Of a DNA stretch of 64,000 nt, positions 1-64,000 are shown one piece after another. Source of the stretch: Anoplopoma fimbria (lineage: Eukaryota; Chordata; Actinopteri; Perciformes; Anoplopomatidae); NCBI RefSeq assembly GCF_027596085.1, contig NC_072456.1, forward strand, positions 14,894,744 to 14,958,743, in the 5' to 3' direction. The translations under genes were made by a program, and so were the position numbers. A model generated the notes under the pieces. It was not told the DNA's origin, did not search any database, and saw only the letters and a program-made list of their open reading frames with translations. Within the stretch, counting starts at the first letter, position 1. Each line of letters starts with the position of its first letter.

Positions 1-979
1 TGTCGTTATCTCTGCACCCGAGGAACTTAATTTGAATGGACATTTTAGCCCAATTAAGTGGGCCGGTGAGCATTTGTGAACATCCCCATCAGCTATTAGC
101 GACCATTGTTCAAATGAGCATACTCCCAGTTCACTTATCCACGGACTCTGCTATCCAGCGGAGCATATGCCGCATGGGCAATGTGTGCTCAGTGACCCCT
201 AGTGCTGGGGAACAAAAATATGCTTTTGATTAGGCTTCCTATAAGCTAAGCTTGGCCAATGCGTTTCAGAGACAGTGTGTACATTGCGTGTATGTGCTTG
301 TGCGTTTCTGCTTAAAAGCCTGTAGGTCATGTGACAGCCTCACAGTGACATCCCATAAATCCTTTCGGCGCAGAGTGGCTCGTTTTGTCATTATCTCCAT
401 TGGTGCCTGGGGTTTAATCGTCAAATGGGGCCAAAGTAATGAAGCAGCACGACTCAGTGGATATCTACTGTCTATCCCCAACCAAGCCCCCATTTTGCCT
501 GAAGTACGCAATCTTTTCTCTCACTCATATTTTTTGCGTCAGCCTTTTTTTCCCCTCTTCACTCTGTTTCTCTTTTTACGACTTTACTCTTTCCGGGTTT
601 CAGGTGAAAGGATGGTGAAGTGTAACAGTGACAATTATATATAAAAACACAGGGGAACACTTTGGGTTTACTCTTCAACATATCTCTTAATATATTTTCT
701 ATTTATACCCTCTCGATGTGTTTCTCTTTATCCCCCTCGCCCTCCCGCAATACAGCATCACATATGGCACTTCATGCCCCCATAATTCTGTCAGAAGAAG
801 TGACTCCCACATTTAAGCATGAAAAAAAAATCAAACATTTTCTTGCAGACGGTATCGCACACTTGCGAAACCCACAGACACCAGCCAATCGCTTTTATGC
901 ACGGGCAACCTACTCGTTTCTCCAGATTACAGCAGCGTCTGCAACAAGCGTGCCCTCCTCCTCACCAACAGTTCTGTTG

Positions 980-1025
<46 letters not shown>

Positions 1026-2420
1026 CACATAACACTCACACATAAACATAATCAGACACGCCTGTGCCTCCCTCCTGCTGTGATGAATGACGTTTGGAGA
1101 CAGTGGATCAGAGCACCCCCTGCTAGGTTTAATTAGTCATTGTCACAAATCAATTAGGGAGAGGGGGATGTTCGATGTCTTCATCTCTCTGCGCTCATTT
1201 GGCACCACTGGCCTGACGTCCTCTCGCTAAGACATCAGTGCAAGGTAAACATGGCAAAACTCAGTTTAGCAACTTTTATTTAGCAGAATTGAGCTTTGCA
1301 GTGTTTTAGGGCTGACATACATCCCAATCATGTTAGTATTTTTCATTATTCCTTGCACCAATTAGGGCTCCAAGCTGGGATATTTTTTTTCTTATCTAAC
1401 CTTTCACTATGTCAATGTTTTACAATATGTGTTTTGTTTTTGGGATCAGATTCTTTTTGGTTGGAAAAAAACTAACTATTTTATTTTAACGGCGGATCAG
1501 ATTTCTTGCCTTAAATTTCTCACTTCTTATACATGCTCTGGAACGAATTATCTGTATTCTTTGGATCAAAGTGGCCATCTTTGGATGATGTGATCACTGA
1601 GCTGTTAGTCTGATTTCAGCTTTCAGCACTGGCAGAATTTGTTTCCATCCACTTGATGGGCAGCTTGGCAGCATCCCATCAAACTGCATGTCTTAGCCAC
1701 ATGTCCAGTTAACGTTGTCACAGATGGCTCCTTTGTGCTTGAAGTCTATTCGGACATTGCATCGCTGGCTGCGGCCTCAGAGGACTTCTCCTCTGGAGCA
1801 AATAAGACTTTGAACCATCACAGCATTCCTCAGAGCTCTGTCTCCAATCGGCTGTGGCTCCACAGCTGTCAGCCAAGAATGTGGAAACTTTTCCACACCT
1901 TTCATTCCCAATGCCATTGCTTCAGCACCAAGCCCCTGACAGAGGAACCTTTCAGAGTCAGTTTACTAGGAAACATAAGCTGGTTTTCGCTTGTCTGTGT
2001 CTTTCTCATTGCTGTCAATGGGACGTTCCAGCTGGTGTTTATGAAAGCTTAAAGATAGAAAATCAATTTTCTTATCCATGATATCTATGACCGTTGATAT
2101 GGGGCTTTGCAGAAGGGTTTTCTCAGCAGGCTGATGCCCATGGCTAACCAGTCTGGAGGACTGTAGCTGATCTGATCTGATCTCAAAATGTTTGCCCTAT
2201 TTTTTCATGTCTAAGTGGCGGTATGGACTCAAGTCTGTCAATCAGGCCTCCATGGGAAGGGCCTTAGTTTACTGATGGTAAACTGTTGGTACAAAAAAAA
2301 TCCTTTGTTTCTTATATCCTTTAACATTTTGCACACTTTTACATTTTCTTTTGCATAGCATTTTCTGTTGCATTACAACCTTTTGAAACCATTTTCTCTT
2401 ATGTTTGCTGTTCTTTACAG
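1..2420 (+). other. ptprs: ptprs intron (upstream, incomplete)
   Basis: I find no exon matching the LAR-family segment that should precede the microexon (EMRRINFQTP), so the previous exon lies outside the window. The content is a (CA)n microsatellite at 982-1024 and otherwise unremarkable AT-rich sequence. Confidence 0.7.
982..1024. repeat. (CA)n microsatellite
   Basis: About 21 uninterrupted CA units inside the upstream ptprs intron. Confidence 0.97.
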
Positions 2421-2468
2421 ATTCTGGTCTAAGCAGTCCTCAGAGTGAAGCAGATTTTGACTATGAAA
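2421..2468 (+). CDS. ptprs: ptprs 48-nt juxtamembrane microexon (probably alternatively spliced)
   Basis: The acceptor ttctttacag and donor gttagt flank 48 nt, a multiple of three, entered and left in phase 1. Read in frame it gives (G/A)T then [15 protein letters not shown], with a split final Ser. Human PTPRS, as I recall it, has an intracellular insert starting DSGLRSP at this place. Skipping it rejoins G with GT to give Gly-Met-Met, so both forms keep the frame. It is Ser/acid-rich with one SP site. Confidence 0.8.
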
Positions 2469-5400
2469 GTTAGTCTCTATGCTTTTAGCATTTGCGTACA
2501 AGTAATTTGCAAATACAGTAATTTGCATTTGTTTGTTTTTTTCACATTATGCAGCAAAATTTCCACACTAATTAATTTGATGTTGGTTACTATGGTATAC
2601 TGGGCTGTTTTTCCTTTCCTTTAATTGAATGTCAGTCACGATATTCACATGGGCTGTTGGCTGTGCATTAATCCACCATGCATAAATAACCCGTGCGATC
2701 ACTTCTGCTGATGTAGAGATGGTTGAGAGGTGTTTTGTTTTAAAGGAGTACGATCTCTGTTATCCCTCTTTCTCTGCCTCCTCTTCCTCACCTCCTTGTT
2801 GTTGTTCTCCCTTCTTCCTCCTCCTCCTTCACCACCACTGCTCCATTTCCATTCTGAAGTAACAGGGTCTTTTCTGTGCTCAGAGATAACGAATAGAATT
2901 AATTAAAGCGGTGGCAAACAATAGCTCGACATTTGATCACCCCCTCTCGCTGCTCACTGCAAAAGGATCATCCGGGAGAAAAAGCAGAGTTTCTGATTTT
3001 CCTCTTCCCCCTTTTTCCCCATTTATTTTCTTTGCTTACCGTCACAGTCAGACTGCTTTCCTTTTATATGGAAATATGCAACATCATAAATAGGCTTTTT
3101 TGAGAGAGACTGTTTTGGCTTATCAAAAATAATCATTATATTTCTCAGGCGCATCGACTGCAAATCGGGAGATTGGAAATGTGTAATTAGATACTAGTTT
3201 GTTATTCTGTGTTCATTGATCACGCTGTTGATTGCAGTGAAAAAAAAAGGAAGAGTCTGTACATGGATAGCAAAAAGCCATGGGTGAGGGGGGGTTGTGT
3301 TAAAGAGAAGGATGAGCTTTGAAAAAAGGGGGTAGGGAATAAAACCAATTTGTCCTTGAGTGACTTTGCTTGACTACGAGTCACGCCAAAGCCTAGTTTT
3401 GAAAGAGATAAACAACTGCAATGTGAATTAGAGAACAAAACAGGCGCGATCGACTCATTTTTCTTGAGAACACAACACATGGTTGAGGCTGGAAAAGAAC
3501 ACTGAGAGAGAGAGAAATGGTTGTACAAACAGATTGGTTTACCTTCGAGGTTCATCTGTGAAAACATGACAACTTATAGGAATATATAGCGTTATGTTGG
3601 CAAAGGGCAATGTGGAATAAAGGTACAATATTGGATTTGGTTTAGTACCAAAGTTTTAGGGAATAAACAGCCTCAGCTTTTCCCACTGGCAGTGCATCAT
3701 GCTTTATTTGGATGTATATGTAAACACCTTGGCCATGTATATCTCTCCAGCCTTACTAGGCACTTATACATGCAGACAGTAATGTGGGCAGTAAACACAA
3801 ACTGAGAGGAAATGATGGAGGTTGAGTATATCAGTAACTCACGCACACTCACAAATACACATAGAGACACACACAGAGTAAACTACAAAACCACACACAC
3901 ACAGAAACATTCTTTGATCTCCCCTCAAACAACCCACTCTTGTTCTCTGAAGGAATGGTGAGGGCCCCTCATTTGCATACACATTTACTTATTCCGCTCA
4001 TATTGTCTGATACCTTTTCCCTTTGAATTTGAGGCAAGTAAACTGACAACTAAATTGAATTTGCAATAATTCCTCTTTTTCTTGATACTCATTTCAATGA
4101 GTTCCTGCACCAGAAATGATTAATAATGCTGTCTCATTCTTAAGTGATGCCATCGCAATCTGCTTGCTTCGTCAGCTCATTGAGAAACTCAAGTATGAAT
4201 AAATAAACACACAGTGCTGTCCAAATACATATAATTTGTGTTCTCATATTACCCTACAAAGGTTTTGTTTCAGTTTATATGAAGATATTGAAAATAAAAA
4301 CAAATTTAACACAGGCTTTTTAAAAAATAGAAGAAAACTATTAATTCAGTAAACATCATTAAATGATGATGATCATTAAGATGCGCATGGGTGTTTGTCA
4401 AGTAGGCTGTTAATGCAGTGTGTCCATTCATTTTTGGAAGGATGTCACGGCATCCGGTGTCATCTCCATTTGTGTCATATATGCATTGTTATCGGTGTTA
4501 ATCTTCATGTAATTGATGCTGCTGCATTGTTCTGTCAGTGCAAAATAAATTACCATTACTAATGAAGACTGTCAGCGCAGAGAGTTGGACTCCCTCTCTT
4601 AAGCGTAACAAAAGCAGCCAAAACACCAGTGACCCCCTTGACATTGGGGGGATAGTTAGCATTGTGAGAAAAGGGAAATTAAGGATGGTTAATGTGATTA
4701 TGCCGATTTGCACGCCCAATTAAGCCTCTGTTACTTCTTTGTGTGAAGAGATTTCAACATGTTGTCGACTTTTGACCTCGTCACTCGGCAGGAAGAAAGA
4801 CCTCTTACAAAAAATATGGAAGCATTAAGTACAGCCAGGCTGCATGCAGGGACAGAGCCACAATCTATGGCTGCTCCATATTCCATTACATGGCCTCAGC
4901 ATTATGCTCCTAAATGGATTAGTGACTGGAGTGCACAGCAGTGCTGATAATATTGTAGCATCAGCGACACAATATTTAATGGATATTGGAGCGAGCCAAA
5001 AAAAAAAGAACTCACAAATTTCCCCCCCAATTGAAAAGCTAGGTCTTTCTGGGAATTCCTAGGGATGAATGTCAAAAGCGTTTGGAAGGACACATATGTG
5101 GGCATGCGACTGTGAGTGCTTTTTTGTGATTTTGGAAAGTAAGGGGTGTTTATCTTAGAGCCAATCTTCATTTTCTTTGGGGGGCGGGGGGAGACCGGCA
5201 AATGTAGGAAATAATAGAAACAGCAGCTTGCTTGCTTTGCACTGGCTGGCTGGAATGGAGCAGCTCACTGTGTCACTCAACATCACTCACACTCACTAAA
5301 CCTCCTTATCCCCCTCCCACCTCCCTCACCATGAGCCCCCAGGTCAGGGCTCTGTTCTTGAACAAGCGCCTTTTGATGGAGGCAACAGTCAAAATTGTCA

Positions 5401-8286
5401 CCATGCGAACAACACGGCACGATAGCAGCATTACAGGTTAAAGATACAGTAGTACAGTATCCCTGTGGGATATGTTAGGTCTGATGCAGATTGAAATAAT
5501 GTTTCTTTTTAATTGAGGATGGTGCTAAAAGTAATAAAGCTTAAATGTTGAAAATAATATATATTATTCAGGTATCAGTAATGAAAAAATAACTTGAATT
5601 TGTTGGATCTGCTTCAAGTAAAACCCTTTTTTCATAACAAAGTGATCTCATCTTCAATGAGGAGTTTAAGGGAATTTGTCAACATAAGCATCCCATTGAT
5701 TCAAAGACGGGGCTGCTGTATTTCTTTTCTGTGATTTCACCATCAAAAACTTACTTTTTTCATCTTGTGTCATTTTTAACTAATTTCCAAAGCTATTAGA
5801 AAGGATTGATGCATCCGGATATTTTTCTCTGGCTACACTCAGCAGCATTGGTCGTATTTGTCCGCCTATCTATCAGCATCAGGTCCATCGTGGGAATTGA
5901 TACACTTTGGTTTGTGGGTGTATACTTACCGCTTCTTTAGAAAATAATTAGCCCTGCTCGACAAACCTAGCTGTTTCTGAGCTCTGGCCTGGTCCGATCA
6001 AGTGCTTATAACATCACCACTCTATACGTGTTTGCTGTGTGTGACATTCACCATGTTCTGCATAAGCTTCCCCACCACTAAAACCCAACTTCCATTGTTA
6101 TGTAAGCAACACACTCTCACCAAATAATCAGGAGTTCTGTGATTTTTGAGTTTTTGAACTTGTGTGTCTTGTCTGCTGTACTAAAAAAAACTTTCTATCC
6201 TCTCTTCCCCCTGTGTGGAAATTCTCTCTCAATTTTCTGACAATCAGGTATGATGAATCATCCTCCCATCCCTATCTCAGAGCTGGCTGAACACACAGAG
6301 CTTCTCAAGGCCAACGACAACCTCAAGCTCTCCCAGGAATATGAGGTGAGTGGGCCAAAGCGTTGAAATGTCAAAGTTTCTTCAGAGTATTGAATCCTGT
6401 CTGATTGTGTTTTCATTGGAAGGGAATACAAGAGTCCCTTCTTTCCTCCAGGGAAATGGTTGTTTCTCCTCCAGCTTATGGAGCTTGAGCGATTATGAAA
6501 CATCAGTTTTCTTAGCCACATATTTCCTCAGATATATTTGCGGCCTCAACATGACAAAACGAAACAATTGTCGTTTTTGTATAAAATATCCCTTGGCAGG
6601 TTGTTGCAACTCGTAGCTCCCAAATGCAACTCCTAAAATTCCTTTCTAAATAAGAGAATCATTCGACTGTAATGCACCCAGTCAGACATCAGGAAACAGG
6701 AGGGGAAAAAATAGTAAAAAAGTAAAATATTGAATATTTCTGCTGCAAAATGTCCTTTTGTGACATCCAAGAAGTGCGTTCTTTATTAAAAAAATCGAGT
6801 AGCTGCATTCGATTGAAAAATATATATAACACTGAGAAATTCAGGACTTGACAAAATCCAATCTATTTGAAAAATTTTGAAGACCGGAAATTACAGATGC
6901 AAAGCTGCAGCTGTCGTAAACATTTACTTAAGAAAATGTAATCAACGTAATGGCTCTATAAGGGGATAAATCTGTGATTTGAAATTCCTCACACACTCCA
7001 GTGAACTAAGCAAACATGAGCTTTCTTCTAAAATAGAGATATAGACTGGTGTACGCACAACTCAACTAATGTGTTTTTGGGGAGAGGCACAGATGCAGTC
7101 AGGCTTTAACATAGTACTTTTATATATGTGTGTGTAGAGGGGGTAGCGGAGCTGTCTGAGCTCTGAGACCGCTGAGGTTATAAATGACACTAGAGTTGAT
7201 TAGAAATCAGGAGTGCTGAATCAGCTCTCGTTTGCATACAAGCAATATCCCCTCCTCGCCATTCCTAAATCACCGTGCCTGTCGCCTTGCTGCATGCCAG
7301 GCCTAGGTAGGAAGCAGGTACACCAGCATAGATTGCTGTCGTCATGCCTGCCGGGGGATGTGGGTGGATAATGACTTCTCATAGCCATCCAGTATTTCTT
7401 GTGTATCTATTATTCATAAATCCACAACCAGGCTATGTACCAAGTGGACAAGCTTGTTCCATTCGGAGGGGAAGAGAGATGAGAGACGCGATGCCAAAGT
7501 TAACGCGTTGCTGCAACTACAACTTCTAATTACTTGGCTTTGAGAGAACATTAAACCCCTCCATTCGTCTCTTCTCCCACTCCGTCTTTTTCACTCTCTC
7601 CGTCCCCTTGCCCCTTCACAAAACCACCCCCCAGGAAAAATAAATGACCAAATTAAATAGAGAAGTGTAATTTTAATTTTGTTATTTTCTTGATGAATGG
7701 CTGCTCGTCCGGGCGCCCTGGCTCGCCAAGCACAGCTCTACGGGGCTTTGACTGATTGGTTTTTAGCCAGGCGGGATGTGAGGGAGGAGGAAAAATGGAG
7801 CGGAGAGGGGAGAGAGATGAGTTGGGGAGGCTTTGTTAATGATGAGGATTCAGTGAGGGGAGAGAGAGAGAGAGAGAGAGAGAGAGCAGGGGCATCTCAG
7901 CTGGAGAGCGGAGATGAAGAGGAGATCATCTGACTCACAAACGGCAATTTGAAAGGCAGCCACAGTTTTACCTGAAGATACTGAAGCCACCAAGTTTGTT
8001 ATCCATCTTCTCTCTCAGGCAGTTAGCAGCCATGTCCTGCAAAGGCTCCCCACTTAACAGGAGCTGTCATTAATCTTCAAACGTGTCATGATGGATCAAA
8101 AGGAGGAGGAAGAGAGGAATTCTAGTTGTTGCAGAATTTGAGTTTGGAGTTTTGCCATACATGCATCTTAAATGTAATTTATGAAAAAATGATTCAAGTT
8201 TCGACTGCACAGATGTGGTTTTCAATTTTTGAGTTGAGCGATGTTTCAGGGAAGTGACCCCAATCTTTATATGCACGAATACACAT

Positions 8287-8340
<54 letters not shown>

Positions 8341-11300
8341 TCAGCCCTAAGGTAATCTGAAGAGAAAGGGGAAAATAGCTGGAGGGTGGCTGCTAGAGAG
8401 GGAGTGTAAACATCAGAGAGGAGACAGGAGATGGAGAAAGAGATAAAGAGAGAAAGAAATACGGACAAAAAGTGGAAGACTTTGAAGATGGAGAGATGCA
8501 GATAAGGGAAACAGGGACAAAGAAAGAGGGATAGAGACGAGAGCGCAGAAAGAAAGAAGTAAACAGATGGAACGAGGCTCAAACAGAGTAAAGCTCTGAT
8601 TGATGTAATGATTGCATGGAAATTGTTAGATCAGGTTTCCAATTGGACTTCATTCAGCTTCAGCCTCTCTCTCTGCAGCCCCCTAAACCCTACATGCTGA
8701 AGCCCTAACTACAAATAACCTTCACGCCTCCGTCCCGACACCAACAGAGCGCCAGGCGCCTATAAGCAAACAACCAATCGTAATGGAATACTTAATTATC
8801 CTGACAAGGGAACAGAATATTCATCTGGAATTCTTGTATTGTAAAGAGGCGGCTCTTTTCCCCGAGTGTCGGGCCTCGCTTCAAGCCGTCTCCTCGAGGG
8901 GGAGAGAAGCCACCTCCATCAATATTGTTATTTGTCATTATACACCCGCTACTTTAATGATCTTGATAACGTACTGTGTGCAGCTGCTTTGAGTATTTAA
9001 ACCAGGCAGTGAGCAGATTTTCATGATACCATGTTCTTTTTTTTCCTTTGGGGAAATCACCCTCTCAATCTCTCTCTCTCGCTCCCTCCCCCTCCCCCTT
9101 CCTTTGATACCATTCAGGCCGTATTGTTATTGCTCAGCTCCTCTCAAGGCTCTTCTGATTTTTTTCTTTGTGTGTGCATGTTTTGCCTCTCTTTGCCCCC
9201 TGTCAGTCTATCGATCCAGGCCAGCAGTTCACCTGGGAACATTCCAACCTGGAGGTGAACAAGCCCAAAAATCGTTACGCCAACGTCATCGCTTACGACC
9301 ACTCCCGCGTCATTCTGGCTCCCATCGAGGGTAAGGCACACTCATCCTCACACTCTGCACCTACACCGCCTCGGAGATGAGCTCAGCTCGTTGCAGATCA
9401 TTTGGGAAATCCTCATAATTACAGAGTCAGTTTGAGTAATTAAGAATTTATACTGGATCGACCAGATGGGACTAGACAGTGAAGACTAAACTAGAACAGT
9501 AAATAGCAGTGCAGAATAGAACACACTCAACACAATTAAACCTTAAAAAGAAGAATAAATACACTCGACTGGGCTGAATTATATAAGAACTGTCTTGAGT
9601 CAATGCAGTAACAATGAAGCAAAATAGAATAAAACATGCATACAATAGAATTAAATAATGTATAGCATGTGAAGTTCAGATTCAGTTCAGCAGCAACCAG
9701 TGAGTGTAAAGAAAAATAATTTTGTTGGAGGCCTAAAGGGAGGCTAGTTTCAGTTCAGCTTGGTTCTGGGCAGCTAAGCAGTCCATGGAATCATATTATT
9801 TTTGTGGGGTTAGCCAAGGACTTGTATCAGCTCATCTCTGGACCCCAACACTGGACACCCAGCACCAGGAATTTAACCAGTGTTTCCACCGTCCCATTTG
9901 TCTCATCAGATCTGCCCCACTCTCATGACTTCCCTCTAACTGCCCACAGACACAGTACCGAGAGTCCTGCAGCCAGAAAAACTCTTCCCCTGACTCCTAA
10001 ATCTCAAGGGACATTGTCAGAGGTAGTCACCCTTCACCGCTGACATTGTTCTGGCGTTGCATCACCAGAAGAGCTCCAGACTCCTCGGAGTAGTGCCAAA
10101 CTCCCTACTCCACAGTACTCCATCTTTGTGAGAGATAACTGCTGCGTATAGATTTCAACATCTCGCAATAGTCAGGCCAATTTGAGGGTGCGACAACATG
10201 CATCACAAAATTATCCCATGGAAAGAAAAAAAATGCCTCGTCCATAAATACATAAATTAATCAAGTCTGAAATTTCTATTTTACACTGCAGTGATTTTGC
10301 CATTAGTCGCAGCAGAAGAACAATTCATGCACGCCGCTATTCTCTGTTCACTTAGCTATGACTAAAGCCAGGGCACCACAGTCGGATTGTGGGACGTGGT
10401 ATCCGTTTTAATGACATTTGCCTTTCTTTCTTTCTTTTTTTACCCTTTTTTCCATTCTTTATTCTCTTTTCTTCTTTGCCCTCCCTTCATCTCTCTCTCT
10501 CTCTCTCTCTCTCTCGCTCCCCGCTCTTTCTCTATCTTATTCTTCCTCTCCACCCTGGCTGTTGTCCACACTGCGTTTCCCCTCTTAAATGAGCCCAGTC
10601 AAGTGTTTCATTGTTTGTCGCTTGAGTGAGGAGACGTCAGTCAAAGAGACGTGACTCTCAAACACAGATGCCGCCACACTGGAGTCTCTTTTCCACTGAC
10701 AGGATTTTGTAGAAGTTGGTGAAATGAAGATGGGTTGATGTTCCGTCTTATCGCCGTCAGATGCTCAGTGTTAAACATACTCTGATCGCAGATTATCCTG
10801 TTTACATTTACGACATGTTGGCAAACAACTTAAGATAATGGGACACCTTGCCTTTCCGGATTCAGGACAGCCCACACCCTCACAATCCTTGATTCCCTTG
10901 ATGACAGTTTTTTTCCTGAACGTGCTACTAGCTTGCATCAAAGTTACACAACTTTGACACTTGCTATCATTCGCAATCCCTAATGAAGCCTTGCAGTGAA
11001 GTTGATATTCTAGCTTTGAAGTATCCCGTTACTCCTTGGAGACACATTAAAGGATGCCACAGAATACTTGGAAACATGCAGTCAGTGGAAGCAGGGTTCA
11101 GCAATAGAGCTTACTAGTGCTATACACACCATCCTTGTTCATCATGTTTCCAATACACATTTGTCTACCCCACAATGTGGAGGCGTTCCTTACGGCTAGA
11201 TTAAGTGGACCTGTGTGCAACAAAGCATGTTGGTGGGCTGAGAGGGATGGTAGCTGGATTTACCTCCTGGCTGTTTTTTCGCCTCGCTATCTTCCATCTA

Positions 11301-14300
11301 GAGGCACACTCCATTTGTGGTGGTGGTAAATCAGATGCAGACTGTTACGACATATCTACATAAACCGAGACAGAACAACAGAGGTTTAAAAAGAAAATGA
11401 GAAAAGGGCAGTACAGGAAGTTGTGACTGAGGCAGTTGCTGCATTTGAATCCATTCAAATGGAACGACTAAGGTTTCATTCTGCTCTGCTGTAGTAGAGG
11501 GGGAGAAGGGTTGTGAGAATGTTTTAACATCTCATTTAATCTTGTATTATGTCTTGAAATTGTGTTTTCATGAAAAGATATATTGGGCAAGAATAATACC
11601 TTGAATATTTTGTGTCCCAAAAGCTGACATGATCAGCCATAACTTAAGACACTGCCTGCTCTCTGGACAATTCCAATATTTTCACTGATCTCAGCCAATT
11701 TTCACTTGTTTCAACAATATGAGGTGTGAGAACTCATTACATAAGCAATTTACTTTTCTTTTTTTTCCTAGCCTAGAGTCTTTACACCATCATTGATTGG
11801 GAAACAGAGATAGCGTGTGTGAAAACTGGGAATTATAGAGGCAGATGGCACAAAAAGTGTGATTATTGAGTAAAGTTAAATTATGAAAAAGTCAAAAGAG
11901 ATTTAGGAAGAATATGGAAAAAAGAAGAAAAGCATTTTTTAAATATTTTTTTTGTTTTGGTCTAAATCTAGGTATAACAGGTAGCGACTATATCAACGCC
12001 AACTACATTGATGGCTACAGGAAGCAGAATGCCTACATCGCTACCCAGGGTCCATTACCAGAGACGTTTGGGGACTTCTGGAGGATGGTGTGGGAACAGA
12101 GAGCAGCCACTGTGGTCATGATGACCAGGCTGGAGGAGAAGTCACGGGTAAGTCCGCTCAACACATTTTGGGGGGGATGCTGGGAACTGTTTTGGGCAGG
12201 TTTCTTTTTAACGATCACCTGCAGTGATCCCATGAACCACTTTAGATTTTTTTTCTTTTAAATAAACCTCAAAATGAAATCACTGTTTCACAAGACTAAG
12301 TACAAGAACCAGCGGCTTAAAATGGCAAAGCTTTACAGTGATTTCACAGTTTCACCATCTGAACATCATTGTTAAGTATTCAGACTTGATTTTCTTGAGA
12401 TTGGTTTCAGAGAAGGGTAGACATTTAAAAAAAGGGTGGTGAAAGCAGTAAGGGAGGGTGATGAAATGAAGTTAACTCAAAAGATGGTCTACCTGTTCAC
12501 ATCTGATGCGGTCCACTGGGAGCATCTTGGCTCTCGTTTCTCTCCTTATTTGCATTGAAAACGACAAGCTGTTGCTTGTTCCCTACAGTACTGAAAGCTT
12601 AGCAAGTTTTAGTGCTCAGAGCGCACAGTGCAGGAAGCTGAAATAAAATGTTCTGCAGCCGAGTACCACATAGTTTTTACAGTACTTGTTACCAGTACCA
12701 CCCACTACCATCTGTTGATAGTGGAAGTTAGAGGAAAAACTGTATTCTTTAGAACAGCGGTCCCCAACCGGTTTAATGTTTTTTGATAAATACACAAAAT
12801 AAAATAAAAACTGGTATTTTCTAAATATAATAATAAACGTGAATCACGGCAACTTTATTAATAGAGAGCACAGTGACTTAGTCCCAGAAGGTAGGAATAA
12901 GATGTCAAGGTGTGATCACACTAGTCCACTTTATTTAGCATGTTGGTTCCCTTTCATACATTTATGTCCATGGGAAGTGGCCACAAGGTGTGCAGGAAGT
13001 GTACAGTATTCTTTAGAAGGCTCAGTATGGCATCCTTGAGATGAAAAAGAACATTTTTACACTTCAACTTTTTATATGTTTGCTATAAACACTTTTTGTT
13101 AGCCAACTAGCCCCAGCAAAGAAGAGGGACTGATTCATAGTAAGAAGGCCACAGCAGCACTTTTCAACCAAACTATCAAATTAAAACGGAAAAACTATTA
13201 GAAAAATTGTCAGTTGACATAAGGATTCTGTAGAAAGCTCAGTGGCACTGTTAAGGTAGTCTCTTAAGAGTTTGACAGCTGGTTATCAATTCTGTCTGTT
13301 TGCCCCTAGTGACAGCTAGTCATTATGTAAACAAAGTGCCTATTTTATGAGCATTTTTCTAAATTATGAGCTGATAATTTAGCTGAGTACTACAAAAAAA
13401 GCAATAAAATAAAACCAAATGGTCTGAGTGTACCCTTACATAGGATGGATCGACAAAGATTGTACTCTTTGCTATCAAGAAATGGACTTTTCTTAATGTC
13501 AAAAAGCCAACTGTGATGTTCCATCCTGTCAACTTAAACCTGTGTCAACATCAGGCTAACTCACCCCAGGTGTCTCCACTCATTTTCCCTCCCTCTATCC
13601 CTTTGCAATTGTTTACCTATCCTCCATTCTGGCATGTGCGCTCCGTTCCTGTCAAACGTGATCAGGATTAGCGGGCGGTAGAACTTGAGTGTCAGCTTGA
13701 GCAAGAAACAAGAGAGAAAGCTGGAGAGCAGCGCATCTCCCTCACTAGCTGTCACATCTCATCTGAGGTCCACCAGTGCGTCACACCCCATATTGAATGA
13801 ATTTTTATTAAGTGAGCTGACAGAGGATGGATGGGGGAAGCAGTTGTTGTGTTTCGTAGATATACAGTAGAACCACTGAATGGAAAAGTCAAAATGAAAC
13901 ATCCATCCAGGATTTGGTTAAAAGTGTTACTCCTACTAAATCATTTAGAAGAATACGAGTTATTTTACATAAGGACCTGAAATGATTACACTTTATCAGG
14001 CTTTTATTTTGATAAAAAAAATGTAATGCACACCCTGATGTTTACATTACTGGTTTAAACTTTTGCTTTAACATGTAGAGAATGACGCACGCAGGATTGA
14101 TGGTGAACTTATGCCATAAGTGTGGCAGTCTTCTCAGATTTGAAATAGGACTAAACTACCCCGGTGTTTCTGTCAACTGCGCCTGGAGTTTAATCCACAT
14201 GAGGGCTTGCTTTATGCCCGCGGGTGCATGTCACATGTTAATATGTCAGAGCGATCAAGGTTTTCATTTTTCTGTACTCCTCCTTTTATGTGCATGATCT

Positions 14301-15547
14301 TTTATTGAGGCTGTGCAAAAAAATCTTACTATCATTATCACTAACATTGTGGAGTTTCTGAACCTTGAGGAATGAGAGAAATGGGAAGGACCCAGCCATT
14401 TTGACGGACAGATTTACTTAATGAACTTAATTTCATATGATGTTTATTGCATCTACATGTAAGTTAAGGGTGGTCAGTGACACAATAAGAAAATAATTCA
14501 GTATGTATTTTATTTTCCCCAAAAAATTGGGGCAGGTGCGTTTTAGTAAAAAAGTGTTCAGTAATGGACAATGAGAGGACAATATGCACTTTATTTTTAT
14601 TTATTTTTATGGCAAGTGTATTTCAGTTCAGTGTGTTCTCTGCTGAGTGACTATGTGCAATGTAAATACCTTTTTGAAGTAGTTTTTATGCAATTTCTCT
14701 GCTGAGTTATCAATATGTGATGTACGTATTAGACTATCCAGGTGGTATACAGCAAGTTGTATAGCAATATGTATTGTAACGTATCGCAATATAATCATAT
14801 TGTGACATGTATATTGCGATACGTATCGTATCATGAGGTCCTTGCCAATACACAGCCCTACTATTTATTAAGTGGAAACCCCATTTAATAGAATGTGACA
14901 ATGATATGTCTTTCTCTCTTACTTTCAGATTAAGTGTGACCAGTACTGGCCCAGTCGTGGCACAGAAACCTATGGTATGACCCAAGTGACCCTGTTGGAC
15001 ACCATAGAATTGGCCACTTTCTGTGTCCGCACTTTCTCCTTGCACAAGGTAGGATGATTTATTGCTCTTTCTCCTACACACATATGGTATGCACACCACC
15101 ACTGTCACCAAATGACATGAGGAGAATACTCAAGTGGACAGTGCTTAAGCAAGTCTAAGCAAATACAATACAGACATTATATTTACTATCAAGTTGGATA
15201 ACCATGAATAAAAATATCCTTATATAATGTCTTTCCAGTTAAAAGAGGGCTGATTAATTGGACACAGCTTGTAAAAATGAGACAAAGATTGCATAGGCAA
15301 CAAAAATGATTGCATGAACCGTGTGCTGTGTATCCAGTGGATGTAAAGGGATACACATGTATAGCCCTCTGTCCGCATTGTCCTTCCAGTCCACCTCTTT
15401 TTCCTTGTTCAATGCTCTCGCTCCTCAATAGATCCTCTGTTTATGTGCGTCTGCCAAATTTGAGCACTTAGGTAAAGTGAGCAGAAGAGAAACTCAATAT
15501 ACATAATTGGCAAACTGCTCATATGCTCCTATGCCCACAAATACATA

Positions 15548-15626
<79 letters not shown>

Positions 15627-18600
15627 ACACACACATTTAAACCCTGCAACACACTGGCAGATAGAGAGTCTGCGCACAGACGAGAACATTCTTAGAATGA
15701 AGCATTTGCAGATGCAATCTCACATGCACACTCATACACAAACATAGAGCAAAGGACTAACACAAAGCCAAAATATGTGTATTTACATACCTTTGAACGA
15801 CATGCATAAATGTGATGCCCAACACAGATAGACACCTGCAGACATGAACACCACACATTAAAGTGTATGTAAATGCAGACCTTCATGCACAGACACAGCA
15901 CAAAAAGAGGAAAGAAAGAAACACCGACCCATTTACATGCAAAAGGATTCTCACTCACAGTCCCATACATGTCATGGTCAAGCAAAGTGTTGTAAAATGA
16001 CCTTTGTTGAGAAATATAGTGGAGAATCTACCTTTAGAAGTATTAGACATTTCAAAAACATTCCCCTTAACCAGATAGCACCACATAGATGTCAAAGCTG
16101 ACTTTATAGCTTTGTAGGTGTCGGTGGAGCAATGATCACCAGGGCAAACCAGTGATGGTAAAGATAGCAACATGTCAGCAGCCGCGCTGCTTTAAAGCTT
16201 GCTGACATTCAGGGCCATTTACATTCTGCTGCTCTAAGCCTCCATCAAACCTACTGATGGGATTCTTTTTCTATCTATCGTCTCCCTCCTCCTTATAACT
16301 GCAGCAATTGCAGTGATTTCTCACTGAGCTGTTTTCACTTTATATTTCTGAGAAAAAAAATGCTGCGTTGAATTTGTGTGAAGTATAAGGTAGCAGTAAC
16401 CACAAACACATACACACACACACACATTGCATCTATAAATAAGCCACTGAGGTGCCTATCCATATGTATGCATGTCCTGCAGTGGTTCTAAATTCTGTTT
16501 ACTGATAAGTCCTTAATAAAACAATATACTTTTAAGTAAAATAAGTACCAACCACATCCATGCACCCTGTCTTTTGGACATCCCTTGTTTCTGCCTACAG
16601 AAACAGGGAATGTCCAAAAGAAAATAAAGGAAAATAAGATTTAGGTCAGTTTGCTGTTAATTACCATACTCATTTATTCATTTATTCAGCAAGGGAAAAA
16701 AATCCCTCTGTCAGGGAAGCAGAAACATTGCATTGAAATGCAAACAGTTCCTCCATTAGAGGATCTTCTGAGAGGAAAGAGAGGAGAGGAGGAGGGAAAC
16801 ATGCACGGGAGAATTTTTTTCTCTCTTCTTATGTTTCTCAAAAAAACCTTCTTCTGGATCGCAGCTTGTATCTTTGATGCGTTGAGTTTGAGGAGGGAGC
16901 TGACAGGCGGCTGTGTAATGTGGGTGCTTGCTGCATGTATCTGTAGATGTTATGAGCAGCAGCAACGTGAGAGCAAGAAGATATATAGCAATACTTGTAC
17001 TGTTCATTATAGAAATGATCGTACTTGTTGTATTATGATGACTCCATCTGATCAGCTCTATATGTGTGAAAGTGTTTCCCAAAAGGTAAAATATGCCCTC
17101 TTACTGCACCAAAAAATGTATATTAAGGTTGAAAACACTGGTCCCCTTTGGAGGTCGCTGTACAAAAGTGGTAGTTTTCAGGCTTCAGAGAGCACAGCAG
17201 CAGTTAATCTTTTATATAGATAACAAAAAAATGGCAGTTTCAAACATGATATATAATCTTAAAATTGAATCACGTTGTTATTCAACCCTGATGCACAGCC
17301 GTGTGGAGCTTGATTGGAATGTGCATCACAGGCACAAACCAATACAAGGGACGCAATTTGTGCAAATCAAGAGAGAATCTTTTTTTTTATGTGACGATAT
17401 TAAGGCTTAAAGAGATCTTCACTTTGAGGCATAGTGTTTGTACTGCACAGGACTGACTCAAACTACCCGAGTCACTGGTTCTGTGGAGGAAAACTAAAGG
17501 CATCCAGTAGATTAGGTGGACTGAAAACAAGTGGTTTTACCTATGAAGTAAATTACTACACTCATCATACAATAACCCTTAAAATTGCTTGAACACTGCA
17601 CCATGTCTATAGTTGCCATCTAGCAAAAGCAGCACAGACACATAAAACGAGTTGGTCAGTCATTCCAAACAAAACTCCAACACTGTATCCAACTCCACCT
17701 TTCTGTTCCTTCCAGAATGGCTCTAGTGAGAAGCGGGAGGTTCGTCAGTTCCAGTTCACGGCGTGGCCTGACCATGGAGTACCAGAGTATCCCACCCCCT
17801 TCCTGGCCTTCCTCCGTAGGGTGAAGACCTGCAACCCACCTGACGCCGGACCTATCATCGCCCACTGCAGGTCAGTAGCAACTTTCTTTTGCTGTCAGGG
17901 TTGGTTGAAATACTCTTTTTTTTTTTTTTTTTTTTTTTTTTTGCTCTGACATCAAAAGTGTTTTGAAACTTTTATGTAACTGGGATTTATGTGCCCAAGT
18001 GGGACAGTTTTATGTGCCCCTGTGGTTAGTTTGATGCCACTAGAGTCCTATACGCACAAGGGGGATTTTTCATTTTTGCCACTGCCCTTAGTTTGTGTGT
18101 GTGTGTGTGTGTCCATGAGCGAACGAAATGGCAGAGCTCCTGAGTTACTGCTATTATACATTACATAACACACATTATACAAACCCATGCTCTCTTTCTT
18201 ACCAGATCCTCCATCTTTTCTTCTCCATTGGTCACATCATCTTTCTCTTTTAAGGCGTCCCTATTTTTTCTGTGCTTTTATTCACTCCACCTCTGTCTCC
18301 TCTTCCCCCCTCTCTGAAAAGCCTCCCAGTAATCCCTTCCCATCTTTCTTGCTTCTCCCTTTTTGCTCCTTAGCCCTTCCTCCTTTTACAAGCGATAATT
18401 CTCACATGGCTTATTCAAACTGAAACCTTCCTTTTTTGTCAAGATAAGAAGAAAAGTCCAAAGCACTATACAATAGAACTGAAATTTGACAGCTTGCTTC
18501 GCTCAGTCTTCATCACTGTCCTCTTGTTGTTTTGTCTGTCATGTTTGGTTTCTTCTGTATTCCCCCTGCTGCTTTCACTATATCCTCTCCCACACAATTA

Positions 18601-21600
18601 TTTAAAATGTAACACCACAACAAATCAACAAGCATTACTGGACATGCATAATCTTTTAATTCGTTTAACCATTTTTATATTTCAGGAGTGAGAATAACCT
18701 TAAACAGGCCTTATTGTGCTATTTTCTGGGTGCATATTTTTATCTCAAGGTACAGTTACAACATGTTTACATGTGTTAATGCTCATAATCCGCCTTGTAT
18801 TTTTCATCCTGGCTGTCCTGCAGCACCTCTTCTCACCCTCTCTGAAATGCTCCGTTGTAGAGCTTGCTCCTCCCTCCAGAAAGCAAAGTCTGTTGTGATT
18901 GGTCAACGTTTCGCATTTCAAAAAACTCTTCCTCCGGAGCTTCAGCTATGTCTGTCTTTTGTTGTTTGAGGGCCAAACTAGCCTGAAGGATTTTTACTCA
19001 GATTTTTACTCAGGTCACAATGTCACTTCCGTGACATTGTGACCTCATAAAGTTACGGAAGTGAAGGAGATGATTCAATGGAGCCGTTTTAGGCCGCTCA
19101 GGATCAGTGATTCTGAGGGGGAGGGTAACTCATTTTAGGCGTGGACTTCAGGTTTTACACTCTACGGACCTTTTATTGTAAAAAAAAAAAATATATATAT
19201 AACACACTAAAGAAGAAGGGTAAATGGGTAAAGCATAATGGGGCCACTTTAAATGACATGCCCAGCACCCTAAAAGGATAAGACCTTAGAAATAAGATAA
19301 AAGGATAAATAAATTTCGATCAAACAAATGTGTTAATACCTTGGACTATTTTTTCTCCTTCCTCTCCCTCCACCTGAAGTGCGGGCGTCGGCCGGACGGG
19401 TTGCTTCATTGTCATCGATGCCATGCTTGAGCGTATCAAGCACGAGAAGACGGTCGACATTTACGGCCATGTGACGCTGATGCGCTCGCAGCGAAACTAC
19501 ATGGTGCAGACGGAAGACCAGTACAGCTTCATTCACGATGCACTGCTGGAGGCGGTGGCCTGCGGCAACACTGAAGTGGCCGCCCGGAGCCTCTATTCCT
19601 ACATCCAGAAGCTGGCCCAGGTGGAGAGCGGCGAGCACGTCACTGGCATGGAGCTAGAGTTCAAGGTACTGGAAATGGAGCAATTTCATTATTAACATGA
19701 TGGTTATTTTAGGTACTTTGATAAAACCGAGAGTTTAAGCTCCATCTCTTTCTTCTTTTCAGTTATAAACCATGTATGTGTATGACGAAGTGTTTCAGAT
19801 TAACTTAACTATTACCAGGGTCTGACATCTGAATAACGAGATAGACTTGGTTTTACAGGTGACTCTATTTTGAGTTTTGACAAAAAGAGGTAACAGTTAA
19901 AATTGCAAATGTCAGTGGAAAAACTCACCTGACAGATTCAGCTGACCTGAAGCCAAGAGAGTTACAAACAACCTGCAAATCAGATCAGAATTGGCAAACA
20001 TTTTATATAATGAAAGTCATAAACCCTTAGTTTAGTGAGTTCTGTCACCTTGTCTTAAGCAACTTTAAATCTTTTAAATAAGGCTGCCAGCTTTATCTTC
20101 CCAGGAGTTATTTTGGATGCAAATCCAATTTCTTTGCCTTTCATATTTTTTGCTCTTCATCATTACTTTCAGGTTCCTAATTATTGGCTGCAATGATGGC
20201 TCTTTTGATTTATGTTCATAATCTACTATACACTCATACATATTATACATTTATTTGCATTTTGATACTTGAACAAAACATATAGTGGTTCTTGAATAGC
20301 AACTGGGTTTCTGGCAAAAAAACAATGAAACTAAATGGGGGAGACTGGAGAAGACATTAAATGGGTGATGACAGTAGCTGATTGGGTGAACTGGGAGAAG
20401 ATCATTTCAGTGGTGTGAAGATGCAGTTTCTAGCAAATCCTTATATAAGTCAGACAAATTGAGTTAGGAATTCAGAGGCAGGTTGGGTGTTTCTTTCACC
20501 TTGTTGATCATACAGACATAATGAAAACAGACTGAACTAAGTGGAGAACACAGTGAGCTTAAAGAGTAAAGAATATGAGAAAAATTCAAGGCAGCCAGCT
20601 ATTTGTCCGTTTATACTGCACATGCTGGCCATAGTATCTCAGAAGAGCTAGAAAGCAAATCTATTTTTCGAGCCTCGCTTCAATGACTTCATCGCTTAGA
20701 TACACAATATTTGAATTATTATATTTTCAAAGCTAGTAAATGGAAATATTGAAGCCTTTCACTGTCTGGCCCAAGGTTCATTTGGAATAAGCAAAGAAAT
20801 TGGGTTTAATCTAGACAGCACAAAACAAAGGGTTTTGGCTGGAAGCAGAATGAGTTTGAGTTTAGGTTTCTGAACAAAAGAGTGTGTCATTCTTTAGAGA
20901 AATTCATGACAAAGCAGAAGGTGAGGATAAACAGCCAGGCACAGTAATAACATAGATCTCCATTAAAGATCTTAACAATTGACAACTTATAAACCTCAGC
21001 TCCAGTCACTATCTGCTGACCTTGAATTGCACACACGCTCACTCTCAAATCATCCATCATCTTCCCATCGCCGTTCACCATCAGGGCCCCCCTGCCATGA
21101 AACAATAATAGTGCTGGTGCGTTTCGACCTTTTTTTTTTTTAACTCACTGGCGCACAACGGTGATGAAATCTCCATCGCCATCTGTAACAAGGATAATGC
21201 TGAGCTGGCGTCAGGAGTCAACCGGGGATTAATAACGTCTACACTATAGTCAGGATAGAGAAGAGAGGTGTGCGTGAAGACGGTGGGGGAGCTGAGTAAT
21301 TAATACTTGATGATGACAAATGGGGTGGATGGCAGGGCAAGCGGAGGGAGGAACGTTTGGCTAATGAACAAAGGGACGACTGTATGCTAACTTGGCACTA
21401 AGGAAATGATTCGACAGAATGCTGCACCACAGGGACGGATGGGAGAGCCTTGTCATTCTCAGGTGGGAAACTCTGTCGTACAGCTGAGACTGTTGGGATT
21501 CGCAGGAGTTCAGCAGGGAGAATGAACCGAGAAGAAGGACTTGTCATGGAGTTGTCAGACTAGTGCTTTCTGGCACATGTGGATGAATAATAAGCATGTT

Positions 21601-22790
21601 CTGGGAAAGATTTATGCACAGAAGATGCTGGAGCACACAACCCACATGCAGGAGAAGTATCCAGCAACATGCAGTACACAAATCTCAACACAAACACGAA
21701 AAAAGGAAGTACTGGCAATAATTTGAAATTAAGTAGCGAAGGAAGGATTTTGTATTCAGCAGCACAGTTTTAATGAGGATCCAAATGCAAACCAGGCAAA
21801 GATTCTCTTCGGTGTAAAATTGAAATGATGGCGAAAGCTTACAAGAACTTCCAAATGTGTTGTGTTGCATTGTAGCTGCATCATAAGCATAATTAAACAT
21901 CTGTTGTTTAGTTTGTTAGGGTTGTGGCAAGGGCAGGTTAGGATTAGGATAATCACACTTTTGTAAGCCCTACTTTGTGACATATAACACCAGATGTCCT
22001 TATCCCTGTTGTGGTGGGACGTGCTTAATGTACATCCACTCTTAACTTCCAAGTGAAAATATACACTGTGCTTTAAATGTGAAAGAAGCTAGCATCTGTG
22101 ACCAGAGGTACCCGACAGTAGGTGCTTCTCTGCCCTGTTGGATGACAGGTTGCCAGGTTTGGCTCCGTTCCCTGCACTTCTGCGATGTTTGCCGGTGTTG
22201 CCGAGGGCCTCTTTAGTGCTGCCAGGCCACCTCAAGCCTTTCCAGGTGCTTTTGTGAAACACAGATCAAAGGGGGGGGGCAGTAGCGAGGGATGAAGGGA
22301 AGAGGAGACGGGCTGGACGGCCTCCAAGTTGCCACTAACACAGAGGTACTGCTGCTATAGGGGAGTTAGAGGGAAAGAGAAAACAACACTCGTATGGGAA
22401 AAAGTGAGAAATAGTAAGTTAGGCTTTGTTCACATTGAAACTTAAGGGAAAACACTTTGACAACCACTGAGAGACAGGAAGTCCAAGTAATAAATCTGCA
22501 TTCCCGCTTACTTTTTAGTTGGCTCAGTGGAAACTCACATCTCTCGCTCCTCCCTCTTGCGATGCTGAAAGGGGCCCTAGACAATCTGATTAGGGTGTCC
22601 TCCATTTGCAGGCAAACAGTAACAAGCAAGCACACACTCACATAAATGCCTAGTTGAGACATTGAAGCCTGGAGGAGGCGATCATAAGACTTGCTGACCC
22701 ACAAACTCCCACTGAGGTCCCTATGACGATGATGATGTAGCAGTCAGGCTTTGCCTTTTTATCATCACGCAGTCAGTGTTTGTGTTTGTT

Positions 22791-22825
<35 letters not shown>

Positions 22826-25441
22826 CTGTTTTTTTCTCTGTGAACAACCATTTGTGAGGCTACGTTTTATGCACACATGCCACGCTGCCGTTATCAAAGG
22901 CACTGGTGACCCACTTTAAGACGAGTTTTTCGTTCCGTACCGACTTGATCCAGAGGCTTGTTAGTCTGGGAGTGTGGCATATTATCCGTCGTTGCATCTG
23001 ACCCTTGAGGAACCCACAAGTTGCAAAAGGGGATAAAGTTTTTGAATTGCTTTCCGATAAACATATTCTTGATAAACAATGTCCCTTTGAAGCTGTATCA
23101 TCATCGGCAAAGCAGATTAGGAGGGGTGTGCTTTAATACTTTCTCTCATTGATATACTCCTCTTTTACTGTCTCCTCATCTCCCCATCTCTCCTCCTTTT
23201 ATCATCCTCTCCTGCTATTCCTTCCTCTCTCTCTTCTTTTTCCATGTCTCTTCTTTCCTCTCTGTAACTACCGTGGCTTTTGCCAATTCGTTCCCTCTTT
23301 CCCTCACCACTGTACTTTCTTTTCATCGTCTTTTCATCTTCCTACCTCCTCCATACCTTTCATTCCACATTTTCTGTGGAACATTTATTTTCCCTTCTGC
23401 ATTTTTTACCTCACTCTATCTCTGTTAATTCCTTCCTCCATCTTTCCCCTCCAGCGTTTGGCCAATTCCAAAGCCCACACGTCACGCTTTATCAGTGCCA
23501 ACCTCCCGTGCAACAAGTTCAAGAATCGGCTGGTCAACATCATGCCCTACGAGACCACGCGCGTCTGCCTGCAGCCAATCAGAGGCCTGGAAGGATCTGA
23601 CTATATCAATTCCAGCTTCATTGATGGATACAGGTAGGAAGTGGGGTGGGATGGCAGGAAGCTGTGTGAGATGATTGCCAGGAAACATCTTTAATATTTC
23701 CAGACATAAATTTAACATCTTCCTCTCTAAGAAGTTAAACTTAACGATACATTTGGGATTAGAATGTGCAGTGTATAAGGGAAATGGGTATATGACTAAG
23801 ATGTGAAAGGAAGATTTATATGCATTGCTTTTGTTGTCTTCACGATCCCAAAGGTAACACATTACTCGTTATAAGAATGTATCAAGTATCAGTGTTGTTC
23901 CCTGAAATTGCATCAGTGTTGCTAAAAAGGGTACTGATTAATTATACAAGCTAAACATAAATGTTTTTACTGTATACAGGCAACAGAAGGCTTACATCGC
24001 CACGCAGGGCCCTCTGGCAGAGACTACAGAAGACTTCTGGAGAATGCTCTGGGAGAACAACTCTACCATTGTAGTCATGTTGACCAAACTGAGAGAGATG
24101 GGACGGGTAGGACATACACACACATGGACACAAACATTTGATCATGTTATTTCTTAATTTTTTTATTTATGGAATGTTTAAGGGAGTCGAAAGAAAATTA
24201 AAAAAATTAAATCACGAGTAAATCATCGTGGCATTAATATAGAATGTTTTACCCATTTGCTCAAACAGGAAAAGTGTCACCAGTACTGGCCGGCTGAGCG
24301 CTCTGCCAGGTACCAGTACTTTGTGGTTGATCCCATGGCGGAGTACAACATGCCCCAGTACATCCTCCGCGAGTTCAAGGTCACAGACGCAAGGGTAAGA
24401 CATACCTGGGGTGTTGGATGGGGATTAAGTCGGTTGCGAGGCGGGAAAAAGCAACACATTTAGACAACGAAGCCATAGACAGGTTTTAACAAACATAGTT
24501 ATTACAGCATTTTGGTTCAGTAAGTTGGGAAGTTACACATGTGTTGTTGGGTAGATTGGTTTGGTTGTGTAGAAATAACAAGTCAAACACACTGACACTG
24601 TGATTTGAAGTTTTTCTTAATATTTTTGTATTTAATTGTTGTCAGCAAACTTAAACATGAGTCATAAATATTAATCTCTCTATAGATTCACAAGTTAATT
24701 CTGAGATTCAATTGCAACACAGGATACGGTGTGATTTTCATGAATAATCATATATAATACGTAGACACCACTTTCTCAGTAGGCTGACAAGACCAGAATG
24801 CAATTCAGTACCAAATTATGCTTTAATTTCCACAATTGCACTGGGTGACCCGCCCTTCACTGGAGTGTGAGAAATGAAGGAGACTAAGCAGGTTAAGGAA
24901 ATGTAGGTCACATAAACACAGAAACATCACAGGTATTTTTATCATCAAAGGTCCCTAAAATGGCTCTGATATTGTAATTTTCCTCTGTAGTTAGATGGGT
25001 TTCCACACAAAACATGATATCACAAGATATCATATTGTTGAAAGAAAAACTAAAACTTCATTCACATATTAATGAGAATTCACAACCAAAGTGACTTTTC
25101 TTGCCCTGAACTGTTTATTTCCTACACCGCTGCAGTTATCTTTTTACCTCAGGATTTATTTTTTGGATCCAATTAGGTCGGACAGGTTTGAAGCAGCAGC
25201 AGCAGCAGAACTGTAGCGCAGAAATAAAACTGCTTCCTCTCTTTGTCAAGCAGGCTGACATATCCAATGATTTCCCAGGCGGCGTGGCAGCTAGTTAGCA
25301 GTCATCCTGTTGGTATTAAAAAAATGAATACATTATACCTCCACACACACACATATACTTATACACAAACAGGCACTATCCTCAGTGTGGAAAATTAGAC
25401 ATAAATGCTGTTTAAGCTGGTATGCCATCACCCCCCCCCCC

Positions 25442-25474
<33 letters not shown>

Positions 25475-28400
25475 TTTTCTATATGCATAACCCTATTCAG
25501 TATGGAAAATGCCTCTCTTAATGGGCTGAAACACACACACACAAATGTGTACAAAGGCTTACTTTCTGCCACAAACCTATCTCCAAGCTGATTTGCTATT
25601 CTCAGCACTAATAAACACACACACACCCCTTTGTATTTTTTTATATTTTTTTATTTAACCACACAAGGACAAATACATTCAACACACACATTTTTACAGC
25701 GTGTACGTTTTAATTGAACACCAAACGCATGCAACGATTTTGTGTAATGCACTGTCCTGTGTTCTTTAAGAGGACTCTTAGTGGGTGCTAAATCATCAAA
25801 GCAGCCAACAGACAGTCGAAGCTTATCATCAGAGTTAAGGATCAAAACAGGGAAGATGATATTAGAGATATGGATTATGGAGGTGTTAAAGAAGAAAGCG
25901 GTGTGTTGTCGGTTTTTTAAACTTCATATTACTGACGCATTTGTGTGTGTGTGTGTGTGTTCACATGTACATTGCACGCCTCTGCGCAGTAATAGCATAG
26001 ACTCTACACCTCGACACTCGCATCTAGCGAGCCAGTCACGTATTTAATCAGACAATTTGACACGCCGCGTGGGCCCTCAGGTTGTGTGTTAAATTTTCCT
26101 CTCTTTTTTCTCTCCTCTTTCTTTCAGCGTGCTTGGTTTATTGTGTTGTTGTCTTTGCCCCTCTTTCACTTTTAATCCAACTGCTGAGGCAAAATGTTTC
26201 TGAGATGAACAACAAAGGCAAGGCAAGAAAGACAACATGCAATGCGTCATAGAACAGGGAAGACACGAGATGCACAAAGAGAGTCGGCATATGGAGATTA
26301 GCTTACTAAAATCCAAATCCATGAATTTGTCAAGTACAATAAATGTACAAGAATACATCTTGGCTGCATCAGTGCAGAAACATATCAACAGCTAAGATAG
26401 CAACACAGTGCATTCTGGCACACGGGTCATCAGGACTTTGCATTCAGAGCACAAAGATTCAATAGACAGATTATGTAGAACCTTTGAAATGTAGTAGTTG
26501 CAGATGTAGTACATTTAGCATTCAGGCGCCATCTGCATTTAGCATGCTAGGGAGATGGTTAGCTAATGGCAAAAAAACATCCATGATGAATATAAAGCCT
26601 AAGGTCCTTATTATTAATCAATTTGATGTATGTCATTGTTGACACGCTTGAAAAGAGAAGCCAACTCGCATTGTTTGTATCAGCCATCAGGCAGAGACTT
26701 CTGTGGTTGCAAAAAGAAGGCCAATTGTACAGAAGTCTATGAGAAAAATTCCCTTACTTCTCGTTTGTTCATTTAGTAACTTATGGTCTAATTAAGAGTA
26801 AGTAAAGGTATACTTAAGGGCGTGGCTACCTTGTGACTGAAAGGTGTTTGTGTGGCCGGTTCAGTATTAGATGCAGTGTGGACAGAAGCCTGCAGTTAGC
26901 TCCTCACACACTGCTGTTCTTCCAGCTATTCTAAGGTTGTAGCGAATTAGATACACATTGATTGTTACCTTTCTGTCCAATTCACTGACTCTGTGCATTA
27001 ATGTAATTTGTGTATCATTATCAAACTACTCAAACAAGTGCAGGAAATGTGCCGCAGGGGCAACATAATTCTGTTTTCACATCAAAGGTTTACCTGTTTC
27101 ACGCTGTTCACATTCTTGCATGTTGCATTGATTCTTTAACACAATTTAGACAAAATTACGCTCAACCTATTTGTCGAGGCTTTTATTCTACACCATCTAA
27201 TAGCAGCATAATAAATGGAATAATAGATTGCAGTTTACTCGCCAAATGAGTATTAATCAAATTGTGCCTTTGTAGTGTGAACAAATGGGAAGGAAATGTG
27301 TGAGAATGACACTTTGTTGTCTGTTGCACAGAGAAGTGAGAAACATCTGGAGACATAAACAACTCTTGGATGCCTTAATTGCTCACTCTAGTGAGAAATA
27401 TATTCTCTCCAAGACAACTTTAAAATAACTTTATTTACAAGGACACACATATTGACTGTGCATTCTCTGACTCGATGATCGGCTCTCTCAAAATTAAACA
27501 GATCAATTCACCTCTCTAGTGTGATGCCGCCTGATTGTAGAAATGTATTTAAATGTTATGTTTGAACTGAAAGCAAATGCGAGTGCACCAGTAACACAAG
27601 ATTATAAGAATCAATATTACATTAAATTGTTAAGATTGACATTTTTGTCTAGCGGGCTTGTCAGCATGTCAAGGTTTTTGTTTTCAATTTTCATTGTCCA
27701 ATCCCACCTCCTGCTCCTTCAGTCCTCCGTTCTTGCTTCTTACCTCCATCCGTCAGGTCGCTCTATCGATCGCATCGCAGGATTATCCTATTCAACATGG
27801 TGTCTGGGAGAAGACACTTGTCATGGCAGATACACTATTGATTAGCTTTAACTAAGACCTACTCACGCCACACACACACACTCACACAAAAACACAACGG
27901 GGGAAAATAGAGATTGGGTCCGAGGTAGAGGAGGAGCGAGGTGGGAGGGGAGAGGACACACTGTCCCTCTGTGGTGAGATCTGTGTACCACAGTACTTTC
28001 ATTTTTCTGCGCTGTGTATACTTCTACGGAGATAAAATCATCAACAAATACTACACTTAGTAAGATGTTACCGAATAGAAGATCTTTTATTGATGTTATA
28101 TCACCTGCATTATGTTTTAAATCCCAAAAACAAAAAAAAGAGAAAAAAACACGAACATAGATCCTCTCTGAGCCTTTTTTCAAGCAGCCATTGCCTTAGT
28201 CTCTTGCTACTTTCACTAAAATCTCTGTCATCTATCCTTACTTTCTTTTATTCTGTAATTGCAGGACGGCCAGTCAAGGACAGTAAGGCAGTTCCAGTTT
28301 ACTGATTGGCCAGAGCAAGGTGTGCCCAAATCCGGGGAGGGATTCATTGATTTCATCGGCCAGGTGCATAAAACCAAGGAGCAGTTCGGGCAGGATGGAC

Positions 28401-31400
28401 CAATCTCTGTTCACTGCAGGTAAGAGGTCTTACTGTCATGTTGCATCGTATTTTCGCAAATGTACTCTTTTTTTACATCATATATTACGTTTTCTTTAAA
28501 AGAGGGGCGTGATATGCCATATTTCTAGGCACTGCAAATGTTTCGGCTCAAATTGCACATCCGAAGGCAGACAAGATTAAATACATTCTTAAGGTAGTTA
28601 TTGTTTTTGTAGCGCAGCAACTCCTGCGGTGCAGCTCTAACAGCATCACCAGATACAATCTCCCCTCACCTCTTTGCCACCGCAGTACACTACCTCTGCA
28701 CCTCCACAGGCCCATGTCCTCCATAATTGATAAAGCCGAGATGTGGCTTGGCATTTGCAAAGAGGAAGCACATGAAATGATACAGCCATTCTGTTTGGTT
28801 TTTATGATAGCTCCGTGATGCATTTTTATCACCATGGCTGTAGCTTCCAAGGTAACCTTCATCATTAACTTGAATCAGGAAGAAACTGATATTTTGAAAG
28901 TGGTCAACACCAAGGCCTTGGGTTTTTCTTATTCATCAATAGACCTTGAGCGAGATTCATCTGAATGCGTTGTTGCTTTTTGTTGCCAGACAATGAACAT
29001 CTTTAAAAGGGTAGTTTTTGTATGCTTTGCAAGACTAGAAAAAAATGAATGTCTATAAATTCCTCTAATAAAGGCACGTATCTGTATGCGATCCGTTATA
29101 CATGGGTTTTCATGGTTTGGCCTTCAATAAAAGCTTTAAGACAGCATTTGTTTTTATGAATGTGGTAGTGTTAACCGAGGTGTTAACACATTGAATAATT
29201 TCCTTGCTGTCTCATCAACATGGATTACTTTTTTGACGGATTAGGTGTCTCTTTTTCTCCACATTTCTATTGCAAAGGCGCCATGATATCATGAAACATG
29301 ACATCACCTCCCCCGTATTAAAAAGCAATGATGTCACCGGCAGTGAAATGGCCCCTTCGGGAATTGTAGGATGTGTCAGGGAAGCTCCAATAAGACTGAG
29401 TTATTCCTCCCTTCCATGAGTCCTAAGAGTTATTGTAGGGGGAGAGAGCGAAGGGATCGGTTATTGCAGGAGGAATTGTAGGACTCGAATATTAAACTGG
29501 TCTGCCAGAGTCCCATGAATGTGTTGTATTCAGCTGCCGAATGCACAGTTAAGGCATCCTTGACACATCTCAGTGAACCCTGTTGAAGCACCATAAGAGG
29601 ATTAATACAAAATGCCTTTAGCCTAGAGTGTCGTAAATCATTGGAATTGTGTGCTGTTAATCCAGTTCTTAAGTCACCTGCGGTCTTTTTAAAAAACTTT
29701 GCAGTAATTTTGTACTTTTTTTTCAAGAGTAGTGTCACTGTCTAAAGGCAGATATCTCATTCTGGGAGGAAGTTTCTCTTGAGAAGTGATGTGAAAAAAA
29801 ATGAATTAAGCTTTAGGTTTCTTTGTCTTGTCATCACCATAGCTACCTTCTGCTCCTTCCTATCATCATCTTCCTCCCTCCTTCCTCCTTCCTCCTTCAG
29901 GCTTTTCATCTCCGAGTGGAGAGCTTATGCCTTCCTCTTCTCTTACGCTTTCGTCGTCTGTCACCGGTCGTGCCCGTCTGTCATCTATTTCTTAATCTTC
30001 TCTCTTTCTCTCTCTATCTCTCTCTTTTCCTGTCCACCCATCCATCCATTTCCCTCAGGCCCTCCTTTCTCCCAGTCCCACCCTCTTTTCTTCTTCCTCC
30101 TCCTCTCCCCTCCTCAGCCACTATCTAATAGACCCACATTCTTTTTGTCATTAATTGCCTGATTACTTCCTGTGAATGGGGACACCAAATCCTCTCAGTC
30201 TGCAGCGGCTCGGCGCGCCTTCAGATTTGGAGAGTTGATCTTTTGAGAGAGAGAGAGAGGAGCTGTGAGTGCGTTTAAGAGTCCGTGTGACAAGCTGTGA
30301 CCGACTCTCAGGAAGAGACTTTGGGTGGGCTGAGAGATTCTGCGGCGTGGGGGTTGGTTGTATGAATTGCATGATATAGCTCAATACCTGCTGTTTTCAA
30401 TATTCATTTATAGTTAAATAATACAAGTCATCTCTTTTCCAACATCTAGCTTTGTCCCCCGACAGACACATACTTGTAGGCAAACATACACACACACATG
30501 CATACAAGCCAAAAGCTTGCAGCTATAGCTTTCATTCTTCACTCAACAAAATTGCTTTGGAGGTTGGAAGAAGCCCAAATAAATCTGTTGTCATATCAAT
30601 TATTGTTCCATTGGTGAAGTGGAAGTCATTTCACAGCAAAGCAGCTTAGAGAGGCAGCTCTCAAGTATTTCAGGATCTGAGTTAAGACGTGGTATTTCTG
30701 GAGAGCAGCAGCAGGCTGGGTTTCTCGACACATGGGAGGGGTTTAATGAGACAAAATGTTTGCCTGGTTGTTTGCGTGCCTGATTTGAAGTGCGTCTGTG
30801 TGTCCTTGAGGGCTCTTTTCGTGTTCGCCAAGAAGTCAAAGGGGATTCAGACATTCAGATTGCGTCCTTGCCATCACCACTGTTGTGTTACCCTGCTGCA
30901 GGATTTATGGCAATCAAAGTTTTAGAACGATTAACTCTTTAAGGCAGTGAGAGCTGCAACGTGCAAAGCTTTACAACAGAATCCTGTTGTTATTTCAGAG
31001 GTCTTGGTTAGACTAAGAGTCACAAAGATCTAACAAAACATACATAATAGTGGACTAGAGAAGAACTGAAAGCACAAATAAAGACGAATCAATTGGTCCA
31101 GACATATCTATTACATCCTTATTCATTTACAATGTTGTAATGTGTTTCCAGTGCTGGTGTGGGCAGGACCGGAGTCTTCATCACCCTCAGTATTGTCCTG
31201 GAGCGAATGCGCTATGAGGGCGTGGTCGATATCTTCCAGACAGTGAAGATGCTCCGAACACAGAGGCCAGCCATGGTCCAGACTGAGGTCAGTGGTCATA
31301 CAGACACTCACAACACACTGCTTCTGATTTTGGGGATAATGTAATTGTACTATAGTTTAATGTTGTTTGGAGACTAAGTGCCATAGATATGTTTAAAGAC

Positions 31401-32140
31401 CTGCAGCAAGTAAGTTAAACTTGACTCAATTCTGTAATTCATTTCACTAAATAACCTTTATGTACTTGTCTGTAATCTATGTGTGATGACATAGTCTGCC
31501 TCAAAAAGTACTGACATTTATTTAAAATTAAAGTTGTCTAGATAGTTAGACAGATAGATGGATGGATTGATAGAACAACTGGTAAAAGGAAATCTCTGAA
31601 AAGTAATATTTAATTCATCCTGTCATAACTGTATTTTGGCTGGAAACTCTTTAAACTACAGGTGTGATTTTTATGCCTCTGCGACAGCCGTGCCCAGAGG
31701 TATAATGTTTTCGGGTTGTCCATCTGTCTGTGCGCACTTCTGTCCCGTCTATTCCAGTAAACGTGATATCTCAGAAGTGGAAACTTTTTTAAATTTGGCA
31801 CAGGCAACCACTTGTACTTGAGAATGAACTAAATAGAATTTGGTGGTCAAAGGTCACTGTGACCTCACTAAACAGGATTTTGGCCATAACTCAAGAATCC
31901 ATATGCTTGTTATGACAATTTCACACAAATGTCTTACAGAATAGAAGTGATGACATGTTGTACAGACATGGATGTAAACTGCAACATGAATGGTGGAGGC
32001 ATACAACCAAGAGTGGGGAATTCTAATTTTCTGATGCATTTTTCTTCCATGTGTGTGTTTTTTCCTTACAGGATGAGTACCAATTCTGCTACCACGCAGC
32101 TCTGGAGTACTTAGGAAGCTTTGATCACTATGCAACGTAA
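2421..32140 (+). CDS. ptprs: Receptor-type tyrosine-protein phosphatase S (LAR family), 3' part, 13 coding exons
   Basis: Join of 2421-2468, 6248-6345, 9207-9330, 11972-12147, 14929-15048, 17716-17870, 19380-19665, 23455-23633, 23980-24106, 24269-24394, 28265-28419, 31152-31287 and 32072-32140. With one base from the upstream exon this is exactly 600 codons (599 residues plus TAA), and every intron has GT/AG ends. Numbering from the first codon here: D1 has KNRY 70-73, WPD 206-208, [10 protein letters not shown] with Cys240, and Q284-TEDQ. D2 has KNRL 359-362, WPE 495-497, Cys531 and QTEDE 575-579. In the LAR family D1 is the active enzyme and D2 is nearly inactive and regulatory. The family acts at the membrane of neurons as proteoglycan and synaptic-organiser receptors. 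Sigma rather than delta or LAR is chosen from the [10 protein letters not shown] linker, DEYQFCY near the C-terminus, and the microexon. The ectodomain and membrane segment lie outside the window. Whether this is the a or b duplicate cannot be told. Confidence 0.95.
2469..6247 (+). other. ptprs: ptprs intron
   Basis: 3.8 kb between the microexon and the HPPIPI exon. Pyrimidine-rich tracts lie at 2755-2840, with scattered short CA runs at 3843-3902. No gene or clear mobile element is seen. Confidence 0.8.
6248..6345 (+). CDS. ptprs: ptprs exon: juxtamembrane wedge before D1
   Basis: 98 nt, phase 1 to phase 0. It encodes [19 protein letters not shown] and continues to LSQEYE. This is the characteristic LAR-family HPPIPI segment at the start of D1. 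Confidence 0.95.
6346..9206 (+). other. ptprs: ptprs intron
   Basis: 2.9 kb. It holds a (GA)n run at about 7858-7887, a (CA)n tract at 8292-8337 and a purine-rich stretch at 8350-8590. Open frames across these are low-complexity artefacts. Confidence 0.8.
8292..8337. repeat. (CA)n microsatellite
   Basis: About 23 uninterrupted CA units in a ptprs intron. Confidence 0.97.
9207..9330 (+). CDS. ptprs: ptprs exon: D1 KNRY loop
   Basis: 124 nt, phase 0 to 1. It begins [17 protein letters not shown], contains KNRYANV (the phosphotyrosine-recognition loop, Tyr73) and ends at APIEG. Confidence 0.96.
9331..11971 (+). other. ptprs: ptprs intron
   Basis: 2.6 kb. A T/C-rich segment at 10420-10545 includes a short (TC)n run. 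Nothing else is recognised. Confidence 0.8.
11972..12147 (+). CDS. ptprs: ptprs exon: D1 SDYINANY segment
   Basis: 176 nt, phase 1 to 0. It encodes [20 protein letters not shown] through [11 protein letters not shown] second in-frame AG lies 9 nt inside the 5' end, so 11981 is a possible alternative start of the exon. Confidence 0.95.
12755..13006 (+). mobile_element. hAT-like insertion, possibly truncated
   Basis: The 252-bp segment begins cagcggtccccaacc, which looks like the terminal repeat of hAT (Charlie-like) elements. It is flanked on both sides by the 12-bp direct repeat tattctttagaa (12743-12754 and 13007-13018). No matching terminal inverted repeat is visible at the right end, so it is either truncated or of another type. 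hAT target duplications are normally 8 bp. Confidence 0.45.
14735..14870. repeat. Degenerate inverted-repeat dispersed element
   Basis: Imperfect inverted halves around gtatcgcaatat and atattgcgatacgtatcg, ending gaggtccttgccaatacac, a phrase I recognise from vertebrate dispersed repeats. The boundaries are approximate. Confidence 0.4.
14929..15048 (+). CDS. ptprs: ptprs exon: D1 core
   Basis: 120 nt, phase 0 to 0. It encodes [20 protein letters not shown] through [10 protein letters not shown]. Confidence 0.95.
15049..17715 (+). other. ptprs: ptprs intron
   Basis: 2.7 kb. It holds the window's longest CA tract (15549-15635) and a 23-bp near-perfect hairpin at 16571-16620. No coding exon is recognised in it. 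Confidence 0.8.
15549..15635. repeat. (CA)n microsatellite, longest in window
   Basis: About 43 CA units with a single T interruption at 15621. Confidence 0.97.
17716..17870 (+). CDS. ptprs: ptprs exon: D1 WPD loop and catalytic cysteine
   Basis: 155 nt, phase 0 to 2. It begins [20 protein letters not shown] (general acid Asp208) and ends GPIIAHC plus two bases of Ser, so the intron cuts the signature loop just after catalytic Cys240. The residue before His is Ala, where the mammalian relatives I recall have Val. Confidence 0.96.
17871..19379 (+). other. ptprs: ptprs intron with a probable dispersed repeat
   Basis: 1.5 kb splitting the D1 signature loop. A 27-T run at 17916-17942 is followed by a (TG)n run at 18093-18112. 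From about 18690 to 19250 lies sequence I recognise as a teleost dispersed repeat, holding the 15-bp hairpin at 19012-19045. Confidence 0.75.
18690..19250. repeat. Probable teleost dispersed repeat
   Basis: Contains gtgattggtcaacg and a terminal section ending gcataatggggccac, phrases I recognise from fish dispersed repeats. The assignment is by memory only and the edges are approximate. Confidence 0.4.
19380..19665 (+). CDS. ptprs: ptprs exon: D1 P-loop, Q-loop and linker to D2
   Basis: 286 nt, phase 2 to 0. It completes (S)AGVGRTG, runs through [10 protein letters not shown] and ends in [12 protein letters not shown], the D1-D2 linker. It is visibly richer in GC and CpG than its introns. 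Confidence 0.97.
19666..23454 (+). other. ptprs: ptprs intron (D1-D2 linker boundary)
   Basis: 3.8 kb separating D1 from D2. It holds a (TG)n run at 22794-22820 and ends in a long pyrimidine-rich stretch, 23150-23454. No mobile element or exon is recognised. Confidence 0.8.
22794..22820. repeat. (TG)n microsatellite
   Basis: TG dinucleotide run preceded by a few TGTT units. Confidence 0.95.
23455..23633 (+). CDS. ptprs: ptprs exon: start of D2, KNRL
   Basis: 179 nt, phase 0 to 2. It begins [24 protein letters not shown] replaces the KNRY of D1, then [12 protein letters not shown] follows (Ser where mammals have Ala, from memory). The upstream intron is strongly pyrimidine-rich. Confidence 0.96.
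23634..23979 (+). other. ptprs: ptprs short intron
   Basis: 346 nt with GT/AG ends. Nothing else is seen. Confidence 0.9.
23980..24106 (+). CDS. ptprs: ptprs exon: D2 core
   Basis: 127 nt, phase 2 to 0. It encodes (R)[20 protein letters not shown] through [10 protein letters not shown]. Confidence 0.96.
24269..24394 (+). CDS. ptprs: ptprs exon: D2 core
   Basis: 126 nt, phase 0 to 0. It encodes [20 protein letters not shown] through REFKVTDAR. It is separated from the previous exon by an intron of only 162 nt. Confidence 0.96.
24395..28264 (+). other. ptprs: ptprs intron
   Basis: 3.9 kb. A C-run joined to (CA)n lies at 25431-25472, and a (TG)n run at 25942-25960. Otherwise AT-rich with no recognised feature. 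Confidence 0.8.
25431..25472. repeat. Poly-C run joined to (CA)n
   Basis: Fourteen C followed directly by about 14 CA units. Confidence 0.95.
28265..28419 (+). CDS. ptprs: ptprs exon: D2 WPE loop and cysteine
   Basis: 155 nt, phase 0 to 2, the same length and phases as the equivalent D1 exon. It begins [20 protein letters not shown] and ends ISVHC plus two bases of Ser. Glu497 stands where an active enzyme has the WPD aspartate. Confidence 0.96.
28420..31151 (+). other. ptprs: ptprs intron
   Basis: 2.7 kb splitting the D2 signature loop. A pyrimidine-rich stretch lies at 29840-30125. No exon or element is recognised. Confidence 0.8.
31152..31287 (+). CDS. ptprs: ptprs exon: D2 P-loop
   Basis: 136 nt, phase 2 to 0. 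It completes (S)[19 protein letters not shown] and runs to RPAMVQTE. Confidence 0.96.
31540..31641. repeat. Dispersed repeat copy A with GATA/GATG edge
   Basis: After cagatagatggatggattg comes about 75 bp (actggtaaaa ... tgtattttggctg) that recurs at 38819-38885. Confidence 0.75.
31640..31990. repeat. Dispersed repeat carrying an ERE palindrome
   Basis: Contains tggtggtcaaaggtcactg, ttggccataactcaagaatc and tttcacacaaatgtct, phrases I recognise from a repeat common in spiny-rayed fish genomes. Family name and exact ends are unknown. Confidence 0.45.
32072..32140 (+). CDS. ptprs: ptprs terminal coding exon
   Basis: 69 nt including TAA. It encodes [22 protein letters not shown], the invariant LAR-family C-terminus. 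The third residue group (DEYQFCY) favours sigma over delta or LAR. Confidence 0.97.
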
Positions 32141-35025
32141 AAAGCCATCTCTTCCCCCCAGAATCCTGTCGCCCCCCTCAACAGTCTCCTGAGCCATAGA
32201 AACTTTGAAATTTTAAACGACGACAGCAGACAACGCTAACACCATCACTTATTCAGACATACCAAACAGGATCCTATTGTAGATTTTTAGAAGACGATGC
32301 CCAAACAACCAGTTGAGAATAATTCCAATTCGACAAAGAGACCCTACGTGAGGAAGCGAGGAAAATTACCCATCATCAAGAAAAGAAAACCCTCATGAAG
32401 AGTGGAACCAGATGCTTTGGCTCAAGCTGTGGGGCGGGCATCGATCAAAGTGTCAGACTGCTTACCTTACCTCAAGTGTTTCGATGTGGAGGACATTGTA
32501 AACATTCGTGGACATTTCTCTTCTCAAAAATATCTTTGCGGTACAACGGTAACGAGCAACAGTGAATGAAAAAGAAGGCAACAGCAAAAATCAACGAGAG
32601 GCAGATGGATGTAGCCAAGACGGGGTGACTTTATTGTGTTTTGATATGCCTGGGTGTTAAATGGGGTTCAAGTATTTCTATCAACACATTTTGTGAGTGA
32701 TATCCAGAGAAATGACCAAATTGTGGTTGCCTGTCTGAACCCAAATGGTTTTCCCCAAACTCTGGTAAGACAAAAAAAATCAAAACAGTGGAAACATAAC
32801 TAGCACCAGAACACTACCATCTAGCATCAAATACACCTTGAGTTTTTTACACACTGTCCCACTAATGATATGCATAATTGTGTGGAAAAAAAACACCCAA
32901 CTATTAAAGAATACACATGACTGCCTGTTCTCAAGCGCTAAGAGCTTAGAGAAGGAACTGTCAGTTGTTGTGGGGAAGCAAGCAGCAAACATATCTTAAA
33001 TCAGTTAGTTTCAGGACTTGTGAACTTCAATCAGTATCCAAAGCCAGGTAAACATGGTAATGGTGAGATACCACAGTGTATTGGAAGTGCCCCAAGGAGG
33101 CTCCTGGCTCAGTCGCCAGAGAAATCGGGGAAAACCTCAACTGTTGCAAGAAGCTGCGGCCGGGTCGTCTTGTGGATGGTCAAGGTGGGAGAAATGGCAA
33201 CCGCATCTCATGATTTTTTACAATCACTCCTCTCTTTGGAACCATTGCATCATGGGGCTTCGGTGTTAACATCCACCATTTTGAACAAGAGATAAATCTG
33301 GTGGGCGAGAAGCTTTGGAACAAACAGAACAACCAAACAAGGATTGTCACAGAATCTGGGCTTTCTTTGTGTACAGTGACCAACACTCATCATCATTGTT
33401 TCAAACTTTTTTGTCTTATGAGGAATTATCTTTTTTTCTTTTAATTTTCTGTCAAAACCAAACATGCTGCTTATCTTGTGTGTGCTGTAAGTGAGACTCT
33501 TGAGGGAGAGGAAACTGACGAACTAAAGATGCCAGCTCTGCTAACCGCTCGCGGCGTGGCGGTTAGGACTGAAAGCGCATCCACATGACAACATGATCCA
33601 CCGGTGTTTTCCACCTCTCCTTTTTTTCCCCAGCCTCCTCTATTATCATCTATTTCATTGTGTGAGACACTCAAGAGTGGCAGAGGCCTGTTGCAATTAC
33701 AAAGCTGTACGTTAATGTGGGTAACAAATTGGCCTTTAGTTCCACTGTATGTGTGTTTGGTGACAGGTGGATGAACAAAGTAGTTGCTTTGGTTTTGTCC
33801 TCCGTTTTATAGGTGATGTCTATGTGGGTGACAGGCCATATTGAATATCCATGCCATGATGTGATAATGAAATTATTCGGTACAACTTACTTGCACATCC
33901 CTAAGGAAAAAATTAAAAAACTTGAAACAAACCCCCCCAAAACAACTGCAAGATGGATTTGACGCACTATTGTATATGTGTCTGATATTTTAAAAAAATC
34001 TTTTTTTTTTTCAAAATCACCAAGTTTTCTTTTGAGATCAGTGCTTTGGAACAGATGAGTGTACGGATTCTGTGGAGGTTTCTGATGGGTGTGCACAAAA
34101 ACCAGAGCGATGGACAGAACTGTGTGTAATCTTTTCTTATTTCCAAAAAAGCCTTATTGTTATTGTAACATTATGAAAACATTACTGTTGTATTATGACG
34201 ACTTATTTTACATTACATAGTTGACTTTTTGTTTTATTTTCGGTTTAGTTTTTTAACAGAGATGTTGTATCACATTTTTTTAAAGATTAGCAGGAAAAGA
34301 GAAACGCTTATTTGTTCATATTACGTTGAAAGACATTCTATTTTTTCACTGTAGAAAAGTTAAGTATAACATGTCTGTGTGTACGTGTATGTATACATGT
34401 ATACTGCACACACACACATACATATATATTTAAATGCAGAATATAAAGATATATCCAAACAGTTAGTATTAATGACATTTTTCTCCTCATCGTCTTTTTT
34501 TTTATACCACCCACTGCTCATGTTTGAAAATATGACTTTTTATTGATTTATTTTTGTTTGTGTGTTTGTTTTTTGTAATCTAAGAAACCTTGTGCGTTTC
34601 TTAAAAAAAGTGGAGGTGATGTCAGTGCTTTGCCTGAATCCTCTGCCTCCACTCACCAATGTTTAACTTCTACCCCTGGGTAGATGCTGTGCCGATGGGG
34701 AGATGCCATTTTTAAACCTTGTTGAGATTATCATTAACTTGTAGGCATTAGTATTCTTTTGATTCTTTGAGCAACTGTGGAATGATGAGCTGGTCTACAA
34801 AATATCTAATCAATCAAAAATGTCATAATTGAACTTTTTTGTTTGCTAAATCAGCCCAGCTTGACATACTGTACCTATATGACCATGTACAGACTATGGC
34901 CCTCACAGTTTTTAAGAAAAACATCTTGATTTTCTTTCTCTTTTTTTTACTTTTATTATTATTTTCTGACATAATGTGGTCTTTCATTTTGTTAGCTATC
35001 CACTATGATCTAGAATATACCTGTA

Positions 35026-35031
35026 AATAAA
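35026..35031 (+). promoter_or_regulatory. Poly(A) signal AATAAA, proximal candidate for ptprs
   Basis: AATAAA in an A/T-rich context, overlapping a Pumilio-type UGUANAUA element (35023-35030, TGTAAATA). It lies 2.9 kb after the ptprs stop. Confidence 0.5.
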
Positions 35032-36234
35032 CAAATATATAGATTATATGTATTTGTATCATTTGACCCTCAAAATCTCATACTTTGAGTGGGATCAGAA
35101 TCACAAAGATCGAGGTTCTGCTCATACGCGACTTCCTGGTGTTTGTAAAGCCTGTTTTTGCTCCTTCTGAAATGTTCTTTCTCCAGCCCTGCTCCCTGGT
35201 CTTTAATTACCACTTGCTTTTTTTCTGCCTTTAATTTCCCCTGCTAGCAGTTAAACTGGGAAACAAGCCAGCTCCTGTTCTCACACCTATAGCCTCAATG
35301 AGGGCATGCAATCAGCATCAGGGATCCGCTGGTATAATTTAGCTGAAGATGGGAAGTTAGTCCACTCACTAACCATTTGAATTGCTAATCAACCATCAAT
35401 TCAAAGTCCTGTTACACTCTTGTGCTCAATGTGGACATGAACTTTTCCCTGCCCTGGCATTAGCAAGGGTCTACTAGAGATAAGATGGACTTTTCTCTTT
35501 CACACCATGGAACTACAGCAACTTGAGGGGTTTAAAAATGGATTATTTTTGAATTGTTAGACCTCCAAATCTCAAATTCTAACAAAAAAGCGATTTAAAG
35601 GTGGAGATTCTTGAATCCATCCACTTCTGTGAAAAACAATAGCGCCCAAAGGTGATTTTCATTCCTTTAAAGTTTCCCACAAAGCCCCAGTAAGTCCGAA
35701 GCTGTCCAACTGCCTATATGCCAAGGTGTAATCCATAAATATATGATTTTCTTATGGACAAATGCAGCTATGCTAAAGACCATACCTAGTTCAGTTGCAA
35801 CATGCCATGTTGTTTTATTTTCTCCCTAGAGCATTTTTAAGCGTTGTATAGAACCATGCCATGTGTTTTTGTTCAGCCATGTTTAGTTGTGGGATGCAGA
35901 AAGAAATCAGGACTCAATGAAATAGAGCAGTGCGATGCAACCACAGGAAGAACAAGACAACCAAAAACTTGCTGCAAATTCACATTTCCAGCACGTCATT
36001 TCTGAACAGTGGAAACCCTTGAGATGTTTCATAATGAACTAAAATCCTGAACTGAAGTCTTTTGGAACTCAAAAAGACTGGTAAAAATGGCCCCAATGCC
36101 AAAACTGAAACCATGGAAGTCTTTGGAAGCTTGTGCACCGTATTACTCTTTTGACTTCATGTAAAGATGCTAGACTTTTGAAAACAGACACCAAATTTAC
36201 TGGAATATGTCGCAGAATATTTGCGGGAGGAGTT

Positions 36235-36257
36235 GGGGGGGGGGGGGGGGGGGGGGG
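36235..36257. repeat. Poly-G run of 23
   Basis: Uninterrupted run of 23 G in the distal ptprs 3' UTR, between the two candidate poly(A) signals. Confidence 0.9.
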
Positions 36258-36465
36258 ACTAACAAAAAAACAACACTAACAAAAAATGACATCGAAAAGA
36301 ATAGAGCATATACAGTACATACCGGCAAAATGAAAAAGAACCCAATCTCAGCAAAATAGTTTTTCCTTTGTATAAGGGCCAAGTGCTATCACTTTCAAAC
36401 TGTTACTTCTAACTGAAACAATAATTGGTTTAAAGCCACTGTGTATGTAGATATGTTGACTTTGT

Positions 36466-36471
36466 ATTAAA
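36466..36471 (+). promoter_or_regulatory. Poly(A) signal ATTAAA, distal candidate for ptprs
   Basis: ATTAAA followed within 30 nt by a T/G-rich stretch (tgttgtctgaaaaatgtgct). It is the common second-choice hexamer, 4.3 kb after the stop. Confidence 0.4.
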
Positions 36472-38551
36472 GAAATGTTGTCTGAAAAATGTGCTTGTGA
36501 TTATTGGCTGATAAGGTATATTAGGAGTTGGTGCGTATCTTCAAAACATCTTTCCTCAAGTCTGATCATCTGCCTACTGTGTCTCTACATATCCTGATCT
36601 GTGTATACTATGCCAAACAGCTGGTAAGAGTTATTTAACTAAAATACTTGAATTGCAACAGCACTTACTTTGTACATCATTCATTACACTGGAACCAGCA
36701 TTGAAAATCTGTGCTATAAGAGCTTGCAGGAAGAGTGCTGAAGCACACAGATGGTGCATTTATTTTGTTGATAGATGGCTTGATTAGCTTCATCCTATAT
36801 TTGTCCATCAGCCTCTTCGCAAACATATCCCAATGGGTCCCTAAGCCCCTGTTCAAGCTTGATAAATGTCACACAGACAGGCTGATATCGATGCAGGGGT
36901 AAACCTTCACCTGGTTGTACTTGCTGTCTCATCAATCTTCAGATATTTCATAACATTTAAATAAAATAACTACAAATGAAAGGAAAATAATGGAACCAAA
37001 CCTTACTGTATTTGCCTAACACTAGTTTGGATTACAGCCCAGAAATGAAAGTGTGTTTATTTAGTAAACTGCTGATATCCATAAAATACTTGGGGTGTAC
37101 CAGTACAAAAACCCTACAGGGGGGAAAGAAAGTGGTTAGGAAATAATTTAATATCTTCTCAGTTATGATATGTTATGTTACGTTGTTTTGAAAAGCATCC
37201 ATGATGTACTTAAGTCAACACACACAAAATGTTAGACAAAGCATTGAAAATGTGTGAGAAAATATAATTATTACAGTGTAAGTCAAGGGTACGCAGGATG
37301 TAATATGAAGTGTTTCCTTGATCATCCCTTTAACACTGAAATCATAGGGTATAATACAGGCTGTAAAAAAAAAAGGTATTTTGTTTAACACTTTTTGAAG
37401 GTAATTACAATGCATGTATTGGATATGCAGGCTTTTATTAAAAAATACTTACAGTGTTATTTATTTCTAAGTGCCCACAAAGCCCAAATTTGTTCATTTG
37501 CAGTTATTTTCTGTAGTTCTTCAAATGTACCTACCATTAACTACCCAATAATGATTCCATTGGTACCATGCATGTACTAAATATTAACTCTGTCATAGAC
37601 CAAAGAATAGGAGTTATTTGGTGAAATATCTCAATATTTCAAGTCCTCTCTCTCCCAAGACCTCACTCTTCATTGCCATTTAATTCACACATGCATCAGC
37701 TGCCGATGATGTGCCAACGAGCTCCTTGTCACCTGAAACAGCAATCTGCTAAGTCGCAAGAGTTATGTCATTTATTAAAGGCTAATATACGCAGAACGAC
37801 ACCCTGTTTCAAGGATGATTTTACTAATTGTCTGCTCAGAAAGCTGTTTCAGTCCATTCTTTTCTAATAGGGGCGAGCCAACAGACCGAGCGTGAGGGCA
37901 GGCGAAGAAGTGAATTAGGGCGGTGATTATGCAGTGATTCAGACAGCAGCTCATTAGGACCCAGCTAAGCAAGCAATCAACGAATCAATGTGACAGTGGA
38001 CCCAAAAGCCACACAAATTTGTAATAAATGGCAAAGCGATAAATTGGATTATCCACAGCCCCGTGGCCAAGCCCTTTCAGTTGCAAATGACAAATCAATC
38101 CAATCATGCCACGAAAAAAGCCAAAAGAACCAGAAAAAAGGGGCCTTGAGTTGCTCTGGACGTGGAGGTTATCTGTCTGAGATGTGCCTTGTTAAGGTTG
38201 TGGTTTTCCAGAGGTCATTTCTGTATGATATTCAGGGCTCTAAAATATTCATGACAGACCATTAGGTGTTTATGGCCACCTTTTATAATAAGAGATTTAC
38301 CGACATTTGAACTCCAGCCAGAATAGTAAAGGTGTCAGAGGGGTACTATGCCACATGCCTACAGATTCACATTCAGATCTTGATGTAAATGAGCAGCGAA
38401 GGAGCGATTATAAATAAAATGCAGACACAGCAGGAGTCTATTCTCACCTTATGGTATTCAAAGTACAAGACATGGATCCACTCCATCTACTAGCATCAAA
38501 TCATGATCACTGAATGCCATCATGACCGGAGCACATGGTGAAGAACACTGA

Positions 38552-38814
<263 letters not shown>

Positions 38815-38885
38815 TTATCAGCTGGTAAAAATAAATCTCTGAAAATCAATATTTCATCCATCCTGTCGAAACTGTATTTTGGCTG
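38815..38885. repeat. Dispersed repeat copy B beside the GATA tract
   Basis: ctggtaaaa, aatctctgaaaa, catcctgtc and aactgtattttggctg match copy A at 31575-31641 in order and spacing, with a few substitutions and small indels. Confidence 0.75.
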
Positions 38886-41324
38886 AATTCATCTTCCCCT
38901 CCTGAAGAAAACTCAGACCTGTTTCTGAAAAGCCGTTGCTGCCATCTGCAGGATATTATATGCTATTTCATCATTGTGATAAACACACTTTAGACCAATT
39001 TCCTTTCAATTATATCAGAGATCAACGTAATGTGTTGTCTTCTCCAGAGCTAGCTTATAGCTTTCTCTATCGTAATTACATCAGTAAGAGACATGCTTTG
39101 TCGTTTATTTCTTTGTCTTACACATTTAGTTTTGATAAACATGGAATCAGTACATTTATAAAAATAGTTGTGGCTTTGACCAAAACAACTGAAGTTTCTC
39201 CCTGCAACCAGATGACATATGAAACATTCATTGTTTTGAATAGCATCTTGAGTGCTGCATTTCTCCCCCCCTGCTGTTTGAGTATCTGCCAGCAGTAAAC
39301 GGTGACATGACTCTTTTCCTGTGTTTATGCTCTTGTGCTGTTATTTCCTATAATCTGCCTCATGTTCCCATCTATTCTCTCTGTCTCTCTATTTCCAGCC
39401 AGAGCTCTACCAGCGACTGATTGCTGCTGTTAAAACAGGTTCCTGTTGGAGAGGGAAGAAGGGCTATACTCTCTTTTCACTCACTTCCCTTATACACCAT
39501 TTCTATTTCTTCCTCTCTGTTGCGTTAGAAACAGGGGGAATCTTATGAAAGATGATCGAGTTCCATTATGGTAAATGTAGGTTTCAGAACTTTTCTGGAG
39601 TACCACTTAAATCACAAGGTACTTGGCAGAGCAGAGATTGTTTTTCAAGAATTATCTACTTTGGTATACACTTTTAAAGCTACATTTTGCCATGTTGGTG
39701 TCATCATTTCTATTAAATACAATGCTGTTTCAGGAACATCCTTAATTCATGTATCGTTATCATGAAAAAGGTTGACAGTTCTGGTCTAAAGATGCATTTG
39801 AATTAATCTTAGATATACATATTTCACACCAGGCAATATTTTCTCATTCTACCATGAGGTTTTGATTCAGTGTACAAAGTTAATGCAATTTTGGCTCGGT
39901 GGCTTAGAAAAGGGACACATTTTCTCGTTAAGGTTTTTACTACATATGTCCATTCAAGGACAAGAAATCACTCTGGCAGGAACTCCTATAACATAATGAC
40001 CAGGCTTGGATTTAGAGACAGTAACCATTGATGGCCTACGCCAAGAGTAGTAAACTTTGTACTCAAACAGAAATGTCTTCTACTATTTTTTCAAAAAAAA
40101 GAAAAAGAAATCATATGAACTTTGGTCTCAAATGTCAGCTAAAACACTCAGTTGATCACAAAATAGTCTCAGTACTGTAGGGATAATGGTTCTGAAATGG
40201 GAAACTGAGCTTACGAACAATGGCAGAGAATAACCCCCCCCCCCCCGTGCTATCAGCTCTGTGATGCTCTCAAGGTAATTTTACAGTAATGATGAAGGAA
40301 ACATAAAACCATCAGCAGTGGAACCATTAAAGCCTCCAAGTAAACATGTCCATTTGAGCACAATTAGATCACATTCCAGCAGAGAGATATGCTGAGAAAT
40401 TGAGTTTAGGCTAAAAGAGGATGGTAATTGTCCCATAATTCTATTTTTACTAACACAGGTGGAGCCTTTGAACAGGGCTCACCTTCTCATCCATGTGGAT
40501 CCACACACTGAAATTTGCATGATGCTCAGTCAGCGGGATGAACCCACAAATATGAGCCCTGTGAAAACAGGGCGTTCACTAACCACTGCCTCCACTGAAG
40601 CTCACCACGTAATAAATTGGGCCTGTGTACTTCATGTCACTTTTATGTGTTTTAGGGGCAAAATCAGTCTATGTATGACCTTATGACGCTATAAACTAGG
40701 TTAAACTACCATTCTGAATCTATATTCTCACTGTGGTTGTGTGGTGTTAACTTGAAGTGGTGTGCACTGGATGGGCCATTGACATGAGACCAATGAAGTG
40801 CATGACCCCTATCATGGTAAAATGTGTCCTCCCCCCAATATCTGTCATGCTGAGGCAGAATTCAGCTCCACTCCATGTGTGAGAACACGCTTGCTGAGAT
40901 GGATCATGCCTAACCTGCAAGACCCGGCCATAAGGTTAAGATCATCCAAAGAGAAGTCTACTCTCTCCCCCTAGTGTCCCAGCTGTTCCAGTGCATCTTT
41001 AAGAAGGTGTACTGTAATATGCTGGGGAGCAGCCATAAGGAAGCAGGTTGTATTCTTAAATCAGCATTATTCAATAATTCAGCTACCTAATTAATCTGAG
41101 CATGCCAGTCACGCTCTCACACCAACCTGATGACAGGTTATGACACTTTCAGAAACTGTTAGCGTCCCTTCCCACACACTTGACTCTCATCACCAGGCGC
41201 TTACCTATATGCATTTCTACATGATTATAATAATTCCCCTTGTGTTTCCCTCAAAGATAAAATAAAACAAAACAAACTACATCATGGCTCCAACACTTAG
41301 CTCTTCTTTAATGCTAGGGTGACT

Positions 41325-41490
41325 ATGTTAAACTAAATAAATGACATACAGCGTAGTGAAAAACGGTTTGCTTGTAACCTATGTTAACTAAATAAATGGC
41401 ATACAGCGTAGTGAAAAGCGTTTTTCTTGTAACCTATGTTTACTAAATAAATGACATACAGCGTAGTGAAAAGCGGTTTGTTTGTAACCT
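41325..41490 (+). repeat. Three-copy 55-56 bp tandem repeat
   Basis: Units 41325-41380, 41381-41435 and 41436-41490. Each holds ctaaataaatg, catacagcgtagtgaaaa and ttgtaacct, with only a few substitutions between copies. The low divergence points to a recent local expansion. Confidence 0.95.
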
Positions 41491-44400
41491 AGAACACACG
41501 TCCGAACATGTTCTCCTGGTCGCCCCTCAGTGGCTTACAGATAACATCAGATATCTGTTAAAATGGTCTTGTTTTTGTAGCTCAGACCCTCGGATCTTTC
41601 AGTCATGATAATGTTGTGCTCACTGAAAAAATTTGCTGAGATCTCAGAACGCGATTACTTTGGTGTGTACATTATAAATTGCTAAAAATAGGTCGAATTT
41701 GGAATAATTAGATGATGGTCAGACAAAGATTTTGCAAGATTACAGATGTTACCTCTTTATTTTGAAGTGAAAACAATGTGAGCCCACCTGTAATGTCAGT
41801 AATAATCCCTCTTTTCCTCACTGATCTCACCAAATTCATATTCATAACTTTTAGCATTGGCGCAGAACTGCCTGCCTTTCTGTTTAGTTGTTTGTGTTGG
41901 CTGATATGCTTTAATTAGAATTAAGTACACTGTGATTTTTTTAGGCACTACGGGAATGAAAGAGAACAGCTTGCCAATGTTTCATGTGAGGGCTCACACT
42001 AAAGAACAGAGCACAATCTCCTCTGTTTGTTACAGTTTGACTCTGTATTCAGATGCGTTCAGACTTTGTTGACAGGACTGATGTGTTTTCTCTGTTTTGG
42101 ATTTTCTGCTTGCTGTGTTTTGCCTCCTGTGTTCCTTTATTTCCTTTCCCTTCTTCACCCATCATAACACATCCTCTGACTCAGCATTGTTAGTCCTTCC
42201 CTGCTCCCAGAGTAGACTGCCTTTTTAAAAGCCTTTTAGCGACATTTCAATCAAATGGTAGCCACGCCCTAAAGCATACCCTGCATTATTGACTCTTTGA
42301 GTTGATAACTCATGTTAACAGTGTTTACTTAGGTATTAAATCAAATGAGAAGCAGGGTCATTTTCTCATAAACTTCTATACAATTAGACTTCTTTCTGCA
42401 ACCAAAAGTTTGCCCCCCTGCTGGCCATTTGAAAGTATGCAGGCTTAAGCACTTCACATTGGCTACCCTTTTCAGACCCGAGGTTGCTACCTGGTCTGTT
42501 TGAGAGTCGGGGTCCCAGGCTGATGAATCATCTGTTCCCAGTTGACAGTCCGGCCGACAAACCCATTGCTGGGTTCCTGTATTGCAGCGTTTTAAAGTTC
42601 CTATGCTGTGTGTTTCTTAGTGCTGTTTAGATGGCCTTCAAACCACCACGCACCTAAATTAAGGGTCACAGAGTCAATCATTCTGTGAAATATATTCGAC
42701 ATGTAACACATCAAGAGATATTCATTGAAATGGAAAAAAGTTTCCCACTCCCGACACAGTGCCAGTGCAATCATCGTGTACCAGCAGCATGACTCACGCA
42801 TTTCACCTTGAGTAATTGGTCTCTAAACTTCTGTTCCAACATGCCTCCACAGATGGATGTGAATGAAGTGAGAGGAGACCGTGCTTTACAGCTCTATTTC
42901 AATGTGCGTTTTATGTCTACAAGGAGGCTGATAAAAATCTGTAACTCTCTCAGCATTTCCCAGGGAATGTATTGTCAAATGTATTGCTGCCTGGCTTCAA
43001 GAACAAAACATTGTATTTTCTGCGCTGACTCGATGGAGACATTTGCCACAGGTATGACCCTCTGGCTGAGTTCAGGCAAAGTTCAGTTTGTTGTTTTCCT
43101 GGGAAACCTTGGTGCACTGTGTCTTTTCCGCTACACTTTTACAGCTCATTAGGAAAAGGAACAGCGTGCTTGGGGCTGGTGTTCATAGACGGATGTATGT
43201 CAGCTATAAAACATTCTAGCAGATTGAATGGAAACAGTCCGTTTTTTTTCTGAATATCTCTGATTTTTCGAAGATAACTGATCATTAGTCACTTTCCATT
43301 TCTGCCCCGCTGTACACTCATTAAGTTTCACAAATTTGTGCCTGGGAACTGTTTTCTGTTCCAATAGCTGAAAAAAACCAAAGTTAAAATGACTTGCTTT
43401 TTGAAGTGAAGTTAAGAAACATCTTGGTTTATAATAATGATACAATTTAGAGTAAACAAATTATAATGATAACATTAATAGTAAAAACAAATATTTTAAA
43501 ATGCATGAATGGTGTTGGATAATGTGATAAATGACTGTATTATGTAATGCAGCAGAACATATCTGCATGTTTACTATTGTTTGTGTATCTGTGGGCTCGT
43601 CAAAAATATCTGAATCATGGTTTGAGGACACTAAGGTAAGAAATAATCCAATATTATTTGATTACTGGCAGAGATAACAGACAATATACAGTATATTCTA
43701 TAGGGAAGGTGTACTGTTGGTCCCACTCAGGTGCCATACAAGAGTGATACATTTATTTATGGTTAGAATCAATCTTGTGGTACAGGTGCTAAACATAATT
43801 GCCAAGTCACTATAATCTGTGGAGAGGTTATGGAATTGATATAGTGATCTGAGTTGTTCTGTGCTCATTCTGAATAGATGTCAGATTCAGGTGAAGGTAT
43901 GGTGCTGTTGATTTCTGCTTTTTCTGTTTCCATTCAATGGAATCCTGTTTTTGCTGGGATAGATTGATGAAGTGGCTTCTTGGGACATATTGATTATTTA
44001 GATAAGGTTATATATCATCTGCTGATTTTGTGATTAGTGTAAAGAATTAGGGTTCTTGTTTTGTTGGTGTTCAGTCAAATTGTAGCAGCTATTGGTTCTC
44101 TGCAAACAGAAACCTGCAGACCAGACATTTTTGCCTGTTCCATGTCTATTTTTAGTTCACTTTGTTTATTGCTTGTGTCATGAAACACTGGCTGTTTAAT
44201 ATGGAGATAAAACAGATGATGGTTGCAACGGTGCAAAGACCATGAGCTATGATGAAAAAGAACATTTGAGTTGGTCAGTGTTGGTTAAAATGATTGCTAT
44301 CACCCAATGAACTATCACCAGGGTCAAATTAACACACAGGTGTTTCTTAATGATTTGCAGTTATTTAGGAGAAAAAGTATGGCAAATAGAGTGATCAATT

Positions 44401-47400
44401 ATATTCGCTGTATAGGTATCGAATATGGTAGCATCGATGCCAATCTACAATACCATAAGTCTGTAATGAAATGTCAAAGCTATGAGATGTTTATGGATTG
44501 AAAAAGGCAACCCTCTTTGAAGATAAAAGGAATTGTATTTGTAATTTCAGAAACGTTTGTGGGGCTGTGAATTAAATATGTGAGTTTCTTGGTGTAGACA
44601 AATATCAGATTCTAGTGTGCTTTAATGATAAAATGCTTTCTTTTATCTTGTGATGCGGAATTTAAGGATATACTTTTACAGTGATAAGATGAGAAATACA
44701 GATCAAATATATAATGTGAACATAGATGCCTACGGTATAAACAGTATGGATGCGTATAGCCATGTAAAATACATGAATGAAATGGAGAAAGGAAAATATA
44801 TAGAGGTAGGATATGTGTATGTGTATGCATGCGTATGAGCAAGTAGTAAAATGGATGCAGATGAAAAGGAGAAAATGTGTTTGTGTGAGTGTGAAATTGT
44901 GTTAGAGGTATGAAATTGTATGCCTATTGTCCTATATGTTAAGGTCTGATTCTGCCTACTGTTGATGAAAACACTCAGAATCCTGTTAAGCTGTAAACTG
45001 TAGGAGAGTGTAATATAATGTTTTAGATACGGTGCTTACAGGCACACAAAGTGGGTCTGAGTAGGTAAACTACAAAGAGCGCAGAGCAGCCGATTTGGAA
45101 CTGATGCAACTGATGCACTGATGCATACAAACGAAGTTGTGATGTTAACAGCAGTATCAGGCTAGTCTGTAGTTAAACAATGTAACCAATATTGAGTTTA
45201 CAATGACAGAGAGTAAAAAAGTCGACATGGTGAGATCAGAGGGGATTACATGTGTGGAATCACAATAGCAGAGAAAGGTGCTCTTTGTTTCTCCTCAATG
45301 TGCCTTTTTTTCTACATCACATGTACAGATTCCTAGTTAGGGAACAGAGAGTACAGTTCTTTAATGTGCTTGTGCTGAGAATTATAAGTGTGTATGCGAT
45401 GCAGGTTGTCTGCAATATATATATATATGATTGTGAAAATTTGAAATGGATGTTGAAATATGCTGTATTGTGCTGAGATGAGGGGAATAGAAGTTGGAGC
45501 AAGAAGCAGTATGTACATAAAATAGAAACAGATTAACCATATAAGATATAAATGTGTGCTGAGAGGAAATGTGAGTTATAGTTAATAGCTCATAAAAGAC
45601 GTTTAACGAAAAAACTGACCATTTACATACAATATTTCTAATGTTTTTTACCACCACTAAACACTTTCTACTTTCCAGTTTCTTGCATCTCTCGACAGGC
45701 CATATTTTTCTATATTTCTCCACAATGGCATGGTCAGTTATTTATTGTTAGCTTTTGGCCCCAAGCGGGTTATTTTACTCGACAGCAAGAAGCATAATCA
45801 GGAAGGAGTTACGCTTGTGGAAGTTTATGTGGTGCCTCATATCTCCCTGCCCGCTCTCTTTCTTATACTTTGCTGAGGTTTTGTTCGTTGAGTTTGATGA
45901 GCTAACCCTGGCTGGAATTCAAGGGCCGGAGCTCTTTGTGTAAAAATCTCAATAAAATTTAATTCTGGAACCGAGAACGGAAAGTTTTAAGTCTGGGCAA
46001 GGTTGTTATCGGGGCACTGTTTCAGAAAAGCTATTGTCTGTCATTGAGTTACAGCTCTGTGTCTGGAGTCTGTGGTAGCTTGAGGTCAAGTCGGTATAGT
46101 GTTTAAATAAACATTTTAAAGCAGAATATCTACAAGATTGTTCTCAGACGAGACCCCTTGTAAATCTCAATATATCTTTGAGATTTTACATCTAGATCAT
46201 ACACTTTTACAACAGCTGATCCACAGATGCCTGTTAGAGCTTGCAATTTGTTTTTGAACAATTTTACAAATTAACTTTGTGTTTGTCTCTCATTGCTCCT
46301 TCGACGCATTTCTGTGGGTGTGACCTGAAATAATCCACAGCTGACTGAGATCAGTTTAATGAGTGAATGGTTGATTGAACACAGCCTATATAATCTCTGT
46401 GTGCACTTTCATGTCCAAAACTCTGAAGAAGCCAGCTCCTGTGGGCAAATGTTAGTTTAGTTAAAATATATGGAATCCCTTAATGTGCAGCTGTGTGTTT
46501 GTTCTGTCCTTTTGTTGTCAACACAATTCACAGATGTTCCCCTTCTTTTACATATTTTAATATACAGATATAGAGGACATTTGCAGCAGGTTGTTTCTAA
46601 GATTTGATTCAGGTACAAAAAAGGACAAATTTATTGTCTCACACAAGGCCATCTTGAAATGAACGCATCACAGGAGGATCTATGACCTTTAACATCCACC
46701 ATTCGGGAAACACATCTTGCTTGCCAACTAGCTCCGAGCTGAGGAATTAAAGTGGCAACCTGAGGACATTAGCACATGACCCTTAATGCAATTAGCTGCC
46801 AAATGGACCAGTCTGGAGTTCAACTGAGCAGAACCTGTCTGTTTGTTCCAAGCAGCTGGACATGTCATTTTAAATGCTGGGGAAACAGCAAGGCCACTAC
46901 AAACAGTGATGCTTTGCAGATAGCCTTGATAGAGATTACGTCATTGTTCTTCCTGTTATTACTAACATGAATAGGCCGTCCAGTGTATTGCTGATCTTTT
47001 TGCATGTTCAGGGCCACTGTATATCACCAAATCACATCACCTGACAGTGTCTGGGCACTCTTATCTCATAGTTTTGGATAAGCTCAGTTTGCCTTGTATG
47101 CACCAAAACACGCGATAGGTATTTTCAGAACAAACCACACCGCAAAACACTGCATTTAACATGTGCGAAGTGTCAGCTCTAGTGTGGTAAGAAAACGCAG
47201 AGAAGATGTGACATTTACTTTTTCCCAACTTAGTGTGAACATCGTCTCAGAGGTCATAACATTCACAGCAAAACTCATGTCACATAAGCACTATACGCTT
47301 AAAATGGTATCCACTACATAAGATCCGTGTAAAAGATACAAGGAGAAAAACTGTGTTTGGTCTGCTAGTTGCTTCAACATTATGTCTCTAATCTTGGCTG

Positions 47401-48599
47401 TACTTGGCACTGCATCTGTTTTCTCCCATAAGTCTTCACTCACTCACCCTGTGTATAAAGCCCAAAGGATTACTTAAGTGTAATAAATTGTAGTAATTCG
47501 AGCACCCACGGTTTCATTCCTTATCTCAAACCCTTTCATCTACCACATGGGGGATAGATGAGGGAATATCAGTAGTGGTCTTGCAGGAGGAAAACATCTA
47601 AACTGGCCTAGAGCAAGGCCGTAGCTTGGTAAAGTCAGTGCATCCACTCTGTTGTACTTCAGTGCATCACGATTGTGTGATGTATTTAAATTGTAACCTT
47701 TTCTGTTGTTCCGGTTTTGATTTTTGTATGTAGGAGTTATTTTTTGCAGATTTTAATGATAAAGTGTAGCTAATTCATCTGAATGTGTCAATATCTGCAG
47801 AGAAAATGTCAAGTAATAAAGCAAATATAATACAATACATTAACTGATACAAGAAAAACGGAATGAATCATTACAGGGTTACTGTATTGGCCTATTGTAC
47901 ATTGGATTGTACAGGTATTCCTCACAAAAATGGGGAAACCTCGTTTAGATTTTCAAATGAAAGCAACAAATATAATTAATGCACATCACTGCTCCATATT
48001 ATCAGAATGATTTATTGGTCCTAATATTAGCCAAATATAAGAACCCTAAAAAGTACCCTTTTAGATTAATTTCTGCTGGTGAGCCCAAAAAAACACCTAG
48101 ATCTTGATGTTGGCCTCACTTTTGCTACTTGAGCATCAACTCATTGCTCTGTATCAGAGCTCACAACAACATTACAGGGCTCTGACAAAACTCAAAGTAA
48201 GATCACTCAAAGTCCCGATAATTGGTGTGCGCAGCGAAATTGCTACGATGTGTGATAATGATAGAATACTCCATCACTGTCATCTTTGTTTACAGTTTTG
48301 TTAGTACACTGTCATGTTTGTCCCCATTGGTTAGGACCCAGATTGTGATGTTGATTTTATGGTCAGTTGATCCAGTGCCTGCCTTATTCCCAGGCTCTTA
48401 TCAGGGAGAACATGTAAGGCTGCTGGTGCTTGTGAGTCTTCAGCTGTTTAGACGGAACTGTAGATGGACACGTAAGTAAATGAGGAATTCTTGGGCCTTT
48501 GTGGTATTTAATGCAAACATATCGTAGACTGTGGTTATTAGCTTCACACAATTGACAAAAAGAAAGTTATTGACGATAATAGTTCATTTTTTTCCTTTT

Positions 48600-48860
48600 A
48601 ATATGCTTGGTAGTGTATGTGTGGGTCAGTATTATTGATGTTGTGCGGACATATATCTGTTTACATTGTGGGGACCAGCCATCCTTTTGGGGACAAAATG
48701 CATGTCCCCATAACACAAAATCCTTCCATTTTAGGGAGAAGACTACGTTTAAGGTTAGGTGAAGGGTTAAGATCAGGCTGGTAGTGGTTATGGTTAGGGG
48801 AAGTCTCAAGGAAATTAATGTTAGTCAATGTTATTTCCTCTAAAGTGGTGGAAACAAATC
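48600..48860. repeat. Degenerate dispersed repeat (gtggggacc type)
   Basis: It starts near ttacattgtggggaccagcc, has a small ggggaca/tgtcccc hairpin and a ggttagg-rich middle. This layout is familiar from fish dispersed repeats. Family and ends are uncertain. Confidence 0.4.
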
Positions 48861-50373
48861 TCTTTCTGCACATTCATGTGAGCTGTAGTAGAGCAGAACC
48901 AAAGGAAACTATTATTCAGTCATTGTGTATAGAATATGATAATAGCAAAAAACTGTATTTATATCCATCCGCCTAGTATATAACCTCACTCTGATGATGA
49001 GAGTCAAGGTAGTCACTTTGCCCAGCTGTTGTTCTTCAATAAATAGTTATACCATGCAAACTAAAACCAACAAAGTGTATTTTAACGTTTTAGTTCGTGA
49101 ATTTGAATAGTCAGAGTTGCTGGTAAGTACCGGTATGTTTTTTCTTGTTTTTTTTGCTTACCTGGCTAGTTGTTTCCGCAGGCTTCCAGTCTTTATGCTA
49201 AACTAAGCTAAACTAATCGCCTCCCTGATATAGCCACATACTTAATGCACAGACATCTATCTCTAATTATATTTCTTAAGGTTTTGTACTATTCTTTTAA
49301 TACTTAATGTCTACTGATGCACATTTAGCACACTATTTTCCTCAGATTCTATACACATTTGTGGACTGTATATAATCAGCCGACAAGAAAATGGCAGCTT
49401 TATGACTTTAGTATTCATAATCCTGCAATCTCTTTTTTTACCTACATTCCTGCTAGATTATCTGCAACTGGTTTACAGGCCCAGGCTCAGCTGTAAGTGT
49501 TTGGCAGCCGTGATCCACATCTGCACTGCATATCTCTATCTTGATAAGTCACTCAGTTGCGTAAACTGGATAAAGGTAAGCTTTTATATAAAACCTGAAA
49601 CCAAAAAAATAAAAACATCTGCTGATGGCACGTCAAGTTTTTTTTTCCAAATGTTCCAGGCTAGTCGTAGATCTAATGTCAGTGTTGTTAAATTAGCTTG
49701 ATTGCTGAATTTGCTTCAGTCTCTAGTCAGCAAAGTTCTTGTGACGTTCATTTGTTTTAGAAAACATTATTGTTGTACAGCTTTTTTTCACTGGCTTGAT
49801 GTAAAGAAATGACAGCTGTTAGTCTTTAATCCGCTTTTTACGAGGAACACATCAGATAATATATTGTAAAGGCTATCCATTTTATTTCTATTGGTATTTT
49901 GTAGAAATCCCATGTTTTGGTGTATTGACTAGTCGTTCATTTACCCCTTTCTAAAGCCTGTGGGGACAGCACCTCTACCTCCCTATCACACATACTCACA
50001 CATAAAATAGAACAAATTAAAACCGAACATGAAACAAAAGCCCTGTGCACCACTTACTTACTCCAGTTTTATGCTTTATCACTTTTAACTGTTGCTTATT
50101 TTCCTGCCTAAAAAACTTTGTGCTGTCTTCCCAGAGCCATTCCCCTTTTGTCTTCCGGGGAGGGGTGAATTGAGCAAAAGGAAGCCTGACTGGAGGGAGA
50201 GAGATGAGTATCTAAACTCCGGGGGAAGGGAGAAGTGAAGATCCGAGTTCCTGCTCGCAGGCTGCTGCAGTACTTATAGGAATTTATTTTCATTAGATGG
50301 GACTTGGTGTATGTGAGACGTTTCCTTCTTCTTCCTGTGACTATTCTTTGTGTTATTAATCTTACAATTGCAG

Positions 50374-50442
50374 TAAGATGGTTTGCATGGACAAACTTCC
50401 CAACTGAGAGTCAGCTTGGTCCTTGAAAGCGCCTCTGTGCTG
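50374..50442 (+). other. Possible noncoding exon
   Basis: 69 nt between an acceptor (cttacaattgcag) and a donor (ctg/gtaaga). It contains stops in all useful frames, so if real it is untranslated, perhaps a tbxa2r leader exon 5.8 kb upstream. Chance splice-site pairs of this quality are common. Confidence 0.2.
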
Positions 50443-52657
50443 GTAAGACACGTTTTTAATTACTAAACTATGCAATGTGATGGTTTTACTCACTTTATGA
50501 TAATTGTATGACAGCCCTAGCATTTTTTACAACATAAATGTTGCTTGTCAGGACACCGAGTAAAGGCTGCATCAGTAGAAGTTGTGTTGTTTGTTTGTAA
50601 TGGTTTTGTTTTATTGCTTTCAGTTTGCAAATATATATGCAAGTATTAAGCATAGTTTAATGGTATATTTCCTCGTCATATGTCTCTAAAAAGTCATATT
50701 TTAGAGAATTTTACAGAGAGCTGCAGTAACTTTGGTTTGAGTGCTGATTAAATGTGAACAAACACAGACTTTGGGTTACTATAATTTAATGATAGAACTT
50801 TGTTTCACCATTTTAAAGGATGGTCATTCAAACTCTACCAAATTCTCCAAAATGTTATGGCAGATTTTGTTCAACTAAGCATTTACTTGAGCTTATCAAC
50901 ATTGGCCAGGCTTCATCATTGAACTCCCACTGATAATACACCTCAATTCTGAAAGTCAGTGAGGCACAGCTGCACATCATCAGTGTGTTTGCCTCTGCCT
51001 TGTGACCCATACGGTTGGTGTGACATACGATGTAGCTTGACATGTGGACTTCTTTCTTCCTGAATAGAACATACACAGTAGTAGTTTATGTGCAATCCAT
51101 GCTCTTAGACCCGACTTCTTGCTATCCATCTTGTAAAAAAGAAACACTAATTGCCTGAGAGGCCAGCTCCAAAATCTTCGAAAATATATAGTCGGCTCAG
51201 GCGCACCAACATCTTATCACACTTATTGAAAGCATACAAGTCAGATTTTTGTAAAAAGAAAAGATTGTTTCTTCAGTTCTTTCTCCTCTCTCCTTGTCTC
51301 TGTACTATTGGAAAAACTGAATTGATACATTGTGGCATTTACCAGGTACCTACCTCAGGTTTGAATTATTGATAGGATTAATTTTATCATAAGGTCAAGA
51401 GTTTACAACAGTTAATTTGATATTCTGGGTCTTTTATTTTAATCTATGATAAGGAGACATAGTTAATCAGCCTGCTGTGAAGTGTCGTATTATTTGTTCA
51501 CCTCACAGGGCGCACAATACCATAACCACTTCATTGGCCAAATAGACTAAATGCAAAGGATTCTGACTAGGGTTTCTTATTTTTATTAGCCATACATATT
51601 GCTCACTTTTTTGTGCATTTGTCCCTTTTGCCTTGTTAAAGTAATGCAAATAAATATTTTGTATCAAGGGACATTATAAATACATTTGTTGTTTGCAATA
51701 TGAAAAACAAAAACTAATCATTATAACTGATCGATTAAGCAGGATTTGGGATGGACAGCAGACTATTCAGGAGGTCTCAAAATGTTTTCATTGCAAGCAA
51801 CCATAAATACGATAGTTTATCTATGTTTTGTACCACAAACCACATTTGAATTGTGTCTTGTGGAAGTAAATACATTTAACAGCTGAAAAAAACGATTGAC
51901 TTTGGAGAAAGAGCACTGGCAGTTACACGCCTTCTGTATAGGAACCCTCTCGACACATATTTTGCACACATTCTGCACTCTACACTCTGAAACCACGGGA
52001 GTGCCTCAGTTAAGGGATATTGAATATGTCATATTGATTTTAGACACTAACAGGCTCTTCTGGCTAATGGCGCACTCAAAAGGTTGTAAGGGTCATACAA
52101 GAGCTGGCGCCAAGCACCGTCTCTCTCATCCGATTATTCTCTAAGGTATTGAAGAACCTGAAAAATAGTGTAATTATCTTTTCACGGAAGATCCAAAGGG
52201 TTTTGTTGATTTAATGTTTTCAGCCTTTTGGGAAGAGGTGACAATTAGACAAACAAAACACCTCCTGCCATGTCTGTTGGGTAATATAAAGATTTTACCA
52301 TTTTAACAATGTGCATTAACATCACTAAACATGTATATCCATTTCCCACAAATGATGTATACAGTAGGACTTTGCCTCTAACTCATGGCCACTTTGTTAA
52401 TGCCAGAAAATAAAGAAATTCCATTGTCTGCTGCAAATACTTTCCAAACAATGCAGAAGCTGGCATGCAGATATGCATGAAGTCCTTGTAAATTGCAACA
52501 CTAGTCCCGCCTGAAGAAGGTTTAAACCTAGGACTGATGTAAAAGTGCTCAAGGACTTTTTTTGTTTTTGAGGAGCTGGAAATGATTTACATAATCAAAA
52601 CATTTCCCCTTATTGTTAGTTGATTTGTTGTTTCTCATGTTGGAGACTTAAACTTGA

Positions 52658-52679
52658 GGGTGGGGCAGGCTATAAAAAG
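52658..52679 (+). promoter_or_regulatory. Possible TATA core promoter
   Basis: gggtggggcaggc (GC-box-like) directly followed by tataaaaag at 52671-52679. It lies 3.6 kb upstream of the tbxa2r start codon on the same strand. No linked exon can be proven. Confidence 0.25.
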
Positions 52680-53071
52680 ACACCTGTCTGCTAGTTTTGT
52701 TGTGGTGCTGTTGAACTGTCAGATTTTTTCCCCCGGAAAACTACCAGTGTGGGCTACATCAGGCATGTAAAAATGTGCAAAGAACAAATGCATCTTCACA
52801 CATTATTTTTTTTTTTAAATGTTTAACCCTAGTATTACAGGAAAATATGAGAGCAGCAATACGTGTAGGATGTTTATGCTCCTGTTTTTTACATTACATT
52901 ACATTACAGTCATTTAGCAGACGCTTTTATCCAAAGCGACTTACAATAAGTGTATTCCACATAGGTATTCAAGAGAACTACTAGTCACCAGAAGTCATAA
53001 GTGCATCTCCTTTCTTAAACAAGCATCTAAGAGCATAAACCAGAGCAAAAGTATAGTGCAGAATCAAACTA

Positions 53072-53236
53072 ATACGAATACAATAAGTTCAACAAATTAA
53101 TATGAATACAATAAGTGCAACAAACTAATACGAATACAATAATACAATAAGTTCAACAAACTAACAATACAATAAGTGCAACAAACTAATACGAATACAA
53201 TAAGTGCAAGACATTAATATGAATACAATAAGTGCT
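53072..53236 (-). repeat. Short tandem units in LINE 3' UTR
   Basis: Repeated phrases acaataagtgcaacaaacta and atacgaat, imperfect with a period near 31 bp, five to six copies. Confidence 0.8.
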
Positions 53237-53273
53237 AAGTGGACTCTGCTGTCCTGACGTCAGTGGGGAGTTG

Positions 53274-53494
53274 GGCGGCTGTGGCGCATGAGGTAGAGCG
53301 CTTGTCCCGTAACCACAAGGTTGGTGGTTCAAACCCCTCTACTGGCAACATGCCGAGGTGTCCTTGAGCAAGACACCTAACCCTAAGTTGCTCCCCGGGC
53401 GCTTCATTGCAGCCCACTGCTCCTCCGGGATGGGTTAAATGCAGAGAAATAATTTCCCCATTGTGGGACTAATAAAGGCTTAATTATTATTATT
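53274..53494 (+). mobile_element. tRNA-derived SINE inserted in the LINE
   Basis: tRNA-like head with an A-box-like tggcgcatgagg at 53282-53293 and B box ggttcaaaccc at 53326-53336. The body contains cttgagcaagacacctaacc and the 3' end is an (ATT)n tail at 53482-53494. It splits the LINE coding sequence just before QLPTDVRTAES, so it is younger than the LINE. No clear target duplication is seen. Confidence 0.8.
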
Positions 53495-54158
53495 CCACCA
53501 CTGTTGGGCCAGGACAGAAAGAAGCTGTGACCGGGTGGATCGGCCGCAGGGACCTCCCCGAGGCAGCAGAGCGAAGTGGTCGGGCGGGGGGTGTAGGGCT
53601 TGACCATGGCCTGGAGATAGGAAGGAGCTGTTCCTTTCACTGCACCAGAGTCTTAAACTGGATGCGAGCTCTTACAGGGAGCCAGTGTAGAGAACGGAGA
53701 AGGGAAGTTGTGTGGGAGAACTTGGGGCGATTGAACACCAGACGTGCTGCAGCTTTCTGGACGAGCTCCAGAGGTCTGACGGCCGACGCCGGGGCTCCAG
53801 CAAGTAGTGAGTTGCGGTAGTCCAGGCGGGAGATGACCAGAGCCTGGATGAGCGCATGCGCCGTCTCGTCAGTGAGGAAGGGGCGAATCCTCCTGATGTT
53901 GTAGAGGAGGAGTCTGCAGGAGCGTGTGACCGATGCAATGTTTGCTGAGAGCGACAGTTGGTCGTCCAGGGTCACACCCAGATTCCTCACAGTCCGAGTT
54001 GGCGTCACCACGGCATCATCAATGGTGATGGACAGGTCTCGGTTTTGTCCAGGTTGATCTTCAGGTGGTGTGTCGCCATCCACATTGTTACTAAATGTGT
54101 TAACCTCACTGTTTAATGTACTGTTCAGTGCAGTGTAGGTTGTATAGTGTGGGATGTA

Positions 54159-54385
54159 CAGTACCAGTCAAAAGTTTGGACACACCTTCTCATTCAATAG
54201 TTTTTCTTTATTTTTATTTTTTTCTACATTGTAGATTAATATTGAAGACATCCAAACTATGAAGGAACACATATGGAATGATGTGGTAAACAAACAAATG
54301 CTCAACAAACCAGAATATGTTTTATATTTTAGATTCTTCAAAGTAGTTGAATGAGAAGGTGTGTCCAAACTTTTGACTGGTACTG
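54159..54385. mobile_element. Tc1/mariner-like MITE
   Basis: A 227-bp element with perfect 39-bp terminal inverted repeats (54159-54197 and 54347-54385, starting cagtaccagtcaaaagtttg). TA dinucleotides flank both ends (54157-54158 and 54386-54387), the Tc1/mariner target duplication. The 149-bp interior carries no transposase, so it is non-autonomous. Confidence 0.92.
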
Positions 54386-56192
54386 TACAGTTTTCAGTTC
54401 TGTTCTGTTACATATTAACTTCAGCACTGTTTTATTAATGGGAAGATAATTTTATTTGTCGATTTATCTTGATAACTTAGCTGAATTATGTCTATCGCCT
54501 CTAGTTTGCTTTCTTTTTTCTCTTTTTCTATTTTTGACCCAATTTCTAGTATCTTGAAAAGCTTCAAAACCAACACGTACATAACAGCACATACAGTGAC
54601 CTTACAACTTCTGATCACTGATTAAAATAAGTGTCAGGATGCTCACAGGAAGTTCAAACCCACAGTTTTCTCAGCTATTTTGATTATGAGTCTTATGTTC
54701 CAGAAAGGAAAAGCTGGTACATAAGGTAACATCGGTGTCTTTATAATATATGGGTTTGTTTGGGGAAGGTTCAGTTTTGACAGCTAATACCTGTTTATCC
54801 CTTTAGCTTATTCCAGAATTATATAAATACCCATATGATATGCCATCAAACTTATATATATAAGTAAATGATGATTATCTATTTCCCTTATTTGATTTCA
54901 CTTCACTGTCCTTTGGGACAGACCACTAGGGACCACATAACCTAACAACATAAACTGATAGTGACACTGTATATTTATTTCCTGTAAGTAACTCTGTCAG
55001 TGCTCATCACATAACTGCATTTCCTGCCAGGATATGACATATCCCCTACTCTCTGTCTATATTTTTCTCTGTGTCACTCTCTCCATTTCTGTCCCATTCT
55101 GTCCCTGTCTGCGACCACTTTGTCACATCTTCTTCCACATTGTTTGAGACAATTTGTTTGCACGTTGGAATAAAACACCTTCATTGTTTCTTCTTCTCTT
55201 GACTCTTTCCTATTCTTTGGTTGTCGTGTTATAGTCTCAACCTTTTCCCTAAACTCAAAAGGGGGCGTAACAGTGTGGATGTCCTGATAATGGACTTTTC
55301 GTAGGGCATTATCCCTTACCTTACTCTCAGCCATTCAGAATAGAATATTTGTCCCGACTATGGTATTAATTGACTTTATATGGCTTGTATGTCCATTCTA
55401 AAGATGCATTAACTGTAGATTTTAATGGATAGGGTCTAATCTATGTAGTTTTAGCAAATATTCTTATTGGTAACAATTATTGAAGCTACCAAGTAAATTG
55501 CTGAAATTTGGGAGTTCAAACAGGGCAAACAGCTATAGCAGTCAGATGATCAGACAACTCCTGTGTCGAAAAGAGAGAGAAAACTGAGAGTAATTGTGAA
55601 ATAATTATACAAACTGTTCTTTGTAACCATCCATTGCAGCTTACAGACCAATTTCCTGGTTCAACTTTGACTTGTACTCTTGTCGTGCACAATTAGCCAT
55701 TTATAGCAACACTTTGGGTTCTCTCGTTTTCAGTTTTACATCCAAGTAAAGACAATCTGGCTACACTGTTGGCTTGGTTACAACTTACTCCTGTTTCATG
55801 CATGTCGTTTGAAGGACATTGTTCTAGCAATATACAATAGACATGTTCCCAGATCTAAGCAAATACTTTGGTGAATACATCCCTGATAACAACCAATGGA
55901 TATCATGGCAAAATATTAAAAAAAGAAAACAACCCTGCATGACTTTAGATATGAATAAACATGTAAAGTAAATGGAGGGCTGAATAGAAACCAATTTCAG
56001 CAAAAGCAGATTTGCAAAGTGCCCAGCCGGAATAGTTGGTTGAGCACTATTTAGCACAAGAGTAAACAAAAATGTTTGAAATGCAACAAAACCAGCCCAA
56101 CTTTCAAAGTAGCTGGAGGGTCTCTGACCTTTTGTTCAATTAATTTGTATTGTATGTTTCAACGTTTAACTTTTTTTCTTTTTACTTTTGAG
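54386..56192. other. Upstream region of tbxa2r
   Basis: 1.8 kb, AT-rich. A pyrimidine-rich stretch with an AATAAA motif lies at 55040-55220. No exon or established element is recognised. Open frames here lack known motifs. Confidence 0.5.
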
Positions 56193-56282
56193 GTTGAAGA
56201 AAGAAATGAAATTCCTCACACTGGCATTGTCTGTCCATCGCTGAGTCATCTGAAATCAACGACCCCACACCAGCTGAACACC
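56193..56282 (+). other. tbxa2r: tbxa2r 5' UTR part of first coding exon
   Basis: Inferred acceptor at ttttgag/gttga after a T-rich tract (56171-56190). This gives 90 nt of leader before the ATG. The start of transcription is not identified. Confidence 0.4.
56206..56244 (+). promoter_or_regulatory. Upstream open reading frame before tbxa2r
   Basis: ATG to TGA, 12 codons (MKFLTLALSVHR), ending 38 nt before the receptor ATG. It matters only if the leader exon is as inferred. Confidence 0.4.
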
Positions 56283-57077
56283 ATGAATGTCTCAGTCGTG
56301 CCTTTTGCCAACAACACCCCACTCTGCTACTCCATAAACAACCCTCCATTCAAGATCAAATATACCGTCGCATCGGCTTACTTCTCATCCATCTTCACCG
56401 CTTTGGGTCTCACCTCCAATCTCATCGCCTTTGTGGTTCTCATCAAGTCCTTCCAGCGGACACATAGCCGCTCACGCTCTTTTCTGATCTTCCTGGGTGG
56501 CCTGGTGGTCACCGACTTCATGGGTCTTCTGGTCACCGGCTCCATCGTGATCTCCTTCCATGTTACGCACTTTAATTGGCGCCGGTTGGATCCAAACTGC
56601 CACTTCTGCAACTTTATGGGAATGTCCATGGTCTTCTACGGACTGTGTCCGCTGATGCTAGGTGCCGCCATGGCCATGGAGCGCTTCATTGGCATCAACT
56701 GTCCATTTGCACGCTTCACCAGCATGCCAAAGAGCCGGACAGTCTCCATGGTGCTGATGGTGTGGTTGATCGCCGGCTGCATAGCTTTGCTGCCCCTAAC
56801 AGGCATAGGAAGCTACCACATGCAGATTCCTGGCTCCTGGTGTTTTTTCAACATCGGCTCTGAGGGAAACAACCTGGCCTTCTCCCTGCTCTTCTCTTTG
56901 GTCGGGTTGATGAGCATTGCTGTGTCATTTTTGCTGAACACGGTGAGCGTTGTGACCCTGATCAGGGTGTGCTGTGGACAGGATAGTACCCAGCGTCGAC
57001 GAGACCACGAAATAGAGATGATGGTCCAGCTCATCCTCATCATGGTCATTGCTTCTATCTGCTGGTGCCCCCTACTG
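56283..57077 (+). CDS. tbxa2r: tbxa2r coding exon 1 (N-terminus to TM6)
   Basis: 265 complete codons ending ICWCPLL at a phase-0 donor (ctg/gtgagt). The intron between TM6 and TM7 is the position shared by prostanoid receptor genes. Confidence 0.95.
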
Positions 57078-60000
57078 GTGAGTTTGCCTCTTTGAAATAA
57101 GTAAGCCTTATATATAGTATGTGCATGTAATATGTTCAGGACTAGTTTTATGACAAACGATAAAGTCGCAATTATAATTAAAATGTTCAACTAGTAAACG
57201 TACGTAGGAGTGTAGAAATCTGAATCCAGGGTTCCTTGAGTTGCATTAACCAACTTCACACCAAGATAATGATAGCATTAAAGGTGCTGTCAGCATTTCT
57301 AATCCAATACACCCTTTGTCAAATTAAACAAAAATACTCACTGTTCGTTAAGTGTCTTTTCTGTGTGCGCTGAAAAAATATCACGTTTCCATCCACAGTC
57401 CTGGCTCTGTCAATTGGTAATAAACAAAGTGGTGCTGAACCCAGTCACACAACATTATTCCAGTCAATCAGCAACAGGGTGCAGTCATGCTCGTCCGCAG
57501 GACAGGAAAAAGGCCATGGATGTACGAAGAGAGAGGCAGTTGGGGACAAGAGGGACTTTAAATATATTAGTAGTATTTGTGTGGATGTTGAGTTAAAACA
57601 TCAACCATCTTTCTCCAGAATCGCTGACTCTCCCTTGAAGGACCAAACACAATTATTTATTTTTTAAAAAACAGCTAAAAGTGTGTGACCTGATAGACTA
57701 AACATTAACCAAAAGTAACAGCGAAACATGATCACTTATAAGACGGTAGATGGGAAGATAAGAATACATTCAGTTATAATATTGCAAAGTACCTTAACTA
57801 ATAGTGTCTACCAAATAATGGGTTTCTCCGGGAAAACCATGATCAAACCATATAAAGGCATCACAAAGTCCTAAGCTCCTTTTCTCTGCTCCTTCTCTAT
57901 ATGCTTCATTTCACCTTAGCAATTCAGCTTCCTAACTAGTTGATCTTAAAGCTTTCTGGTGTTACCCTGGATCAGAGAGCCCCTTAATGCCTTATTTGAA
58001 ATCACACTCTCAGGTTTAGAGCATGGGTGAAATCATTGCCTTTTAAGGTAAAACTTGGATTTGCTTTGTAGCTCTAGTTATTGGTTGTGTGAACTATAAC
58101 ATAACATGGGTTGAAAACTTACCCATGGGTTAGCTAAAACATTTTTGGGAACAAAGTTAAGGTTTAGGTAGAATTTTAACCCAACTGTCCATTGTGAACA
58201 TCTGTACAGCCGGCTTCCTGATTCTTTTGACTTTGACCAACTGCACTTGCCGTGGGCAATCATGGGGTTTCTGTATAATATAATTAGCGACATTATGGTG
58301 GTAGTTAACCAGGGATAACTGTCCTCTTGTTCAAAGCCTTTGTGAATATGTGATATATTTTCACCTATTTCTGCGATCTCAGCAACTGCTGTCTTTAATA
58401 AGCTTTTAACATAGCAAATGGGACAAGCTACAAAAATACAACTCAAGTTTTAATAGACTGCTCTTTTCCTGAAATATTTTTTCTAACTCTTCTTCTGGAG
58501 GATTACTATGAAGCTAATTACTGTAGAAGCAACATGAATAATTTACTCCAACCTGCTTAATCTCCATCCATGAAACTCTTCTTTGTCCAACTGTGTTAAT
58601 AAAAACAGGTTGAGGGGGACGGAGTGTCTTTTGATTTGTAAAATCAAACCCCCTTTGTGTGGATTTTTTTTGGTGTACCTTTCAGTTTTGAAAGGTGTTA
58701 TGGTAGTCATTTTTTAAAAAGGAGATTATCCTGGTGAAGCGGATGCCAAGCATTGCCATCTACCACATTTTGATGCTACCACTAGTTGCCAACTTCTATT
58801 AAACATAGAAGATGTTTAATAGAACATTCTATTGAGCATATCAGAGTAAGGAACAGAAGAGCTGAAGCTGCCTGACTGGAGCATATATATTTTTGCAGTC
58901 CTGTCTAACCTCAGTTGTGTGACACCCTGCACAGATATATATTCTGAAGAGCTCGGTGACTGCTGATCCTGTAAGAGATGATAATGTTTTGTTCTACATA
59001 CGAATGGTCACCTGCAATCAGATATTTGACCCCTGGATATACATCATGTGTCAAGTGTCCAGACTAAGGCGAGTAAAAAGTTAAACAAAAGCATTGAAAG
59101 ATTGTTACAATAACACAGCATCCCCATAGTAACTGCTCACCCACATCATCATTTTGGGCTGTGGTTGGCTGGCTGCCTCAGCGTGTCCTAAACATCTGCC
59201 AATGCAACTCATGGATGGACTGTACAATGCAGTTTACTCGATGTCTTGTAGCTTTCATACCATTACCAAAAAGCTCAAAGTTTTCATTGGGAGCATTCAT
59301 AGAGCCAGTGTCTCATCTGTTTTTTGCTGCTGCTATGCACCCTTCATTCCATTCCCAGTCGGTTAACAAACAGTTCACTTAAATAGTTCCAGCCCTTTGT
59401 CATGTTTGTTTATTATCCTTGCGCCTGCCATCATCCTGAAACTAACACACATGGTCCAAAACTTCAACGCTTAACTATCTGCAGATTGTTGTTTTGTTTT
59501 AGATACGGAAACATTTCTTTGAATCAGAGCTGCAGAAATCTTTACAGATAAGGGTTAAACATCAGGAAAGTCACTCAGGCTCAGTTGATGTAATGCTCCT
59601 GAAATATGCGCTGAATATTGCCTTCTGTGGAAGTGGAACTTCAACTAGGATAACTTACACCCTGGAAAACATAGACACTTTGCTTGTTTCAGTCTCTAGA
59701 GCACCTCTGCCTCTGAGAATAGTTTGCCTAAACTAAAACTTCTGTTTTGCACTTCATCTCAACACTTGCATGCAACATTTGTTACACAATAAAGTGGATT
59801 TATATAACTGTTTACTTGCACTGCTTGGATGTAAACCACATTAGAACTTTATTTTATTTTTTGGCACCAGCTGAATTCGGAACAGAGACAACAATAAGCA
59901 AATTTATCATTCGTTAAGGAGCTTGTTGGCATGTTTTCCCCCTGTAAGAGATTGTTCGGCCAGTACTAATAAGGCTATGCCTAACATAAAATGCTGCAGT

Positions 60001-60677
60001 TTAAGTGCAGCAGGGGGGATAATTGTGTTGCAACAGTCACTGCTTCTGGATGGCCACGCCGAAATTAGTCTATCCATTACCTCACTAGACTTAACACGTA
60101 TGTGTGTGTCTGTTTGCATTTGTAATATTAACCAATCTCATCTTTTACCTTTTGTTTCTCCTTTCTAATATCTCTTTCCCAATCTTTTCAACTATAATTT
60201 GATACTTGTCTCCCCAACTACTTTTTTACTTCCTCCCTTTAAACTTCCCATTCTATCTCATCCTTCCCCCACTCCTTTCCTCGATCATTTCTTTCCTCTC
60301 TTTTCTTCTTCTTTCCCTCATCCTTATCCCCACCTCCATCCTTCCACCAATAGGTCTTTATTGCACAAACTGTGCTGTCCGGTGAAGGCCTTAAGATCAA
60401 ATACCTACTCCTATGGCTACGATTCGCAACCTGGAACCAGATCCTGGATCCGTGGGTTTACATCCTGTTTCGAAGGGCAGTTTTTAAGAGAATCTACCCC
60501 CGCCTCAACTGGTCTCGCGGCTCCATCATGACCCTGTACCCGTCTGTCAGAGACACCGTCCGGAGGTTCACACGCTCTTCACTTGGGAGCACCCTGGATC
60601 CAGATGAAACAGGAGAGCCGCGGAATTCAAATGTAACACCCCCATCATCTTTGAAGCCACCAGCTCCTTCTCCATGA
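56283..60677 (+). CDS. tbxa2r: Thromboxane A2 receptor (prostanoid TP receptor), canonical form
   Basis: Join of 56283-57077 and 60354-60677, 372 residues (human alpha form 343, from memory). It is a class A prostanoid GPCR. The N-terminus has N-glycosylation sites NVS (Asn2) and NNT (Asn10). TM2 contains [13 protein letters not shown]. The predicted disulfide is Cys106 with Cys187 in PGSWCF, the prostanoid ECL2 hallmark. ERF 133-135 replaces DRY. TM7 has Arg288 (the carboxylate-binding arginine of this family), NQILDPWVY 293-301, then helix 8 FRRAVFKR and a Ser/Thr/Pro-rich tail. The closest match by eye is TP ([15 protein letters not shown] TM5, YLxLRxATWNQ). The family couples to Gq/G13 to raise Ca2+ in thrombocytes and vessels. 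The start was chosen at an ATG with A at -3; a longer frame from 56076 includes intron-like sequence. An alternative TM7 exon lies in the intron. Confidence 0.95.
57078..58934 (+). other. tbxa2r: tbxa2r intron, first part
   Basis: 1.9 kb between TM6 and the alternative TM7 exon, AT-rich. A perfect 13-bp hairpin lies at 58794-58824. No further GPCR-like exon is found in it. Confidence 0.7.
58935..59084 (+). CDS. tbxa2r: Alternative tbxa2r terminal exon encoding a second TM7
   Basis: After acceptor ccctgcacag, phase 0, it reads [20 protein letters not shown] then [29 protein letters not shown] and TAA. Spliced to 57077 it keeps the frame and aligns without gaps to the canonical TM7 exon: Ile268, Arg288, Thr291, Asn293-Gln-Ile, Asp297-Pro-Trp, Tyr301 and Arg311 match, and most other positions are conservative. 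A branch-like tctaac lies about 30 nt upstream. The product would have 314 residues with Cys for Trp292, no FRRA in helix 8, and a tail of about 12 residues. AATAAA follows at 59788. It is an inferred mutually exclusive last exon. A decayed duplicate exon is the alternative, but the intact frame, acceptor and stop argue against that. Confidence 0.75.
   Translation: MYILKSSVTADPVRDDNVLFYIRMVTCNQIFDPWIYIMCQVSRLRRVKS
59085..60353 (+). other. tbxa2r: Alternative-exon 3' UTR and remaining tbxa2r intron
   Basis: If the alternative exon is used, its UTR would run to about 59810 after AATAAA at 59788. The last 150 nt form the polypyrimidine tract of the canonical TM7 exon. Confidence 0.5.
59788..59793 (+). 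promoter_or_regulatory. Poly(A) signal AATAAA for the alternative tbxa2r exon
   Basis: AATAAA followed by gtggatttatataactgttt, 704 nt after the alternative stop and 561 nt before the canonical TM7 exon. Confidence 0.5.
60354..60677 (+). CDS. tbxa2r: tbxa2r coding exon 2 (TM7 and C-tail)
   Basis: Acceptor cttccaccaatag after a 150-nt pyrimidine-rich tract, phase 0. It begins [20 protein letters not shown] and continues [16 protein letters not shown], with a 107-residue total and a TGA stop. Confidence 0.95.
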
Positions 60678-61560
60678 TTGTTTGGAGTTGAGTGTTGCAG
60701 CAGACAGAATGTCATCATTGGTGTTGCAGAATGTGTTTGACTGTGTCTTAAGCTCTAATGAGTTTCATGTTGATTGTGGCCCGGATAAGAGGCAGAATTG
60801 CACCAATGATATGAAATAATTGAATATTGTTATTTTATTGAATATAACTGAAATGTTCAACAGTATTAGCAATGACACTTTAATGTAGAACGAAGTATAA
60901 AGAGAGAGCAGCTAAATTCAATTTTAAGGGAGATCACACAGCTGCCCACTGCTCCTCAAACTATCCTTTACACTCCTTCTCCTGCTGTGGGATTTAAGAA
61001 TAATTACCAGTTAGACTTATATACCATTGTTACTAGCTTTGGTTGCCTACAACTTTAACCGCCATTTTGTTTGCATATATTTAGTTAGGTTTGTTTTTTT
61101 TCATAAACAATAAGTTATCTATTTTTATTTTCTTTCATTCTTTTTGAGACGCCGGGAGAATCATGCAATCTTTGCTAGTGTCCGTGAGTGAGTGTGCACC
61201 TCTGTGTCTGTGCACGACTAATCTCGCATTCTACTGCAGCACTCTGCATAATATTTTGGGTGGCCAGTAATTGCTGCATGTTTAAGGACCTCTCATGGTT
61301 GTGGTGAATTACATTTTTTCAAAACACCTTTTATTGCAAGCTCTACACTGCCTGTCACTGCCTGCTGACTTCTCACTCACTAACCCTCCCGGCCGGTAGT
61401 GATAACACAGTAAAGTGTTATCTCTGTCAGTATTTGTTGTTGTCTTTATGTTTGAAGAAATGTTTTTAGAAGCACAGAGGGCCGATGGGACACTAACATC
61501 TTATGGATCAAATTTGTAATCCCTTAATAAAATACAGTTTCTGTAACACCATAGTGCACA
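60678..61560 (+). other. tbxa2r: tbxa2r 3' UTR
   Basis: Noncoding, AT-rich sequence from the TGA to the first good signal, AATAAA at 61526-61531. Later A/T-rich hexamers could extend it. Confidence 0.6.
61526..61531 (+). promoter_or_regulatory. Poly(A) signal AATAAA for tbxa2r
   Basis: AATAAA followed by a T/G-containing stretch (cagtttctgtaacacc), 849 nt after the canonical stop. Confidence 0.55.
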
Positions 61561-63271
61561 CAATTCATCTAAAACTGATTTAGAGCTATCTACACGCACT
61601 GCCTTTTCTACAGGTAGTGCTCACTCAAGTGTTTAATTAAGTTAAGTTTTAAACAACTTTTTACAGTGGACAGGGGCATTCTTCAGGTGATTGTTTTAAA
61701 GTGATACTATATCCTGTTAAGATATTATGCCCTTTATGCTCATGTACACTTGCTTGGATGTTCCTGAGTGTCACAGTAGACCCAGGAATATGATGTAATT
61801 GTGTTTTCAGGCTCATGCTAAGTACTGTTCATGTATCGTTTCCTTTCGGAAAGCACCTTGAAACTGTGTGACCTTAAATGTTGAAGGAACAGTATGTTGA
61901 AGGAACAGTATCCGTGTAACTTTTGATCCCCTATCTTGTACAGGTGCTCAAGAGAATATGCTTTGATTAAAATGAAATATAATTTATAGACTGCTAGAGG
62001 CATCCAAACACTTTCCGTTTAAACTGTTTATACAATACATTATAATGTATTTTCTATGTGTTAAATGTTTTGATGATGCATATGAATCAAACCAGACTTT
62101 CCATCCCTATGTAACAAATTAAATATTTATGCAGTCAATGAAAATGTAAGGTTCATGTTGTCAATCTTTTCCACTGTCAACTTAAAAAATGCAAACAGAA
62201 ATATAATAGTATTAAAATGAGATGTGTTGCTGCATTCAAAACATTCAACAAAAAAGGCTTTAAGTGAGTAAAAATTATGTAAGTGCAGAAGGTTTTGAGT
62301 GTGCTAGTGTAAGTTAGTGTAAGTGGGAAATACATATTATGTTTAAATCTGGGTGAACTGACCCTTTAAAAAAAGGCTAAATCAACTACCTTACATTCCT
62401 TTGAAAGGAATGTGTGCCTACTTCGGTTTTAGATTTGAATATGTTCTATGCAAATATTTCTCAGACCCAGAGGGATTCAGGACACCCTAGCTTATTAATG
62501 GTTTTCATAGAAAAAATGTTATAAGAATTAGCTTTACTTACCAGCTGAGACTGATAAAGAATCTTAGTATGGGGTTCATCATATCAGATACACCTTCTCT
62601 TACCTCTTACCTTTTCTTTGGGCCTCACTGCAGTGCTAGTAAAACAGTTGTTATTTCTGCATCTCTTAGAGATGTTTAACTGAAACGTCAAGTTGCTAGT
62701 CAATTGTAAACGTTTTTATGATAACATTGAACAGGGATGATTTCGTTGTTAGATATTCCAAATTCAGCCTGATTATTCGGCCAGTGTAATGACAAACATT
62801 GTAGCAGTAAGAATACATTATAATATTATAGTTATCATATAAACCAACTAATGCAGTCATGTCTTGCTCTACTGGATAACCTAGTAACCCAGCTATTTAT
62901 GTTTATGAGTTTAAAAGATTATATTATCACTCATATCGGTCACTCAATTACCAGAAGAATCACTGAAGCAATAACCAACAAGATGTTTCTTGCTTTTCTC
63001 CGTAGCAGTATCATCAATTGAAAATGTGGAATGTGCTTGAGAGTAATGGCATTTGATTGTACATATAAATAAATGATTAAATTCCCAACTCTTTGAAGTG
63101 GGCTTTTCTGTTATACATACAGGCTTGAGAACTACTGTATGATTTCAACCTTTTTACTTACAATTTAAACATGTGAAATATGCCATACATTTTTCAGGTC
63201 TTCATTAAGAGGTGCAATCATGTACAAAGTGTTAAAACATCATCAGACAAATACTGATGTAACTGAAACAG
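61561..63271. other. Downstream flank of tbxa2r
   Basis: 1.7 kb of AT-rich sequence. It holds a perfect two-copy 16-bp repeat at 61879-61910. No exon is recognised. Confidence 0.6.
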
Positions 63272-63278
63272 TGTAGCC

Positions 63279-63573
63279 TGCGGCTGTGGCGTAGTGGAGA
63301 GCAAGGTAGTTCTCCAATCAGAGGGTCGGTGGTTCGATACCCGGCTTCGGCAGTCGATGTGTCCTTGGGCAAGACACTTAACCCCAAGTTGCTCCCGAAG
63401 GCTTGCCATCGGTGTGGACTGGATGTTGCATGAATGTTAGTTAGAGTCTGATGGTGGCACCTTGCATGGTAGCCTGTCATCAGTGTGTGAATGGGTGAAT
63501 GATATGTAATATACTACTGACTGTAAGTCGCTTTGGATAAAAGCGTCTGCTAAATGACTGTAATGTAATGTAA
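63279..63573 (+). mobile_element. tRNA-derived SINE with a LINE-type 3' tail
   Basis: tRNA-like head with A box tggcgtagtgga (63287-63298) and B box ggttcgatacc (63331-63341). The body contains cttgggcaagacacttaacc. The tail gtaagtcgctttggataaaa...gactg is followed by taatg repeats. It is flanked by tgtagcc at 63272-63278 and 63574-63580, a candidate 7-bp target duplication. Confidence 0.85.
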
Positions 63574-63722
63574 TGTAGCCAGTGTGTGTAATGTATTCCA
63601 GTGTTTACTTACTTACATGTAGTCACATAATGACCTATAACTTGTTCACATTGTTTTGTGAGCAAGAAAACATTTAACTGTCAAACTCTAACATGTAGTT
63701 TGATGCTTCCTTCTTTCCACAG

Positions 63723-63807
63723 TAAATACTCCCCAGTGCAGACACAGACAGAGAGAGAAGCACATTAAAACTAAGTGATCCTGAAGTATAAAGACTGAAA
63801 CAAGCCG
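63723..63807 (+). other. Possible noncoding exon near the window end
   Basis: 85 nt between a good acceptor (gcttccttctttccacag) and donor (ccg/gtgaga), with stops in all frames. It could be the leader exon of the next gene. No coding support. Confidence 0.2.
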
Positions 63808-64000
63808 GTGAGATACATATTTACATATATTTCCTTGAAACTAACTCTGTGAATGTATGGCAAAAGGGGGACGTATTTGTGAATATGTGATACAATGTTA
63901 TTTTAATATTAGTGGGCAAGAAGACCTTCATATTTTTCTGGCAAAATTGCTGCAGGGAACTCATAAGCTAACCAGTTTTTTTGTTTTTTGTTTTTTATTG

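Follow-up and report, generated by a model that had tools for sequence, protein, structure and literature searches.

The 64-kb stretch of sablefish (Anoplopoma fimbria) DNA analysed here (the window) contains tbxa2r, the thromboxane A2 (TP) receptor gene, whose first coding exon encodes TM1 to TM6 and whose last exon encodes TM7, helix 8, and the C-tail (Table 1). Joined canonically, these two exons have the human TP receptor as their best PDB match in a sequence search (E 6e-100). The intron between them contains a further TM7 exon, hereafter the alternative exon, as well as AATAAA at 59788, the sole AATAAA or ATTAAA from that exon's TAA (59084) to the last exon.

Table 1. Features of the sablefish tbxa2r locus (positions in the window; a slash marks the splice junction).
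Feature	Positions	Strand	Details
tbxa2r TM1-TM6 coding exon, 265 aa, common to all forms	56283..57077	+	GT donor 57078-57079
Candidate branch point TCTAAC		+	about 25-30 bases 5' of the alternative exon's CAG acceptor
CAG acceptor of the alternative exon	58932..58934	+	
Alternative TM7 exon, extent in the sablefish isoform	58935..59068	+	134 nt = 44 full codons + 2 bases
GC donor, ACTAAG/GCGAGTAAAA	59069..59070	+	
Extension RRVKS + TAA, read when the GC donor is not spliced	59069..59084	+	same type of read-through protein in 21/86
Possible second donor (GT), giving the last exon's +2 frame	59080..59081	+	
Canonical last exon, canonical frame: TM7, helix 8, C-tail	60354..60677	+	107 aa + TGA
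Canonical last exon, +1 frame: 58-residue tail SLLHKLCC...	60354..60531	+	TGA 60529-60531
Proposed dual-coded stretch: canonical VFIAQTV, +1 SLLHKLC (alternative helix 8 end)	60354..60375	+	third-base pattern, 53 proteins/28 groups; AlphaFold helix 307-317

The first-pass annotation described an in-phase exon of 49 codons, led by an acceptor and closed by its own stop, and this description holds: the frame is phase 0, runs behind the CAG from 58935 to 59081, and ends at TAA 59082-59084. Its estimate that about 13 of 47 residues are identical to the canonical TM7 exon, with most others conservative, is likewise borne out by 13/47 identities (tblastn in the 64-kb window, E 4.5e-8) and 31/47 positives (BLASTP), and joining the exon to exon 1 does place Arg288, Thr291, NQI 293-295, DPW 297-299, and Tyr301 at the canonical positions. 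The open frame is weak evidence because 19 of the 180 AG-preceded frames in the same intron also stay open for at least 49 codons; homology and the relatives in other fishes make the case. A tblastn search with exon 1 found no second TM1-6 exon in the window (the match to itself is followed by three at E 2.9 or worse), so the alternative exon is unlikely to belong to a nested gene. Pfam gave no match above cut-off for the alternative exon alone, tRNA and Rfam scans gave no match at the exon, and no notable repeat connects it with the rest of the locus.

Use of the exon is represented by a database entry, thromboxane A2 receptor isoform X2 of Anoplopoma fimbria (P0001, 368 aa), which exactly matches exon 1 followed by 58935-59068 and then by the last exon from 60354 onward in its +1 frame. 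The donor makes this a GC-AG junction, the TAA at 59082 is bypassed, and the isoform ends in a shifted-frame tail of 58 residues, contrary to the earlier expectation of almost no C-tail. That reading missed both the GC donor at 59069-59070 and the GT at 59080-59081. The +2 frame of the last exon closes after 9 last-exon codons in sablefish and is longer in other fishes. The opening of the whole +1 tail in sablefish is mildly unusual under three codon models (P 0.027, 0.013, and 0.037), which is a weak test.

Three protein searches aimed at the exon fetched 121 proteins, of which 86 contain the alternative exon and the other 35 the canonical one, a ratio that is not a frequency, as the searches targeted the alternative exon. 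In the first, whose query was the exon-encoded portion of the joined protein, all 34 candidates matched; 32 of them have a name and a fish species, and 31 of these are named TP receptor. The second and third used the Polymixia and loach copies as queries, and the third covers 120 of 284 matches. The 86 proteins (82 named and 4 unnamed) come from at least 81 named teleost species. These include the European eel, loach and other cypriniforms, catfishes, characins, and electric fishes, as well as pike, charr, smelt, cod relatives, Polymixia, Centroberyx, and many percomorphs. From this presence from eel to percomorphs, we infer that the alternative exon predates the eel/clupeocephalan split.

The endings of these proteins fall into several classes, which outside sablefish are judged from protein sequence, the database isoforms being models. 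The GC junction fits 53 of the 86, a second donor lying 11 bases beyond it and leading into the +2 frame fits 10, and 21 run on to a stop that lies within or beyond the alternative exon; 2 belong to none of these types, namely P0073, which was removed from the 54 proteins first classed as GC-type because its tail departs from the canonical exon, and P0094, which is unclassified. Both a read-through form (P0017) and a GC-type form (P0035) occur in Scatophagus argus. The GC join is thus not the sole form of the alternative receptor, and some of the read-through and second-donor proteins may be gene-prediction errors. In the 31 proteins that continue past the GC site, the next two residues are Arg-Val in 30 and Arg-Leu in one, which fits AG/GCG.GT, although the class is defined by that start; the only other continuations, P0073 and P0094, are both ambiguous. 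Because Leuciscus (P0047) and Electrophorus (P0079) are among the Arg-Val/Arg-Leu proteins, the GC donor itself is probably old and seemingly kept across teleosts.

These endings modify the proposal that the exon is a mutually exclusive last exon. The two exons do form a homologous tandem pair and are never both read as TM7 in one protein (0/86), but in 63/86 the alternative exon is followed by canonical-exon sequence in another frame (as judged from protein, and exact at the DNA level for sablefish only), so that it acts there as a frame-shifting cassette, and only the 21 read-through proteins run to a stop as that proposal would have it. The sablefish DNA also permits splicing in frame from a third GT (59073), with two TM7s in one protein as the expected product; such a product was found in 0/86.

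The alternative TM7 shows signs of constraint. Across 46 aligned proteins, R288, N293, Q294, D297, P298, W299, and Y301 are invariant, and T291 and I295 are nearly so. In human numbering, taken from alignment to the human TP receptor, Arg295, Asn300, Gln301, Pro305, Trp306, Tyr308, Ile309, and Arg317 are invariant in the ungapped alternative exons (74/74, out of 86) and Asp304 is kept in 73/74, with the result that the TP hallmarks Arg 7.40 and DPxxY are present with R, P, and Y in 74/74 and D in 73/74; the invariance of Arg317 may be owed to the splice site. Arg 8.47 (Arg312), which makes a helix-8 contact, is Gln in 63/74 and Arg in 1/74. On the gate side, 7.37 is mostly Phe, 7.41 Met or Leu, 7.44 mostly Cys, and 7.48 Phe, Cys, or Leu. 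Column entropies of the same 74 alternative exons and the 35 canonical exons correlate with a Spearman coefficient of 0.62. A TP receptor with a swapped TM7 that lacks FRRA, as the first-pass annotation had it, is supported; the Cys for Trp that it singled out does occur in the alternative form but is not exclusive to it, with Cys in 7/35 canonical and Trp in 9/74 alternative exons.

It is improbable that the exon is splicing noise or a gene-model artefact, a decaying duplicate taken up by prediction programs. Such an origin would be in keeping with endings that differ among the listed proteins and with the greater divergence of the alternative exons, whose mean pairwise identity is 62% vs 81% for canonical exons (39% between the sets, the species coverage of which differs). 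However, the same exon with invariant TM7 residues is found in at least 81 named teleost species, albeit by searches in which intact copies only are findable, and the shifted stop lies within the last exon, so that, judging from gene structure, ordinary nonsense-mediated decay is not expected.

We built a tree of 33 exons, comprising 14 of the 86 alternative exons, 12 canonical TP exons (10 of the 35 together with those of sablefish and human), and 7 other prostanoid-receptor-like sablefish exons. The alternative exons form a single group (support 100/99), and alternative and canonical TP exons group apart from the 7 others (96/96); the tree has 51 columns, its bootstraps had not settled, and three of the other exons sit on long branches. 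Homology and tree together make the two TM7 exons a homologous tandem pair from a single duplication, in agreement with the earlier view that the receptor copied its own TM7 exon long ago and that the copy has stayed intact. We read this as one duplication within tbxa2r, which would have taken place before the eel/clupeocephalan split.

The sablefish genome by itself gives some reason to consider instead that the alternative exon was captured from another prostanoid receptor gene, as it is closer to the TM7 exon of a prostanoid-receptor-like gene (L002; 40%, E 1e-4) than to its own canonical partner (28% identity, E 0.005). However, once older teleost copies are included, the tree keeps both kinds of TP exon separate from every one of the 7 others, if on few columns, and the eel copy has a mean identity of 51% to the 35 canonical exons, making capture very unlikely. 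An AU test in which alternative and other exons were constrained together did not reject that arrangement (p 0.49), but it says little on origin because it asks only whether the canonical exons form one group.

Each +1 codon in the last exon has a canonical third base as its middle base, and protein tails in the +1 frame therefore reveal canonical third bases, a conversion that is correct at 58/58 positions on sablefish DNA. In the 53 GC-type tails (P0073 omitted), a third-base T is found at Ile3 in 51/53, at Phe2 in 50/53, and at Thr6 in 43/53. Elsewhere in the last exon, T occurs at Ile30 in 1/40, at Ile37 in 2/37, and at Thr26 in 1/41, and C fills 74/77 of the Ile30 and Ile37 codons combined; at the less strict Ile positions 15, 47, and 58, T occurs in 5/41, 1/21, and 2/20, while Phe24 and Phe39 are mixed (T in 20/41 and 13/37). 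Counted by 28 provisionally assigned groups, which are orders or families, one being an unnamed protein, T is found at Ile3 in 26/28 vs 0/25 at Ile30 and 1/22 at Ile37, at Phe2 in 25/28 vs 10/25 at Phe24 and 10/22 at Phe39, and at Thr6 in 25/28 vs 0/25 at Thr26. Fisher p values for these comparisons range from 4e-13 to 1e-3 with groups that are not fully independent; binomial sums on Ile3 were set aside, as they take the groups as independent. The query of the third search extended two residues (C, L) into the tail, which could produce a slight Leu bias at the Phe2 position, with Ile3 and Thr6 lying outside it. The human TP receptor gene probably has C-ending codons at Phe2 and Ile3.

The biased third bases preserve the +1 residues [S/C]-L-L-[H/R/Q]-[K/R]-L-C. 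Exceptions occur in 2/28 groups at Ile3 and 3/28 at Phe2; those at Thr6 are cypriniforms (4/5), catfishes (5/5), and Brachyhypopomus, which in the +1 frame mostly have Pro or Gln there, residues that do not fit a hydrophobic helix face. A Cys occurs among tail residues 6-10 in 50/53 tails. Past about residue 8 the tails are variable; 8/53 end after residue 7, of which 7 come from pipefishes or seahorses and one from a mullet, and another 4 end after residue 14.

An AlphaFold model of P0001, built on an alignment of 46 of the 86 proteins (P0001 and 45 relatives), has a mean pLDDT of 71.5 and predicts seven transmembrane helices followed by an 11-residue helix 8 (307-317) that crosses the splice junction. 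The predicted helix ends at Cys, at the same point as the conserved +1 stretch and the shortest of the natural tails, and disorder begins at 321; confidence in this helix is moderate, with pLDDT block means of 67 and 56. The best fold matches of the modelled alternative form are the human TP structures 9gg5, 8xjn, and 6iiu. The amphipathicity of the new helix 8 is marginal against shuffled sequences (P 0.049), and its comparison with the canonical helix 8 depends on register. For a second-donor form (P0010), modelled as a control, the model has no separate helix directly after TM7 and disorder from 342, a weak prediction from 26 sequences (mean pLDDT 66, the other four models 44-48).

The codon bias points to dual coding of helix 8, the same bases being read in two frames by the database models, P0001 and the canonical form. 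A splicing signal could mimic such a bias, whether it serves acceptor recognition or acts as an enhancer choosing between splices, and we regard this as a possible, though less favoured, explanation that would dispense with dual coding. The biased codons do lie within 18 bases of the acceptor, and in the second-donor proteins, which leave the +1 frame unread, the +2 tail letters give T at the Phe2 and Ile3 positions in 9/10 each. However, these 10 species may make the GC-spliced form too, and sites at which a change leaves the type of +1 residue the same do vary: Gln5 has A in 33, G in 19, and another base in 1, giving Lys or Arg, and Ala4 has A in 36, G in 13, and another base in 4, giving mostly His, Gln, or Arg, whereas the Leu-setting sites vary little. 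That the conserved stretch and the predicted helix 8 end together also argues for dual coding.

For the canonical receptor, the excerpted text of a 2026 TP structure paper (PMC13039517) supplies the roles of several of these residues. The agonist carboxylate is held by Arg295, which also seals the gap between TM1 and TM7, and R295F lowers potency about 200-fold; Gln301 is a possible switch, N300A is inactive and N300L active, and D304N is a patient variant with reduced binding. Val296, Trp299, Ile292, and Leu303 help line a cholesterol cavity close to the TM1/TM7 gate, Arg312 touches TM7 when the receptor is active, and activation breaks a contact between Asp238 and Arg317. As Arg 7.40, Asn 7.45, Gln 7.46, and Tyr 7.53, which contact the agonist or act in the switch, are all kept in the alternative exon, the alternative form should still bind thromboxane-like ligands; as its membrane-facing TM1/TM7 gate is altered, Arg 8.47 is replaced by Gln, and the normal C-tail is lost, ligand entry, G-protein coupling, and desensitisation should differ. 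The most plausible outcome is a receptor that would sense thromboxane-like ligands but couple, traffic, and desensitise differently, and the helix-8 Cys could be palmitoylated.

Our main reading, to which we give a probability of roughly three in four, is that teleost tbxa2r contains an ancient homologous TM7 exon whose inclusion would yield a TP receptor that has all seven helices but differs in TM7 and helix 8, the commonest listed form being made by a GC-AG donor that joins the alternative exon to the canonical last exon out of frame. In the +1 frame, the opening codons of that last exon would then complete a Cys-ending helix 8, so that one short stretch may serve as the start of TM7 in one receptor and as helix 8 in the other. 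A more specific version, for which our confidence is evenly balanced, is that tbxa2r has kept a second TP receptor since before the eel split through a TM7 cassette that shifts the frame and whose GC donor is conserved, the last exon writing helix 8 and its Cys in a second frame; the same stretch would then be selected for both receptors, which would share a ligand core and differ in gate, coupling, and desensitisation. The exon itself, its homology, its occurrence across the listed proteins, the exact P0001 junction, and the codon bias are shown; we infer how strongly the alternative form is expressed, that dual coding causes the bias, and all of its function.

Several known systems resemble this arrangement in part. 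Human TP alpha and TP beta are likewise receptor forms made from the same gene by splicing, and they share TM7 but have different C-tails. In rat, an EP1 variant has a TM VII-like segment that is not known to be a homologous duplicate exon, unlike the fish exon, which is a homologous TM7 with intact motifs and is widespread among teleosts. In that prostanoid receptor splice variant, as in the fish form, the segment replaces the normal end (Okuda-Ashitaka 1996, as cited in the excerpted text of PMC7509579); by the same text, it is without a C-terminal tail, whereas the fish form mostly has a second-frame tail. Splicing also alters TM7 in the human FP variant hFPS, which, by its title in the reference list of PMC3477067, has six helices, whereas in fishes TM7 is replaced by a homologous one.

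The rat EP1 variant is the closest published prostanoid precedent that we found, and it inhibited EP1 calcium and EP4 cAMP signals according to the same part of PMC7509579. Because this nearest analogue is inhibitory, a dominant-negative role is a serious rival: the fish form might have no signalling of its own and instead make the normal receptor less active or less abundant at the surface, which we hold to be doubtful but well worth weighing. In the excerpted text of PMC11274711, forms of the rat H3 receptor in which foreign sequence follows TM6 fail to bind ligand and reduce the surface expression of the normal form, and the loss of Arg 8.47 removes the active-state helix-8 contact described in PMC13039517. 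However, a pure decoy would have no need of ligand and switch residues that are invariant in 74/74, and a helix 8 is predicted in the alternative form. A decoy role is compatible with the main reading of a conserved TM7-swap receptor.

The frame shift and the donor each have parallels as well. Non-triplet alternative splicing with dual-coding exons is catalogued in worm and human in the excerpted text of PMC13247117, which takes raised wobble-position conservation as a sign of dual coding and, in that part, does not mention TBXA2R or a GPCR. As in those cases, a splice choice shifts the frame of shared downstream sequence, but in fishes the doubly read stretch would form a receptor helix 8. 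GC-AG introns have been linked to alternative splicing (PMC2490688, abstract), and the fish intron shares the GC donor but differs in that its donor is seemingly kept across teleosts.

The alternative isoforms are already present in public protein databases, and no description of a TM7-swap form of the fish TP receptor was found in the literature searched, most of it outside subscription journals. If our reading is correct, the fishes that carry the exon have an unexamined second TP receptor from the same gene, and a natural swap of TM7 and helix 8 that leaves the ligand core untouched would be a ready test of their roles in prostanoid receptor coupling and desensitisation. Moreover, a frame-shifting splice of a kind sometimes deemed noise would yield a conserved structured element, and a second protein would constrain the synonymous sites of a receptor exon.

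The span from the exon start through DPWIYI is usually 37 residues, as seen in 74 of the 85 alternative exons (second TM7 exons of tbxa2r) with a recognised exon start. The third extracellular loop is longer, and in frame, in the alternative exons of two fish proteins, P0021 from Sander lucioperca and P0032 from Micropterus salmoides, where this span reaches 42 and 48 residues, respectively.

Another protein, P0025 (177 aa), contains the alternative exon preceded by a different sequence, which ends in WHPAQ; this upstream part looks like intron read into the alternative exon and not a TM1-6 exon. HPAQ also lies directly ahead of the alternative exon in the sablefish intron frame.

Two LINE 3' elements, on opposite strands, flank tbxa2r.

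LINE elements flanking tbxa2r in the window
Element	Position	Strand	Rfam
UnaL2 LINE 3' element	52904-52957	-	RF00436
UnaL2 LINE 3' element	63510-63563	+	RF00436

Among the 35 canonical TM7 exons, Cys replaces the Trp of TWNQIL in seven, namely those of gadiform fishes (P0072, P0076, P0080, and P0087) and of P0081, P0090, and P0099, and thus this position is variable in the normal receptor too.
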